Below the pieces are notes generated by a model. That model saw only the letters and a list, made by a program, of their open reading frames with translations, made no database searches and had not been told where the DNA came from. From Lichenifustis flavocetrariae (GTDB lineage Bacteria > Pseudomonadota > Alphaproteobacteria > Rhizobiales > Beijerinckiaceae): a stretch of 64,000 bases of DNA. The DNA lies in NCBI RefSeq assembly GCF_026130545.1, contig NZ_JAMOIM010000004.1:248001-312000 (forward strand), given 5' to 3'. Position 1 is the stretch's first letter. Each line of letters starts with the position of its first letter. Positions 1 through 64,000 of the stretch are shown one piece after another. The position numbers and the translations under genes are program-made.

Positions 1-780
1 GGCGAACTGCTGGTCGAGCGCCTCGCGGCCGACGACGTCGACCTGAGCTTCGTGGCGCGAGCGCCGCAACCATCGCCGCTCGCCTTCGTGACACGCGGTA
101 CGGCAGCGACCGGAGCGCGTTACGCCTTTTATCTCGGCTCGACGGCCTATGATGGCCTTTCACCGCTGCCCACGCACTGGCCGACCCAGGTGGCGCATCT
201 GCATATCGGCTCCTTTTCCGCGGTCGACGGGCGCCTGGGCGAGGCCGCGCTGGCCTCCTTCCGGAACGCTGTCGGGCACGGGACGACGAGCTTCGACCCC
301 AATATCCGGCCTTTCGTGGTCCCGCCGGTGGATGTGACGCGTGGGCTCGTCGAAGAGCGAGTGCGGCTTTCGACGATCGTCAAGGCCAGCGAGGAAGACA
401 TGGACTGGCTCTATCCAGAGCGCGACCCACATGCCTCGGCAGCAGCCTGGGCGCTGGAAGGGCCACAGCTCGTTGTCCTGACGCGCGGCGGAGCGGGCTC
501 AATTGCGTTTTTTGGTGGCCGAAGCCTGGAAATCAAGGCGCCAACCATTCAGGTGGCCGACACGGTTGGAGCTGGCGACAGTTTCATGGCGGCGCTCCTC
601 GCGGCCATGCACGGGGACGATGCGCTCGGCCCGCGCGCCGCGCGGGGCCGTCTCGTTCTCTCCGAGGAGCGCGTCGGCTCCTGGCTCACCTTCGCCACCA
701 TCGCGTCCGCGATCACCTGCACCCGGAAGGGCGCCAATCCGCCGACCCGTGCGGAGGTTCAGGCCGGGTTGACGGGATAG
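1..780 (+). CDS. PfkB-family carbohydrate kinase, 3' part
   Basis: The gene is open at the left edge, so its start lies outside the window; 259 codons are visible. PfkB (ribokinase-like) kinases transfer phosphate from ATP to a sugar or nucleoside hydroxyl in the cytoplasm. The C-terminal signature DTVGAGDSF lies at visible residues 187-195; its second Asp is the catalytic base and the glycines form the anion hole. The earlier SFDPNIRP stretch also fits the fructokinase/KDG-kinase branch, but I cannot name the substrate. The last 22 bp overlap the 3' end of the convergent truA gene, so there is no room for a terminator between them. Confidence 0.9.
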
Positions 781-1511
781 TCCACACGCTCGAGATAGAG
801 GCCTGCGGCAGGGGCGACCTGCCCGCAGCGGCGACGGTCGGCCGCATCGAGCGCCGCCTTAAGGTCGGCCGCGCTCCATCGGCCCGAGCCGACATGCTCG
901 ACCGAGCCGACCATCGAGCGGACCTGGCGATGCAGGAAGGACTGGGCCGAGACCTCGATGTCGATCGCGTCTCCCACCCGCGTCACGTCGAACCGGTCGA
1001 GGGTCCGGATGGGGCTCGACGCCTGACACTCGCTGTCCCGGAAGGTCGAAAAATCATGCATGCCGAGGAGATGCCGGGCGGCGGCGTGCATCGCCTCCGC
1101 ATCGAGCGGGCGCTTGACGAGCCAGACCCGTGCCGCGTCGAGCGCCGCCGGCGCCCGGCGGTTGACGATGCGATAGCGGTAATGACGTCGCTTGGCTGAA
1201 AACCGGGCTTCGAATTCAGGCGGTACGATCTCGGCCGCGACGATGGCGACAGGGTGTCCGGCGAGGCGCGCGTTGATGGCATCTCGCACGCTGTCGGTAC
1301 GGTAGGCCTTCACCAGGTCGAGATGGGCCACCTGCCCGGTGGCATGAACGCCCGCGTCGGTGCGACCGGCACCGCGCAGGCTGTTGAGCCTGCAACCCAG
1401 AGGGGCGGCGGCCTCTTCGAGAACCTGCTGGACCGCAAGGCCATTGGCCTGCCGTTGCCAGCCTACGAAAGGCGTGCCGTCATATTCGATCGTCAGCTTG
1501 TAGCGTGGCAC
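759..1511 (-). CDS. truA: tRNA pseudouridine(38-40) synthase TruA
   Basis: This 250-residue protein has the usual TruA length. It isomerises uridine to pseudouridine at positions 38-40 of the tRNA anticodon arm. The catalytic Asp is D52 in the motif [15 protein letters not shown], and the N-terminal [12 protein letters not shown] block is typical of the family. It is the last gene of a minus-strand cluster def-fmt-truA, starting 3 bp after the fmt stop codon, so it is very probably co-transcribed. All three genes serve translation. Confidence 0.97.
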
Positions 1512-1514
1512 GGC

Positions 1515-2462
1515 TCAAGCCGCCTCGCTTGCGAGACGCAGACCGGGGGCGATGGGTGTCCCGCGCAGGAAGTCGGCGACCGGCATGGCCGGTTTGCCTG
1601 CTCGCTGCAGCCGGGCGAGCGCAACGGCGCCGGCGCCGCAGGCGACAACGAGCCGGTCCGGACCGGCCTGCAGCACCGTGCCGGAGGGGCCGCTGTCCGT
1701 CACGGCCCGCGATCCCGCAGCCCTGATCCGCTCGGCGCCGCGGCCGAAATCGGCTTCGAAGAAGGCTCCTGGAAACGGCGTGAGCCCGCGGATGTGGTCG
1801 TGCACGGCCTTGGCGGGGCGCGACCAATCGATCCGGCATTCCGCCTTTTCGATCTTGCTGGCATAGGTGACACCTTCTTCAGGCTGGGGTCGAAACGTCA
1901 ATGTGCCGCGCCCCAGGGCCGCGAGAGCCCGTGTCATGAGGTCGGCGCCGAGCGGCGCCAATGTGTCGTGCAGGGTCCCGGCCGTCATGTCGTCGGGAAT
2001 CGACACCCGCTCCACCAAGCCGACGGGGCCGGTGTCGAGACCGCGCTCCATCTGCATCACCATGATGCCGGTCTCGGTGTCGCCGGCCATGATGGCGCGC
2101 TGCATGGGGGCGGCGCCCCGCCAGCGCGGCAGCAGCGAACCATGCAGATTGAGGCAAGCCAAAGCCGGCGCCGTCAGGATCGGTTCGGGCAGGAGCAGAC
2201 CATAGGCCACGACCACCGCGACCTCCGGCGCATAGGCGCGAAACCGCGCGGCCTCGTCGTCCGAACGCAGGCTCCGAGGCGTCTCGACGGGGACGCCGAG
2301 CCGGTCGGCCAGAAGGTGGATCGGCGACGGACGAAGCGCCATGCCTCGGCCCCCCGGGGCCGGCGCCCGCGTGTAAACGGCGGCGATCTCGTGACCCTGC
2401 GCCGCGAGTTCTGTCAATGTGGGAACGGCAAAGTCCGGCGTCCCCATGAAGACGAGCCGCAT
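1515..2462 (-). CDS. fmt: methionyl-tRNA formyltransferase
   Basis: The 315-residue protein formylates Met-tRNAfMet with 10-formyl-THF for translation initiation. The formyltransferase core carries N105 and H107 in LNLHGSLLPRWRGAAP and D143 in GLDTGP, matching the known catalytic Asn-His-Asp set (E. coli N106, H108, D144). The C-terminal third is the tRNA-binding domain. It starts 6 bp after def, the deformylase that later removes the same formyl group; this gene order is conserved in bacteria. Confidence 0.97.
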   Translation of the reverse strand: MRLVFMGTPDFAVPTLTELAAQGHEIAAVYTRAPAPGGRGMALRPSPIHLLADRLGVPVETPRSLRSDDEAARFRAYAPEVAVVVAYGLLLPEPILTAPALACLNLHGSLLPRWRGAAPMQRAIMAGDTETGIMVMQMERGLDTGPVGLVERVSIPDDMTAGTLHDTLAPLGADLMTRALAALGRGTLTFRPQPEEGVTYASKIEKAECRIDWSRPAKAVHDHIRGLTPFPGAFFEADFGRGAERIRAAGSRAVTDSGPSGTVLQAGPDRLVVACGAGAVALARLQRAGKPAMPVADFLRGTPIAPGLRLASEAA

Positions 2463-2468
2463 CGGGCT

Positions 2469-3068
2469 TCAGGTCGTCCGTTCGAGCGGCTGCGGCGACT
2501 TGCGTTCGGGTGGCGAAGGCCGCTCGCCTTCGCGCGGATTGAACGGGCGCCCCTCCTCGGCGGCCTTCTTGGCCGCCTTGACGAACTTGCGCAGGACCCG
2601 CTCGCGCTTCAGCCGGGAAATATGATCGACGAACAGGACCCCGTTGAGGTGATCGATCTCATGTTGAATTGCCGTCGCCAGCAGCCCATCGGCCAGCAAT
2701 TCCCCGTCGCCCCCCTCACGATCGCGGAAGCGGATCCGAACCGACGCCGGTCGCTCGACCTCCTCGTAATAGTCCGGAATCGAAAGGCAGCCCTCCTCGT
2801 AGACCGATCGCTCCTCCGACGACCACACGATCTCGGGATTGACCAGGAACAGGGGCGTCTTCGGCTCATCCTGGCGCGCGAGGTCGAGGACGACCAGGCG
2901 ATGCGGCAAACCCAGCTGGATGGCGGCCAAGCCGATGCCAGGGGCGTCGTACATCGTCTCGATCATGTCATCGAAGAGTGCGCGAATGCTGTCGTCCACG
3001 GTCCCGATCTTTTCGGATGTGAGCCGAAGCTTGGGATCTGGCAGTGTGATGATCGGACGAATGGCCAT
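2469..3068 (-). CDS. def: peptide deformylase
   Basis: This 199-residue metalloenzyme removes the N-formyl group from nascent proteins. All three family motifs are present: GIGLAAIQ (44-51), EGCLSIP (92-98, metal ligand C94) and QHEIDH (135-140, metal ligands H136 and H140, general acid/base E137). The C-terminus has a charged, Arg/Lys/Pro-rich tail of about 35 residues beyond the core. It is the first gene of def-fmt-truA; the promoter should lie in the roughly 245 bp upstream, shared with the divergent DUF2147 gene. Confidence 0.97.
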
Positions 3069-3313
3069 TCAGAAACTCGATTGGATGCAGGTGAAATAAG
3101 CGCCTCGCCGGCAGGAATCAAACCGTCGTTTCGGCCGGTGTCGAGACAGTTTCAACGTCCGGTAAAGCCGGTTGCCGATCGGGCGCCCTATTGCTGCCCA
3201 TCTCGGTCGATCTAAACACGTGCAACCGAGCAACATCCAAGCTATTTTGGCGTGGGGTTGCCAAGATTTCGGGGTGCGGTGCCCGCCGTACCTCATGCAT
3301 GATGGAGCTTCGT

Positions 3314-3838
3314 GTGAAAACGATCATCACAGCCGCGACGCTCGGCCTCATGGCGTTCATTCCCCAGTCCTTCGCGAAGGATCTGGGAACGATGGATCCC
3401 ACTGGTACCTGGCTGACCGAGGACGGGCGCGCCAAAGTCCGTATCGAGAAATGCGGCGTCGACCTCAAGGAGATCTGTGGCAATATCTCCTGGCTGCGCG
3501 ATCCGCTGGATGACAAAGGGCGTCCGAAGATGGACATCAAGAATCCGGATCCCGCCAAGCGCACCCGTCCGACGCTCGGGATGCCGCTGTTGCAAAACCT
3601 GAAGCCCGATGACGACGACGTCTACAGTGGCGAGATCTACAATGCCGAAAACGGCAAGATGTATGACGTGACGCTGAAAGTGGAAAAGCCCTCCGACCTG
3701 CACGTGAAGGGATGCATGCTCAGCATCCTGTGTGGGTCGCAGCACTGGGCTCGGGTGGCCGACATCCCCGCGACCGTGGTGGCGCAAAGCCAGAAACCCG
3801 CCAAGGCCCGACTGCAGTCGGTCGCTCCCAGCCAGTGA
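3314..3838 (+). CDS. secreted DUF2147-family protein
   Basis: I chose the GTG at 3314 because GGAG stands 6 bases upstream and the product then begins with a classical signal peptide (VKTIITAATLGLMAFIPQSFA, about 21 residues). ATG codons at 3299 and 3302 are in frame but lack a ribosome site. The mature protein of about 150 residues has the DUF2147 pattern: a GTWLTEDGRAKVRIEKC opening, GNISWL, YSGEIYNAENGKMYDVTL, then KGCMLSILCGSQHWAR. Paired cysteines suggest periplasmic disulfides. The family is a small beta-barrel, lipocalin-like fold of unknown role. Confidence 0.85.
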   Translation: MKTIITAATLGLMAFIPQSFAKDLGTMDPTGTWLTEDGRAKVRIEKCGVDLKEICGNISWLRDPLDDKGRPKMDIKNPDPAKRTRPTLGMPLLQNLKPDDDDVYSGEIYNAENGKMYDVTLKVEKPSDLHVKGCMLSILCGSQHWARVADIPATVVAQSQKPAKARLQSVAPSQ

Positions 3839-3932
3839 ACGCGCGGCCAGAACAAAACAGCCGTGCCTCGATAGAAGGCTTGAATTCGCCCGCGACCTGT
3901 TTCATTTAGCGGACTGGGTCCGGGCCCCTCTG

Positions 3933-3952
3933 GCGGTCGAGACGTCGACCGC
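3933..3952. other. perfect inverted repeat in TerC leader / DUF2147 3' region
   Basis: GCGGTCGA-GACG-TCGACCGC forms a perfect 8-bp stem with a 4-base loop. It lies 95 bp after the DUF2147 stop and 114 bp before the TerC start. No T-run follows, so it may be a weak terminator, an mRNA leader structure or an operator. The manganese riboswitch often found upstream of TerC genes (yybP-ykoY) was looked for and its conserved sequence is not evident. Confidence 0.35.
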
Positions 3953-4065
3953 GATGTCGGACTGACACGTTTGAGTCGCGTCGACGTGACGCTTTCTCAG
4001 GGATGTCATGCGCCGCGATGTCTGTTTGCTTCGCCTGCGTCTCTGCCGGTCAGGGCGCCAGGACC

Positions 4066-4884
4066 ATGCATGAGATTCTAGCACTGATACAAGATCCCGC
4101 CGCCTGGGTTGCGCTCGCAACCCTTGTGGCGATGGAAGTCGTCCTCGGGATCGACAATCTTGTCTTCGTCGCCATCCTGACCAACAAGCTCCCCGACGCC
4201 TATCAGGTTATGGCGCGTCGGATCGGCATCGGGCTCGCCCTCGTGTTGCGGCTGGCTCTGCTGGGCACGGTGGCGTTCATCGTCCATCTGACTGAGCCGG
4301 TGCTCGAAGCCTTCGGCTTCAGCCTGTCGTGGCGCGACATGATCCTGATCGCCGGCGGCCTGTTCCTGGTCTGGAAGGCCACAACCGAAATCCACCACAG
4401 CGTCGATCCGGAGCCTGGCGATCATGAAGAGAAGTCGCCCAAGCGCATTGGGCTTGCGGCGGCGATCGGACAGATCATCGTGCTCGACCTCGTCTTCTCG
4501 ATCGACAGTATCATCACTGCGGTCGGTATGACCGATCACATTCCCATCATGTTCGCGGCGGTGATCATCGCGGTGAGCCTCATGATGCTGGCCGCAACGC
4601 CGCTCGCGGATTTCATCAAGCACAACCCGACCATCGTCATGCTCGCGCTCGGTTTCCTACTGATGATCGGCATGACCCTGATGGCGGACGGGCTCGGGTT
4701 TCATGTGCCGAAAGGGTATATCTACACGGCTATGGCCTTCTCGGCGGCCGTCGAAGGCCTGAACATGGTGGCCCGTCGGGCGCGTCAGCGAAAGCGCGAC
4801 GCCGCGCCTGCCGCCATTGTGCATAAAATGCCGGATGTCGAGCCAAGCGATCTCCTGGCCAATCTGAAGAGGAAACGAACATGA
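4066..4884 (+). CDS. TerC-family integral membrane protein
   Basis: The start at 4066 gives the family N-terminus [17 protein letters not shown]; an upstream in-frame ATG (4003) would add 21 atypical residues. The 272-residue protein has about seven hydrophobic segments, with the conserved acidic intramembrane motifs [11 protein letters not shown] and [14 protein letters not shown], the two half-repeats typical of TerC. TerC-family proteins (YoaE/YgdQ type) are implicated in metal, especially manganese, export across the inner membrane. The stop codon overlaps the start of the next SDR gene (ATGA), implying translational coupling. Confidence 0.92.
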
Positions 4885-5729
4885 GCAATCCCATCCCGGC
4901 TTTGGCCGAGGGCAGGGTCGCAGTCATCACGGGCGCCGCGAGCGGCATTGGTTTGGCAGCCGCCAAGACATTCGCGGCCATGGGTCTGCACGTGGTGCTG
5001 GCGGATCTCCCTGGTGAAGCACTCGCGAAGGCGGAAGCCGCCGTCGCGGCGGAGGCGAAAGGGCCCGCGACCGCGCTGGCTGTCGCCACCGACGTCAGTG
5101 ATCTCGCGGCGGTCGAGCATCTGCGTGACCAGGCGGTCCGCCGTGGTGAGATCGCGATCGTCATGAACAATGCGGCCATCGGTCCGGTGGGGGAGCCCTG
5201 GTCCGACTATGCGACCTGGCAGCGGCTGTTGGGGGTCAACCTCTGGGGCGTGATCAACGGCGTGCAGGCCTTCGCGCCGGTGCTGCTCGGTCAAACGGGA
5301 GCGTCGCTGATCGTCAACACGGGGTCGAAGCAGGGCATCACCACGCCGCCCGGCAATGCCGCCTACAATGTCAGCAAGTCCGCCGTGAAGACCTTTACGG
5401 AACAGACCGCGCATGCATTGCGCAACGCACCCGGGTCGCGGGTGAGTGCCCATCTGCTGATCCCCGGCTTCACGTTCACCGGCCTGACCGGCACGCGCGC
5501 AAAGCCCGACGCGGCATGGACCGCCCAGCAGGTGGTCGACTTCATGCTCGATGCGCTCGGGCGCGGTGATTTCTACATCTTGTGCCCGGACAACGACGTC
5601 CAACGACCGACCGACGAGAAGCGGATGGCCTGGGCCATCGGTGACATCATCGAAAACCGCCCCGCGCTGTCGCGCTGGCATCCTGACTATAAAGAGGCCT
5701 TTGCGGCCTTCATGGCTCGGAAGGACTGA
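4881..5729 (+). CDS. SDR-family NAD(P)-dependent oxidoreductase
   Basis: This 282-residue classical short-chain dehydrogenase/reductase has the cofactor motif TGAASGIG (residues 18-25), the NNAA motif, a Ser in NTGSKQG and the catalytic YNVSK. Its substrate cannot be read from the sequence. It overlaps the TerC gene by 4 bp (ATGA), so the two are made from one transcript, although no functional link is obvious. Confidence 0.92.
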
Positions 5730-5930
5730 GGGGGCAATATTGTGGGTCGAGCCGGCGTTCGATCCCCATAATCCTTGGAGCGGTTCATCCTGCGCCACAA
5801 AGGCCACGATGCCCTACCGCTCACGATCCGAACTGTACTCTTGTCAGTCGCTGAGAGCTCTAGCTCGACGAGGATGGGCTGTGGTCGAGACCGGTTCGCA
5901 AAGGCGGAAGTCAAACAGTCTCATGCGCGA

Positions 5931-5948
5931 GCCCGGACAGATCCGGGC
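5931..5948. terminator. hairpin between convergent SDR and aspartate aminotransferase genes
   Basis: GCCCGGA-CAGA-TCCGGGC is a perfect 7-bp GC-rich stem with a 4-base loop, between the 3' ends of two convergent genes and 26 bp beyond the aminotransferase stop. No T-run follows on either strand, so it would be an atypical terminator. The rest of the 245-bp gap (5730-5974) shows no gene. Confidence 0.4.
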
Positions 5949-5974
5949 CCACACGATTATGCAGAAGGCGGAAC

Positions 5975-7306
<1,332 letters not shown>

Positions 7307-7609
7307 TTACAGGGGCCGCTTTCGCTCGGAGACGCGCCGCTGCAAGAAGGCTCCCGGCATTTCGCCGAGCGGTAGGGAGGTGGCATCGCGCAGATCCTGC
7401 CGCCTCAGCCCGATATCGGCTAATTCGCGGTCATCCATCCCACCCAGGAGCGCCATCTCACGTCGATAGGCAAAAAATCGTGCTGGCAGCGATGTGAGCC
7501 ACAGGAGCGCCTTCGACGCTCGGCGGAGCTGGGGCCGGCGCAGGGGCGGCGTGGCCGTTCTTTCTAGAAATGCGGCCTGGGCGAAATCGGACGATCTTGG
7601 GTGCTGCAT
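7307..7609 (-). CDS. DUF1127-domain protein
   Basis: The ATG at 7609 has GGAG 7 bases upstream; an ATG at 7615 lies too close to that site. The product has 100 residues, with the DUF1127 core at about residues 50-80 (RREMALLGGMDDRELADIGL followed by RQDL). DUF1127 is a small Arg-rich module of alphaproteobacteria; in some species short DUF1127 proteins affect RNA turnover and phosphate or carbon metabolism. The role here is unknown. The gene is divergent from the MocR regulator 98 bp away, which makes it a candidate target. Confidence 0.82.
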   Translation of the reverse strand: MQHPRSSDFAQAAFLERTATPPLRRPQLRRASKALLWLTSLPARFFAYRREMALLGGMDDRELADIGLRRQDLRDATSLPLGEMPGAFLQRRVSERKRPL

Positions 7610-7682
7610 GGTCATTCTCCGGCAGGATAGGTCGCCGGAAAGCATTGCCTTGACCAGGGACAGGGGCGTACAATTCCACGAA

Positions 7683-7709
7683 ACTGTCCTGACAGGAAAC
7701 CAGTACAGT
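7683..7709. promoter_or_regulatory. candidate MocR operator: nested inverted repeats
   Basis: Two symmetric elements lie just before the MocR start in the 98-bp DUF1127/MocR gap. One is the palindrome CTGTC-CT-GACAG (7684-7695). The other is a wider pair, ACTGT (7683-7687) and ACAGT (7705-7709), whose right half touches the GTG start. MocR regulators usually bind repeats in the divergent region beside their own gene, which this fits; binding is inference. Confidence 0.4.
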
Positions 7710-9120
7710 GCTCGACAGGCTAGATGCGAATCGGACCATAGGAACGCTCGTCCAGAGCGTGATGTCGGCGATCCGGGACCGGATCGCCGCCCGCGCTCTC
7801 GCGCCGGGAGCCCGGTTGCCATCGGTCCGCAAGCTCGCCGAGACCATGGACGTGTCGAAGTCGACCGTCGTCGAGGCCTACGAACGCCTCTGCGCCGAAG
7901 GAGCCATCGTGTCGCGCCGCGGCTCGGGTTTCTTCGTTGCCGGGGCCACCCGGCCCCTTTCCCTCAAAGCGATCGGCCCGCAGATCGACCGTGTCATCGA
8001 CCCGATCTGGCTGACGCTGCAATCATTTCAGGCGCCGGCCGACATGCTGAAGCCCGGCTCGGGCTGGTTGCCCGATGCCTGGATGCCCGATGTGGGCATC
8101 CAGCGTGCCTTCAGGCAGATGGCCCGCGAGCCAACTGCGCTCCGCATCTCCTACGATCGCCCGCTCGGCTTCGCGCCGCTGCGGCAGTACCTGGCTCGAC
8201 GGCTCGGTGAACGAGGGATCGTCGCTGAGCCCGATCAGATCATCCTGGTCGATTCAAGCACGCAGGCCGTTGACCTTCTGCTGCGATTCCTGATCGAACC
8301 GGGCACGACCGTGCTGGTCGATGACCCATGCTATTACAACTTTCACGCGCTTCTACGGGCGCATCGCGCCAATGTGGTCGGCGTGCCCTTCACGCCGCAC
8401 GGACCTGACCTCGATGCCTTCGCGACGGCGCTGAAGACGCATCGGCCGCGTCTCTATCTGACCAATTCAGCCCTGCATAACCCCACCGGGGCCTCGCTGT
8501 CGGCCGCGACGGTCCATCGCGTGCTGAAGCTCTGCGAAGCCCATGACACGATCATCATCGAGGACGATATCTTCGCCGATTTCGAGAGCACGCCGACACC
8601 GCGTCTCGCCGGCTTTGACGGACTCGACCGGGTGATCCTCACCGGCGGGTTCTCGAAGACCATCTCGGCGGCCATGCGGTGCAGCTTCATCGCGGTGAAA
8701 GGCGATTGGATCGAGCCGCTGATCGATCTCAAACTCGCGACGAGCCTCGGCAACAACCATGTGGCGGCGGCTTTCGTCCATAATGTGCTGACCGATGGCG
8801 GTTATCGTCGGCATCTCGACTCGGTCCGCGCCAAACTCTCGAATGCGATGGGCGAAACGGTGCGGCGTCTGCGTGCGCTTGGTCTGACGCCCCTGTGCGA
8901 GCCGCAGGGCGGCATGTTCCTGTGGGCAGAACTGCCCGACGGGCTCGACTCGGCCGCCATCGCGCGCCATGGGCTACAGAACAATGTCCTCTTCGCGCCC
9001 GGCAACGTGTTCAGCCAGGCCCAGAATGCCCGAAGTTTTCTGCGCTTCAATGTCGCGCGGTCGCTCGAGCCTCAGGTGTGCCACGTGCTCGAGGCTGGCA
9101 TGAAATCGCAGTCTCAATAG
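7708..9120 (+). CDS. MocR-type PLP-dependent transcriptional regulator
   Basis: This 470-residue regulator starts at GTG 7708. Residues 15-85 are a GntR winged helix (RIAARALAPGARLPSVRKLA, then SKSTVVEAYERL). The rest is a class I aminotransferase fold with the PLP Lys in GGFSKTISAAMRCSF near residue 316. MocR proteins sense amino acids, amines or pyridoxal phosphate through this domain. Neighbours do not reveal the effector: a divergent DUF1127 gene and a downstream DUF1345 membrane protein. Confidence 0.93.
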   Translation: MLDRLDANRTIGTLVQSVMSAIRDRIAARALAPGARLPSVRKLAETMDVSKSTVVEAYERLCAEGAIVSRRGSGFFVAGATRPLSLKAIGPQIDRVIDPIWLTLQSFQAPADMLKPGSGWLPDAWMPDVGIQRAFRQMAREPTALRISYDRPLGFAPLRQYLARRLGERGIVAEPDQIILVDSSTQAVDLLLRFLIEPGTTVLVDDPCYYNFHALLRAHRANVVGVPFTPHGPDLDAFATALKTHRPRLYLTNSALHNPTGASLSAATVHRVLKLCEAHDTIIIEDDIFADFESTPTPRLAGFDGLDRVILTGGFSKTISAAMRCSFIAVKGDWIEPLIDLKLATSLGNNHVAAAFVHNVLTDGGYRRHLDSVRAKLSNAMGETVRRLRALGLTPLCEPQGGMFLWAELPDGLDSAAIARHGLQNNVLFAPGNVFSQAQNARSFLRFNVARSLEPQVCHVLEAGMKSQSQ

Positions 9121-9237
9121 AGGCCTTTCCGTTTGATGCAGCCTGCTCGGGAATGGGGCGAGCCATGCGAAACTGGTACGCCATGGAGGCTTGGGCTACG
9201 TCCTGGCCACCCGGCCTTCCTTCGGAACCCCGCCACC

Positions 9238-9888
9238 ATGTCCTTCGACGCCATTTTTCTCCGGCCGCGACTGATCTTCTCGTTCGTCGGGGCCGCCCTG
9301 CTGGCTCTGGCTCTCCCCGACCATCTGGCGATCGGAGAGAAGGCGCTCACGGCCTGGTGCACCGGAACGGCGGTCTACATGGCTCTCATCTCCTGGCAGA
9401 TGTCGCGCGCGACCCCTGAAAAAACGCGCCGGCAGGCTTCGGCACTCGATGACAGTGCGTGGGTCATCCTGTTGATCGGCATGGCCGCGACGGCCGCGAG
9501 TTTCGGCGGTATCGCGGCATTGCTCTACGGCGCGCCGTCAGCATCCGGATCGAAGGTGCCGGACGTGATCTTGGCCGCGACCACGATGATCCTGTCATGG
9601 GCCTTCATGCAGATGATCTTCGCGGTGCATTACACGCATATCTATTTTGGCGAGCAGGACGGTGAAGCGCGAGGCGGCCTTAAATTCACCGGAACCGAGG
9701 AACCCGACTTCTGGGATTTCGTCTATTTCACCGTCTCGATCGGCGCGACCGCGCAAACCTCGGATACGGGCGTCGAATCCCGGCGCATGCGGCGGATCGT
9801 GACCGCTCAGGCGGTGTATTCGTTCTTCTTCAACACGGCCGTGCTGGCTCTGGCCATCAATATAGCGGCGGGGCTCGCCGGACACTGA
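9238..9888 (+). CDS. DUF1345-family membrane protein
   Basis: Starting at 9238 the protein has 216 residues and about five membrane spans. It carries the family core MQMIFAVHYTHIYF followed by DFWDFVYFTVSIGATAQTSD, a pore-loop-like segment. The family is uncharacterised; the loop resembles two-TM ion channels, but that is only a resemblance. An in-frame ATG at 9133 would add 35 non-conserved residues. It follows the MocR gene by about 117 bp. Confidence 0.85.
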   Translation: MSFDAIFLRPRLIFSFVGAALLALALPDHLAIGEKALTAWCTGTAVYMALISWQMSRATPEKTRRQASALDDSAWVILLIGMAATAASFGGIAALLYGAPSASGSKVPDVILAATTMILSWAFMQMIFAVHYTHIYFGEQDGEARGGLKFTGTEEPDFWDFVYFTVSIGATAQTSDTGVESRRMRRIVTAQAVYSFFFNTAVLALAINIAAGLAGH

Positions 9889-9893
9889 AGCGC

Positions 9894-9923
9894 AGGCGGG
9901 GTTCGGTTGCCGGGACCCCGCCT
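9894..9923. terminator. bidirectional hairpin between convergent genes
   Basis: AGGCGGGGT (9894-9902) pairs perfectly with ACCCCGCCT (9915-9923) around a 12-base loop, in the 43-bp gap between the convergent DUF1345 and PRC-barrel genes. The sequence beyond is only mildly T-rich. Confidence 0.55.
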
Positions 9924-9931
9924 TGATTGGC

Positions 9932-10330
9932 CTACCGGGCCCAGCGATCCTCATAGAGGAAAGCGGGCGCAGCCTTCAGTTGCTCCTTGGTGGCGTCGAT
10001 CTTGGCGCGCCAGCCCTTGGCCTTGGGGTCATAGGAGATGATCAGACCCGCCGGGGCCACGACCACATGACGGGTGCCGATGCCAAGAAAGCCGCCTACG
10101 GAGAGAACGTAGCCGGCAAGCCGACCCGATTCGATCACGACATCCTTGATCTCGCCGACCTTTTGATTTGCGCTGTTGTAGATGCCGAGTCCGGTGACGT
10201 TCGAACTCAGGATCGCATTGTCGGGAACGGGCACGAAGCTCGGGGCCGCCGGAGTCTGGGCCTGTGAGGACTCGACTTGGACCAGCGAGCCCAGCAGAGC
10301 GAAAGAAACAACCAGGATGGCACGACGCAT
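9932..10330 (-). CDS. secreted PRC-barrel domain protein
   Basis: The start at 10330 has AAGGAG 6 bases upstream and opens with a signal peptide (MRRAILVVSFALLGSLVQ followed by an Ala-Gln cleavage region). The 132-residue product contains one PRC-barrel module (GLGIYNSANQKVGEIKDVVI, then LAGYVLSVGGFLGIGTRHV). PRC-barrels are small beta-barrels found in photosynthetic reaction-centre H subunits, RimM and many exported alphaproteobacterial proteins linked to stress or envelope functions. The precise role is unknown. Confidence 0.87.
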   Translation of the reverse strand: MRRAILVVSFALLGSLVQVESSQAQTPAAPSFVPVPDNAILSSNVTGLGIYNSANQKVGEIKDVVIESGRLAGYVLSVGGFLGIGTRHVVVAPAGLIISYDPKAKGWRAKIDATKEQLKAAPAFLYEDRWAR

Positions 10331-10524
10331 CCGAAACTCCTTGAATGGGGCTTTGACGTGGAACGGCCGCACGCGTGTCGCGCGGCCCATGGCCCGCCCC
10401 AATAGATGGGTGGAACGGGCGGGCTTGTGACACCGGATTGCGGTGACGATATGCCTGAAAGCGACGGCATTGGATCGCATGCGCAGCATTCGGTGTCGTC
10501 GCGGATTGCCTATGGTCGGATCCC

Positions 10525-10908
10525 ATGTTCTTCGTCAAGCTGTTCGGTGCCATTCTCCTCGGCGGCATTTTGCTCGCGGCGGGCTTCTTCGGCGACATGC
10601 TGTGGAACGATGGCCGGCTGTTCTACGCCGCAGTCGGCCGCGATAGGCTGGTCGAACTTTGTACGCCGCCGGCGCGTGAGGACCTGATCAGCCGGGGATT
10701 TTCGCCCACGGATCTCGTTTTCGCCCCGCGCCCGTCGATCGCCTTTACGTCGGGTCCGTCTGGACAGTCCAAGACCTTCTCGGCCCCCTTCACGTTCAGC
10801 GATGGTCCGAACGGACAACGCGTCGATGGCCGGTTGGCCTGCTCGGTCAGCGGCAAGACCGTCAAGGTCGATGTGCAGGTGGACAGTCTGCCGCTGCGGG
10901 CGGCTTGA
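10525..10908 (+). CDS. small membrane-anchored protein of unknown function
   Basis: This 127-residue protein has one N-terminal hydrophobic helix (about residues 5-24, LFGAILLGGILLAAGFFGDM), then a soluble, probably periplasmic domain with two Cys that could form a disulfide. I recognise no family. Codon pattern and the 5-bp convergent spacing to the beta-barrel gene support a real gene. Confidence 0.65.
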   Translation: MFFVKLFGAILLGGILLAAGFFGDMLWNDGRLFYAAVGRDRLVELCTPPAREDLISRGFSPTDLVFAPRPSIAFTSGPSGQSKTFSAPFTFSDGPNGQRVDGRLACSVSGKTVKVDVQVDSLPLRAA

Positions 10909-10913
10909 CCCCG

Positions 10914-12509
10914 TCAGTGCTGGAACCGCAGGCCCAGCAAGGCCACGTTCTGCGTGTAGTCGGACCCGGCCACGGTGCTGGTCAGACGCTGGTGCGAGAG
11001 GGTTCCGGTCAGGACGAGGGAGCGCGAGAGGTGATATTCGGCCTTGAGGCTTTCGGTCAGCGTGTTCTCGACGATCGGCGCCCCGATGTAATCGTTGTTC
11101 TGGTAGATCACCGCGCCCGTCAGTGTGAGATACCGGAAAAGTGCATGCGATAGCACCACGCCGATCGACCTGGCTTCGATGCCTGAGGCACCGACAGCGG
11201 TCGTCTCGTTGAAGCTCGTGGCGCCGTTCAGCGTCAGGGTCGTCAGCGGCGTCGCGGCCCAGATCAGCGACACGTCACCCGTTGGCCCGGTCAGGTTTCG
11301 CAGACGGACATCGTCGTAGAAACGCGCCGCATAGCCTGCCGAAGCCGTGCCGGTGAGTTGGGGAAAGAATTCGAAGCTCGCTCCGGCCCGCGCTCCGACA
11401 CCGTCTGAATCGCGGCGATAGGTGAACGGGTCGATTGTGGCATCGTGCACGCGCGTGTCGTAGCCCACCTCTACGAAGGGCTGCAGCCCTGGCTTCAGGT
11501 CGTAGCCCAGGCGTAGCTTGGTGCCGTAATCCGTCACATTTTGGTAGGCGAGATCGACCACGTGCCCGTTGCTGAGAACGCCATTGTCATAAGTGGTGCG
11601 ATCGATCAGTCCATGCATGCCGACCGAAAAGCGCCCGAACGCTTGGGTGACCCCGAAGGTCCCGCCAAAAGCTTCCACCAGCGGGCGCCCGACCACATCG
11701 ACGTTCAGTTCCGGGGAACCCGGCCGCTGGGTGTCGATGTTGAAACGAGCCTCCGTGTCGATCTTCGTGTCCCGTGTGGCGTCGATGGTGAAATCGACGA
11801 CGCCGTTCGCATCCGGGCGATTTGCGTTCCGGTTCTCGAAAAAGTCGTCGTAAGCGCCGTAGAGCGTTCCCTTGAGCTCGTAGGCGGCCCAGTTGGACTG
11901 GATTTGCAGACCTCCTTCGGTGCGGCTGTAGGGCGAGGCTTTGATGTTGGACGAGACCTGCTCGGGGTTGCTGTCGTAGCCGAGGCTCTGCTGGACATAG
12001 GGGAAGACACGCACGGACGCGACGTCGTAGCCGACAGGCGCAAAGGGCGCGGGATCCGCCGCGAACGTGCGGCGCAAGGGGACAGGGAGGGCTGCGACCG
12101 TTGGACTCGGCGGCCCGTCCGGCAACTGGCCGCCCTGGCGCCGGATCGCGCGGGGATAGCTCTGCAGCGGCGCCAACCCCACGGGATAGCGATTGGGAAG
12201 AGCGGCATTGCGCAGCTTAGCCAGGCGGAGCTTTTCGGCCCGCGCGCCTTGTGCGGCCTGAGGCGCGGCACTGGTGACATTCGACCCCTGTGGCGGCGTG
12301 AAACCGTTGAGGCCCGTCCCAGTTCCGGTGGCATCGACCGTGCCACGCATTCCGCCGAAGCTCCCACCCTCCGAGAAAGCCGGGTCAGCGTCCTGGGCAG
12401 CCGCCGGCACGCACAGGCAAGCCCCTACGGCAATTCCCATCGCGGCCGTCCACATCATGGGGCCTGAACGCGGGCGGCTGAACGCCGATCGGGGCACGGT
12501 GCTGCTCAA
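10914..12509 (-). CDS. outer-membrane beta-barrel protein
   Basis: This protein of up to 531 residues has an N-terminal export signal (hydrophobic stretch around residues 19-38 ending in PAAAQ), a Pro/Gly/Thr-rich periplasmic segment to about residue 165, then a C-terminal half of alternating amphipathic strands ending in LLGLRFQH. This is the layout of the putative beta-barrel porin 2 / outer-membrane barrel group in alphaproteobacteria. The longest frame opens at TTG 12509; GTG 12497 and ATG 12458 are alternatives and I cannot decide among them. The cargo is unknown. Confidence 0.82.
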   Translation of the reverse strand: MSSTVPRSAFSRPRSGPMMWTAAMGIAVGACLCVPAAAQDADPAFSEGGSFGGMRGTVDATGTGTGLNGFTPPQGSNVTSAAPQAAQGARAEKLRLAKLRNAALPNRYPVGLAPLQSYPRAIRRQGGQLPDGPPSPTVAALPVPLRRTFAADPAPFAPVGYDVASVRVFPYVQQSLGYDSNPEQVSSNIKASPYSRTEGGLQIQSNWAAYELKGTLYGAYDDFFENRNANRPDANGVVDFTIDATRDTKIDTEARFNIDTQRPGSPELNVDVVGRPLVEAFGGTFGVTQAFGRFSVGMHGLIDRTTYDNGVLSNGHVVDLAYQNVTDYGTKLRLGYDLKPGLQPFVEVGYDTRVHDATIDPFTYRRDSDGVGARAGASFEFFPQLTGTASAGYAARFYDDVRLRNLTGPTGDVSLIWAATPLTTLTLNGATSFNETTAVGASGIEARSIGVVLSHALFRYLTLTGAVIYQNNDYIGAPIVENTLTESLKAEYHLSRSLVLTGTLSHQRLTSTVAGSDYTQNVALLGLRFQH

Positions 12510-12545
12510 GGGGTCCCGCGGTTCGGGAAGATCATTAAGGATGTC

Positions 12546-12562
12546 TAACCGTGTATGGTTAA
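12546..12562. promoter_or_regulatory. CtrA-like half-site with inverted repeat
   Basis: On the minus strand TTAACCAT occurs at 12562-12555, and TAACC/GGTTA form an inverted repeat spaced by 6 bases. It lies between the beta-barrel gene (minus) and the lytic transglycosylase gene (plus). TTAACCAT resembles the CtrA half-motif of alphaproteobacteria; regulation is inferred. Confidence 0.35.
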
Positions 12563-12697
12563 TGTCCCGTTAGGGTCCGGCCTCCCGGGCGGGATCATGC
12601 CGTGCTCACCGCGTGGTAAACAAAGCCGAAACTCTCTTGCGTCAGGATGCTTGGGCAGAGCCAAGGACGAGGATCATCATCCATGCAAGAAGGTCCC

Positions 12698-13750
12698 ATG
12701 TCGCCGGGACGGCGTGCTTGCGCCATAGGTCTCGGCGCCGCCCTCATCGACGCCACGGTGCCGGTCGCGGCCCTGGCCTCCGCGTCGCGGGACGGGAGCT
12801 TTTCCGCCTTCGTGGCAGATCTCTGGCCCGCCGCCCATGCACGCGGCATCTCGCGCGCGACCTTCGAGGCCGCCTTCGCGGGTGTCGTGCCAGATCCCGA
12901 GGTGATCGCCAAGACGAAGAAACAGGCCGAATTCACCAAGACGGTCGGGCAATATCTGACCAGTGCCGTCTCGGACAAGCGCATCGCGACCGGGACCAGC
13001 CAGTACAAGCAATGGGCGCCCTGGCTCGTCCGCGCCGAGAAGACCTACGGCGTCGACCGCTATGTCATCATGGGTGTCTGGGGCCTCGAAACCAATTTTG
13101 GGGCATTTGCGGGCAACGACTACGTCATCCGTTCGCTCGCGACACTCGCCTACGCGCATTATCGCGGCACCTATTTCCGCTCCGAACTATTGGCCGCGCT
13201 CGGTATCCTTCAGGCGGGACACACCGATCCTGCCCATATGATGGGCTCCTGGGCCGGCGCCATGGGGCAGACCCAGTTCATGCCGTCGAGCTTCAAATCC
13301 TATGCGGTCGATTTCGACGGCGATGGGCGGCGCGACATCTGGACGAGCGTCCCCGATGCGATCGGCTCGACAGCCAACTACCTCCACAAGCATGGCTGGG
13401 TGCCTGGCGACACCTGGGGCTACGAAGTACGCCTGCCGGACACGCGGCCTGAAGCCAACGGGACAGGTGCGAGTTTTGCGACTTGGGCAGCGCGCGGGGT
13501 GAGGCGGGCGGATGGCGGCGAGATGCCGGACAGCGGACTCGGGACGCTGCTGATGCCGGGTGGACGCGAAGGTCCGGCCTTTCTGGTCACCAAGAATTTC
13601 AAGGTCATCAAGAGTTACAACAACTCCGTGTCCTACGCGCTCGGCGTGTCGCTGCTGGGAGATCGTATCGCCGGATGGGGGCCACTCACCGCGCCCTGGC
13701 CCGTTGCCGGACAGGCGCCGATGTCGCGGAAGCGCTTCGCCCGGGACTAA
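12698..13750 (+). CDS. lytic murein transglycosylase (MltB-like)
   Basis: The protein has about 350 residues from ATG 12698 (in-frame ATGs at 12647 and 12683 are possible). It opens with a signal peptide, then the MltB/SLT fold: AEKTYGVDRYVIMGVWGLETNFG with the catalytic Glu, then GSWAGAMGQTQFMPSSF and DFDGDGRRDIW, all hallmarks of the family. The enzyme cleaves the MurNAc-GlcNAc bond of peptidoglycan to the 1,6-anhydro product in the periplasm. The next gene is a degenerate SGNH-fold secreted protein 51 bp downstream, possibly co-transcribed. Confidence 0.93.
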   Translation: MSPGRRACAIGLGAALIDATVPVAALASASRDGSFSAFVADLWPAAHARGISRATFEAAFAGVVPDPEVIAKTKKQAEFTKTVGQYLTSAVSDKRIATGTSQYKQWAPWLVRAEKTYGVDRYVIMGVWGLETNFGAFAGNDYVIRSLATLAYAHYRGTYFRSELLAALGILQAGHTDPAHMMGSWAGAMGQTQFMPSSFKSYAVDFDGDGRRDIWTSVPDAIGSTANYLHKHGWVPGDTWGYEVRLPDTRPEANGTGASFATWAARGVRRADGGEMPDSGLGTLLMPGGREGPAFLVTKNFKVIKSYNNSVSYALGVSLLGDRIAGWGPLTAPWPVAGQAPMSRKRFARD

Positions 13751-13801
13751 TCCGAGGCGCTTCGTTATAATTTCGCCGTACGGCTACAGGCGGGTCGGTG
13801 A

Positions 13802-15022
13802 ATGAAACCAGGGCGGCACTGGCGATCGTGGCTGACCGGCGTGGCGATGGGGCTGGTGGCCGCCCCCCATCTCCTTTCGGCCGAGCAACAGGACCCTATG
13901 GTCCGCTTTTGGCTGAACGATCCACCGAAGTCCCCGGGGGCGCCACGCCAGGTTCGCCCCAAGCCGCGCGCTCCCTCGAGGCAGACGGCTGGGGAAAGCC
14001 GGCAACCGGCCGTGACGACCCGACGCCCCTCGTCGGAGGATGTGACGCCGTCGAGCTTCGTCGTCGCGGTATTTGGGGATGCGTTCGGGGCCGCGCTTGC
14101 CCGTGGCTTGGCGGATCCCGATGGCCCAGCGCCGGGTCGCGTGACGCTCGACCGGACCAGCGACGGCAGCGGCGTGACGACCCCGGAGACCGATGGCTGG
14201 GGCCGGTCTGTCGAGGCGGCACTGGCCCAGGTGGGTCGGATCGATGCTGCCGTCGTGATGATGGGTGGCGATGATCGTGTCCCGCTTCGCGACGGCCATG
14301 GTGAGCGTCAGGATCCGGGCACTCCGGCCTGGCGCCAGCTCTATGGGGATCGCGTCGAGCTTTTTGCGGCCGCCTTTCGCGACCGGCATATTCCGCTGAT
14401 TTGGGTCGGTCTGCCGATTGTGCGCGACCCGGAGGATGCCCGGCTCTATGCCGCCATCAACGAAATCCTCCGGGATCGAGCCGTCCGGGCTGGCGCGACC
14501 TTCATTGATGCGTGGCAAGCTTTCGCCGACGAAAACGGGGATTTCAGCACCACGGGTCCGGATGTGAACGGTCGCCCGGCCACATTGCGCTGGACCAACG
14601 GCTGGAATTTCACACGGGCGGGCGCGCGAAAACTTGCCAGCTTCGTGACGGCGGACCTCAGCCGCATCCAGGATCGATCGCGCGCCACACGGCAGTTGGC
14701 TGTCGTTCCCGATGCCAACCCCGATGTGTTCGACCAGGCTCTGGCGATCGATGTCAACGCGCAGATAAGACGCGAGGCCGGTCTGCCGGTCGGCAACGCC
14801 AAGCTGTCGCCTGAATCGGCCGGAACCGCCGGGCCTTCAGCGACCTCGCGGACGGGTCCGGTGCTTGCCCTGACGGGTGCCCCCATGGCGAGCGATGGAT
14901 CGCTGCTTACGCCTGACTCGGTTAAGGGTTTGCGACCGGCGAGTTCCACGCGCGAGGAGGCACCCTCGGCTCATACCGGACGCACCGACGATTTCGGCTG
15001 GTCCGGGCTGAACGATCGATAA
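13802..15022 (+). CDS. DUF459-type SGNH-fold secreted protein lacking catalytic residues
   Basis: The 406-residue protein has a signal peptide (about residues 1-27), a basic Pro/Arg-rich linker to about 85, then a DUF459 SGNH-hydrolase fold ending near 290 and a low-complexity tail. The family positions are recognisable but altered: the GDS nucleophile block reads FGDAFG (Ala at 94), the GxND block reads GGDDR (155-159, Asn replaced by Asp), and the DGxH block before TRAGARKLASF reads NGWN (266-269). All catalytic positions are therefore changed, so it is probably a non-hydrolytic binding or scaffold protein. Its neighbour suggests a peptidoglycan context. Confidence 0.8.
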   Translation: MKPGRHWRSWLTGVAMGLVAAPHLLSAEQQDPMVRFWLNDPPKSPGAPRQVRPKPRAPSRQTAGESRQPAVTTRRPSSEDVTPSSFVVAVFGDAFGAALARGLADPDGPAPGRVTLDRTSDGSGVTTPETDGWGRSVEAALAQVGRIDAAVVMMGGDDRVPLRDGHGERQDPGTPAWRQLYGDRVELFAAAFRDRHIPLIWVGLPIVRDPEDARLYAAINEILRDRAVRAGATFIDAWQAFADENGDFSTTGPDVNGRPATLRWTNGWNFTRAGARKLASFVTADLSRIQDRSRATRQLAVVPDANPDVFDQALAIDVNAQIRREAGLPVGNAKLSPESAGTAGPSATSRTGPVLALTGAPMASDGSLLTPDSVKGLRPASSTREEAPSAHTGRTDDFGWSGLNDR

Positions 15023-15049
15023 AGCGCGGATCGGCATGTCGATAAATGC

Positions 15050-15084
15050 GTATGGGCACGAGCGCCGTGCGCTCATGCCCATAC
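15050..15084. terminator. long hairpin between convergent SGNH and gltD genes
   Basis: Arms 15050-15065 and 15069-15084 (GTATGGGCACGAGCGC against GCGCTCATGCCCATAC) pair over 16 bp with one mismatch and a 3-base loop. It begins 27 bp after the SGNH gene stop and is about 145 bp from the gltD stop. No strong T-run follows, so it may act as a rho-independent-like terminator or mRNA-stabilising stem. Confidence 0.5.
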
Positions 15085-15229
15085 CATCGACCCCCCTAGA
15101 CTTGAGCTGCCATTCTCCGATGGCTCATCAAGCCCAAACTTCAAAGCATGGATGCTGCATAAACGCAAGGCACCTATGCATAAAATTGGTGGCTCCTGCC
15201 TAGAAGCCAGTCAAGATTCGGAAACCTCT

Positions 15230-16648
15230 TCACCGCGGCAGCGTCGTCGATCCCATGAGATGCGTGTCGACCGCATGAGCGGCCTGCCTGCCTTCGCGGA
15301 TAGCCCAAACAACAAGGGACTGGCCGCGTCGCATGTCGCCACAGGTGAACACCTTGTCGACGGAGGACCTGTAGGCCTTCATGTCGGCCTGCACATTGCC
15401 GCGACCATCCAGCGCCACACCCAATTGCTCGAGCAAGCCTTCCCGCACGGGCGAGACGAAGCCCATGGCCAGAAGCACGAGATCGGCCTTGAGGGGAAAT
15501 TCCGAGCCGGGTACAGGCTGGAATTTGTGATCGACCCGCACACATTCGATTTCGGTGACGACGCCGTCCTGGCCCTTGATCTGTCGTGTATTGACGGCGA
15601 AGTCGCGGTTGGCGCCTTCCTCCTGGCTCGACGAGGTTCTCATCTTTAGCGGCCAATCGGGCCAGGTCAGCAGTTTGTTCTCCTTGCCGGGCGGCTCGGG
15701 CATGATTTCGAGCTGGGTGACCGAAAGTGCGCCCTGGCGGATCGAGGTGCCGATGCAGTCAGAGCCCGTGTCGCCGCCGCCGATCACCACCACATGCTTG
15801 CCGTGGGCCAGAATGGGGTCGTTGGTCTTCAGCGGCTCCTTGCCGAGACGACGGTTCTGCTGTGGCAAGAACTCCATCGCATAATGCACGCCGCGCAGGT
15901 CACGGCCCGGTACCGGCAGATCGCGCGGCTTTTCCGCACCGCCTGCGAGAACGACGGCGTCGTATTTTGCCAGGAGTTCGGCCGCCGCCACGTCGATGCC
16001 GACGTGGACTCCGCAATGGAAGGTGACCCCCTCGGCCTTCATTTGCTCGACCCGGCGGTCGACATGGCGCTTCTCGAGTTTGAACTCGGGGATGCCGTAG
16101 CGCAGCAGCCCGCCGGGCTTCTGGTTCTTCTCATAGACATGCACGTCATGACCGGCCCGGGCGAGTTGCTGCGCGCAGGCAAGACCGGCTGGACCGGAAC
16201 CGATGACGGCGACCGATTTGCCGGTCTTGGTCGAGGCCGGCTCGGGCTTGATCCAGCCCTCCGCCCAAGCCTTGTCCGCGATGGCGTTCTCGATCGTTTT
16301 GATCGTGACGGCGGCGTCGTTGAGGTTCAGCGTGCAGGAGGCCTCGCAGGGCGCGGGGCAGATGCGGCCGGTGAATTCCGGAAAATTGTTGGTGGAATGC
16401 AGGTTGCGGGACGCTTCCTGCCAATTGCCGCGATACACCAGATCGTTCCAGTCAGGGATCTGGTTATTCACGGGGCAACCGTTGTGACAATAGGGGATGC
16501 CGCAATCCATGCAGCGCGCACCCTGTTCCCGAGTGGCCTGTTCGGACAGCGGGATCACGAATTCCTTATAGCCGCGGATTCGATCCGAGGCCGGCGCATA
16601 GCGCCGGTCCCGTCGATCGATTTCGAGAAAACCGGTGACCTTCCCCAT
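15230..16648 (-). CDS. gltD: glutamate synthase small (beta) subunit
   Basis: The 472-residue flavoprotein takes electrons from NADPH and passes them through iron-sulfur clusters to the large subunit for glutamate synthesis. Visible are the N-terminal cluster cysteines ([14 protein letters not shown] and CPAPCEASC), an FAD-binding [15 protein letters not shown] motif and an NADPH-binding GGGDTGSD motif. Its ATG follows the gltB stop directly (16649/16648), so the pair is translationally linked. Confidence 0.97.
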
Positions 16649-19600
16649 TTATTCCCCCGCAGCCGCGAGCACCGGCTCGTCTTCGAATTCTGAAATCAGT
16701 TCGGAGAGGGCGCGCCGATATTCGACCGGCATCACCTTCTTGAATTTCGGCAGGGTGCTGTCCCAGTCGGCCAGGATGGCCCTGGCCCGCGCCGAACCCG
16801 TCAGCTTGGCATGGGTGTGGACGAGGTGATGCAGCCGGCGTTCGTCGTGCTTCGTCATGTTGCTGGCGATGCGGACGTGATCGATGTGGCTCAGGTCGTT
16901 GGTTTCATGGAACTGGCGTTCGGCCACCGACAGTTCGGCCGGCACCGATTCCAGTTCCACCATCGACATGTTGCATTTCTTGGCGAAGCCACCGTCCTCG
17001 TCGAGCACGTAGGCGATGCCTCCCGACATCCCGGCCGCGAAGTTGCGGCCGGTCGGCCCGAGCACGACGACGACGCCGCCCGTCATATATTCGCAGCCAT
17101 GGTCGCCCGTGCCCTCGACGACAGCGGTCGCGCCCGAGTTGCGCACGGCGAAGCGCTCGCCCGCGATGCCGCGGAAGAAGCATTCGCCCGCGATGGCACC
17201 ATACAGCACCGTATTGCCGACGATGATCGACTGTTCGGGCACGATCTGCTTGGCCTCGCGTGAGGGATAGACGATCAGCCGCCCCCCCGAGAGTCCCTTG
17301 CCGACATAGTCGTTGGCTTCCCCTTCGAGCTCCAGCGTCACGCCCCGGGCCGCAAATGCCCCGAAGCTTTGGCCAGCCGTGCCGCTCAGCTTGATGTGGA
17401 TCGTGCCGTCCGGCAGGCCGGCATGGCCGTACTTTCGGGCGATCGCGCCGGAGAGCATCGCGCCCGTCGTGCGGTCATAATTCCGGATTGGAAGCTCGAT
17501 CCGCACAGGCGTCTTGTCGGACAAAGCCGCGGCGCTCTTCTCGATCAACGTCTGATCGAGCACCCTGCCGAGGTTGTGGTTCTGCGCCTCGGTGTGGCGG
17601 ATGCTGTCGCCTTCCGTCACCTCCGGCCGATGGAACAGCTTGCCGAAATCGAGACCATTGGCCTTCCAGTGCTGAAGTGCCGCATCGCGGTCGAGCATCT
17701 GGATCTGACCCACCATCTCGTCGAAGGTGCGGTACCCCATGGTGGCCATGATCTCGCGCACTTCCTCAGCCACGAAGAAGAAGAAGTTGATCACATGCTC
17801 GGGCTGGCCAACGAACTTCTTGCGCAGCACCGGGTCCTGCGTCGCGACGCCGACGGGGCAGGTGTTCAGGTGGCATTTGCGCATCATGATGCAGCCGGCC
17901 GCAATCAGTGGCGCGGTCGCGCAGCCGAATTCGTCGGCACCAAGTAGGGCCCCGATGACGATGTCGCGCCCCGTCCGGAGGCCGCCATCGACCTGCACCG
18001 TGATGCGCGAACGCAGGCGGTTCAGCACCAGCGTCTGCTGGGTTTCGGCGAGGCCGATCTCCCAGGGGGAGCCAGCGTGCTTGATGGAGGTCAGGGGCGA
18101 AGCCCCCGTGCCGCCCTCGAAACCCGCGATCGTTACATGGTCGGCACGCGCCTTGGAGACACCTGCGGCCACCGTGCCGACGCCGATCTCGGAGACGAGC
18201 TTCACAGAGACCTTACCGTCCGGGTTGACGTTCTTCAGGTCGTAGATGAGCTGCGCCAGATCCTCGATCGAGTAGATGTCGTGATGGGGCGGCGGCGAGA
18301 TAAGGCCGACGCCCGGCGTAGAATGGCGCACCTTGGCGATTGTGGCGTCGACCTTGTGGCCGGGCAACTGACCGCCTTCACCGGGCTTCGCGCCCTGTGC
18401 CATCTTGATCTGCATGATGTCGGAATTGACGAGATATTCCGCCGTGACGCCGAACCGGCCCGAGGCCACCTGCTTGATGGCCGAGCGCATGGAATCGCCA
18501 TTGGGCATTGGCGTGAAGCGATCCGATTCCTCGCCGCCTTCACCCGTGTTGGACTTGCCGCCGATCCGGTTCATGGCGATAGCGAGCGTCGTATGCGCCT
18601 CGCGCGAAATCGAGCCGAACGACATGGCCCCGGTCGAGAAGCGCTTGACGATCGACGCGACGGATTCGACCTCCTCCAGCGGTGCGGCCTGACGGCCGTC
18701 CTCTTCCGCCGTCTTCAACTTGAAGAGGCCCCGGATGGTCAGCAGCCGCTCATCCTGCTCGTTCAGAAGCTTGGCATAAGCGCGATATTGATCGCGCGAA
18801 TTGCCACGGACGGCATGCTGCAGCAGCGATACGGTCTGAGGGGTCCAGCTATGGGCCTCGCCGCGCACGCGATAGGCATAGTCGCCGCCGACATCGAGCG
18901 CGGTGCGGTAGATCGGGTTCTCGCCGAACGCGTCGGTGTGTCGCCGCACAGCTTCGTCCGCAACCTCGCTGAGGCCGATCCCGGAGATCATCGTATGCGT
19001 GCCGGTGAAGTAGCGCGCCACGAAGGCGTCGCTCAAGCCGATGGCGTCGAAGATTTGGGCGCCGCAATAGGACTGGTAGGTCGAAATGCCCATCTTCGAC
19101 ATGACCTTGAGGAGGCCCTTGTCGATCGACTTGATGTAGCGCTTGACCGCCTCGGCTTCCTTCACCTCCTCGGGAAAATCCTTGGCCAGCACCTTCAGGC
19201 TCTCGAAGGCCAGATAGGGGTTGATGGCTTCTGCGCCATAGCCGGCGAGGCAGGCGAAGTGATGCACTTCACGCGCTTCCCCGGTCTCGACGACGAGGCC
19301 GACCGAGGTCCGTAAGCCCTTGCGGATGAGGTGATGATGCACGGCCGCCGTGGCGAGCAGCGCCGGGATCGGGATCCGATCCGGCCCCATCATGCGATCC
19401 GACAGGATGATGATGTTGTAGCCGCCGTCGACGGCCGCCTCGGCCCGGTCGCAAAGCCGCTTCAGGCTCTCTTCCATGCCGGCGGCGCCGTGCTTCACCG
19501 AATAGGTGATGTCGAGCGTCTTCGTGTCGAACGCATCCTCGAAGAACGAGATGCAGCGGATCTTTTCGAGATCGTCGTTGGTGAGGATCGGCTGCCGGAC

Positions 19601-21385
19601 CTCCAGCCGCTTGCGGCGCGAATTGCCCTCGATATCGAAGATGTTGGGCCGCGGTCCGATGAAGGACACGAGGCTCATCACGAGTTCCTCGCGGATCGGG
19701 TCGATCGGCGGGTTCGTGACCTGCGCGAAGTTCTGCTTGAAGTAGTTGTAGAGCAGCTTCGGCTTGTCCGAGAGCGCCGCGATCGGCGTGTCGGTGCCCA
19801 TGGACCCGGTGGCTTCCTCGCCGCGTGCGGCCATTGGCGCGAGCAAGGTCGACAGGTCTTCGCGCGAGTAGCCGAAGGCCTGCTGCTTGTCGAGAATCGG
19901 CACGTCGGTGCGCGCCGCGCGGGCTTCCACCGGCTGCAACTCTTCGAGCACGATCTGCGTGCGCTCGACCCAGGACCGATAGGGATGCGAAGCCGCGATC
20001 TGGCTCTTCACCTCGTCGTCCGAGATGATGCGGCCCTGTTCGAGATCGACGAGCAGCATCTTGCCGGGCTGCAGCCGCCACTTGGTGACGATCTTGCTCT
20101 CGGGGATCGGCAGCGTGCCGGATTCCGACGCCATCACCACGAGATCGTCGTCGGTCACGAGATAGCGGGCAGGACGCAGACCATTGCGGTCGAGCGTCGC
20201 GCCGATCTGCCGGCCATCGGTGAAAGCGACGGCGGCCGGGCCGTCCCACGGCTCCATCATCGAAGCGTGATATTCGTAGAAAGCGCGCCGGCTCTCGTCC
20301 ATCAGCGGATTGCCGGCCCAGGCTTCCGGGATCAGCATCATCATGGCGTGCGACAGTGAATAGCCGCCCTCGACCAAGAATTCGAGAGCATTGTCGAAAC
20401 AGGCCGTATCCGACTGGCCCTCATAGGAGATCGGCCAGAGCTTGTAGATGTCATCGCCGAAGAGCGGCGATTCCACGCTCGCCTGGCGCGCCGCCATCCA
20501 GTTGACGTTGCCGCGCAAGGTGTTGATCTCGCCGTTGTGCGCGACCATCCGATAGGGGTGGGCGAGCGACCACGACGGGAACGTGTTGGTCGAGAACCGC
20601 TGGTGGACGAGGGCCATGGCCGACTCGAAGGATGGATCGAGCAGGTCGGGATAGAACTGGCCGAGCCGGGTCGCGAGCAACAAGCCCTTGTAGACGACCG
20701 TCCGGCACGACAATGAGACGGGATAGAACCCGCTCACGCGCGCATCGTCGAGGTTGTGCACGACGCCGGAAATGACCTTGCGCAGAATGAACAGGCGACG
20801 CTCGAAGATCGTGTCGTCGGCGATTCCGTCGCCACGACCGACAAAGACCTGCACACAGGCTGGCGCATGCGGGCGCACGCTGTCGCCCAGGACCGTCGGA
20901 TCGGTCGGCACGTCGCGCCAGCCGACGAGCTTCTGCCCTTCGCGCTTGCACGATTCCGCGACAATCTCCTCGACGATACGCCGCCCTTCAGGGTTGCGCG
21001 GCATGAAGAAGAAGCCGACCGCGTATTGACCCGGCTCTGGCAGGTCGAAGCCGAGCTTCGCACTCTCCGCCTTGAAGAAGCCATGCGGGATCTGCACCAG
21101 CATGCCGCAACCGTCCCCGGCATGCTGGTCCGCGCCCACGGCGCCGCGATGATCGAGGTTCGCCAGAATCTGCAGGCCCATCCCGACGATGTCGTTCGAC
21201 TTGCGATTCTTCATGTCGGCCACGAAACCGACCCCGCAGGCATCGTGCTCGCGCGTCGGGTCATAAAGCCCTTGCGCTTTCGGCAAAGCGGGATCGATCA
21301 TTGGACGATAGGTGGCCGTCGCACGGGCCGAGGCCCCGTACGATCCTGCCGCCGACACGCTGCCGTTATTGTCGCTCATGTCCAT
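16649..21385 (-). CDS. gltB: glutamate synthase large (alpha) subunit
   Basis: The ATG at 21385 has GGGGGAGG 6 bases upstream; a GTG at 21409 in the same frame overlaps that site and is unlikely. The 1578-residue protein contains the class II glutaminase domain with nucleophile C50 (EHDACGVGF) behind a 49-residue propeptide, the central domain, the FMN-binding synthase domain with the 3Fe-4S cysteines in [13 protein letters not shown], and the C-terminal GXGXG beta-helix. With GltD it converts glutamine and 2-oxoglutarate to two glutamates, the main ammonium assimilation route with glutamine synthetase. Confidence 0.97.
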
Positions 21386-21982
21386 GACCGACCTCCCCCT
21401 TTTTGGCACAGACAGCCGTACGACCGTTCCGCGCGCAAACCCAAGCGCCCGGCAGTTTCCAAATGGTCAGCGAGACTGTCCTATTTTCCGTGCATGACAT
21501 TTACAGAAAGTCTTGAATCGTTCAAGTGAGCGCCGACGCGTTCGCTCCCAATCGTTCAGGTTCTTGTGCGCTGGCGTCGCTCGGCGGAAAGCCAGAAGGT
21601 CCCACCCGAACCGGTTTAGATAGGCGGGCCGGAGCGGCGCTGCCTGCGGACCTGTCGGAGTCTGTCCACCTCGCAAATTTTACGGCCAGGGGAACTTTGG
21701 CTTGCATCCAATGTTGTGAGTAGGTTTCGGCCTGCTTGTCACGGAGTGAACAGCTGGCGGTCGTTCGACGCCAAACAAACTCGTTCGCGTGTGTTGGCAG
21801 GTGAGAGTGAGTTGAGCCCCGATGAAGTGCGGCGTGCATCGCGGATTTGGGAACCAGGGGGATAGGCAGGCTTGTCCATGTGACGTGTCTGGGACGAGGG
21901 CCTTCACTCCCGGGAGTTCGGTTGGCGAGCTTGGTGGATTGCCGAGATTTCTGGCCAGCTCTCCCCGGACGGGGTTTGCGCT
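21386..21982. other. 597-bp intergenic region upstream of gltB and the HWE kinase
   Basis: I find no convincing coding frame or RNA gene here; short open frames lack ribosome sites and family resemblance. The part next to gltB should hold its promoter, including the inverted repeat listed separately. Its base composition is somewhat lower in GC than the flanking genes. Confidence 0.5.
21512..21526. promoter_or_regulatory. inverted repeat in the gltBD promoter region
   Basis: CTTGAA-TCG-TTCAAG is a perfect 6-3-6 palindrome about 130 bp upstream of the gltB ATG. On the minus strand TTGAAC within it, followed 16 bases later by TAAATG, could also serve as -35/-10 boxes. It may be an operator for a gltBD regulator; this is inferred from symmetry and position only. 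Confidence 0.35.
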
Positions 21983-23071
21983 TTGACGACGTCTGGCGAC
22001 ACAGCATCTCTGACGACGCCACAACCTACCGAGATGACTCCGCCGAATATTCATGCGGAGCGAGTGTCACTTGTCTTGGCGGCGGACAACACCGGGGTCT
22101 GGAGTTGGTCTCCCGCTAAGCGCAAGCTGTCCTGGGACATCCGGATCGCAAGTATTTTGGGGATTGAGCCGGATCACCAGCCGGAGATCGAGGATTTTCT
22201 TTCCTCCATCCATGCAGACGATCGGACGCCCCTCGATCGGCTGTTCCGGGGGATCTTCAATGGGGAGGGGATCGGCGAGGACGATTTCGAATTTCGGATG
22301 CGCCGCCTCGATGACGGGCGGGAGCGCTGGATCTCCGCACGGAGCCGCGTGTTTCGCGATGAGAATGGCACCGTCAGCGAAGTGATCGGTACCGCTCGCG
22401 ACATCACCGACCAGAAGCTGCATGACATCCATCTGCACATGCTTTTGCGCGAAATTACCCACCGGTCGAAGAACCTGCTTGCGATCATCCAGGCCATGGC
22501 ACGGCAGACCGTGAAAGACAGCCTCACGGCTGAGGATTTCGAACGGCGCCTCTCGCTACGTTTGCGAGGCCTGGCAGCATCCCATGAATTGTTGGCAGCG
22601 CAGGATTGGCACGGCGCGCATATCGAGGAACTCATCAAGGGCCAATTTGGCGATGCGTTCGAACAGTTCCGCACCCGCGTCATCCTGCACGGCGAGTCCG
22701 TCTTCGTGAAGCCGGAAGCGGCTCAGAACATCGGCCTTGCCCTGAATGAACTGGCCACGAATGCCATTCGGTATGGTGCGTTGTCGAACCAGGACGGTCA
22801 GGTCGATGTCACCTGGGGCATCGAAGAGTCGGAAGAGCACGATCGCCGCTTACGCATCACCTGGAATGAGTTTGGGGGCCCGGCTGTAGCGCCGCCGCGT
22901 CGCCAGGGTTTCGGCCGGAAGGTCGTGGAGCGCGTCGCGGCGAGCGCGCTCGACGGGAGCGTCAGTCTGACATTCGCGCCGAGCGGTCTGCAATGGTCTC
23001 TCCGGATCCCGGCATCGTTCGTGCTCAGTGGAAGACCCATCAGCCGATCCGAGATTCCTAAATTCTTCTGA
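21983..23071 (+). CDS. PAS-domain HWE-family sensor histidine kinase
   Basis: The longest frame starts at TTG 21983 (362 residues); ATG 22034 is an alternative. A PAS sensor domain (about residues 25-145, ending GTARDITDQ) precedes a HWE kinase core: phospho-acceptor His in REITHRSKNLLAIIQ near residue 160, the N box in LALNELATNAIRYGAL and the W-x-E motif WNEFGG that names the family. The C-terminal GFGRKVVERVA is the ATP-lid/G-box equivalent. It is soluble, with no membrane segment, like light, redox or general-stress sensors of alphaproteobacteria. No response regulator lies next to it. Confidence 0.9.
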   Translation: MTTSGDTASLTTPQPTEMTPPNIHAERVSLVLAADNTGVWSWSPAKRKLSWDIRIASILGIEPDHQPEIEDFLSSIHADDRTPLDRLFRGIFNGEGIGEDDFEFRMRRLDDGRERWISARSRVFRDENGTVSEVIGTARDITDQKLHDIHLHMLLREITHRSKNLLAIIQAMARQTVKDSLTAEDFERRLSLRLRGLAASHELLAAQDWHGAHIEELIKGQFGDAFEQFRTRVILHGESVFVKPEAAQNIGLALNELATNAIRYGALSNQDGQVDVTWGIEESEEHDRRLRITWNEFGGPAVAPPRRQGFGRKVVERVAASALDGSVSLTFAPSGLQWSLRIPASFVLSGRPISRSEIPKFF

Positions 23072-23200
23072 AATCCGGCCTGTCGGAGCCGTCCGGACCC
23101 GCAACGACTGGGTCCGGCAATCCTCACGGGACGACTGAACCCGAACGCGGCACCGTCGCTTCCTGGGAGGGGGGTGGCGCCTCGGTCGGGAACGCGCCGA

Positions 23201-23647
23201 TCAGGCCGCGAGCGGGCGAGAGGCGCCGATGTTCGAGGCCGCTGAGAGGAGCACGAGGCTGAATCCCTTGGCGGCTTCGCGCGAGGAGCGGAAGCGCTTG
23301 AACACGATGTCCATCAGCTCTTCCATGATGGAATTGTCGATGTCCTCGACGACATCGGCTTGGATGCCGACCCGTAGCAGGTCGCGTGTGAGCTCGTCGC
23401 GAACCTGCTCGATCAAGGGGCGGTTCTCGAGAATGAGAGCCCGCCACAAGCGGCGATGATGGGTTGAAATCAGGCTCCGGAACGCCGCGCCCAGTTCATA
23501 GTCGCCATAGGCCTCACCGATGCAATCGGCGATCACGGGTTCTGCCCAGACCATCATGTCTCGGCGCAGATCGCCGAGAGGGTCGGCCGCGAGACCGGCG
23601 GGGCGGCAAAAGGTGTTGTAGGAAGGAAAGGACGGCGACGACGGCAT
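23201..23647 (-). CDS. conserved-looking helical protein of unknown function
   Basis: This 148-residue protein is predicted to be mostly alpha-helical and soluble, with acidic and Arg-rich helices (for example EDIDNSIMEELMDIVFKRFR). I do not recognise the family. Its third-position GC bias resembles neighbouring genes, which supports coding. It sits between the HWE kinase (convergent) and the flavoenzyme gene; a palindromic pair of CtrA-like half-sites lies about 165 bp upstream. Confidence 0.65.
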   Translation of the reverse strand: MPSSPSFPSYNTFCRPAGLAADPLGDLRRDMMVWAEPVIADCIGEAYGDYELGAAFRSLISTHHRRLWRALILENRPLIEQVRDELTRDLLRVGIQADVVEDIDNSIMEELMDIVFKRFRSSREAAKGFSLVLLSAASNIGASRPLAA

Positions 23648-23810
23648 CGACGATCACCCGGCGGGACACTCGAAGACGACGACCGGCTTAACACCGACCT
23701 GCGACGCCGCATCCCTGGCGTCGCCCCACGTCACAACGACATGGTTTCCGCTCTCGATCGACCGGCTTCAGTGTGTGGGCGGCCGACCGGAGCATCTCCG
23801 ACCTGACGAT

Positions 23811-23830
23811 GTTTAACCATCATGGTTAAC
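23811..23830. promoter_or_regulatory. palindromic CtrA-like double half-site
   Basis: GTTTAACCATCATGGTTAAC contains TTAACCAT (23813-23820) and its reverse complement ATGGTTAA (23822-23829), sharing a central axis. TTAACCAT is close to the half-motif recognised by CtrA, the alphaproteobacterial cell-cycle regulator. The site lies in the 225-bp gap upstream of the unknown gene at 23201-23647 and 40 bp past the flavoenzyme stop. It could also be a terminator-like hairpin, but the flanks are not T-rich. Confidence 0.45.
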
Positions 23831-23872
23831 AAATCGTGATCGCTGTCACGGACTTGTGATAAATTGTCGATC

Positions 23873-26383
23873 TCAGCTCCGGAGGCGTTGATTGTCCGGG
23901 TCGAACGGGCTTTCTCCAAGCACCACCGCCTTCTTGATCTGACCCAGCACCGTGACCTCCAGCTCGGTGCCTACGGCGGCATGTTCGGGACTGACCATGG
24001 CGAGCGCGAGAGATTTGCCGATGCGCCAGCCGAACCCACCCGAGGTCGTTCGCCCTGCCGGTTGACCGTTGATCGTAACAGGTTCCGATCCACGCGCATC
24101 TGTATCGGTGATCCCATGCAGTTCGAGCGTGACGGTCTTGTTCTTGAACCCCTGCGCCTGCCAGGCAAGCAGCGCCTCCTTGCCCAGAAAATCCTTCTTC
24201 ATGTCGATGAACCGGTCGAGACCGGATTCGAGACCCGCATATTCGATCGACAATTCGCGACCGACATATTTGTAGGATTTCTCCAGCCGCAGTGAGTCCA
24301 TGGCCTTGATGCCAAATGGCTTGATGCCGAACTCCGCCCCCGCCGCCATCAGCTTGTCGAAGATGTAGTTCTGCATTTCGATCGGGTGGTGGAACTCGTA
24401 GCCGAGTTCACCTACGAAGTTCACCCGAAGGCACAGGCAGCCCGCGGCCCCCACAGAAACATGTCGGCCTGTAAGCCACGGGAAGGCTTTGTCGGACACG
24501 TCGATGTCGGCGACCTTGGCCAGCACGTCCCGTGATCGCGGGCCGGCCAGCACCAGCACGCCATATTGCGTCGTGACCGGTGTAAGCGTGACGCTGCCAT
24601 CCGTCGGCATCAGCTTGCGCAGGGTGTCGTGGTCATGCGCTTCGAGCGCGCCGGCCGAGACAAGATAGAAGCGCTCCGGTCCCGTGCGGGTCAACGTGAA
24701 TTCGGCCCGCACGCCGCCCTTCTTGGTCAGCAGATAGGTGAGGGTGACGCGGTTGACGGCTTTCGGAATGCGGTTCGTCAGGATCGAGTCGAGCCAGGCT
24801 GCCGCGCCCGGGCCGGAGACTTCACATTTGGCGAAGGCCGACATGTCCTGCAGACCGACATTCTCATGCACGTTCTTGCATTCGGCGCCGACGAATTCGA
24901 AGTAGTTCGAGCGCCGAAAACTCCACTTCTCGCGCGGTTTGGCACTGTCGACCTCCGGCGGGTGGTTCTCGTTGAGCAGAACCTGCGGCTTGTTCAATTC
25001 TTCGGCCGAGAGGCTGTAGCCCTCGGGCGCGAACCACGCCGGCCGCTCCCAGCCGTAGACCGATCCGAACACGGCGCCGAGCGCCTTCATGCGATCGTAG
25101 CAGGGCGTCTGGCGTAAGGGCCGGGCTACCGCGCGTTCCTCGTCCGGATAGTGGATCGAAAAGACCTTTGCATAGGCCTCCTCATTCTTCTCGATGAGAT
25201 AGCCTTGCGACGCGTAAGTGCCGAAGCGGCGCGGATCGACGCCCAGCATGTCGATCGTCGGTTCACCCTCGACGATCCATTCCGCGAGCTGCCAGCCGGC
25301 GCCACCGGCCGCCGTTACGCCGAAAGAATGGCCTTCGTTCAACCAGAAATTCTTGACGCCCGGCGCGGGCCCGACGATGGGCGAGCCGTCCGGCGTGTAC
25401 GCGATGGCCCCGTTATAGACCTTCTTGATGCCGACTTCGCCGAAGGCGGGAACCCGCTCGATCGCCGTCTCGATATGCGGCATGAGGCGTTCCAGATCCT
25501 CCTGGAACAGCTCGTATTCGCTTTCATCGGAGGGACCGTCGACGTAGCACACGGGTGCGCCGTGCTCATAGGGCCCCAGCAGAAGCCCACCCGCCTCCTC
25601 ACGCATGTACCAGGACGAGTCCGATTCGCGGAGCACGCCCATCTCGGGCAGGCCCTGGCGCTTCCGTTCCAGAATGGCGGGGTGCGGCTCGGTCACGATA
25701 TACTGATGCTCGACCGGGATGACCGGCACCTTGAGTCCCACCATGGCGCCGGTTTTGCGGGCGAAATTGCCCGAGCATGAGACGACGTGCTCACACACAA
25801 TGTCCCCCTTGTCGGTCACGACCTTCCACTCGCCCGACGGCAGTTTTTCGATGGCCGTCACGGTCGTGTTGCGATTGATCTCGCCCCCGCCGTTGCGGGC
25901 GCCACGTGCCAAGGCCTGGGTCAGGTCGGCGGGCTGGATGTAGCCATCCTCCGGGTGCTGGATGGCGCCCAGCAGACCTTCGGTCTCGCAGAGCGGCCAG
26001 ATCTCCTTGACCTCTTCGGGCGTCAGGAACTTGACGTCGACGCCGCCGATCGTTCGGGCGACGCCCGTGTAGTAATTGTATTCGTCGAGCCGGTCCTGCG
26101 TACGGGCGAGCCGGATATTCGACACGGGCCGAATGCCGACATCGAGCCCGACCTCGGCGCCGAGCCGCTTGTAGAGCGCCACCGAATATTTGTGGATCTG
26201 ACCGACCGAGTAACTGACGTTGAAAAGCGGCAGCAGACCGGCGGCGTGCCAAGTCGAGCCGGAGGTCAATTCCTTACGCTCGACCAGCACCGCGTCAGTT
26301 ACGCCCTTCTTGACGAGGTGATACAGGGTCGAGACGCCGACGACCCCGCCGCCGATCACCACCACACGCGCATGGGTCCGCAT
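23873..26383 (-). CDS. FAD-dependent dimethylglycine/sarcosine dehydrogenase-like protein with GcvT domain
   Basis: The 836-residue protein has an N-terminal FAD-dependent oxidoreductase (DAO) fold with the Rossmann motif VVVIGGGVVGVSTLYHL (7-23) and the covalent-flavin region GSTWHAAGLLP. Behind a linker domain comes a C-terminal aminomethyltransferase (GcvT) fold that binds tetrahydrofolate. This architecture belongs to dimethylglycine and sarcosine dehydrogenases, which oxidatively demethylate N-methyl glycines and load the formaldehyde unit on THF. The exact substrate is not determinable. It stands alone, with no betaine or sarcosine oxidase genes nearby. Confidence 0.9.
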   Translation of the reverse strand: MRTHARVVVIGGGVVGVSTLYHLVKKGVTDAVLVERKELTSGSTWHAAGLLPLFNVSYSVGQIHKYSVALYKRLGAEVGLDVGIRPVSNIRLARTQDRLDEYNYYTGVARTIGGVDVKFLTPEEVKEIWPLCETEGLLGAIQHPEDGYIQPADLTQALARGARNGGGEINRNTTVTAIEKLPSGEWKVVTDKGDIVCEHVVSCSGNFARKTGAMVGLKVPVIPVEHQYIVTEPHPAILERKRQGLPEMGVLRESDSSWYMREEAGGLLLGPYEHGAPVCYVDGPSDESEYELFQEDLERLMPHIETAIERVPAFGEVGIKKVYNGAIAYTPDGSPIVGPAPGVKNFWLNEGHSFGVTAAGGAGWQLAEWIVEGEPTIDMLGVDPRRFGTYASQGYLIEKNEEAYAKVFSIHYPDEERAVARPLRQTPCYDRMKALGAVFGSVYGWERPAWFAPEGYSLSAEELNKPQVLLNENHPPEVDSAKPREKWSFRRSNYFEFVGAECKNVHENVGLQDMSAFAKCEVSGPGAAAWLDSILTNRIPKAVNRVTLTYLLTKKGGVRAEFTLTRTGPERFYLVSAGALEAHDHDTLRKLMPTDGSVTLTPVTTQYGVLVLAGPRSRDVLAKVADIDVSDKAFPWLTGRHVSVGAAGCLCLRVNFVGELGYEFHHPIEMQNYIFDKLMAAGAEFGIKPFGIKAMDSLRLEKSYKYVGRELSIEYAGLESGLDRFIDMKKDFLGKEALLAWQAQGFKNKTVTLELHGITDTDARGSEPVTINGQPAGRTTSGGFGWRIGKSLALAMVSPEHAAVGTELEVTVLGQIKKAVVLGESPFDPDNQRLRS

Positions 26384-26590
26384 TTCAATCGTCCGTCGTT
26401 GGTTACAGCTCTCAAGCCTTGTCGCGGAGCGCCGCGCTTGGCGCTCGTTATGCCCCGACTTGCCCTGTCTCGGAAGCGTCGCCGGTGGCGTCCGGACGAC
26501 AGGGTTTGAGATAAATCAGGGAGGTCCTGATCGCGACTTGCGCGGGCGCACAAAATTTGCGTCGTCCGACTGGCACACCAAAGGACTGCT

Positions 26591-27472
26591 ATGCCTCATC
26601 GTCGCCTGTTGGGCCTGTTGATTGCTGGGGTGTGGATCGGGTGGGTCGCCGTCGGCGAGACGGCCTCTGGTGCCGAAACCCAACCCGACAAGAGCCTCTA
26701 CAGCATCGTGTCCCCGACGCCGGATTCCGCCTTGCGGGATTTCGCGCCTGATCGTCCGGCCCGTTCGATCGGCCCGACAACGGTCGATGCAGGGCGGTTT
26801 CAGATCGAAAGCGACTTCATCAATCACACCTTCGCCAATCAGGACGGCATGACGACGCGCACCACTCAGGCGCTCGATCCTGTCCTGAAGCTCGGCGTCA
26901 CCAGCTTCATGGATTTCGAGGTCGCGTTCGGGGGCTTCAACGATCTCCGCACGACCGACAATGCGAGCGGCGCCGTGGTGGCCAAGGGCCGCGGCTTCGG
27001 CGATGTGACGTTGACCACCAAGTTCAACCTGACCGGCAACGATGGCGGCAAGGTTGCCTTCGCGCTCGCACCCTATCTCATCGTGCCGGGCGGTACCGCC
27101 AACATCACGGCCGGGCAGGTCGAAGGCGGAGTGATCGCGCCTTTGGCGCTCAAGCTGCCCCAAGACTTTGGGGTGACGCTGCAGACCGAGGTCGACGCGC
27201 TCGCCAATGTCAACGGTCCTGGCACGCATGTAAACTTCACGAACATCGTCAACGTCAGTCGTCCCGTTCCGGGGATCAAGGACCTGACGTCCTACGCCGA
27301 ACTCTATTCATCGGTCACCACCGAGCCGCATGCGCCCGACATCTATACGTTCGACCTCGCGCTCGCCTATCTGGTCGAGACCAACACCCAGCTCGATATC
27401 GGCGCCAACATCGGCCTCAACCGCGGCGCGCCCGATTATCAGCTCTATAGCGGCATCGCGCATCGGTTCTGA
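26591..27472 (+). CDS. outer-membrane protein of the phenol MetA-degradation transporter family
   Basis: The ATG at 26591 has AAAGGA 5 bases upstream. A signal peptide (about 27 residues, ending TASGAE) precedes a 265-residue domain of beta-strands (VDAGRFQIESDFINH, FGDVTLTTKFNL, QLDIGANIGLNRG) ending in a C-terminal Phe, as in outer-membrane barrels. The pattern fits the Phenol_MetA_deg family, named for a gene in a meta-cleavage operon but widespread with unknown cargo. No aromatic-degradation genes lie nearby, so the name should not be read as function. Confidence 0.8.
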   Translation: MPHRRLLGLLIAGVWIGWVAVGETASGAETQPDKSLYSIVSPTPDSALRDFAPDRPARSIGPTTVDAGRFQIESDFINHTFANQDGMTTRTTQALDPVLKLGVTSFMDFEVAFGGFNDLRTTDNASGAVVAKGRGFGDVTLTTKFNLTGNDGGKVAFALAPYLIVPGGTANITAGQVEGGVIAPLALKLPQDFGVTLQTEVDALANVNGPGTHVNFTNIVNVSRPVPGIKDLTSYAELYSSVTTEPHAPDIYTFDLALAYLVETNTQLDIGANIGLNRGAPDYQLYSGIAHRF

Positions 27473-27495
27473 AGGAAAGCGCCTCCTCCGAAAAG

Positions 27496-27574
27496 CGGCC
27501 TGCGTTCAGGCCGGCGCGGTTGGCGATCTGGTCCATCGGACCGGGTGCGGTGCTCGACCGTCGCCGCGACGGTC
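27496..27574. terminator. two hairpins between convergent barrel gene and PTS operon
   Basis: CGGCCTG-CGTT-CAGGCCG (27496-27513) and GACCGTC-GCCGC-GACGGTC (27556-27574) are perfect 7-bp stems. They lie in the 153-bp gap between the convergent outer-membrane gene and the end of the PTS operon, and the second is followed by TTC on the plus strand. The position suggests paired terminators, one per direction. Confidence 0.5.
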
Positions 27575-27625
27575 TTCATCCCGGGGAAAACGACGAAGCG
27601 AGAACGCGGGACGCCACGTTGAACC

Positions 27626-29593
27626 CTAAAGACCCGGAAGCTCGATCTCGGTCACGGTCTTCTTGGCGCGCGGGATCGAAGCCGGGCTCATCGAGAGTTC
27701 CTTGACTCCAAGTCGAAGGAAGATCGGGATCAGGTCCGGGCGGGCGGCGGCCTCGCCGCAGATGCCGACCCAGATGCCTTGCTGGCGCGCCGCGTCGCAG
27801 ATCAGCTCGATCGCGCGCAGGACGGCCGGATGATCGGCGCGGTTGAGATCGGCGACGCGCGGGTTGAGCCGGTCGGCCGCCATCACATATTGGGTGAGGT
27901 CATTGGTGCCGATCGAGAAGAAGGCCGCATGTTTGGCGAGGTCGGCCGCCAAAAGCGCCGCGGCCGGCGTTTCCATCATGATGCCGAGATCCGGGTTGCC
28001 GACCGGAATGCCGGCTGCATCGAGTTCCGCCCGGCACTCGGCCAGCAGGGCTTTGACGCGCAAGACCTCATCGGCATTGGTCACCATCGGCACCATGATC
28101 TTGATGTTGCCGTGGGTGGCGGCGCGCAGCAGAGCCTTGAGCTGCGGCTTGAATACGTCGGGTCGGTCGAGGCACATTCGTACGCCGCGCCAGCCCAGGA
28201 ATGGGTTCTCCTCGTGCGGAAACTCGATCCCGGCCACAGGCTTGTCGCCGCCGATGTCCAGCGTCCGCACGATCACGGGGTAGGGCGCGAAGGCGCGCGC
28301 CAGTTCCGCATAGATTTCCGCCTGCTCGTCTTCCGAGGGCAGTACCTTGCGTTCCATGAACAGGAGTTCGGTGCGGAAGAGGCCCACGCCCATGGCACCG
28401 GCTTTCAGGGCCGGCCCGATCTCCTTCAGCGAGCCCAGGTTGGCCGCGACCTCGATGGCCTGGCCGCTTCGGGTCACCGGAATGATCTGCCGGTAGCTGT
28501 CGAGCGCGTCGCGTTCGCGCGCTTCTCGCGCCACCCGCTCGCGGATCTCCGTCGCGACCGTGTCGTTCGGGTCGAGCCAGACCTCCCCTGTTTTCCCGTC
28601 GAGCGCCACGACCTGCGCGGCTCTCAGAGCCGCGAGGTCGGCTCTCGACCCGAGCACGGCGGGAATACCATGGGTGCGCGCCATGATGGCGACATGCGAT
28701 GTCGCGGCCCCTTTGGTGCAAAGAATGCCCGCGATGGCCTGCAACGGCGCCTTGGCGAAATCCCAGGCCGAGATCTCCTCCGCCACCAGGATCGCCCCTT
28801 CAGGCACCGCCCCCAGATTGGCATCGGCTTTGCCGAGCAATTCCAAAGCGAGAGCGCGAGTGACTCCCCGCACGTCTTCGGCTCGCGCTCGGATGTAATC
28901 GTTGTCGACCCTCTCGAACGTGGCGGCGAGGTCCTGGCCGGCTTGCAGCGTCGCCGTCACCGCATCCTTGCCGGTGCGGATCACGCTCTCCACCGCGCCG
29001 ATCATTTCGGCGTCGCGCGCAACCTCGATCAAGGCCTCGATGATCTGTGCGTCTTGCGGGGTGACGCCGTCTTTGAGCTTGCTGCCGATGAGGCTTGCCG
29101 TCGTCGCATCGAGCGCCCGGCGCATCATCTCGATTTCTGCCTCGATGGACTCGGTCGCCACGACTCGGTTAGGTGCTTGCAGCACTTCCGGGAAAAATCC
29201 AAAGGCGGGACCGATGGCCGCGCCTTCGCTCGCGGGAACTCCACCCGGTCCTGAAAGGACCTCTCTCCGAGGTGTGAAACTCGACGAACGTTCGTCCGCC
29301 GTCGCGAGCGGAACTGTGCCGCCGAGGTCGAGACCGGCCTCCGGGGTTTCGATGAACGTCGCGAGAGCGTCGAGGGCGGCCGGCGCGTCGTCACCCTCGG
29401 CTGTCAGCGAGACGTCCTCGCCTTCCTTGAGACCAAGCAGCATCAGCTTGACGGAGCTTTTGGCATTGGCGCCCTTGTCCCCACGCCGAATCTGGACATC
29501 GGACACGAAGGTCTTGGCCAGTTTGACGAATTGGGTGGCGGGCCGCGCGTGCAAGCCCTCCTTCACCCGGACCGTGACATGGCGTTCGATCAT
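27626..29593 (-). CDS. HPr-Enzyme I fusion, general PTS phosphotransferase
   Basis: Starting at 29593 the protein has 655 residues. Residues 1-90 are HPr with H15 in KEGLHARPAT and S46 in AKSSVKL, exactly at canonical numbers. After a linker, residues 115-655 are Enzyme I, with phospho-His H300 in GAATSHVAIMARTHG and the PEP-binding TIM barrel. It takes phosphate from PEP and passes it EI to HPr to EIIA. The HPr-first fusion differs from free ptsH and ptsI. It is the last gene of the gutM-EIIC-EIIB-EIIA operon, making that transporter self-sufficient. Confidence 0.95.
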   Translation of the reverse strand: MIERHVTVRVKEGLHARPATQFVKLAKTFVSDVQIRRGDKGANAKSSVKLMLLGLKEGEDVSLTAEGDDAPAALDALATFIETPEAGLDLGGTVPLATADERSSSFTPRREVLSGPGGVPASEGAAIGPAFGFFPEVLQAPNRVVATESIEAEIEMMRRALDATTASLIGSKLKDGVTPQDAQIIEALIEVARDAEMIGAVESVIRTGKDAVTATLQAGQDLAATFERVDNDYIRARAEDVRGVTRALALELLGKADANLGAVPEGAILVAEEISAWDFAKAPLQAIAGILCTKGAATSHVAIMARTHGIPAVLGSRADLAALRAAQVVALDGKTGEVWLDPNDTVATEIRERVAREARERDALDSYRQIIPVTRSGQAIEVAANLGSLKEIGPALKAGAMGVGLFRTELLFMERKVLPSEDEQAEIYAELARAFAPYPVIVRTLDIGGDKPVAGIEFPHEENPFLGWRGVRMCLDRPDVFKPQLKALLRAATHGNIKIMVPMVTNADEVLRVKALLAECRAELDAAGIPVGNPDLGIMMETPAAALLAADLAKHAAFFSIGTNDLTQYVMAADRLNPRVADLNRADHPAVLRAIELICDAARQQGIWVGICGEAAARPDLIPIFLRLGVKELSMSPASIPRAKKTVTEIELPGL

Positions 29594-29657
29594 CGTCGTC
29601 TTTCTATTCAGGATGGAACGCGGCACTCGCTCGATCGCGTGCCCGTCGCGTTCGAGA

Positions 29658-30038
29658 TCAGGCCGTGATGGCGATGATCGCGCCTGGCTTGAGCGAGCTG
29701 GCCAAAAGCTCGGTCGTCAGGACAGAGGCGTTCAGCTCGCCGGGCCGGTTGCTGGTCGTGGCACCATCGAAATTGACGACCACATGCCCCATGTCGGCGA
29801 TCTTGGCCCAGGCGAGCGAACCGATGGCCGTCAGCGTGGCTTCCACCTCCCCGATCCTGATCTTGGCGCCCACGGGGGGCGCTTGGGGGGTCGAGCCATC
29901 GATCACTTCATGCAGGACCGAGACTTCGGCCAGTTCCGGCGGCGCACCTGCGGCGAACAGGATGAGCACGCCGCCGTCGATGAGATCGGCCACATCGGGG
30001 CCGACCTCCGTGATCTTCGTCCTGTAGAAAGTCGTCAT
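29658..30038 (-). CDS. srlB: PTS glucitol/sorbitol-family EIIA
   Basis: This 126-residue cytoplasmic protein has the length and pattern of the EIIA(Gut) family, with phospho-acceptor H43 in SVLHEVIDGS and the MGHVVVNFDG strand. It relays phosphate from the HPr domain of the downstream fusion to the EIIB part of the upstream gene. It starts 4 bp after the EIIB stop. The symbol marks the family; actual sorbitol specificity is doubtful given the neighbouring divergent operon. Confidence 0.93.
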   Translation of the reverse strand: MTTFYRTKITEVGPDVADLIDGGVLILFAAGAPPELAEVSVLHEVIDGSTPQAPPVGAKIRIGEVEATLTAIGSLAWAKIADMGHVVVNFDGATTSNRPGELNASVLTTELLASSLKPGAIIAITA

Positions 30039-30042
30039 CGGG

Positions 30043-31050
30043 TCACATCACCAGCAGAGAGAAGATCCAGGCGATTACCACGGAGAGGGGTCCCATCACT
30101 TGCCTGCTGAGTAGAACCGCCGGCACACCGATCTCGATCGTCTTGGGCTTGGCCTCACCGAGCGCCAGACCCACTGGAATGAAGTCGCAGCCCACCTGCG
30201 TGTTGTAGGCGAAGAGCGCCGGAAGGCTCATCGCGGGCGAGATCGTCCCGTTCTGGATTTGCGGGCCGATGATGGCGACGCCGATCACCTGCGCGATGAC
30301 GGCGCCCGGGCCGAGGATAGGCGACAGAAACGGCAAACCACAGACGGCCGAGATAACAAGCAGGCCGACGATGTTGTTGGCCAGCGGGCCCATCGGCTTG
30401 GCGATGATATCGCCGATGCCGGTGTAGAGGATGATGCCGATCAACATGGTCACGAAGGCCATGAAGGGCAGCACGTTCCGGACAACCTGATCGATCGTCC
30501 GTCGGCCGGCATTGAAGAAAATGCCGACGACGCGCCCCATGACACGGCCGATACTGGCGATCAGGTTGATGAACCCACCACCCCCGGTCTCCGGCGCAAC
30601 GGTCGGCTTCGCCGTCACGTTCGGGGCTGCCGCGGCGACTCCGGCCGCCGTCGGCGCAGCCGATCCATCCGCGAATTCGACGTTTCTATCCTTCACGCCG
30701 GACACATAGATGTCTTCGGTGATGAATTGCGCCAGCGGCCCCGACTGTCCGACGGGCGTGAGGTTGATGGTCGGGATCCGCTTGCGCGGATAAACGCCAC
30801 ACCGGGCCGTGCCGCCGCAATCCACGACGACGCAGGCCATTTCCGATTCGGGTGGAGGTTGTCGAAAGCCGTCGACCGCGATACCGCCGGTCATTTCGGC
30901 AATGAGCTTCGCCAGCGGCGGAATCCCGCCGCCCGTCACGGCGACGATCTTGTCACGCTGACTGGTGGGCTCGATCACAAGCGGGCCGCCCCAGCCGTTG
31001 GGGCCCTGGTTGATCTTGACGGCCTTATACTTGGCCTCGGTGAGTGCCAT
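30043..31050 (-). CDS. srlE: PTS glucitol/sorbitol-family EIIB (with membrane domain)
   Basis: The 335-residue protein opens with the EIIB domain: phosphocysteine region VVDCGGTARCGVYPRKRIPT (C73/C78), then GPLAQFITEDIYVSGVKDRN. After an Ala/Pro linker come about four membrane helices of the C-terminal half of the glucitol permease. In this PTS family the membrane channel is split between EIIC and EIIB genes, as seen here. It accepts phosphate from EIIA and phosphorylates the incoming polyol. Confidence 0.94.
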   Translation of the reverse strand: MALTEAKYKAVKINQGPNGWGGPLVIEPTSQRDKIVAVTGGGIPPLAKLIAEMTGGIAVDGFRQPPPESEMACVVVDCGGTARCGVYPRKRIPTINLTPVGQSGPLAQFITEDIYVSGVKDRNVEFADGSAAPTAAGVAAAAPNVTAKPTVAPETGGGGFINLIASIGRVMGRVVGIFFNAGRRTIDQVVRNVLPFMAFVTMLIGIILYTGIGDIIAKPMGPLANNIVGLLVISAVCGLPFLSPILGPGAVIAQVIGVAIIGPQIQNGTISPAMSLPALFAYNTQVGCDFIPVGLALGEAKPKTIEIGVPAVLLSRQVMGPLSVVIAWIFSLLVM

Positions 31051-31070
31051 GACGCTTCCCCTTGAATTTT

Positions 31071-31880
31071 TTAGAGTTCTACGCCCTGGCGGCGCGCCAT
31101 GAAGGCTGTGATGCGTTCGGTTACGATGCCCTTGAGAAGAATGACGATCAGGCCGACGATGAAGTACCAGATGGCCAATTTGACGTGATAGCCCTCCGGC
31201 ACGACGCCTCGCTTCTCGAGGTCGAGCAGGGCCACGAGCACACCGCCCCAGACGAAGTATTCACCGGCATTCGCATGCGGGAAGAGGCCCAAGATCGGAT
31301 GCACGAACGAGACCGCCGAATCGTAGAAGGCGGGTTTGTGCTTTTCCTCGAGGAAGGTTCCGAACGTATAGGCCATCGGGTTGGTGAGGAAAAACACCGA
31401 CAGGACCGGGAGAACTGTATAACGGGTCAGGGCGACCTTCCCCATCGATTGCGCAAAGCCGTGCACACGCTCTTCGCCGATCAAGCCTGTGAGCGCGTAA
31501 AACGCCGTCATGAGCACCACGAGCGTCGGAATGATGCCGGTGACGAAGCCCACGAAGACCTCGCCGCCCTTCTGGAACATGCCGATGAAATGCGAGCCGA
31601 TATTGCCGAGCCATCCGAGCTGGTCGGCCGTCGGCTTCAGATTCTTCACCTCGTTCTGATATTTGGTGAGCGCATCGGCGGCCGACGCCGGCGCGTCAGG
31701 CGCCGCGGCCTGTGCGAGCACGATGGCGTTCCTGTGCAATTCGGCCGCAACCCCGGGTCTCGCGGCATCGGTCTGGCCGAGAGCGATGTCGATCGCGTGC
31801 CACCCGGCGTCGTGTAAGGCCGCGAGCGTCGTGCCGTGTGCCATGAGTTCTATGGCGTGTGCCGCTGTGTCGACAAGCAT
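31071..31880 (-). CDS. srlA: PTS glucitol/sorbitol-family EIIC with N-terminal extension
   Basis: The core from about residue 88 matches the EIIC(Gut) permease (FQKGGEVFVGFVTGIIPTL, FFLTNPMAYTFGTFLEEKHKP, GLFPHANAGEYFVW), with about four membrane spans. The protein is 269 residues against about 187 in E. coli SrlA; the extra part is an Ala/His-rich N-terminal segment of about 88 residues with no recognised domain. With the EIIB membrane part it forms the polyol channel. The gene is second in the operon, 25 bp after gutM. Confidence 0.93.
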   Translation of the reverse strand: MLVDTAAHAIELMAHGTTLAALHDAGWHAIDIALGQTDAARPGVAAELHRNAIVLAQAAAPDAPASAADALTKYQNEVKNLKPTADQLGWLGNIGSHFIGMFQKGGEVFVGFVTGIIPTLVVLMTAFYALTGLIGEERVHGFAQSMGKVALTRYTVLPVLSVFFLTNPMAYTFGTFLEEKHKPAFYDSAVSFVHPILGLFPHANAGEYFVWGGVLVALLDLEKRGVVPEGYHVKLAIWYFIVGLIVILLKGIVTERITAFMARRQGVEL

Positions 31881-31905
31881 GGTCAGTCCTCCCCTCGATG
31901 TTGCG

Positions 31906-32316
31906 TCAGGCCGCCGCTTCCACGCGTTGCTGAAGTTTCAGCGCGGCTCTTTCGATTTGCTCGGCGGCCTTGATCAGCGCCCCGCCGGTCGCTTTGTCCC
32001 GGAAGGCCGGCTCTTCGGGCAGGTCGTCCAAGGTCTTGCCTTCGATGGTCGACAACCGCGCAAATCGGGCGAAGACGGTGCGTCCCCGCATGATCAGCGC
32101 GCGACGCACGGTCCGATCCGGGCTGACCACCAGCAGCAGTATGACCCCGGCCCCAAAGGTCGAGCGCGCATTGCCGGCCCCGACAAAACCATCGGGCCAG
32201 AGGCGGGAGACGTCGCCCATCGTCGCACTGAAGTGCCGCATCTGAACATAGGTGCCGAGCGCCTGCAGACCCCAGGCCACCACAAGCCCCATCAGTGCAA
32301 TCTGCCATAATGGCAT
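31906..32316 (-). CDS. gutM: GutM/SrlM-like protein of the PTS operon
   Basis: The ATG at 32316 has TAGGAGGAA 6 bases upstream, the strongest ribosome site of the operon. The 136-residue protein begins with a membrane helix (LWQIALMGLVVAWGLQAL) and continues GTYVQMRHFSATMGDV, the GutM pattern. In E. coli GutM (SrlM) is described as an activator of the glucitol operon, though a membrane-anchored small protein may act indirectly. It is the first gene of the PTS operon. Confidence 0.88.
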   Translation of the reverse strand: MPLWQIALMGLVVAWGLQALGTYVQMRHFSATMGDVSRLWPDGFVGAGNARSTFGAGVILLLVVSPDRTVRRALIMRGRTVFARFARLSTIEGKTLDDLPEEPAFRDKATGGALIKAAEQIERAALKLQQRVEAAA

Positions 32317-32510
32317 CGACGTTCCTCCTATTACCGGTCTTGCCGCCGGTCTGCCAGGTTCTGCCCTGGAAGCTATCCTCAATAGAGAACATTTGAAATA
32401 TGCGGTGTCAATATGTTCCGGTCGCGAAATCGTGAGCGACAGGAGCGGGTTTTTCCACCAAACAGGGCGTGCCAAATAAGCATATTGCGGTGCGCCAAAG
32501 GTGAGGATGC
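32317..32510. promoter_or_regulatory. divergent control region of the PTS and DRL operons
   Basis: This 194-bp region drives the PTS operon (minus) and the unknown/DRL/E1/E2 operon (plus). It is AT-richer than its surroundings and holds a near-direct repeat, AATATGCGGTG (32397-32407) and ATATTGCGGTG (32482-32492). The spacing could suit one regulator controlling both promoters. No classical DNA-binding regulator gene is in the island. Confidence 0.5.
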
Positions 32511-33158
32511 ATGGATCTCGAAATCACGCGCCACGTGATGGAAGTGCCGGATCTGCGGCACCGCGTCCGACAGTTGCGTTGGTTCAAGACGTCGTTTCGG
32601 CAACATGCCCGGTTGGTCGGTCAACACTATGGGCTTGCGGTCCGGGTCGACGAAACGCGTTTGACCGAGGCCTTCCTCAATTGGGCTGAACGGTTTTCTG
32701 CCGATAAGGACTATGCGCGGCTCGACCGTCGCGACTTCGTGACCTTCACGGGCGGACTTCTTCTGCGCGAGTTGTTGCAACTCCACCCCGTCGAGGTCGA
32801 GGCGAGCACCGCGACCGGAATGCCCACATTGCAGCAGACGCCGAATTGGGCGATCGTTCACGATTGGCCCGAAGGCTTCATATCGACCAATTATTGCTTG
32901 AGTATCCTGGCGGCCGTGTTGGAGCAGGAAGGCATGCCGCTGACGATCCCGGCTTTGGCCAACGATTTGCGGACGTGGTGGTCCTATCGAGAAAATGTCG
33001 GCGAAGATCCTTCGCGCGCGATCGCCTTTCTCGACCTTTTCACCGGCACCGAACCGAATTGGTACATGCCCGACTCGGTCGCCAGCCGGACGGCGATTAA
33101 ACGCGCTCTACAGGCCAAGGTTGTTCCGGACAGCGTGACGACTGAAGTCGCAGTCTGA
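32511..33158 (+). CDS. unknown protein, first gene of the DRL operon
   Basis: The ATG at 32511 follows GTGAGGATGC. The 215-residue product is soluble, rich in aromatic residues (RWFKTSF, RTWWSYREN, TEPNWYMPD) and shows no signal or membrane segment. I recognise no family. Its place as the first gene of the divergent operon, 69 bp before DRL, suggests a specific part in this island: a regulator, small enzyme or folding factor are all possible. One part (AFLDLFTGTEPNWYMPD) looks like a conserved C-terminal motif. Confidence 0.75.
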   Translation: MDLEITRHVMEVPDLRHRVRQLRWFKTSFRQHARLVGQHYGLAVRVDETRLTEAFLNWAERFSADKDYARLDRRDFVTFTGGLLLRELLQLHPVEVEASTATGMPTLQQTPNWAIVHDWPEGFISTNYCLSILAAVLEQEGMPLTIPALANDLRTWWSYRENVGEDPSRAIAFLDLFTGTEPNWYMPDSVASRTAIKRALQAKVVPDSVTTEVAV

Positions 33159-33227
33159 AGTTTGTATTGACGACTGTACAATTGTTCGATAGCTCATGGG
33201 GCAAGCTAACGGAACCGGATAGGTCTG

Positions 33228-34577
33228 ATGCAGAATTTCATCGGGTTGGCCGCCGAACTCGCGGCGCGCGCTGAGCGGCAGGGCCCGATCACCATCGGTC
33301 TCGCCGGTGCGGGCCAGATGGGAACCGATATCATCGTTCAGGTCAGCATGATGCCGGGCATCCGCATCGGCGCCATATCTGAAATCCGGCTGCAGAATGC
33401 CATCGACGCGATCCTCATGTCGGGTCGCGAGCGGGGCGATATCGTCGATGCGAAATCGGCCAGCGATATCGATCTGGCGATCGAGACCGGCCGCGTGGCT
33501 GTCACCGACGACTACAAGGCCCTTTGTGCCTCGGGGCGGATCGATGTCGTCATCGATGCGACGGGAAATCCGAATGTCGGGACGCTCGTGGCGCTGGAAG
33601 CCATGCGGAACGGTAAGCATGTCGTGATGCTGAACGTCGAGGCCGACATCACGATCGGCCGTTTCCTCAAGGAAGAGGCCGACAAGGCGGGTGTGGTATT
33701 TACGGGTGCGGCGGGCGATGAGCCGGCCTGCGCGCTCGAACTGATTTCCTTCGCGCAAAGCTGCGGGTTCGACATCGTGGCGGCCGGCAAGGGCAAGAAC
33801 AATCCACTCAAATTCGACGCCATGCCGGAGGACTACGAGGCCGAGGCCCGGGCCCGCAACATGAGCGCCCGAATGCTCGTCGAATTCGTCGACGGCTCGA
33901 AGACCATGATCGAGATGGTGGCCATCGCCAACGCGACCGGCCTTGTGCCCGATGTCCCCGGCATGCACGGCCCTGCCGCCACCCGCGAGCAATTGGCACA
34001 GGTTCTCTGCACGAAGGAAGACGGCGGCATCTTGAACAAGACTGGGGTCGTCGACTACTCCATTGGTAAGGGAGTGGCTCCCGGCGTGTTCTGCATTGTC
34101 AAGCCGCGTCACGATCGCGTGACCGAGCGGATGATCGACCTGAAGGTCGGTCCAGGGCCGTGTTTCTCGCTGCTGCGCCCCTACCATCTCACGAGTCTCG
34201 AAGTGCCGCTGTCAGCGGCGCGGGCCGTGATGCACGGGAAGGCCGATATGGTGCCACTGGATCATCCGGTGGCCGAATGCGTGACGGTCGCCAAGCGCGA
34301 CCTTCAACCCGGCCAGACGCTCGAAGCGATCGGCCTGCACGACTACCGGGGTTTCGCCATGACTTGGGCCGACGCCCGCACGGAGGGCGCGATCCCGCTC
34401 GGCATCGCCGAAAAGGCCAAGGTGATGAAGCCCATCAAGGCCGGTGAGAAGCTGACCTACGACAATTGCGTTCCTGACGACTCGCTCGTGGTGACGCAGA
34501 TCCGCAAGCGGCTCGATCAATCGGACGCCCGGTTCATGGGCAGCAATCCCCAGCTACAGGAGCGGCTGCGCGCCTGA
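33228..34577 (+). CDS. DXR-like (DRL/DXR-II family) NAD(P)-dependent oxidoreductase with SAF domain
   Basis: The 449-residue protein has an N-terminal Rossmann motif (ITIGLAGAGQMGTD, 21-34), a catalytic middle with GKGKNNPLKFD near 187-197 and SIGKGVAPGVF, and a C-terminal SAF domain (AVAKRDLQPGQTLEAIG style). This is COG4091, the homoserine-dehydrogenase-like family that includes Brucella DRL, shown to convert 1-deoxyxylulose 5-phosphate to methylerythritol 4-phosphate with NADPH. Relatives may have other substrates. Here it sits between a PTS and an acyloin-cleaving complex, which favours catabolic use in the oxidative direction. The substrate is inferred. Confidence 0.88.
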   Translation: MQNFIGLAAELAARAERQGPITIGLAGAGQMGTDIIVQVSMMPGIRIGAISEIRLQNAIDAILMSGRERGDIVDAKSASDIDLAIETGRVAVTDDYKALCASGRIDVVIDATGNPNVGTLVALEAMRNGKHVVMLNVEADITIGRFLKEEADKAGVVFTGAAGDEPACALELISFAQSCGFDIVAAGKGKNNPLKFDAMPEDYEAEARARNMSARMLVEFVDGSKTMIEMVAIANATGLVPDVPGMHGPAATREQLAQVLCTKEDGGILNKTGVVDYSIGKGVAPGVFCIVKPRHDRVTERMIDLKVGPGPCFSLLRPYHLTSLEVPLSAARAVMHGKADMVPLDHPVAECVTVAKRDLQPGQTLEAIGLHDYRGFAMTWADARTEGAIPLGIAEKAKVMKPIKAGEKLTYDNCVPDDSLVVTQIRKRLDQSDARFMGSNPQLQERLRA

Positions 34578-34652
34578 ACGGCGCCTCCGCGACACAATCT
34601 CAGCGGGCCGACGGCGGCAACAGTCGGGCGCCAACCCGAAGGAAACGACGGC

Positions 34653-35705
34653 ATGACCATGCAAGTCACGGATGGCGGTCGAGCGCAGCCAACGCCCGTT
34701 CCGGTGCAGGCTGATGGGGGATCGAACCTGCCCGCCATCTACCAGCGCCTTGGTCGGGATGCGCTCAGGGACGCGCTGAAGAAGATGCATCTGATCCGGC
34801 TCTTCGAGGAGGGCGCCGAAAAGGCCTATATGCGGGGCCTGATCCACGGAACCATGCATCTGTCGATCGGCCAGGAGGCGAGCGCCGTCGGCACCTGCAT
34901 GCCACTCAGCGACGCCGATTACATCACCTCCACCCACCGCGGCCACGGCCATTGCATCGCCAAGGGCGCTGATGTCGGGCGCATGTTCGCCGAGTTCTTC
35001 GGCAAAGAGACCGGCTATTGCCATGGCCGGGGCGGCTCCATGCACATCGCCGATGTGGCCAAGGGCAATCTCGGCGCCAATGGCATCGTGGGCGGCGGTA
35101 TTCCAATCGCTGTCGGGGCGGCGCTGTCGGCCAAGCGCCGGAAGACGACCCAGGTCGTCGTCTCGTTTTTCGGCGACGGCGCCAACAATGAAGGCGCATT
35201 TCATGAGGCCTTGAACATGGCCTCGGTCTGGAAACTGCCCGTGGTGTTCGTCTGCGAGAACAACCGCTACGGCATGTCGACCTCGACGGAGCGTTCTACG
35301 GCGGTCGCCAATGTGGCGGATCGCGCGGTCGCCTATGCGATGCCGGGCGTCATCGTCGACGGCAACGATTTCGCGGCCGTGGCCCAGGCCTCTTTCGATG
35401 CGGTCGACCGGGCCCGGCGTGGCGAAGGGCCGACGCTGATCGAATCCAAGACCTACCGGATCCGCGGCCATTCACGCTCCGACCGCAACCGCTATCGCAC
35501 CAAGGAAGAGATCGAGGAATGGCGTGGGCGTGACCCGATCGTCGCCTTCGAAAAGGAACTGCTCGATCTGGGCCTCCTCACCCGCGACGAGAGCGAGGCG
35601 GTGCGGGCCGAGGCTGAACGAGAGATCGAGGCGGCAATCAATTTTGCGGCCGAAAGCCCAGCCCCGCCGCTCAAGGATCTCACGCGGTTTGTTTACTCGA
35701 ATTGA
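34653..35705 (+). CDS. acoA: acetoin-dehydrogenase-type TPP-dependent E1 alpha subunit
   Basis: The 350-residue protein is the alpha subunit of a heterotetrameric E1. The TPP/Mg motif runs from GDGANNEGAFHEALN near residue 174 to the Asn of CENNRYG; THRGHGHCIAKG and the phosphorylation-loop-like RIRGHSRSDRNRYR are also present. Sequence style is closer to acetoin dehydrogenase (AcoA) and PDH alpha than to branched-chain 2-oxoacid E1. It starts 75 bp after the DRL gene. In acetoin dehydrogenase this E1 cleaves an acyloin, leaving hydroxyethyl-TPP; here the substrate may be the DRL product. Confidence 0.92.
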   Translation: MTMQVTDGGRAQPTPVPVQADGGSNLPAIYQRLGRDALRDALKKMHLIRLFEEGAEKAYMRGLIHGTMHLSIGQEASAVGTCMPLSDADYITSTHRGHGHCIAKGADVGRMFAEFFGKETGYCHGRGGSMHIADVAKGNLGANGIVGGGIPIAVGAALSAKRRKTTQVVVSFFGDGANNEGAFHEALNMASVWKLPVVFVCENNRYGMSTSTERSTAVANVADRAVAYAMPGVIVDGNDFAAVAQASFDAVDRARRGEGPTLIESKTYRIRGHSRSDRNRYRTKEEIEEWRGRDPIVAFEKELLDLGLLTRDESEAVRAEAEREIEAAINFAAESPAPPLKDLTRFVYSN

Positions 35706-35898
35706 AGCGGGCGGCTCAGCCGACCGCATTCAAGATCGATGATGAAAGCCGGACTGCAGCTTCTATCCTGCCATCATGTAGGGGGTGGGGGGTGCCTGGT
35801 ACCGGGCCATCCCGGCGCAGAGTTCCTTTTGGCTTTCCGACGCCCACCCTAGCCCCTCTCCATCAGGGAGACGGGAATGTCATCCGGAGCACCGCCTC
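35706..35898 (+). repeat. 193-bp spacer with decayed palindromic repeat between E1 genes
   Basis: The spacer between E1 alpha and E1 beta contains CCCCTCTCC-ATCA-GGGAGACGGG (35853-35874), a nearly palindromic element, and CCGGG-CCAT-CCCGG just before it. The first resembles the palindrome in midA (57432-57454). It looks like a degenerate copy of a dispersed palindromic repeat. Such a spacer inside an operon could form a stem that adjusts downstream expression. The E1 beta GGAG lies 10 bases before its ATG. Confidence 0.6.
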
Positions 35899-36897
35899 AT
35901 GGACGCCGCCGTCCGAGAACTGAGCTATGCGCAGGCCATTCAAGAAGCCATGGCGATCGCCATGGAGGCCGATGAAAACGTGATCTTGATGGGCGAAGAC
36001 ATCGGGGTTTATGGCGGCGCCTTCCAGGTCACGGGCGACCTGGTGCATCGCTTCGGCGAAGACCGGGTGATGGACACGCCGATCTCGGAACTCGGCGGCG
36101 CCGGTGTCGCGGTCGGCGCGGCGCTCACCGGATTGAAGCCGATCTTCGAATTTCAGTTCTCTGATTTCGCGACTCTCGCGATGGAGCAGATCGTCAACCA
36201 GGCCGCCAAGATCCGTTACATGCTCGGTGGCGAAGTGAGCGTGCCGCTCGTCATGCGCTTTCCGGCCGGTAGCGGCACCGGCGCGGCCGCCCAGCACAGC
36301 CAGAGCCTGGAAGCCTGGCTCGCGCATGTCCCCGGCCTGAAGGTCGTGCAGCCCTCGACGCCGTATGACGTGAAAGGCCTGCTGCTTGCCGCGATCGCCG
36401 ATCCCGACCCGGTGATGATCTTCGAACACAAGCTCCTCTACAAGATGAAGGGGCCGGTGCCGGAGGGCAGCTATACGGTGCCGATCGGCAAGGCCGAGAT
36501 CCGACGTCAGGGCAGCCACGTGACGATCGTGGCCACCGCCATCATGGTGCATCGAGCGCTCGAAGCTGCCATCGAACTCGCCAAGGACGGTATCGAGGCG
36601 GAGGTGATCGACCTGCGCTCGCTGCGGCCGATGGACACTGGTACCATCATCGAAAGCGTCAAGAAGACCGGCAAGCTGATCTGCGTCTACGAGGGCGTGA
36701 AGACGCTCGGCATCGGCGCGGAAATCTCGGCCGCGATCGCCGAGAGCGAGGCCTTCGACTACCTCGACGCGCCGATCCTGAGGCTCGGCGGGGCGGAATG
36801 CCCGATCCCGTATAATCCCGATCTCGAAAAGACAGCCGTTCCACAGGTCGACACGATCCTGGCGGCGGCGCGTTCCCTGCTCGCCGGGAGGCTCTGA
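35899..36897 (+). CDS. acoB: acetoin-dehydrogenase-type TPP-dependent E1 beta subunit
   Basis: I start it at ATG 35899 (332 residues, GGAG 10 bases upstream); a longer frame from 35785 would run through the repeat-derived spacer. It has the transketolase-like pyrimidine-binding fold ([29 protein letters not shown]) and the C-terminal domain with [13 protein letters not shown]. It pairs with E1 alpha to form the active site. Its TGA overlaps the E2 start (TGATG), so translation is coupled. Confidence 0.93.
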
Positions 36898-38309
36898 TGC
36901 CAAGCGAGGTCATTCTGCCCCGCGTGGACATGGACATGGCCACGGGCAAGATTTCAAAATGGCTGGTGCCCCCCGGTGCCACGGTAACCAAGGGACAGCC
37001 TCTCTTCGAGATCGAAACCGACAAGGCCACGATGGAGATCGAGGCCGAAGCCGACGGGACGATCCGGGATCTCGTCGACGCGTCCGCCAGGGATATCCCG
37101 GTGGGCAGCGTGGTGGCCTGGATCGATGCGGCAGGCGAAGCTGCCGCAGAGAAGCCGGCTGCGGCCGAACCCGCGCCGGCTCCGCCGCGCGGCCGTCAAC
37201 AGGACGAGGGCGCCGAGCAGGCCGTTGCTGAGTCGCCCGGAACCCCCAAAGTGTCCTCCGGTGGATTGGCCAGGGTGATCGGACGGGAACGCGCGACCCC
37301 GCTGGCACGGCGCCTTGCGCGTGAGCACGGGATCGCATTGGCCGACCTGCGCGGCTCGGGTCCTCGGGGACGTATTCAAGCATCTGACGTCGCAGCGGCC
37401 TCGAAGCCGGTTCTGCTGGAACCTCGTCCTGCAAGGTCCATCCCGGAGGCGTCACCCCCAGCGACGAAAAGCCTCTTTGCTGCCGGGGATTCCACAAACC
37501 CCGAAACCACGCCCGTTGCCGCATCGGCCGCGCCGCTCTCACCGGGTTCCGCCACCCTCGTGCGATTGCGGGAAGGAGATGGGACACCGCTGGTCCTGAT
37601 TCACGGCTTTGGCTCGGAGGCCAACGGCTGGCGCCCGTTCTTGACCGGCCAGAGCTTCACCGGTCCGGTCTTCGGCCTTGATCTTCCCGGACATGGCGGC
37701 GCGGCCGGCAATGCCGTCGCGGGGTTCGACGATCTCGTCGATGCAGCCGAATCCGCGCTCTTGGAGGCCGGGCTTAAGGGTGCGATCGATGTGGTCGGGC
37801 ACTCTCTCGGCGGAGCCGTCGCGGCCTCGATGGCCGAGCGCGGGATGCTCGACGTCCGGTCTCTTCTTCTGCTGTCGCCGGCCGGCTTGGGACCGGAGAT
37901 CAATGGCGGGTTTCTCCAGGGCTATCTGGGGGCAACCTCGGAGACGTCATTGCGGCCCTGGATGCTGGAACTGGTGGTCGACCCTCAAACGATCACGCCG
38001 GCCCTGGTTCGTGCGACCCTCAAGGCTCGCCAGCGATCCGCTGGCGTCGAGGCTCAGCGGAGAGTGGCCGCGGCTGTTTTCCCGGACGGCACGCAGTGCT
38101 TCTCGATCCGGGCGGATCTGGCGCGGCTCCGGATGCCGGTCCGGGTGATCTTCGGAACGGACGACAGGATCATCCCGGCTCGGCACGCTGCCGGCCTGCC
38201 GCCGCTCGTGGCCCTCCATCTGCTGCCCAACATCGGCCATATGCCACACTTCGAAGCGTCCGAGGTCGTAACCACCATCCTGAACCAAGTGATTGACCCA
38301 CAACGGTAA
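36897..38309 (+). CDS. acoC: lipoyl-E2 with alpha/beta-hydrolase domain (AcoC type)
   Basis: The 470-residue protein has a lipoyl domain (about 1-78) with the lipoyl-Lys K43 in ETDKATME, a Pro/Ala linker, a subunit-binding domain (133-165, ATPLARRLAREHGIALADLR), a second linker, then from about 220 an alpha/beta hydrolase with nucleophile S303 in VVGHSLGGAV, an Asp in FGTDDRIIP and a His in NIGHMPHFE. The usual catalytic E2 acyltransferase domain is absent, as in acetoin dehydrogenase AcoC. It carries the acetyl group from E1 to CoA; the E3 gene is not in the window. Confidence 0.92.
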   Translation: MPSEVILPRVDMDMATGKISKWLVPPGATVTKGQPLFEIETDKATMEIEAEADGTIRDLVDASARDIPVGSVVAWIDAAGEAAAEKPAAAEPAPAPPRGRQQDEGAEQAVAESPGTPKVSSGGLARVIGRERATPLARRLAREHGIALADLRGSGPRGRIQASDVAAASKPVLLEPRPARSIPEASPPATKSLFAAGDSTNPETTPVAASAAPLSPGSATLVRLREGDGTPLVLIHGFGSEANGWRPFLTGQSFTGPVFGLDLPGHGGAAGNAVAGFDDLVDAAESALLEAGLKGAIDVVGHSLGGAVAASMAERGMLDVRSLLLLSPAGLGPEINGGFLQGYLGATSETSLRPWMLELVVDPQTITPALVRATLKARQRSAGVEAQRRVAAAVFPDGTQCFSIRADLARLRMPVRVIFGTDDRIIPARHAAGLPPLVALHLLPNIGHMPHFEASEVVTTILNQVIDPQR

Positions 38310-38346
38310 CCTAACCTCGCTAGACCGTGACTCCGGTGGTGCTTGC

Positions 38347-38399
38347 ATTGCCACAGTCCGGTGGCAATATCAGTTCCAGTCCTGACCGGCTTTCCGGTC
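38347..38399. terminator. two hairpins after the E2 gene
   Basis: ATTGCCAC-AGTCCG-GTGGCAAT (38347-38368) is a perfect 8-bp stem and GACCGG-CTTT-CCGGTC (38384-38399) a perfect 6-bp stem, the latter followed by TGTT. They lie 38-90 bp after the end of the DRL/E1/E2 operon and before the unknown gene at 38431, so the operon probably ends here. Confidence 0.5.
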
Positions 38400-38430
38400 T
38401 GTTGAAGTCGGCCTGAAACTTAGGTGTCCT

Positions 38431-39216
38431 ATGCGGCGTTCGGCCAACAACCTCTTGCACTCGATCAAGGATCAGGTCCGCAACGTGCGGTATACGATTC
38501 GGGCCGAGGCCGATGCGCCTGGTTCGGGCTTGCCGAAGGCGGTGGGCAACATTGATCTCGGTCCGCTGATTGCCATCGGCTCCGTCGTCAGCACGCCCGC
38601 CTTGCGGGTGGTCGACGGCATTTTTACACAGGTCGAGTCCCTGGCCACGGAGGTGATGAAGCCACGCGGCAAGTTGGAGCTGCGGTTCCCGCTTCACATC
38701 GGCGCCTACCTTGACGGCGACGGTAGCTTTTCCGCGTATCTGTACGAGGCCTACAAGGATCTGACCGAAGTGCAGGGCGTTCGTAACGTCTTGATTTCCG
38801 AGCATGCCTTGGATGACGCGCAGGCCAAATTCCAGGCTCGCCATTCGGATGCCGCCGCGTCGAGGACACGTGGGTCGGGACAGGGCAGGGCGACGGATTT
38901 GGTGCAGCTCTGCGCCGGTCTCGCCTGCGCGCTTGTCGATGCGCGTCCGATCCGCAAGCTGGAATTCGGTGGTTCCGATATGGGCAATCAAAGCTTCATG
39001 CTGTCGCCGAACATCTACTGTGGTGTCGCGATCGGTCTGGTGACGGCCCTCGTTACCCAGAACCCGGCCTTACGGGATGACATTGAGAGCCTTCAGGACA
39101 GCGTCGGCTCCGTCGTCAGTGCGCGTTTCGACCGGTTCAAGCGTGCTCTTTCGGGTAAATCCCCGATCATTGATTTGGCGAAGCAATTCGAGGCCGTTCT
39201 TCCCTTCCTGCCTTAG
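38431..39216 (+). CDS. unknown soluble protein downstream of the E2 gene
   Basis: The 261-residue protein starts at ATG 38431 with AGGTGT upstream. It has no signal peptide; a central Ser/Arg/Gly-rich loop (around residues 137-152) separates two more conserved-looking halves. No recognised family. The hairpins ahead of it suggest separate transcription from the E1/E2 operon, so any role in the island is open. Confidence 0.65.
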   Translation: MRRSANNLLHSIKDQVRNVRYTIRAEADAPGSGLPKAVGNIDLGPLIAIGSVVSTPALRVVDGIFTQVESLATEVMKPRGKLELRFPLHIGAYLDGDGSFSAYLYEAYKDLTEVQGVRNVLISEHALDDAQAKFQARHSDAAASRTRGSGQGRATDLVQLCAGLACALVDARPIRKLEFGGSDMGNQSFMLSPNIYCGVAIGLVTALVTQNPALRDDIESLQDSVGSVVSARFDRFKRALSGKSPIIDLAKQFEAVLPFLP

Positions 39217-39246
39217 TTGTGACGCCACATATCGATTTAAGAGGAA

Positions 39247-39275
39247 AGGTGATCGCTCTGTTGAGCGGATCGCCT
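39247..39275. terminator. hairpin between convergent unknown and HAD-ATPase genes
   Basis: GGTGATCGCTC and GAGCGGATCGCC pair with one bulge around a TGTT loop, followed by TTGATG. It lies 31 bp after the unknown gene stop in a 220-bp gap between convergent genes; the rest of the gap holds no gene I can support. Confidence 0.5.
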
Positions 39276-39436
39276 TGATGTGGTGAGTTTCTCGGCATCG
39301 GGTGCAAGGGGGTAAAGCGCGGCCTTACCTGCCCCCGGACGGCCTTTTGTGGGTCGCCACCGTGGACCGCGGCGCAGGCAGGCCGGAGGCATTCCAGCGA
39401 TGCCATCTCTGTCCTATCACGTGTGTCGGAGATCGC

Positions 39437-41164
39437 TCAGTCCGGCGTTGCCGGGGCTGTATAACGCTGCTCTACCGCGGCCCGCACCATTTTGCGGGAT
39501 TCAGCGACGTCGATGCTCTCGTTGGCGGCGATATTCGCGATCTCGTCGGCCAACTCCTCGTCCTTGATCGACGTGCGAAGCCAGGTGTCGACATCCCCAT
39601 TCCGCAAGTGGAACAGGTAGGTCTCGGCATCGACGCCATCGCCAATGTCGAGGAACATCGACAGGTTATGCGCCCGGATGTCGAGGCGATCCTCGGGGCC
39701 TTTGAAGTAGAAGCTCCGGTCGGGGCCCAAGGTGCCCTGGGCATATTTGCGCGTATGCCGCTTGACCGCCCCTTTGGGCTTTTCGGTTCGGATCAGCACA
39801 GGTGGCTCATTGGTGCGGCAAGCCCAGAACACGGCCTCGCCCACCTCCGGTCCTCGTTCCGGGAGAACCGGGCAGGGGCGGCCAAACTCTTGACTGAGGG
39901 ATTCGATCAGGCCGAGGCTGTTCCGCCCAATGATCAGCACGGTTCCGACGCTCCGAAGCGCCGCCGCGGCGAGCGTGTCCGGGTGCACGGTGATGAAGAT
40001 GGTCGGGACCTGGGCGTCGAGGTTGATCCCGGCCCCGGCGTCTTGCCCGCGCGGCAGCATGTGATGGGCTTCGTCGATCAAGATCCAGTGGGGCCGGCCA
40101 TAGCGAGCCCGGATGTCGAGAACGGCGGGTAGCAGGTTGGCTAGGACTTCGGGCCGATCCTCCACGCTCGAGCCGAGAAGATTGGCCGTGACATTGGTGC
40201 CGAGCTTCCGCACGGCGTCGAGCACCGCTTCGGGAGCCACCGGCGTGTTGGCGTCGCCGAACGTGACTGTCGGCGCGAAATTATCGTAGTCACCCTCGGG
40301 ATCGAACAGGCAGAGCTGGAAATCGGCTTCCGCGAGTCGTTCCAACAGGGCCGTCGCGAGCGTCGACTTGCCTCCACCCGAGGTGCCGGTGATCAGCACG
40401 CTGCCGCGATCGGGCCTCAAGCTGACCTCCTGGCCAAGGCCAAGGGTGGCCCCGATCAACACCGAATGGCGATAGATCGCCGCGTCGAGAAGTTCGCCCT
40501 CGCGATCGATCCAGCGGTCGATCAGTTCGGCCACACCGGCTCCACGAGGGGCGTCTGTCACCATATCGGCTGCCTCCTTCACGGCCGGCAGGGCGTTGCC
40601 GACCGCGACCGCGCAGCCGCAGGTCCGCATGAAGGCGAGGTCGTTCTCCGCGTCGCCGGTTGCCACCACATTGTGGGCGCTGAGACCCATATCTTCCAAG
40701 GCCGCCCCAAGTCCCGACGCCTTGTTGATACCGTTCGGGAGCACCATGACGGCGCCCTTGTTGAAGATGATCTGCAGATCGAGCCCGAGATCGCGGATCG
40801 CCTCGAGAACGGCGGTTTCGTTCGGCTCCCACGTCGCCACGATCACCTGGCCGATCGACAGCGGCTGCAGGCCGAGGCTCTGGAGGCGGTCCACGAATGC
40901 CGGCGGCGGCGGCGGTCCGAGGGGACGTTCCTCCTTGGTGGCGGGGTTGTAGAGCAGGGCGCCGTTTTCGACCACGACACGGTCGAACAGATCGAGGCGG
41001 GGGCAGACACGTTGCAGGTCGGGCAATTCGCGTCCCGTCACCATGATGAGGCGACGCCCGGCCCGCTTCAGGCGGTCGAGCGCCATGATGGTCGCCTCGT
41101 CGACGACGCCGTCATGCGCGATCGTGCCGTCATAGTCGGTGGCGAGTGCCCGGAAATATTGCAT
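39437..41164 (-). CDS. HAD-superfamily hydrolase fused to HerA-like P-loop ATPase
   Basis: Residues 1-215 are a Cof-type HAD phosphatase: nucleophile D10 with D12 in ATDYDGT, MVTGRE, the Lys of GINKASGLG and GDAENDLAFM. Residues 230-575 are a HerA/DUF853-like ATPase with Walker A GTSGGGKST near 261 and Walker B WILIDEAHH near 360. All catalytic motifs look intact in both halves, so both activities are possible. Which sugar phosphate and which polymer or partner they act on is unknown. The nearest upstream gene is divergent (a glycerophosphodiesterase). Confidence 0.88.
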   Translation of the reverse strand: MQYFRALATDYDGTIAHDGVVDEATIMALDRLKRAGRRLIMVTGRELPDLQRVCPRLDLFDRVVVENGALLYNPATKEERPLGPPPPPAFVDRLQSLGLQPLSIGQVIVATWEPNETAVLEAIRDLGLDLQIIFNKGAVMVLPNGINKASGLGAALEDMGLSAHNVVATGDAENDLAFMRTCGCAVAVGNALPAVKEAADMVTDAPRGAGVAELIDRWIDREGELLDAAIYRHSVLIGATLGLGQEVSLRPDRGSVLITGTSGGGKSTLATALLERLAEADFQLCLFDPEGDYDNFAPTVTFGDANTPVAPEAVLDAVRKLGTNVTANLLGSSVEDRPEVLANLLPAVLDIRARYGRPHWILIDEAHHMLPRGQDAGAGINLDAQVPTIFITVHPDTLAAAALRSVGTVLIIGRNSLGLIESLSQEFGRPCPVLPERGPEVGEAVFWACRTNEPPVLIRTEKPKGAVKRHTRKYAQGTLGPDRSFYFKGPEDRLDIRAHNLSMFLDIGDGVDAETYLFHLRNGDVDTWLRTSIKDEELADEIANIAANESIDVAESRKMVRAAVEQRYTAPATPD

Positions 41165-41400
41165 GCCTGCGATCCGCTTACTGCGCGATGCCGGCGCAAA
41201 AAGGAGCCGGTGTTCCCGCCCGCAGGGTAGGAGATGCGCAAGACATATTGATAACCATACGTCGGCGCCTTGGCCGGGGTTCCGAGAAGGGCTCCTGCCA
41301 CTCGTGCCGGAGGCGACGCGCCTGTCGGCCGTCGATGCCGGGTCATCTCAGCGTCACTCCGCCGCACTAAGCGTCTGCTGGACGTGAGACGGAGGAATTG

Positions 41401-42756
41401 ATGGGCAGCAACAACACGATGTGGATCGCGATCCTGGCTACGGCGACGAGCTTGCTCGGCTCGGCTGCGGTCCAGGCGTCCGACGCGATCCCCACCCTCG
41501 ACGGCAAGCCTCCCTTGATCATCGGCCATCGCGGCCTGCCTGGCCTGATGCCGGAAGAAACCCAGCCCTCCTATGAACTCGCAGCCGATCTCGGCACGGA
41601 TGCGCTGGAAGAAGACCTGCACCTCACCAAAGATTGCGTGCTGGTGGCCCGGCACAATCCCTGGCTCAGCGACAACACGAATGTCGCCGAGGTTGCGGCG
41701 ACCAACCCGTCCGTTGCGGCCCGCAAACGCACCGTCCCTGGCGTGAAGGTCAAGGTGTCTTGGCCTCAGACGGCGACCAGCGGCCCCTCCGAATACCTGA
41801 CGGACCTCACCGATCCGAAGGATCCGAAATCGGCTCTGAAGAGCCTCGTGGTCGATGGCGAAGACCATACGGGTGACTGGTCGATCACCGACTTCACGCT
41901 GGCGGAACTCAAGCAATGGTTCGGCGGCACGACCTATGACGCTCGGGCCGAACGGCCGACGATCTACAATGGCAAGTTCCCCATCCTGAGCTTCCAGGAG
42001 ATCATCGATATCGCGAAGGCCAAAAGCCACCAGACGGGCCGCACCATCGCGGTCTATCCGGAAAGCAAGAATCCGACTTGGAACGATGCGCAGGCCATCG
42101 CGAATGGATGTGGCGAGCCCGGTAGCCATCCGCTCGAAGACGCGATGATCAAGATCATCACGGACAACGGCCTCAACACCAAGGCGGCGCCGATCTTCGT
42201 GCAGAGCTTCGAGCCGGGCAGCCTGAAATATATGGTGGCGCATGGCCTCAAGACGAAGATCGTCCAGCTGATCGATGGGTATGACGTCGACTTGAAGACC
42301 GGCTCGGTGATCTACAATGAGATTACCGACAGCCGCCCCTTTGATTGGACGGTCTCGGGTGACCCCCGCTGGTTCGACGCGATGCTGACACCTGCGGGTC
42401 TCGCGGAGATCAAGACCTATGCGGACGGCATCGGTCCCTGGAAGCCGCAGATCATCCCGCTGAAAATCGAGGCCTGGACGGACAAGACTGCCGACGGCAC
42501 AGCCTTCACCGGATCGACCGCGCAGGCGCAGATCCAGCCGCCGACGAGCCTGATCGCGGAAGCCCACAGGGCAGGCCTGTTCGTCCATGCCTTCACGTTC
42601 CGCAACGAGAAGAAGTACCTGGCGGCGAGCTACGCGGGCGACCCGCAGCGGGAATATCTGACCTTCTTCCGCCTCGGCCTCGACGGCGTGTTCACGGATT
42701 TCTCGAATGCAGGCGTTGCGGCGCGCAGCCGCTTTTTGAGCGAGATCGCCCATTGA
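41401..42756 (+). CDS. glpQ: secreted glycerophosphodiester phosphodiesterase
   Basis: The ATG at 41401 has GGAGGA 4 bases upstream. A signal peptide (about 29 residues, ending VQAS) precedes a GDPD TIM barrel with IIGHRGLPG, EDLHLTKDCVLVARHN and AVYPESKNP, and a C-terminal LDGVFTDFSN. It releases glycerol 3-phosphate from glycerophosphodiesters in the periplasm. The second catalytic His block reads RHN instead of the commoner HD, as in some alphaproteobacterial homologues. The phosphate transporter gene follows, suggesting a phosphate-supply link. Confidence 0.9.
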   Translation: MGSNNTMWIAILATATSLLGSAAVQASDAIPTLDGKPPLIIGHRGLPGLMPEETQPSYELAADLGTDALEEDLHLTKDCVLVARHNPWLSDNTNVAEVAATNPSVAARKRTVPGVKVKVSWPQTATSGPSEYLTDLTDPKDPKSALKSLVVDGEDHTGDWSITDFTLAELKQWFGGTTYDARAERPTIYNGKFPILSFQEIIDIAKAKSHQTGRTIAVYPESKNPTWNDAQAIANGCGEPGSHPLEDAMIKIITDNGLNTKAAPIFVQSFEPGSLKYMVAHGLKTKIVQLIDGYDVDLKTGSVIYNEITDSRPFDWTVSGDPRWFDAMLTPAGLAEIKTYADGIGPWKPQIIPLKIEAWTDKTADGTAFTGSTAQAQIQPPTSLIAEAHRAGLFVHAFTFRNEKKYLAASYAGDPQREYLTFFRLGLDGVFTDFSNAGVAARSRFLSEIAH

Positions 42757-42879
42757 AGGGGCCTGCCCCCAGGACCACGTCGGCCTGCTGCGGAGCCCGC
42801 GCGCTCTGCATAGGTAAATGAATCCTTAAAAAACTGTCACATTAAGTGCGTACAGCTTGACCCGATTGTGAGGTTGCCG

Positions 42880-44493
42880 ATGTCCAGCGTTTCCGCCGCT
42901 CCCCTCTCTGGTTCTGCGCCAGATCGTCCGAAAGTTGACTACCCTACAAGCCCGGGCACTGCCTTCGCGGTCCTGGGTTTTGTGGGGCTTGGCCTCCTCT
43001 TCGCCGCTTACAGTGTCTGGTCTGATGTGAGCGAGGCCGGGGCTGCGAGCCACTCGCCGCTCGTCTATATTCTTCTCGGCGTGGCGTTGATCATCGCCCT
43101 CGCGTTCGAGTTCGTGAACGGGTTCCACGACACCGCCAATGCGGTCGCGACCGTGATCTATACCCATTCGCTGATGCCCAATTATGCCGTGATCTGGTCG
43201 GGCTTCTTCAACTTCCTGGGCGTGCTCACCTCGACCGGGGCCGTCGCCTTCGGCGTCGTGTCGCTCCTGCCGGTGGAACTGATCCTCCAGGTCGGGTCCG
43301 ACGCCGGCTTCGCCATGGTGTTCGCCCTGCTGATCGCCGCCATTATCTGGAACCTCGGCACTTGGTATCTGGGCCTGCCGGCTTCCTCCTCACACACTCT
43401 GATCGGCTCGATCATCGGCGTCGGCGTCGCCAATGCCATGCTGCACGGCCGCAGCGGCACGGCCGGTGTCGATTGGGACCAGGCCATCAATATCGGCAAG
43501 GCCCTCCTCATCTCTCCGCTCGTGGGCTTCTTCGCGTCGGGCGCTCTTCTCCTCGTGATGAAGCTGGTCGTCCGCAACAAGGAGCTCTACACGGCCCCGA
43601 AGTCGTCGGAAGCCCCGCCATTGTGGATCCGCGGATTGCTGATCTTCACCTGCACGGGCGTGTCCTTCGCGCATGGATCGAACGACGGCCAAAAAGGCAT
43701 GGGCTTGATCATGCTGATCCTGATCGGCACGGTCCCGACCGCCTATGCGCTGAACCGCGCTGTGCCGGACAGCGAGGTGCCCCGTTTCGAGCAGCTGTCG
43801 CAGGACGCTTCGAAGATCATCGACGCCAAGGCGCTCGGCTATAATATCACGGGCGATCCGCGTCCCGCCGTCACGGCCTTCATCCGCGACAACAAGCTCG
43901 AAGACGGTGTCTATCCGTCGCTCGCGGTGCTGATCCGGGACGTGTCAGATCAGGTCAAGGGCTACGGCACGCTCAGCAAGATCCCACCCGAGCAGGTGCG
44001 CAACACCCGCAACGACATGTATCTGGTGTCCGAAGCCATCCGGAAGCTGCCCAAGGTGCAGGACAACCAATTGTCGCCGGACGAGTCCAAGACACTCGCG
44101 AGCTACAAGAGCGGTCTCGATCACTCGACCAAGTTCATTCCGACCTGGGTCAAGATCGTCGTCGCCCTGGCGCTCGGGCTCGGTACGATGATCGGCTGGA
44201 AGCGCATCGTGGTCACTGTCGGTGAGAAGATCGGCAAGACCCATCTGACCTACGGCCAGGGGGCCGCAGCCGAACTCGTGGCCATGGCCACGATCGCGGC
44301 GGCGGATAATTTCGGCCTGCCGGTCTCGACCACCCACGTGCTCTCATCGGGCGTCGCGGGCACGATGGCGGCGAACGGCTCTGGGGTCCAGGTCGAGACA
44401 ATCCGCAACGTGGCTCTTGCCTGGGTGCTGACCCTGCCTTGCGCCATCCTCTTGTCCGGCACGCTCTACGTGATCTTCAGCCACCTCCTGTAA
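42880..44493 (+). CDS. pit: Pit-family inorganic phosphate transporter
   Basis: I choose ATG 42880 (537 residues); GTG 42868 is 4 codons upstream. About ten membrane helices carry the duplicated signature: EFVNGFHDTANAVATVIYT near the N-terminus and SFAHGSNDGQKGMG in the middle, plus GLPASSSHTLIGSI and GLPVSTTHVLSSG. A soluble loop of about 150 residues separates the halves, longer than in E. coli PitA. It imports phosphate with protons or metal. A single PHO-like CTGTCAC lies 40 bp upstream, but the second half-site is not convincing. Confidence 0.93.
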   Translation: MSSVSAAPLSGSAPDRPKVDYPTSPGTAFAVLGFVGLGLLFAAYSVWSDVSEAGAASHSPLVYILLGVALIIALAFEFVNGFHDTANAVATVIYTHSLMPNYAVIWSGFFNFLGVLTSTGAVAFGVVSLLPVELILQVGSDAGFAMVFALLIAAIIWNLGTWYLGLPASSSHTLIGSIIGVGVANAMLHGRSGTAGVDWDQAINIGKALLISPLVGFFASGALLLVMKLVVRNKELYTAPKSSEAPPLWIRGLLIFTCTGVSFAHGSNDGQKGMGLIMLILIGTVPTAYALNRAVPDSEVPRFEQLSQDASKIIDAKALGYNITGDPRPAVTAFIRDNKLEDGVYPSLAVLIRDVSDQVKGYGTLSKIPPEQVRNTRNDMYLVSEAIRKLPKVQDNQLSPDESKTLASYKSGLDHSTKFIPTWVKIVVALALGLGTMIGWKRIVVTVGEKIGKTHLTYGQGAAAELVAMATIAAADNFGLPVSTTHVLSSGVAGTMAANGSGVQVETIRNVALAWVLTLPCAILLSGTLYVIFSHLL

Positions 44494-44504
44494 AGCGACC
44501 GACT

Positions 44505-44535
44505 GTGAAAGCGTCCGGGATCCGGACGTTTTCAC
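44505..44535. terminator. bidirectional hairpin between pit and acyl-CoA ligase
   Basis: GTGAAAGCGTCCGG (44505-44518) pairs with CCGGACGTTTTCAC (44522-44535) over 14 bp with a GAT loop and one G-U type mismatch. It fills the 61-bp gap between convergent genes, the best terminator between convergent genes in the window. Confidence 0.7.
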
Positions 44536-44554
44536 CCCCTCGGCCAAGTATCAG

Positions 44555-46204
44555 TCACCGCTCCTCGCCTTCCCGGCCCGGCGGTCCCCCGGTCGGGAAG
44601 GCATAATGGTTGAACATCGCCCTTAGCGCCTTCTTGCTGACCTTGCCTGTCGCCGTATGCGGCAATTCCTCGACGAACTGGACGTCGTCGGGCATCCACC
44701 AATGAGCAATCTTTCCCGACAAAAAGCTCAGCACCGCGTCCTTGTCAGGCGCCGTTCCATCCCGGCCCACGACGACCAGCAGGGGACGCTCGTGCCATTT
44801 TGGATGGGGTAATCCGATGACGGCGGCTTCCGCGATGTCCGGATGGCCCACCGCGAGGTTCTCGATGGCGATGCTCGAGATCCACTCGCCGCCCGACTTG
44901 ATCAGATCCTTGGTGCGATCGACGACCTGCATGTAGCCATGGGGATCGATCGTCGCGACATCGCCGGTATCGAAATAACCTTCGGGGTCGAGAACGGCCG
45001 TATCATCCTCGAAATAGCCGCTGACGACGGCCCAGCCACGTACAGCCAAACGGCCGAAGGTCGTCCCATCCCACGGTAGCCGGCGTCCATCGTCGTCGAC
45101 GATCTTCATCTCGACCCCGAACGGAGCGTAGCCCTGCTTTTCCTTGTGCCCCAGGCGGCTGCCGGGTCCGAGGCTGTCCAGCACGGGTTTTGAGGATCCG
45201 ACCGAACCGAGCGGGCTCATCTCGGTCATGCCCCAGGCATGGCAGACCTCGACGCCGAATTCATTCTCGAAGACCTCGATGAGCGAGCGCGGGCAGGCGG
45301 ATCCTCCGACTACGAGACGTCGTAGGGTCGACAGGCGCAGGCCGTTTCGGCGCAGGTGGTCGATGAGCCCCATCCACACCGTCGGCACGCCGGCCGCGAG
45401 CGTGACGCCCTCCTGTTCCATGAGCTCATAAACCGAAGCGCCATCGAGCCGGGCCCCCGGCATGACCAAGCGTGCTCCCATCATGGGCGCCGCGAAGGGC
45501 AAGCCCCAGGCGTTGACATGGAACATGGGGACGATCGGCATCACGGTGCTGTGCGCCCCGATGGTCATGCCGTTCATACTGCTCACCGCCATCGCGTGCA
45601 GGATGGTCGAGCGATGCGAGTAGAGGACGCCCTTTGGTTCCCCCGTCGTGCCCGACGTGTAGCAGAGCCCGGCAGCGTCCCGTTCATCCCCCTCCGTCCA
45701 TTCCGCGGCTGCGTCCGCCTCGGCAAGCCACTCCTCATAGCCGATGAGCCGGGGGAGCGCTGCTCCCGTTGTTTCGTCCCCAATGACGATTACCCGCTCC
45801 AAACACGGCAGACGATCGATGAGCCGCGCGATGATCGGCAGGAACATCGACTCGACGAACACGATCCTGTCCCGCGCGTGGTTGATGATCCAGAGGATCT
45901 GCTCAGGGAACAGTCGCGGATTGACGGTGTGGTAGACCGCCCCCAGCCCCGTCGCCCCGAACCACACCTCCATGTGGCGGGCGCTGTTCCAGGCCAGGGT
46001 GGCGACCCGGTCGCCGGAGGCGATCCCATCCTGCCGCAGCCGTTGCGTCACCTGCAGTGCGCGACACCTTAGTGCGGCATAGGACGTGCGGCTTGTCTGC
46101 CCGTCAGCGTGCCGCGAGACGACGTCCTGCTCGGGAAATTGCTCTGCCGCATAGTCGAGGATGCGGTGGAGACGCAACGGCCAGTCCTGGATCAGCCCGA
46201 ACAC
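44555..46204 (-). CDS. AMP-dependent acyl-CoA ligase (fatty-acid type)
   Basis: The GTG at 46204 with GGGAGG 6 bases upstream gives 549 residues; the longer frame to 46342 has no such site. The ANL-family motifs are [18 protein letters not shown] (ATP), [16 protein letters not shown] and the hinge/Lys region [15 protein letters not shown]. The pattern is that of medium/long-chain fatty acyl-CoA ligases such as AlkK. It activates a carboxylic acid to the acyl-CoA. No beta-oxidation genes adjoin it, so the chain length is uncertain. Confidence 0.92.
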
Positions 46205-46504
46205 ATCAATCCTCCCTGCGGGATTCTTCGGTCCCGACCGGGCGAAGCCTACGCGCGATCGATCTCGGCGCAAATGGGGAGGTTTCCGAGACGTCTGGCC
46301 GTCCGCACTCGAAGATCGCAAGGTGGATCGCCCACAGTGCACCGCGCGTTGTGCCTTCGCTTCTATGCACTCATGGCGGCGGTCGATGCTATTAAGAGTG
46401 GTCAGACCAATGTGGATCGGAAAGAATGAGGGTGGGTACTATCCGGCACAGGCTGGAGCCGTACACAGGCTTGTACCCACGCTGGCGCACATCCTCTCAT
46501 TGTT
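46205..46504. other. 300-bp intergenic region between acyl-CoA ligase and LacI gene
   Basis: This is the promoter side of the acyl-CoA ligase (minus) and the 3' side of the lacI-type gene. Open frames here are antisense to or overlap the two genes and lack ribosome sites. I see no RNA gene, repeat or clear operator. Confidence 0.5.
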
Positions 46505-47527
46505 TCAAGCCGCCGCGTTTTTCGGCTCCCTCTTTGGTCGCAGCGTCGAGCCGCGGATCTCGATCGCGCAGGACAGGCGCAGGTGCTCAGGCGCCCCATC
46601 GCCGCCCGCCATGCGCCGCATCAACTGCGCCCAGGCCGCATGCGCCATGTCTTCGACGGGCTGTCGCACCGCCGTGACCGGCGGCGTGACCAAGCGCATC
46701 CACTCCGTGTCGTCGAAGCTGGCGAACCCCATGTCGTCGGGGATCGAGATCTCCAATTCCGCCAGCAACTGATAGGCGATCAGCGTCGTCACATGGTCCA
46801 GGGTGAACAGCGCATCGGGGCGTGGTCCCTGACGCAGCCTGTCGCGAAGGCGCCGGTGGATGCCCGCGGGATCGAGGCCGCACTCGACCATGTGGACCGA
46901 CTCGGGTGCGACCGCTGCCACCCCGTCCCAGCGTTCGCGGACGTTGCTGATCTCAAGCGTGCTGCCGGCCACGAGGCACGTGCGATAACCCTGCGCGGCG
47001 AGATGGGATGCCATGGCCCCGGCCGCCAGCGCATTCTCAACTGCGACGAGATCGAAACCCGCGTCGTCGGGAATACGATCCGCCACCACGATCCGGGGAT
47101 GGCCGCCTTTCGGCAACCTGGCCGAGAGCGCACCGTCGCAGGGGATTACGATGAGCCCTGCGGGTCGCCAGGAGCGGATCGAGCGCAGTCGTTCGGCTTC
47201 CTGCTCTGCCTCGTTGTCGCAACTCACCACCAGGAGATCGAAGCCATCCTGTCGCGCGACGCACTCCAGGGTCGACACGAAGGCGCTGAACATGGGGTTG
47301 GTGAGGTTTGGCACCACGACCCCGGCCAGCGAATGCCTGCCCGACCGTAAGCGGGATGCGCTGCTGTCCGTCACATAGCCGAGATCGTCGACCGCCCTGC
47401 GCACGCGTTCAGCGAAGACCGGTGACACGGACGTCTTGCCGTTCAGCACGTTCGAGACCGTCGCGGTTGAAACGCCCGCGCGCTCGGCGACGATCTTGAT
47501 CGAGACTGGGCTTGTTCGGTCCAACAT
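46505..47527 (-). CDS. LacI-family transcriptional regulator
   Basis: The 340-residue regulator has a LacI helix-turn-helix and hinge (IKIVAERAGVSTATVSNVLNG, then RLRSGRHSLAGVVVPN) and a periplasmic-binding-like sensor domain. It is divergent from the sugar epimerase, with a consensus-type operator in between, so it most likely represses that locus and perhaps the MFS gene. The inducer would be a sugar or its phosphate, not determinable from sequence. Confidence 0.93.
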   Translation of the reverse strand: MLDRTSPVSIKIVAERAGVSTATVSNVLNGKTSVSPVFAERVRRAVDDLGYVTDSSASRLRSGRHSLAGVVVPNLTNPMFSAFVSTLECVARQDGFDLLVVSCDNEAEQEAERLRSIRSWRPAGLIVIPCDGALSARLPKGGHPRIVVADRIPDDAGFDLVAVENALAAGAMASHLAAQGYRTCLVAGSTLEISNVRERWDGVAAVAPESVHMVECGLDPAGIHRRLRDRLRQGPRPDALFTLDHVTTLIAYQLLAELEISIPDDMGFASFDDTEWMRLVTPPVTAVRQPVEDMAHAAWAQLMRRMAGGDGAPEHLRLSCAIEIRGSTLRPKREPKNAAA

Positions 47528-47532
47528 CCCTA

Positions 47533-47568
47533 TTCGGCCAATGCCGAACCTCCCTATAAATCGTTTTA
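47533..47568. promoter_or_regulatory. LacI-family operator and hairpin upstream of lacI/epimerase
   Basis: TAAATCGTTTTA (47557-47568) fits the LacI-family pattern TAAA-NCGN-TTTA with full arm symmetry around a central CG. A second inverted repeat, TTCGGC-CAAT-GCCGAA (47533-47548), lies between it and the lacI start. The position in the divergent gap of about 160 bp suggests autoregulation and control of the epimerase gene. Confidence 0.55.
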
Positions 47569-47690
47569 CGAAGGCTAGACTTCCAGATATTCTGTGTCAA
47601 TCATGAGGCCCGCGTGTATTGCGCGCTTGTTGCTATGGCGTTGCGGGAGGGCCGTTTCGCACTTGCAGCATGAATTTTGGAGTGAGAACA

Positions 47691-48584
47691 ATGAACAAGT
47701 TGGGAGTGCACGCCTTCGTGTGGACGGCTGGCTGGACGCACGACGATTGCGCCCATGCGATCGCCAAGACCGCAGAGGTCGGCTTTGACCTGATCGAGGC
47801 CTCCACCCTCGATCTCGACGCCATGGACGTGGGGTTCACGCAGAAGCAACTCGAAAAGGCCGGGATCGGCATCACGTTTTCGTTCGGGCTTGATGCCGAG
47901 ACCGATATTTCCTCGAACGATCGTGAGAAGGAGAAGCGCGGCGAAGCCCGGCTCCTGAAAGCGCTCGGCCTCGCGCGCGATCTCGGCGCTACGCATATCT
48001 GTGGCATTCTCGAATCGGCGTTCCAGAAATATACGGTGCCCACCACGGCGGAAGGCGTGAAGCGCTCGGTGGAGGTTCTGCAGCGCGTGGGCGAGGCGGC
48101 CGCGAAGAGCAATATCGTGGTCGGGCTCGAAGTCGTGAACCGCTACGAATCGAATGTGCTCAACACCGCGAGCCAGGCCGTCGAGATGTGCAAGCGGATC
48201 GGCTCATCGCACGTGAAGGCCCATCTCGACGTCTACCACATGAATATCGAGGAATCCGATATCGGGCAGGCCATTATCGAGACGGGCGACCACCTCGGGT
48301 ATTTCCATACGGGCGATTCGCATCGCGGCTATCTGGGCTCGGGATCGATCGATCTGGCCGGCGTTTTCCGGGCGCTCGTCAAAGCGAACTACCAGGGGCC
48401 GATCACCTTCGAATCCTTCTCGTCCCGCGTGGTCGGCCAGCCGCTCGAAGGCATTTTGGGCATCTGGCGCAACCTGTGGGAAGACAGCCACGATCTCGCG
48501 AGCCACGCCTTGATGTACACGAAGGCGCAACTCAAGGCCGCCCAGGAGGCATCAAAACAGGCCGAGCGCAGCCGGCTGCCATAA
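47691..48584 (+). CDS. sugar phosphate isomerase/epimerase (ketose 3-epimerase type)
   Basis: The ATG at 47691 follows GGAG (spacing 9) and yields 297 residues; the longer frame (47619) is not supported. It is a xylose-isomerase-like TIM barrel with metal-binding Glu/Asp/His positions in GLEVVNRYESN, KAHLDVYHMNIEE, YFHTGDSHRGYLG and FESF, the pattern of D-tagatose/D-psicose 3-epimerases. It would interconvert C3 epimers of a ketose. Controlled by the divergent LacI gene; the convergent MFS gene may import the sugar. Confidence 0.9.
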   Translation: MNKLGVHAFVWTAGWTHDDCAHAIAKTAEVGFDLIEASTLDLDAMDVGFTQKQLEKAGIGITFSFGLDAETDISSNDREKEKRGEARLLKALGLARDLGATHICGILESAFQKYTVPTTAEGVKRSVEVLQRVGEAAAKSNIVVGLEVVNRYESNVLNTASQAVEMCKRIGSSHVKAHLDVYHMNIEESDIGQAIIETGDHLGYFHTGDSHRGYLGSGSIDLAGVFRALVKANYQGPITFESFSSRVVGQPLEGILGIWRNLWEDSHDLASHALMYTKAQLKAAQEASKQAERSRLP

Positions 48585-48602
48585 GGGGTCGAGGGCCGGC
48601 GT

Positions 48603-49829
48603 CTAAAGCCGGGATCGGCCGAGTTCGATCCGTTCGGCCTCCGCGACCGCCAAAAGGTTGTCGCGGCGCCGGGTGCTGAGCATCAGGAGAAGCGCGCCGA
48701 GACCGGCCAGCACGATGCAAAGCGGAAAGATCGAGCGATACCCGAAGGTCTCGGCCCAGGGCCCCACCGCCAAGCCGGCCAGAAGGGCGCCGACCTGACT
48801 CGTGATGGTGAACAGGGCCGCGGCCGCGCCGATTCGCCTCGGCATCAAGCCTTGCATGTAGGTGATGCCGACCGACGCCACCAAACCGATGCCGATCGCC
48901 CTGAAGGCTTGCGAGGCGACCACTGTGCCGATGCCGGGCGCAACGGTAAGCACGACGAAATAGAGAAGCATCGCGACGAAACCGATCATCAAGCCGCTGT
49001 AGCCGCCAAGTCGCGCGGGGACCAAGGCGACCCCCATCATCACCGGCACCTCCAGCAAGGCGCAGAGACCGGCACTGATGCCGATCACGGTCTTCATGCC
49101 GTGCAGATCGCGCGTGATGACGATCGGCAGCGCCACGGCGCCCATCACGAGCGCGGTGAAGAACAGGACGAAACTGCCGGCCGTAAGTCCGATCATACGC
49201 TTCAGGCCGACGACATTGATATCCGGTCCGTGGTGCGTTCGGCCTGAGGCCCGCACACCGCTCCAGGCCAATGCGCCGCAGGCAAGCGATCCGCAGATGG
49301 CGCTCGCCAGGAAGACGCCCGCGAAATCGTAAGCTTCCACGATCACGGCGCCGAGGAGCGGCCCGATGGCCCAGGCGGCCGAAAAGCTCGACCGCATGAC
49401 CGCGATGCCGCTCTCGGCCAAGCTCATATCGAACCGGTCGAGGTGCCCTTTCGCAAGGGAAAACACCTGTGGGAACGCCGCGCCGGTAGCGGCGAGCGGC
49501 CCCCCGGCAATCAAGAGCAGCAGGGCAAAGTCGTTCGTCGTTGCGAGCAGCGTGTAACCCACGACCCCAGCCAGCAGAGCCAATACGAGGGGAAGAACGC
49601 TGGGCATACGGTCAAACCAAAGGCCGAACAGCATGCTGAAGCTGACGGCGCCAAGTGAGCGGACCGTCAGGAAAACCCCGAGGGCGAGCGGTGCCAGATG
49701 AACCTTCTCAACTGCGAACAGAACGATATAGGGTTCCACCATCGCGTCGCGACAACCGATCAACACGGCCGTGAGGAACAAGGGGCGAAACCCCGGTGAG
49801 GCCCCCAGCCGCAGCAGCGGCTTGAACAT
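48603..49829 (-). CDS. MFS transporter
   Basis: The 408-residue protein has about twelve membrane helices and the MFS signature between helices 2 and 3 in the form FGLWFDRMPS. Its C-terminus is convergent with the sugar epimerase (18 bp between stops), so a role in sugar transport is plausible but not shown. Sequence style is that of sugar/multidrug efflux MFS proteins. Confidence 0.88.
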   Translation of the reverse strand: MFKPLLRLGASPGFRPLFLTAVLIGCRDAMVEPYIVLFAVEKVHLAPLALGVFLTVRSLGAVSFSMLFGLWFDRMPSVLPLVLALLAGVVGYTLLATTNDFALLLLIAGGPLAATGAAFPQVFSLAKGHLDRFDMSLAESGIAVMRSSFSAAWAIGPLLGAVIVEAYDFAGVFLASAICGSLACGALAWSGVRASGRTHHGPDINVVGLKRMIGLTAGSFVLFFTALVMGAVALPIVITRDLHGMKTVIGISAGLCALLEVPVMMGVALVPARLGGYSGLMIGFVAMLLYFVVLTVAPGIGTVVASQAFRAIGIGLVASVGITYMQGLMPRRIGAAAALFTITSQVGALLAGLAVGPWAETFGYRSIFPLCIVLAGLGALLLMLSTRRRDNLLAVAEAERIELGRSRL

Positions 49830-50037
49830 CGGAACAACTCCCGATTTTCACGGTGGAGTGTCTCCGAACCGCGTGGCGCCGCATGACGCGACCGCGCCGG
49901 CTGGCAGGACAAACTGGCGAGTCACGAAGATGCGACAGAACGCGTCGCGAAGCTAAGACCCGTCTCCACCCCGTAGCGCATCCGTCGAGACGCGCAACAT
50001 GAAAGATGTTAGCGCCATCCTTTGCCGTCGGCCTCGG

Positions 50038-50337
50038 TCAGCCGCCGGAAAATAGGCTCTCGCCCATCTGATCCACCATGAGCTGCCCTTTGCTCAGAGC
50101 GAGCGTGGTCACTTCATCGACCGAAGGGCTGCGGTCGGCACGCACAAAGCGATGCGTCTTCACGCTGCCTCCGATCTCCTTCTCGATCGTGCCCGCAGTT
50201 TGGTACTGGCCGTTTTCCTTGAACGGGACGGCCCGGATGGTGAAGCCCTTGTAGTCGACTTCTCCCGTCACGACCGGCTCGGCGGCCTTGCCCGGGGACT
50301 CGGCGCCGCCGCCGAACAGCTTCTTCAGAAACGACAT
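50038..50337 (-). CDS. HlyU-family protein
   Basis: The 99-residue protein matches the alphaproteobacterial HlyU family (MSFLKKLFGGG opening, YKGFTIRAVPFKENGQYQTAG, THRFVRADRSPS). The family name comes from a Vibrio haemolysin regulator, but this short form has no obvious helix-turn-helix and its role is unknown. The gene is downstream of rpoD and separated from it by a strong terminator. Confidence 0.88.
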   Translation of the reverse strand: MSFLKKLFGGGAESPGKAAEPVVTGEVDYKGFTIRAVPFKENGQYQTAGTIEKEIGGSVKTHRFVRADRSPSVDEVTTLALSKGQLMVDQMGESLFSGG

Positions 50338-50366
50338 GCCACCTCCCTGGCGTTTCTTTGAGACGA

Positions 50367-50390
50367 AAAAGGAGCCTTTCGGCTCCTTTT
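50367..50390 (-). terminator. rho-independent terminator of rpoD
   Basis: Two arms of AAAAGGAGCC and GGCTCCTTTT form a perfect 10-bp stem. On the minus strand the loop is GAAA, a stable tetraloop, and the stem is followed by a run of T. It starts 2 bases after the rpoD stop codon, a textbook intrinsic terminator. Confidence 0.9.
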
Positions 50391-50392
50391 CC

Positions 50393-52438
<2,046 letters not shown>

Positions 52439-52564
52439 GCTGCGCTCCATTCCGGTCAGCGGACGGCCGGCCCGCTTCTCGGAAATTATTTGTGTGCTCA
52501 TCCACATCCCTGGAGGTTCGCGACCTGCTGCGTTCAAGCATCGCACCAAGACTATAAGCTCGTG

Positions 52565-52572
52565 TTAACCAT
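52565..52572 (+). promoter_or_regulatory. CtrA-like half-site upstream of rpoD
   Basis: TTAACCAT occurs once, 127 bp before the rpoD ATG and 35 bp downstream of the dnaG stop, in the probable rpoD promoter region. A single half-site is weak evidence of CtrA control. Confidence 0.3.
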
Positions 52573-52606
52573 CGAGCTTTTTCGGTACGGGCCAGACGCC
52601 GCGATC

Positions 52607-54547
52607 TCAGATCTCGGGTTCCGGTCTGCCAGAACTGGTGCCGAACCCTTCGACTGTGGCCTCCATTCCGCCCAGTGCCGACAACCGCGATTGGACGTCA
52701 CGCAATCGCGCGAAGTTCATTTCACTCGCATCGTCCGCAAGTGCGCGCTCGGCAGCCCTGAGGTGCTTATGTAGCGCCTGCATTTTCTGATGCAAGGTCA
52801 AGGCCTGTTGTAGAACGTGTTCGGCGTCGATCTCGGCGGCATCTTCGCGCAGGTGCCAATGTGGCAGCCGGTCGGCTGCGGCCTCGACATGCTGGCGGAC
52901 GGTGTCGAGACCGTGCCGTTCGAGGGCGTGGCGCAGGGTGCCGGCATCGTGCAGCTCCTCGCCGGCGAGATGCACGATGGCATCGCGCAACTTCGCCGCT
53001 TCGGCATTGGTGAGGTCGAGGGATTCGATCTCGTCGAAATGCCGTTCCAGCAGATGCGGGTGGCTGAGGATCAGCGCGAGGATCAGGGCCTCGCGCTGGG
53101 GTAGGGCAGCTCGCGCGAAGGCGGGGCTCCGGGTGATGCTATCGCTCAACGGCGGCAAGCTTGCACCGCGATAGCCGCGCAAGGGTGGTGGAAACGGCTG
53201 CCGCCGTCCGCCAGCCATGAAGGCAGGGCGCGCTCCCGTGCCGGCCGCCGCTTGGCGTCCCGCCGGCTGGCGTCGATTGGTGCCGAGAAGCGCGGCGAGA
53301 CGCTCCTTCATGGCAACCGCATAGTGGCGGCGCAGGCTGTCGTCTCCGATGCCGCGCACGATCTCCTGGAGGCGATGTTCCAGTCCCGCCCGTTGCTCTG
53401 GCGTGTCGATGCTGTGTCCTTCTGTTTCTCGCAGCCACAGGACGTCGACGAGCGGCTTCGCCTTGTCGAGCACCTCGGCCACGGCGGTCGCGCCGCCAGC
53501 CCGCGCGAGGTCGTCCGGGTCCTGTCCGTCGGGCAGGAAAGCGAAACGCAGAGAGCGGTTCGGGCCGATGAGGGGCAGGGCGGTCTCGACCGCCTTGAAG
53601 GCCGCGCGTCGCCCCGCCGCGTCGCCGTCGAAGCACAATGTCGGCTGCTCGGACATTTTCCACAGGAGTTCGCACTGGTCGGGCGTCAAGGCCGTACCGC
53701 AGGTCGCGACCACGTTGGGGAACCCCACGGCCGTCACGGCGACGACGTCCACATAGCCTTCGACCGCGATCACGGCACCACGGTCCATCGCTGGCTTCCG
53801 GGCTTGATGGTGGTTGTAGAGAAGCGCGCCCTTGTGAAAGAGCGTTCCCTCGGGTGAATTCAAATATTTCGCCGGCACGCCTTTCTCGAGCGCCCGGCCC
53901 CCGAAGGCGATCACACGACCCGAGCGATCGCAAATCGGAAACATCACCCGGTCGCGGAACCGGTCGTAGGGCACTTTCACGTCGTCGCCATGCACGAGAA
54001 GCCCAGCCTCGATCATCGTCTCGACATCGGCATCGAGGCTTGCGAGGTGGTCACGCAGGGCGTGCCGCTCTGCCGGCGCATAGCCAATCCGGAAGGTGGC
54101 CTGGCTCGCGGCCGAGATGCCGCGCTCGGTCAAATAAGCCCGCGCCTTCGCGCCCTCGCGCCCCGACAGGCGCTTTTCGAAGAACTGCGCGGCTTTCTCC
54201 AGCACTTCGTGCAGGCCGGCGCGCTTGCGCTCGTGCTCGACGCTCTCGACAGTGCGTTGCGGCAGCGCGAGGCCCGCCTCGCCGGCCAGACGCTCGACGG
54301 CCTCGGGGAAGGTCAGGCCCTCGGTCGCCATCACGAAGTCGAAGATGTTGCCGTTCTTGCCCGACGAAAAGTCGAACCACGCCATCTTGCCGTCGTTCAC
54401 GTAGAAGGACGGGGTCTTCTCGGCGTTGAACGGCGACAGCCCGCGCCATTCCCGTCCCGCCTTCTTCAATCGCACCCGTCGGCCGACGACTTCCGACACC
54501 GGCAGGCGTGTCCTGATTTCCTCGATGAATTCGGGCGAAAAGCGCAT
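52607..54547 (-). CDS. dnaG: DNA primase DnaG, zinc-ligand-free form
   Basis: The 646-residue primase makes RNA primers for DNA replication. The N-terminal CHC2 zinc-ribbon fold is recognisable, but its four ligands are replaced: S38 and N41 in GLSPFNAEKTPSF, and D59 and S62 in FDFSSGKNG, where C, H, C and C are usual. This matches the alphaproteobacterial form I know, so the gene is not broken. The TOPRIM core (AVIAVEGYVDVVAV, CFDGDAAGRRAA) and the DnaB-binding C-terminal region follow. Confidence 0.97.
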   Translation of the reverse strand: MRFSPEFIEEIRTRLPVSEVVGRRVRLKKAGREWRGLSPFNAEKTPSFYVNDGKMAWFDFSSGKNGNIFDFVMATEGLTFPEAVERLAGEAGLALPQRTVESVEHERKRAGLHEVLEKAAQFFEKRLSGREGAKARAYLTERGISAASQATFRIGYAPAERHALRDHLASLDADVETMIEAGLLVHGDDVKVPYDRFRDRVMFPICDRSGRVIAFGGRALEKGVPAKYLNSPEGTLFHKGALLYNHHQARKPAMDRGAVIAVEGYVDVVAVTAVGFPNVVATCGTALTPDQCELLWKMSEQPTLCFDGDAAGRRAAFKAVETALPLIGPNRSLRFAFLPDGQDPDDLARAGGATAVAEVLDKAKPLVDVLWLRETEGHSIDTPEQRAGLEHRLQEIVRGIGDDSLRRHYAVAMKERLAALLGTNRRQPAGRQAAAGTGARPAFMAGGRRQPFPPPLRGYRGASLPPLSDSITRSPAFARAALPQREALILALILSHPHLLERHFDEIESLDLTNAEAAKLRDAIVHLAGEELHDAGTLRHALERHGLDTVRQHVEAAADRLPHWHLREDAAEIDAEHVLQQALTLHQKMQALHKHLRAAERALADDASEMNFARLRDVQSRLSALGGMEATVEGFGTSSGRPEPEI

Positions 54548-54735
54548 CGGGCTATTTTAGGGCCTTGGCGCCGCGCAAGCGAGTCCGATGCGCAGCCGAC
54601 GAACAGCCCGAGCGCCGACGCGTTGAGCTTTTGGAAAGCATAAGCCCCTGTCGCTCGGGTCTTCTTCAATCTTCCGAAGCGATTGCCAGCCACGCTGCTG
54701 GCATGCACGCGCTCGACTGCCACCCGACCTGAACC

Positions 54736-55896
54736 GTGTCGCTCGCCGCAACCACGACAGACCTTGCAGCCACGACGCTCCGGGAGCGCGCTGAGCCCGC
54801 CGTCTCGACCGTGCGGATCCCTGAACTCGATGGCCTGCGCGGTCTGATGACGATCTTCGTCGTCGTCTCACACTATTTCGGCGAGGTTCCGCATGGGATC
54901 GGCCCGCTTTGCGTCGGCTGGGTCGCCGTCAATGTCTTCTTCGTGCTGAGCGGCTATCTCGTCGGACGCCTCATCATCGAGAAAAAAGCGGCCGCCAACT
55001 TCCTGCCGGTCTTCTACATCCGGCGGCTCTGCCGGACGGTGCCGACCTATCTCCTGTGCTGCGCGCTCGTCCTCCTCGGCATTGCGGCGCTCGGGCAGAC
55101 ATCCTGGGCGCGCGGCGGAGATCCCCTGCCGGCCTGGACCTATTTCGCCTTCGTGCAGAACGTCTATTTCATCGTCGAGAGTTCGACTGGCGTCCGCTGG
55201 CTGTCACCCACCTGGACCCTGGCACTCGAAGAGCAGTTCTACCTCGTCGCGCCGCTCGTCTTTCTGGTGCTGCCGCGCCGCTTTTGGCTGCCGGCCCTGG
55301 GGCTCCTTGCGGGGCTCGGCTTCGCGGGCCGCGCCTATGGCATCACACACGGTCTCGTGGCCTATGCGCCCCTGGCTCTGCTTCCGACCAGCGGCGATGT
55401 TCTCTGCATGGGATTGTTGCTCGCGGTGCTCGTGAAGGAGGAGCGCATTGCCTGGGCGCGTTGGAGCCTTCCCTTGCGTGTGCTCCCCATCGTCCTCCTC
55501 TTCGCAACCTTCGGGGTGCAGCGGCTCGACGCGGAGCCGGGCGGACCCTGGTTCCAGGTCTTCGGTCCCCTGCTCATGGCCGGGGCCAGCGCCGCGTTCA
55601 TCCTGATGCTGGTCAAGGGTGCGCCAGAGGCACAGCGATTCAAATCCCCACTATTGCGCTTCTTCGGGGAGATTTCCTACAGCGTCTATCTCACGCATCT
55701 GGCGGTGCTGGGCCTTCTGCACGGCTGCTTTTTTGGTCGAGAGCCGCAACTGGGGTCCGTCTCCACGGTTGCCGCGACCCTGCTTGCCATTCCCGCAACG
55801 ATCGCGATCGCCTGGCTGCTGACCTCTCTGGTGGAACGTCCCCTTACGGCATGGGGACGTGGCTTCCGGTGGCGGGAGGACTCACCGCCGGCTTGA
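54736..55896 (+). CDS. acyltransferase 3 family membrane protein
   Basis: The 386-residue protein starts at GTG 54736 and has about ten membrane helices. The family opening is IPELDGLRGLMTIFVVVSHYF, with the conserved His. Such enzymes O-acetylate or acylate surface polysaccharides, peptidoglycan or modified sugars in the inner membrane. No polysaccharide cluster surrounds it, so the target is open. The lgt gene follows 33 bp downstream. Confidence 0.9.
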   Translation: MSLAATTTDLAATTLRERAEPAVSTVRIPELDGLRGLMTIFVVVSHYFGEVPHGIGPLCVGWVAVNVFFVLSGYLVGRLIIEKKAAANFLPVFYIRRLCRTVPTYLLCCALVLLGIAALGQTSWARGGDPLPAWTYFAFVQNVYFIVESSTGVRWLSPTWTLALEEQFYLVAPLVFLVLPRRFWLPALGLLAGLGFAGRAYGITHGLVAYAPLALLPTSGDVLCMGLLLAVLVKEERIAWARWSLPLRVLPIVLLFATFGVQRLDAEPGGPWFQVFGPLLMAGASAAFILMLVKGAPEAQRFKSPLLRFFGEISYSVYLTHLAVLGLLHGCFFGREPQLGSVSTVAATLLAIPATIAIAWLLTSLVERPLTAWGRGFRWREDSPPA

Positions 55897-55929
55897 CGCC
55901 CTCGCGGGCGGCGGGCATGTGCGGGAGCA

Positions 55930-56790
55930 ATGCCCATCTTCGCCATACCCTATCCCATGATCGACCCCGTGCTGGTCGATATCGGCCCATTTCCGATCCG
56001 CTGGTATGCGCTTGCCTATGTGGCGGGCCTCGTGGCCGGCTGGGCCACGGCGCGGTACCTGGTCGGTCGCGACAAGTTCTGGGCGGCAGGCCAGCCGCGC
56101 CCGAGCGTGCTCAGCATCGACGACCTCGTGGTCTATATCGCGGTGGGGATCATTCTGGGCGGCCGCACCGGTTACGTCCTGTTCTACAACCTGCCGTTCT
56201 TCCTCGCCCATCCGGTTGAAATCCCGAAACTCTGGACGGGCGGTATGGCGTTCCACGGCGGTCTCGTCGGGGCCGTGCTCGGACTGTGGATCTTCGCCCG
56301 GCGGAACAAGATCCCGATGCTGACCGTGGCCGATGTCGTGGCGGCCGGCGTGCCGTTCGGTCTTTTGTTCGGACGGCTCGCCAACTTCATCAAGCCGGAA
56401 TTGTGGGGGCGGGAGACCGATGTCCCCTGGGCCATGGTGTTTCCCGGTGCCGGCCCGCTGCCACGCCATCCGAGCCAGCTCTACGAGGCGGCGCTCGAAG
56501 GTGTGGTTTTGCTTCTGATCCTGGCCGTTGTGATCCGTCGCGGCGGTCTGCGGCGCCATGGCCTCGTGGCAGGCCTGTTCGCGGCCGGCTATGGTGTCGC
56601 TCGCATTACGGCCGAGTTCTTCCGCGAGCCGGACCCGCAGCTCGGTTTCCTGTTCGGTGGCGCCACGATGGGCATGCTGCTCTCTGTGCCGTTGATCCTT
56701 CTCGGTCTCGTGATCGTGGCCGATGCGCTGCGACGGCCGGCATTTGGGACCGGCGAGGTGCCGCCCGCTATCGGCAAGGGTATGCCGTGA
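55930..56790 (+). CDS. lgt: prolipoprotein diacylglyceryl transferase
   Basis: The 286-residue inner-membrane enzyme transfers diacylglycerol from phosphatidylglycerol to the lipobox Cys of prolipoproteins. Family motifs: [55 protein letters not shown] and HPSQLYEA. Its stop overlaps the midA GTG (GTGA), starting the lgt-midA-pgeF-DUF998 operon. Confidence 0.97.
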
Positions 56791-57986
56791 CCACGCTGCT
56801 CGGCGAGCTCAGGACGCTGATCGCCACCGAGGGACCCATCTCGGTCGAGCGCTTCATGGCCTTGGCGCTCGGCCATCCGCGTTACGGCTATTACATGACG
56901 CGTGATCCGCTCGGGACGGCCGGCGATTTCACCACCGCGCCCGAGATCAGCCAGATGTTCGGCGAGTTGATCGGCCTCTGGGCGGCCGAGGTCTGGCACG
57001 CGATGGGGCGCCCCGAGCCTGTGCGCTTCGTGGAGCTCGGCCCCGGACGCGGCACGCTGATGGCCGATGCGCTACGCGCCGCCCGCGCCTTGCCGCCGTT
57101 CCGGGCGGCGCTCGATGTCCATCTCGTCGAGACGAGCCCGGTGCTGCGCCAAGCTCAGGAGCGGAGCCTGGCCGTGCACCCTGTCGGCGTGACATGGCAT
57201 GGGACGGTCGACACCCTCCCGGATGGTCCCGCCATCATCCTGGCCAACGAATTCTTCGATGCCCTGCCGGTCCGGCAATTCGTCCGCACCTCGCGCGGCT
57301 TCTGCGAGCGCCTCGTGGGTCTGGATGTGGACGGCGCCCTCGTCTTCGGGCTCGCGGCGGAGCCGGTTTCGCTGGGGGATCCCGGCGTGCCAGACTCTCG
57401 AACTCACAGATCGGCGGATGCGGAGCCCCAACCCCTCTCCACAAGGGAGAGGGGAGCTTCTGGGAGACGTGCGAATGCCGTAGGCCTGCCGGGCCAAGAG
57501 CAGGCATTACCAAACGCCCCTGTCCTTGAGGTCGGGTTCGCAGCCCAGTCGATCCTGCGCGGTCTGGCGCAGCGCATGGTTAGGCAGGGAGGCGCCCTCC
57601 TGGTCATCGACTACGGCCATACGCGATCGGGCTTCGCCGAGACCTTGCAGGCCGTGAAGCGGCACCGCTTCGTCGATCCGCTCGCCGAACCAGGCGAGGC
57701 GGACCTGACCGCGCATGTCGATTTCGCGGCACTCGCCCGTGTGGCCAAGGTCGAGGGCGCGCGGGTCCACGGTCCTGTTTCGCAAGGCCACTTTCTTGGT
57801 ACTTTGGGGCTTGCGGCGCGCGCAGAGGCTCTGAGTCGCACTGCCGCCCCTGAACAAGCAGCGGCGATCGAGGCTGCCGTGACGCGGCTCGCCGGGCCAG
57901 ATCCCGGCATGGGCGACCTTTTCAAGGTGCTGGCCGTCACCCATGCCGCTCTGCCGCCGCCACCCGGCTTTTCTTCGGAGATCTGA
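56787..57986 (+). CDS. midA: MidA/NDUFAF7-family SAM-dependent methyltransferase with palindromic-repeat insert
   Basis: The GTG at 56787 overlaps the lgt stop by 4 bases (GTGA) and has AAGGG 7 bases upstream; 399 residues. The SAM motif is VELGPGRGT (82-90), with [12 protein letters not shown] and the C-terminal [12 protein letters not shown]. The human homologue NDUFAF7 methylates an Arg of complex I. Residues of about 198-245 have no counterpart in the family as I know it; their DNA includes a perfect palindrome and keeps the frame. The folded core on both sides appears intact, so I expect a functional enzyme. Confidence 0.9.
57385..57510 (+). repeat. palindromic repeat element inside midA
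   Basis: CCCCTCTCC-ACAAG-GGAGAGGGG (57432-57454) is a perfect 9-bp stem that lies within an insert of about 126-144 bp in midA. The core is shared with the decayed copy at 35853-35874. The edges of the insert are estimated from where family similarity stops. In-frame insertion of such elements into genes is known from Rickettsia palindromic elements. Confidence 0.65.
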
Positions 57987-57987
57987 T

Positions 57988-58761
57988 ATGCCGTTGCCTT
58001 TGATCCGAGACGCCCATCTCAACTATCCCCGCGTCGGCCACGCATTCTTCATGCGGCACGGCGGCGTCTCCGAAGGCATCTACGCTTCCCTTAACGGTGG
58101 GGTCGGGTCAAAGGACAGCCGCGACGCCGTGATGGAAAACCGGCGCCGCATGGCGGAGGCGATCGGCGTCGCGCCCGACAGGTTTCTGGTGCCGTTCCAG
58201 GTCCATTCCAACCTCGCCATCGCGGTCGATCGCCCCTGGGCCGAGGACGAGCGTCCGCAAGTCGACGGCATCGTGACCCGCACGCCCGGCCTCGCGATCG
58301 GGGTCACGGGGGCGGATTGCGGCATGGTGCTGTTCGCCGATCCTCAGGGCGGAGTTGTGGGCGCCTGTCACGCGGGTTGGAAAGGGGCGCTCAACGATGT
58401 CGCCGGGGCGACGATCTCCACCATGCTCGGGCTTGGTGCCCGGCGCGACCGGATCGTCGCGGTCCTGGGTCCGACGATCGCCCAGAAATCCTACGAGGTG
58501 GGGCCGGAATTCGTTGCTCGTTTCACTGACATCGATCCGAAATTCAGCCGATTCTTCAAACCCTCCGTCAACGAGGGCCACAGCCTGTTCGATCTGCCGG
58601 GTTTCATCGGCATGCGCTGCCGTGCGGCTGGTGTGGGCCTGTTCGAGAATACCGACCGCGACACCTATTCCGACGAGGAAAGTTTCTATTCCTATCGCCG
58701 GGCCACCCATCGCGGTGAGGCCGACTACGGGCGGCTCGTCGGCGTGATCGTGCTGCGATGA
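57988..58761 (+). CDS. pgeF: PgeF/YlmD-family purine nucleoside phosphorylase (DUF152)
   Basis: The ATG at 57988 follows GGAG and sits 1 bp after the midA stop; 257 residues. Metal ligands of the family are seen in FQVHSN (His), TGADCGM (Cys) and GACHAGWKG (His). Members act on purine nucleosides (phosphorolysis or adenosine deamination) and in E. coli a member edits peptidoglycan composition (PgeF). Third in the lgt-midA-pgeF-DUF998 operon. Confidence 0.94.
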   Translation: MPLPLIRDAHLNYPRVGHAFFMRHGGVSEGIYASLNGGVGSKDSRDAVMENRRRMAEAIGVAPDRFLVPFQVHSNLAIAVDRPWAEDERPQVDGIVTRTPGLAIGVTGADCGMVLFADPQGGVVGACHAGWKGALNDVAGATISTMLGLGARRDRIVAVLGPTIAQKSYEVGPEFVARFTDIDPKFSRFFKPSVNEGHSLFDLPGFIGMRCRAAGVGLFENTDRDTYSDEESFYSYRRATHRGEADYGRLVGVIVLR

Positions 58762-59423
58762 TGGCCGGCCGGCGCAACGCCGCCGGCGCCATCGTGCTGG
58801 TCGCCTGCGGCCAATACCTCGTCGCCGAAGGCATCGCGGCGGCCGCGTGGCGAGAGCCACCCTACAGCTACCTCAACAACTACATCAGCGATCTCGGGGT
58901 GACGGCGTGTGGCGGCAACGGGCCGTGTTCGCCACTGCACGCGGTGATGAACATCGGATTCCTGCTGTCTGGAGTCCTCGCGATCGCCGCGGCTCTGTTG
59001 CTCGCGCCGCTCTGGATGCGGCCAGGCTGGGGCCTGGCGCTCGCGGCTCTCGCGGCTTTGCACGGCATTGGGTCCATCATTGTCGGTCTCGTGCATAGCG
59101 AGCCGGGCGCGGCGCACGGAACGCCGCATCTGCATGTCCTAGGCGCCTATGCGGCAATCCTGGGTGGCAACCTTGCCCTGATCGTCGCTGGCTTCGGGCT
59201 GCGCCGGGATGCGACCGTATGCTGGTTCAGAGCTGCCGGCCTGGCGCTCGGCGCCTTCGGGTTTTTCAGCGGTGCCGGGCTCGTGTTCCTGAAAGGATTT
59301 CCGGCCGGATTGCTCGAACGCGGGGCTGTCGACACCATCACGGTCTGGGAGATCGTCGCCGGCACAACCCTGGTGGCGGCGCTGCTTCGTTCCAGTCCCG
59401 CAACGCCGCCGTTAACGCGATGA
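58758..59423 (+). CDS. DUF998-family membrane protein
   Basis: The 221-residue protein has about six membrane helices and the DUF998 loop PYSYLNNYISDLGVTACG followed by SPLHAVMNIGFLLSG. The start at 58758 overlaps the pgeF stop by 4 bases (two ATGs, 58758 and 58761, are possible). The function of the family is not known. Last gene of this plus-strand operon; the SDR gene that follows is convergent, ending 10 bp away. Confidence 0.87.
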   Translation: MMAGRRNAAGAIVLVACGQYLVAEGIAAAAWREPPYSYLNNYISDLGVTACGGNGPCSPLHAVMNIGFLLSGVLAIAAALLLAPLWMRPGWGLALAALAALHGIGSIIVGLVHSEPGAAHGTPHLHVLGAYAAILGGNLALIVAGFGLRRDATVCWFRAAGLALGAFGFFSGAGLVFLKGFPAGLLERGAVDTITVWEIVAGTTLVAALLRSSPATPPLTR

Positions 59424-59432
59424 AACGCGCCC

Positions 59433-60293
59433 TCACATCTTCTTTTGGAACTCCGGATAGTCGGCTCCGAGCGTCGTGTCTTTCCACAGGTCGAGATTGG
59501 CCCGCACCGAGTCGAGCTTGGCGTAGGCGAGTTCCAGGGCCGGCGCGCCAAGCACGAGCCGCAATGGCGGCTTTGCGTCCGTCACGGCCTTGATCACGGC
59601 TTCGGCGGCCCGAACCGGGTCACCCACCTGATTGCCGCTCCGCTCGCGGGTCTGCGTGCGCCGCTTTCCGGCCGTCTCGGCATAGGCGGCGATCTCGGTC
59701 TTCGATTCGACGATCGAACGGCCCGCCCAGTCGGTGCGGAAGGGGCCGGGCTCGACGATCGTCACATGCAGCCCGAGCGGCGCCACCTCGATCGCGAGCG
59801 ATTCGGACAGGCCTTCCACGGCATATTTGGTCGCATGGTAATAGCCGGTCGCCGCGAAGCTCACGAGACCGCCGATCGACGAGAAGTTGACGATGTGACC
59901 GCTCTTGCGCGCCCGCATGCCGGGCAACACCGCCGTGGTAAGATCGATCAGGCCGAAGACATTGGTCTCGAACTGCGCCCGGATCTGGTCGTCCTCGCCT
60001 TCCTCGATCGCGGAAATATACCCATACCCGGCATTGTTCACGAGAACGTCGATGCGACCGAACGCATCTTCGGCCGCCTTCACGGCGGTCGCGATCTCCC
60101 CAGGGTTGGTCACATCCAGCCTGAGCGCGATAGCCCGCCCCTCATGCCCCGAAATGAGGTCGCCGATCTGCTCCGGCTTGCGTGCCGTCACGGCCACACG
60201 TCCCCCGTTCGCCAGTACGGCCTTGGTGAGTTCACGGCCGAAACCGGTCGAGCAACCGGTGATGAACCACACAGCATCCTTGGTCATCGTCAT
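59433..60293 (-). CDS. SDR-family oxidoreductase
   Basis: The ATG at 60293 with AAAGGA upstream gives 286 residues; the longer frame to 60377 runs into the aldo/keto reductase gene. SDR motifs: TGCSTGFGREL, NNAGYGY, a Ser in FSSIGG and catalytic YHATK. It resembles the SDR group that reduces small carbonyl compounds; the substrate is not known. It lies 28 bp after the aldo/keto reductase gene in the same direction. Confidence 0.9.
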   Translation of the reverse strand: MTMTKDAVWFITGCSTGFGRELTKAVLANGGRVAVTARKPEQIGDLISGHEGRAIALRLDVTNPGEIATAVKAAEDAFGRIDVLVNNAGYGYISAIEEGEDDQIRAQFETNVFGLIDLTTAVLPGMRARKSGHIVNFSSIGGLVSFAATGYYHATKYAVEGLSESLAIEVAPLGLHVTIVEPGPFRTDWAGRSIVESKTEIAAYAETAGKRRTQTRERSGNQVGDPVRAAEAVIKAVTDAKPPLRLVLGAPALELAYAKLDSVRANLDLWKDTTLGADYPEFQKKM

Positions 60294-60321
60294 GACTGCA
60301 ATCCTTTCACGATCAGGCCGC

Positions 60322-61410
<1,089 letters not shown>

Positions 61411-62256
61411 TCAGTCCAGCCCCTCGGGCACGATCCTGTCCGCGCCATGAAACACCGTCACCGCGTCGCGGCGGGCGATCCCGACGAGGGTGAGATCAAG
61501 CGCGGCGGCGCGGTCCAATGCGAGCGCGGTCGGGGCCGAAATGGCGACGAGCGTGCGGCAGCCGAAGGTTGCGGCCTTTTCCACCATCTCGAACGAGGCC
61601 CGGCTCGTGATGAGGAGGAACCCCGCTTCGGGCGAGATCCCGGATCGCACTAAGGCGCCGATCAGCTTGTCGAGGGCGTTGTGGCGCCCGACATCCTCGC
61701 GGACCTGAAGAATGGCGCCGTCGCGACCGCACCAGGCGGCGCCGTGAACGGCATGGGTTTCGTTGTTGAGGGGCTGTCGGGTCTCGAGGTCCTGCAAGGC
61801 GCGTCGGATCGCACCGAGGTTCACGCGCGGGGCCGGTTCCCGAGCCGAGGTGGCGCGAACCAGAGATGACAGATCCTCGATGCCGCAGAGCCCACAGCTG
61901 GTGCGGCCGGAGAGGGCGCGCTTGCGGGCGAGATGAGCATGCAGCTTGGCCCCTGTCAGATCGATGCGGAGCCGCAATCCCTCGGTCTCCGCCGCAATGG
62001 TGACGGCGCGCACGTCGCTTACGCCATCGATGACCCCTTCGGTGAGGCTGAACCCGAAGGCGAAATCTTCAAGATCTTCGGGGGTGAGCATCATGACGCC
62101 GAACGGCACATCGCCGTAGGACACCTGTACGGGACGCTCGATCGCGACCGAGCGCAGGCCGTCCGCCACCGCTCCGGCGAACGTGAAGGTGCGGGTGGCG
62201 GCGGCGCGACGCGCCGGTAATTCTTCCTGGGACAGTGGATCGCATTTGTCGTTCAT
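61411..62256 (-). CDS. fdhD: formate dehydrogenase accessory sulfurtransferase FdhD
   Basis: The start at 62256 (281 residues) gives the family N-terminus; a longer frame to 62379 overlaps the divergent DUF2721 gene. The sulfur-carrying cysteines are in SCGLCGIED, and GRHNALDKLIGA is conserved. FdhD receives sulfur from the cysteine desulfurase and hands it to the Mo-bisPGD cofactor of formate dehydrogenase. No formate dehydrogenase genes are in the window. Confidence 0.94.
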   Translation of the reverse strand: MNDKCDPLSQEELPARRAAATRTFTFAGAVADGLRSVAIERPVQVSYGDVPFGVMMLTPEDLEDFAFGFSLTEGVIDGVSDVRAVTIAAETEGLRLRIDLTGAKLHAHLARKRALSGRTSCGLCGIEDLSSLVRATSAREPAPRVNLGAIRRALQDLETRQPLNNETHAVHGAAWCGRDGAILQVREDVGRHNALDKLIGALVRSGISPEAGFLLITSRASFEMVEKAATFGCRTLVAISAPTALALDRAAALDLTLVGIARRDAVTVFHGADRIVPEGLD

Positions 62257-62320
62257 CGCGCCTTGAGGTAACGCCTCCGACGTTCGATGACCATGGCAGA
62301 GCAACGATGAGAACCAAGAC

Positions 62321-62803
62321 GTGATCTTCGGCCTCGGTGCAGGCGCCCCGGCGTCCCTCGATTCCGTCACGCATATCATTCAAGTGGCGTTGACCCCCGT
62401 CTTCCTCTTGTCCGGCATCGGGGCGCTGCTCAACGTCTTCGCGACGCGCCTCGGCCGCGTCGCCGATCAGCTCGACAAGGTCACGGCGGAGCTGCGGGGC
62501 GGGGCGGGGGATCCGACCATGACGCCGCAGATCTTCAGGCTGAGGCAGCGGCTCTTCGCGCTCGACCTGGCCGTGGTCGCGGCTGCGATCGGTGGCGGGG
62601 CGACATGCGGCGCCACGATCGCTCTCTTCATCGGCGCGCTCCGGGATGACGTGATGGGTTGGGTCCTGTTCGCCCTCTTCGGCGGCGCCCTCATCTGCAC
62701 GCTGATCGCCCTTTGCGCGTTTCTGGCCGAGATGCTGATTTCGAGCGCGGCCGTTCGACTTCGGCTCGATGTGGAGGAGACGACGGCAGAAGGCCGGCGC
62801 TGA
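62321..62803 (+). CDS. DUF2721-family membrane protein
   Basis: The 160-residue protein starts at GTG 62321 and has three membrane helices and the DUF2721 pattern (ALTPVFLLSGIGALLNVFATRLGRVADQ). The family has unknown function. It is divergent from fdhD with 64 bp between starts. Confidence 0.85.
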   Translation: MIFGLGAGAPASLDSVTHIIQVALTPVFLLSGIGALLNVFATRLGRVADQLDKVTAELRGGAGDPTMTPQIFRLRQRLFALDLAVVAAAIGGGATCGATIALFIGALRDDVMGWVLFALFGGALICTLIALCAFLAEMLISSAAVRLRLDVEETTAEGRR

Positions 62804-62920
62804 TCATGCCTCACGCGGTCATCCTGGGATGGCGATTTGCACCGCTTGGGCTCCTCCCGCGCGACTGATAAGACAGCCGGTGTGAGGCGCTCGGGGATCC
62901 TGGGCACGCGGGAGCAGATC

Positions 62921-63436
62921 GTGACCAATGATCCGATGAGCCTATCCGTCATCGTGTCGGCCGAGGCGCCAGCCGATGCCGCGGCGGTCGAGCGGCTGAG
63001 CGAGCGCGCTTTCGGGCCGGGCCGGTTTGCCCGGACGGCTTACAGGGTCCGCGAATCAGCGGCGGCCGATCCCGCCTTGTCGTTCGTCGCCAGGATCAGC
63101 ACGTTGCTGGTCGGCGCGAATCGCATGACCGGGATCCGATGCGGCGCGGCGCGCGGGTTGCTCCTGGGGCCGTTGACAGTCGACCCGGCGTTCCGGTCGC
63201 GCGGCATCGGAGCGGCGTTGGTGAAGCGCTCCCTGGATGCGGCGATCGGGGCGGGGCACCGGTTGGTCATTCTCGTGGGCGATGAGGCCTATTACGGCCG
63301 ATTCGGCTTCGTACGTGTTCCGGCTGGCCGGCTTGCTATGCCGGGCCCGGTCGATCCCGCGAGGGTCTTGTTCCGGGAGTTGCAGTCGGGTGCGTTTGCC
63401 GAGGCCAAGGGAACGATCGTGGCTTGGACAGGCTGA
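62921..63436 (+). CDS. GNAT-family N-acetyltransferase
   Basis: The GTG at 62921 with GGGAG upstream gives 171 residues; a TTG at 62837 is possible but unsupported. The acetyl-CoA motif A is LLLGPLTVDPAFRSRGIGAALVKRSL (core FRSRGIGAALV), and GDEAYYGRFGFVRVP follows. This is the pattern of small-molecule or YhbS-like GNATs; the acceptor is unknown. Confidence 0.88.
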   Translation: MTNDPMSLSVIVSAEAPADAAAVERLSERAFGPGRFARTAYRVRESAAADPALSFVARISTLLVGANRMTGIRCGAARGLLLGPLTVDPAFRSRGIGAALVKRSLDAAIGAGHRLVILVGDEAYYGRFGFVRVPAGRLAMPGPVDPARVLFRELQSGAFAEAKGTIVAWTG

Positions 63437-63485
63437 AGGCAGTCGCTGGTGACCCGAATTCGCGATCTTTGAAGATGTGCGTCGG

Positions 63486-63845
63486 TCAGGCCGTCAGGCG
63501 CATGGCGTTCGGGTTATAGGTATCAAGTGCGCGCAGAAGGTCGGCGGCGCTTGAGCGGTTCTGCAAGCCGCCGGCCTCCGGCTTGTTCGTGTTTACCGTC
63601 GCTTCCGGTTCACTGCCATCAGCTCCGCCGAGTTTGGAAAGGTAGACAGTAAGTGCCGCCGTGATCTGCGCCGTTCCGCTGCCGGTGCTGTCGATCGAGG
63701 AGCGGCCAATCGGACGGACATTCGATCCGCCAGATCCGTCATTTCCCGCGGTTGCCGCGTCGTCGGTCGACTTCGTCATCCGCGTCTGTCGGAGGAGATT
63801 CGACAGGCCGTTTCCGTTACCGGAGGTGGACACAGAAAGGGGCAT
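63486..63845 (-). CDS. low-complexity Ser/Gly/Thr-rich protein of unknown function
   Basis: From ATG 63845 the product has 119 residues with a Ser/Gly/Asn-rich middle (GNDGSGGSNVRPIGRSS region) and no cysteines, signal peptide or membrane helix. I do not recognise a family. It is preceded by a CtrA-like motif about 55 bp upstream, and an overlapping frame with a strong AAGGAG lies at its start. It resembles small secreted or surface-associated proteins of alphaproteobacteria only in composition. Confidence 0.55.
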   Translation of the reverse strand: MPLSVSTSGNGNGLSNLLRQTRMTKSTDDAATAGNDGSGGSNVRPIGRSSIDSTGSGTAQITAALTVYLSKLGGADGSEPEATVNTNKPEAGGLQNRSSAADLLRALDTYNPNAMRLTA

Positions 63846-63898
63846 GATCGATTCCAATCGTCGGTAGTTCGAAATTGGCTCATTCTGCTCCTTCAATT

Positions 63899-63914
63899 GC
63901 TAACGTCGGGTTAA
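63899..63914 (-). promoter_or_regulatory. CtrA-like full motif upstream of the terminal unknown gene
   Basis: Read on the minus strand the sequence is TTAA-CCCGACG-TTAGC, one mismatch from the CtrA consensus TTAA-N7-TTAAC, and GGTTAACC (63909-63916) is also palindromic. It is 54 bp upstream of the start at 63845, a suitable promoter position. Beyond it, to 64000, I see no gene. Confidence 0.4.
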
Positions 63915-64000
63915 CCTTAATTCTTGGAACGCCATCTTTCTTCTTGACCGTGGCTCGACCATGCATGCGGAAGCCAGCCATCTCATAATGCCGTAGCTGG

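Follow-up and report, generated by a model that had tools for sequence, protein, structure and literature searches.

Erythritol catabolism (Ery) of rhizobia and Brucella proceeds by polyol uptake, phosphorylation and entry into the pentose phosphate pathway. The locus described here resembles it in polyol uptake and phosphorylation and, among relatives, in a SorC-type regulator, whereas its operon contains no tetritol-phosphate dehydrogenase or isomerases and is proposed to end in cleavage to acetyl-CoA instead. All components of the glucitol/sorbitol phosphotransferase system (PTS; SrlA, SrlE, SrlB and GutM) are present in the window, the whole 64,000-nucleotide stretch of Lichenifustis flavocetrariae DNA that was analysed, but here the system has its own HPr-enzyme I (HPr-EI) fusion and lacks a sorbitol-6-phosphate dehydrogenase among the operon genes. 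The acetoin dehydrogenase complex AcoABC has the same E1 alpha, E1 beta and lipoyl plus alpha/beta-hydrolase E2; the window complex differs in its linkage to DXR-II and phosphorylating uptake, and its proposed substrate is a sugar phosphate. The DXR-II (DRL) family, with Brucella DRL (3upl; Carretero-Paulet 2013), is known as a biosynthetic enzyme that converts 1-deoxyxylulose 5-phosphate (DXP) to methylerythritol 4-phosphate (MEP), and 11 tested members make MEP (PMC3847144). The window copy shares its domains, gap-free alignment and substrate-anchoring residues, but is found in an operon predicted to serve uptake and acetyl-CoA formation, in a host genome that also encodes DXR-I.

Gene content of the two divergent units

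Profile searches with Pfam and NCBIfam placed all ten genes where the sequence-only reading had put them. The reverse-strand unit begins at its distal end with the HPr-EI fusion (27626..29626, −; PF00381, PF05524, PF00391 and PF02896, with TIGR01417 over its cut-off), proposed to be the dedicated PTS phosphate donor. It is followed by a glucitol-type EIIA (29658..30038, −) that is over the cut-off for PF03829 (PTSIIA_gutA) and below the NCBIfam cut-offs NF007696 and TIGR00849. The next genes encode an SrlE-like EIIB (30043..31050, −; PF03612 and PF07663, EIIBC-GUT N and C, with NF049924 over cut-off) and an SrlA-like EIIC (31071..31880, −; PF03608, EII-GUT, with NF049923 over cut-off). GutM (31906..32475, −; PF06923) has an uncertain start, which was set at the TTG at 32475; the GutM domain starts at residue 61. 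With each of the five proteins matched by Pfam, the complete glucitol-family PTS claimed from the sequence holds, and EIIA, EIIB and EIIC are, by family, all Gut.

The forward unit opens with UNK215 (32511..33158, +), a member of an unnamed family that has no Pfam or NCBIfam match. The next gene encodes DXR-II (33228..34577, +), the proposed MEP to DXP oxidoisomerase, with domains DRL_cat (PF21135, 217.2 bits, cut-off 27) and NAD_binding_3 (PF03447, 28.2 bits, cut-off 24) and a gap-free alignment to Brucella DRL 3upl over 426 residues (512 bits). Five site residues named in PMC3847144 (K191, K193, T229, H250 and R320) are all kept in this protein and in 157/157 DXR-II sequences. Among 41 DLO proteins they are retained 41, 0, 2, 2 and 25 times, respectively, and never as a set. 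This residue set rules out a DLO-type oxidoreductase and, together with the domains and the alignment, makes the suspected DRL relative a DXR-II.

The E1 alpha gene (34653..35705, +; E1_dh, PF00676) encodes a thiamine diphosphate-dependent subunit for which DXP cleavage is proposed. It fails the pyruvate dehydrogenase (PDH) equivalogue cut-offs, narrowly for PDH_E1_alph_y (TIGR03182; 380.9 against 393.85 bits), and scores 271.2 bits against a cut-off of 411.35 for TIGR03181. A second E1 alpha of the host genome (at C92), 41% identical, has a higher PF00676 score, which rules out the operon E1 as the only PDH-type E1 of the cell. The E1 beta gene (35896..36897, +; Transket_pyr, PF02779, and Transketolase_C, PF02780) may start at the GTG at 35785 or the ATG at 35896. 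The E2 (36897..38309, +) is of the AcoC type, with Biotin_lipoyl, E3_binding and alpha/beta-hydrolase domains, and exceeds the cut-off of the acetoin-dehydrogenase acetyltransferase model NF011457/PRK14875 (361.9 against 307 bits). The module of S. meliloti has a classical acyltransferase E2 in place of the alpha/beta-hydrolase E2 of AcoABC. Downstream, a 261-aa protein (38431..39216, +) without a Pfam family has weak relatives in four module loci (L085, L109, L110 and L206) and is a possible further member. The operon contains no E3 gene and, by Pfam, no polyol dehydrogenase, including sorbitol-6-phosphate dehydrogenase.

Outside the operon, the host genome encodes DXS and, at C63, a DXR-I. 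The latter rules out the operon DXR-II as the sole DXR of the host, and with both enzymes encoded elsewhere the operon copy would not be needed for isoprenoids.

Recurrence of the module

The census covered 297 genomes of the order of the host (Rhizobiales), with the presence of DXR-I, UNK215 and EIIC taken from match lists. DXR-II beside this E1 pair, the strict module, was found in 24/297 genomes from 12 genera; a looser threshold (E1 identity at least 40%) gives 25, the strict count leaving out G278, in which the E1 pair is 46–47% identical. The pairing also recurs on named plasmids and in named genomes, the 80 named loci being the best-scoring ones and not a random sample. Because of this recurrence, the gene grouping is beyond chance. 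Two unrelated uptake systems accompany the module, the glucitol PTS in 14 of the 24 genomes and an ABC transporter with a PfkB kinase in nine, from which it appears that the transporter and kinase can stand in for the PTS with the phosphorylation step retained. Glucitol EIIC is present in 17/297 genomes, comprising 14 with the module, two with DXR-II elsewhere and one (G095) with a decayed module.

The locus survey included 172 loci after one duplicate was dropped, among them 127 DXR-II and 41 DLO loci, and ORFs of high-GC loci were picked by codon bias. PTS or ABC1 uptake genes accompany 28/39 DXR-II loci with the E1 pair versus 1/88 without it, and neither a PTS nor an E1 pair was found at any of the 41 DLO loci. 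These counts, whose Fisher values disregard relatedness among the genomes, supply the survey that the sequence-only reading had called for, and in them DXR-II, E1/E2 and uptake-plus-phosphorylation genes co-occur. The module is absent from 37 of the 61 DXR-II genomes, and the gene contexts of other clades include an aldolase, an MR/MLE enzyme and FGGY kinases. G141, G190 and Rhizobium sp. SSA_523 each carry an E1 or PTS cluster without an adjacent DXR-II; SSA_523 is absent among the 60 DXR-II plasmid matches listed (31 more are unlisted).

When E1 beta alone was used as the query against 72,556 plasmid records, DXR-II was located within 8 kb in 33/34 records whose E1 beta is at least 62% identical; several of these records are near-identical, and positions were compared among the matches listed. 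On a C. difficile plasmid, a 59% identical E1 beta belongs to a cluster of E1, E2 and E3 genes that comes with a different PTS and has no DXR-II in the stretch; E1 pairs of this kind therefore probably act on other substrates as well. In a Firmicutes sample of one locus per genus from four genera of the plasmid collection, DXR-II is paired with a glucitol PTS in Listeria, Ligilactobacillus and Enterococcus, and no E1/E2 was found within about 9 kb of the two in these three.

UNK215 is present in 24/24 strict module genomes and 4/273 others. It shares the stretch with the E1 pair at 20/39 loci and is absent from the Terrarubrum stretch. No two of 13 UNK215 members shared a Pfam match at E values up to 1, the family profile gave a single chance-level match to PDB sequences (E 1.5), and an AlphaFold model from a four-row alignment was too poor to use (mean pLDDT 50.4, pTM 0.44). 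From its co-occurrence, UNK215 may be a dedicated accessory or regulatory protein. The tight UNK215 link, the link across phyla and the DXR-I and DXS encoded elsewhere in the genome are observations beyond the sequence-only reading.

Proposed route and competing explanations

Taken together, the two divergent units probably form a single catabolic module for 2-C-methyl-D-erythritol (ME). The PTS, with its own HPr-EI fusion, would import ME and phosphorylate it to MEP, which DXR-II would oxidoisomerise to DXP. As an acyloin, DXP would then be cut by E1 alpha/beta between C2 and C3, freeing glyceraldehyde 3-phosphate and keeping the acetyl group on thiamine diphosphate. The lipoyl E2 would hand this group to CoA, with E3 presumably supplied from elsewhere in the genome, and in other genomes the ABC transporter and PfkB kinase would take the place of the PTS. 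The predicted net reaction is ME + PEP + NADP+ + NAD+ + CoA to pyruvate + acetyl-CoA + glyceraldehyde 3-phosphate + NADPH + NADH. This chemistry is complete without extra enzymes except E3, and the route appears to be a reversal of the opening steps of isoprenoid synthesis. DXR is called reversible in a passage of PMC13001223. For the proposed cleavage, the opposite reaction has been reported, in which 1-deoxyketoses are formed by PDH and by acetoin dehydrogenase (an excerpt of PMC3424233, via its reference 39). PDH is also reported there to make 1-deoxyxylulose and a mutant PDH E1 to make DXP, both precedents for the route; that wild-type E. coli PDH makes too little DXP in vivo counts against it. 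The possible catabolic route suggested by the sequence-only reading gains support from the co-occurrence survey, the interchangeable phosphorylating uptake and the other DXR in most module genomes. The module is well supported, and it is the substrate that we infer; membership of the PTS and ABC families does not determine it. UNK215 is without an explained place in the scheme, which counts against the scheme, as do the 37 DXR-II genomes without the module, the E1 or PTS clusters that have no DXR-II next to them and the Firmicutes pairs without a nearby E1/E2. No dedicated ME breakdown route was found among the top-ranked matches of the literature searched.

The same chemistry could act on a different polyol of the branched or deoxy kind, for example 2-C-methyl-D-threitol or a C6 homologue, by way of a 1-deoxyketose phosphate that E1/E2 would cleave. 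The association data name no substrate, and the aldolases, MR/MLE enzyme and FGGY kinases beside DXR-II in other clades suggest that the family acts on a broader set of substrates. This alternative is nevertheless judged unlikely, given that the fosmidomycin- and substrate-anchoring residues K191, K193 and T229 are kept in 157/157 DXR-II and that the tested family members make MEP (PMC3847144). A chance arrangement, in which a PTS for sorbitol adjoins an acetoin-dehydrogenase operon with DXR-II included by coincidence, would agree with the NCBIfam names of EIIB and EIIC (glucitol/sorbitol) and of E2 (acetoin dehydrogenase). It is the least probable of the explanations, as it has to contend with the pairing in 24 genomes of 12 genera, UNK215 in every one of them, the return from E1 beta to DXR-II in 33/34 plasmid records among the matches listed, and an operon without a polyol dehydrogenase. 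The genome context argues for an E1/E2 substrate other than acetoin.

It is very improbable that the operon boosts isoprenoid synthesis, with E1 as an alternative DXP synthase, DXR-II making MEP and the PTS an unrelated neighbour. The DXP-forming activity of the mutant PDH E1 (PMC3424233) would favour such a synthase, as would the many genomes in which DXR-II is the only DXR found (DXR-I is absent from 51/61 DXR-II genomes). However, the host already has DXS and DXR-I, an E2 (joined in relatives by E3 and lipoyl synthase) is useless for carboligation, and association with uptake genes is repeated across transporters of two unrelated kinds and seldom (1/88) seen at DXR-II loci without E1. A further DXR is encoded in 19/24 module genomes versus 5/37 other DXR-II genomes. 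No other DXR was found in five module genomes (G079, G165, G170, G239 and G291), and therefore the module copy there may also serve biosynthesis.

Meaning for the DXR-II family

The distribution of DXR-II is patchy and often redundant (PMC3847144), and no defining pattern has emerged according to a passage of PMC13001223. In Finegoldia and Anaerococcus DXR-II is found with no other MEP or MVA enzyme found. If ME catabolism is correct, this patchy and redundant distribution would be explained, those two genera included, as would the presence in many bacteria of an isoprenoid enzyme copy that looks superfluous. More tentatively, and with the balance of judgement somewhat against it, ME catabolism could be the chief function of DXR-II, and perhaps its first, across Alphaproteobacteria and Firmicutes, its housekeeping isoprenoid use, in lineages that lack DXR-I, being a takeover of a catabolic enzyme run backwards. 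Such an origin would account for the retention of DXR-II in bacteria that have DXR-I as well, and in some without any known isoprenoid pathway. UNK215 would be marked as a new protein family and a dedicated partner of the module. ME and ME-glucosides accumulate in plants (an excerpt of PMC11192765) and isoprene-derived 2-methyltetrols occur in aerosol (an excerpt of PMC11868990), in agreement with the sources named in the sequence-only reading. The route would therefore close a carbon loop linking plant isoprenoid metabolism and aerosol with bacteria of soil or plants.

The divergent operon and its host genome

The ten genes between 27626 and 38309 are arranged in two divergent groups. The reverse-strand group (27626–32475) encodes a glucitol-family PTS (HPr-EI fusion, EIIA, EIIB, EIIC and GutM), and the forward-strand group (32511–38309) encodes the unnamed protein UNK215, DRL/DXR-II, E1alpha, E1beta and E2. 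This arrangement had been proposed in the sequence-only reading and all ten genes were confirmed by Pfam and NCBIfam domain matches, with UNK215 (32511–33158) corresponding to no family in either database. The E2 contains lipoyl, E3-binding and alpha/beta-hydrolase domains, which is the acetoin-dehydrogenase type, and no E3 gene is present among the ten genes. Directly after E2, a 261-aa protein (38431–39216) without a Pfam family has weak relatives in four module loci (L085, L109, L110 and L206); the stretch 39437–41164 encodes a HAD-type phosphatase domain fused to a HerA/DUF87-like ATPase domain.

The region looks chromosomal due to the presence of a sigma-70 gene with region 1.1 at 50393–52549, probably the primary sigma factor. 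The host genome (7.5 Mb in 180 contigs) has a single DXR-II copy and also encodes DXR-I (contig C63) and DXS (contig C41), so the window DXR-II is dispensable for host isoprenoid synthesis. A second E1alpha, located on contig C92, shares 41% identity with the E1alpha of the operon.

Identity of the reductoisomerase

Carretero-Paulet 2013 divides this family into DXR-II and two look-alike (DLO) clades; in complementation tests 11 DXR-II members proved to make MEP and four DLO representatives failed (PMC3847144). All 157 distinct DXR-II sequences, 47 of which come from modules, retain the full set of residues K191, K193, T229, H250 and R320 (the window numbering is 3 lower), unlike the 41 DLO sequences, where K191 is kept in 41, K193 in 0, T229 in 2, H250 in 2 and R320 in 25. 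Judged by this set of residues, the window DRL is a true DXR-II, which bears out its initial assignment as a DRL/DXR-II-type enzyme. The same study also reports additional functional DXR-II paralogues in both Ochrobactrum anthropi and Mesorhizobium loti (PMC3847144). Two copies were found in each of two Ochrobactrum-group and three Mesorhizobium genomes, and one copy in a Falsochrobactrum genome. Since one of the two Ochrobactrum-group copies sits in a PTS and E1/E2 module (L109, L110), published work may already include a module-type DXR-II with demonstrated MEP formation.

Distribution of the module and of UNK215

At a threshold of at least 50% identity, DXR-II is found in 61 of 297 genomes of the order Rhizobiales (77 copies). 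The strict module, defined as E1alpha and E1beta at at least 60% identity within 8.7 kb of DXR-II, is found in 24 genomes from 12 genera; the other 37 DXR-II genomes are without it. A survey for co-occurrence of these genes had been suggested from the sequence, and it places DXR-II and the E1 pair together in these 24 genomes and the glucitol EIIC in 17 of the 297, comprising 14 module genomes, two with DXR-II elsewhere (G141 and G190) and G095. DXR-I is encoded by 241 of the 297 genomes and by 10 of the 61 with DXR-II. A further DXR, either DXR-I or a second DXR-II that is not part of the module, was found in 19 of 24 module genomes versus 5 of 37 module-less DXR-II genomes, so a solitary DXR-II is usually the only DXR found, whereas a module copy usually is not; in five module genomes no other DXR was found. 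Genome G095 carries a decayed module on contig C71 (L259), with an intact PTS and UNK215 and a regulator around short E2 and DXR-II fragments, and has neither DXR-I nor DXR-II at the thresholds used.

Among 172 deduplicated loci, E1alpha, E1beta and E2 occur together in 12 of 66 with DXR-II of at least 62% identity, 27 of 61 with DXR-II of 50–61% identity, 0 of 41 DLO loci and 1 of 4 Firmicutes loci. A PTS or an ABC1 transporter is present in 28 of the 39 DXR-II loci with the E1 pair versus 1 of 88 without (127 DXR-II loci). Fisher values for such associations make no correction for kinship. Uptake genes beside the module are of the PTS type in 11 of the 24 genomes and of the ABC1 type in nine; for the other four, the PTS lies on another contig in G189 and G224 and approximately 13 kb away on the same contig in G279, and ABC1 ATPase and PfkB genes adjoin the module in G188. 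Named examples include Aminobacter, Terrarubrum flagellatum (PTS type, UNK215 absent from the stretch) and the ABC and sugar kinase type with lpdA in Sinorhizobium meliloti Rm41, Agrobacterium tumefaciens CFBP7129 and Rhizobium sophoriradicis, with lipA also present in the first two. The E2 catalytic domain is swapped between modules, being an alpha/beta hydrolase in the window and a classical acyltransferase in S. meliloti. In a tree of 143 sequences built by a quick method, module copies are spread over both alphaproteobacterial branches, and the PTS and ABC types are intermingled.

An independent search of the same 297 genomes with a 13-row UNK215 profile identified the family in 28: all 24 strict module genomes plus G141, G095, G122 and G278. 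In G141, a PTS, UNK215 and E1/E2 cluster lies on a different contig from DXR-II. UNK215 need not adjoin the module: 20 of the 39 loci with an E1 pair have it within the stretch, and in genomes such as G063 and G170 it lies elsewhere. A phylum sample of 387 genomes includes 17 with DXR-II, and UNK215 was found in 11 genomes, each of them one of these 17. Ten of the 11 overlap with the order sample; the eleventh, G544, has UNK215 and DXR-II approximately 4 kb apart on one contig. S. meliloti Rm41 carries two UNK215 copies on one plasmid. Conserved stretches of the family are WPEG and W(W)SFREN / EPNW. A second unnamed family, HypB (232 aa, no Pfam family; L036 781–1479, with relatives in L034, L042, L148 and L266), adjoins UNK215 in some module loci.

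The association was also recovered in reverse, using E1beta alone as query against 72,556 plasmid records. At least 62% identity was found in 34 records, several from near-identical strains, and among the matches listed 33 of the 34 have DXR-II within 8 kb, including the Firmicute Priestia. In the remaining record, from Rhizobium sp. SSA_523, E1, E2 and an UNK215 relative lie together with no DXR-II within 9 kb. Conversely, 32 of 38 plasmid records with DXR-II at at least 50% carry E1beta, among the matches listed; it is missing from the other six, of which five belong to Phyllobacterium and one to Pararhizobium sp. A13. The next-best E1beta (59%) lies on a C. difficile plasmid, in an E1-E2-E3 cluster that also contains a different PTS and a class II aldolase and that may be an acyloin-cleaving module acting on another substrate. 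This cluster (L267, L268) also includes an MFS transporter, a sugar-binding regulator and a lipoate ligase.

Proposed pathway and other DXR-II contexts

DXR-II also occurs in other gene neighborhoods. In the Firmicutes Listeria innocua, Ligilactobacillus salivarius and Enterococcus raffinosus it accompanies glucitol PTS genes (GutM, EIIC, EIIB and EIIA) and a SorC-like regulator, with E1/E2 absent from the stretch seen; the Ligilactobacillus stretch encodes fructose-6-phosphate aldolase and transketolase. Priestia combines DXR-II with an FGGY kinase, an MFS transporter and E1/E2/E3. In loci from Mesorhizobium and one Rhizobiales isolate (L047–L056, L058–L060, L063–L065 and L083), DXR-II adjoins an FGGY kinase, a SorC-type regulator and a sugar ABC transporter without E1/E2, an arrangement suggestive of a separate pathway that employs a DXR-II; L047, the one locus of this set examined for it, has an MR/MLE-type enzyme upstream. 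Seven further loci (L073, L078, L079, L088, L090, L114 and L221) have a class II aldolase directly before DXR-II, most with ABC and FGGY genes, and L078 and L079 additionally encode a fructose-6-phosphate aldolase relative. Aldolase cleavage possibly replaces E1/E2 in these seven.

For the module itself, 2-C-methyl-D-erythritol (ME), the putative substrate, would be imported and phosphorylated to MEP by the PTS, or by the ABC transporter and kinase. DXR-II would then run in reverse from MEP to DXP; reversibility of the DXR reaction has been described (PMC13001223). The product DXP, an acyloin (CH3-CO-CHOH-R), would be cleaved by E1 to glyceraldehyde 3-phosphate and an acetyl unit that E2 would pass to CoA, the cleavage being the reverse of the carbon-carbon bond formation by DXS. 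PDH-type enzymes handle 1-deoxyketoses, since purified PDH is reported to form 1-deoxyxylulose and a mutant PDH E1 to produce sufficient DXP to replace DXS in E. coli (PMC3424233). If deoxyxylulose itself were the substrate, DXR-II would be superfluous. For breakdown of ME, every step from uptake to central metabolism has a gene except E3. Among the matches listed, no paper describing ME catabolism or a catabolic operon with DXR-II was found in the open-access literature. The module components belong to known families, and the pathway and UNK215 appear to be undescribed.
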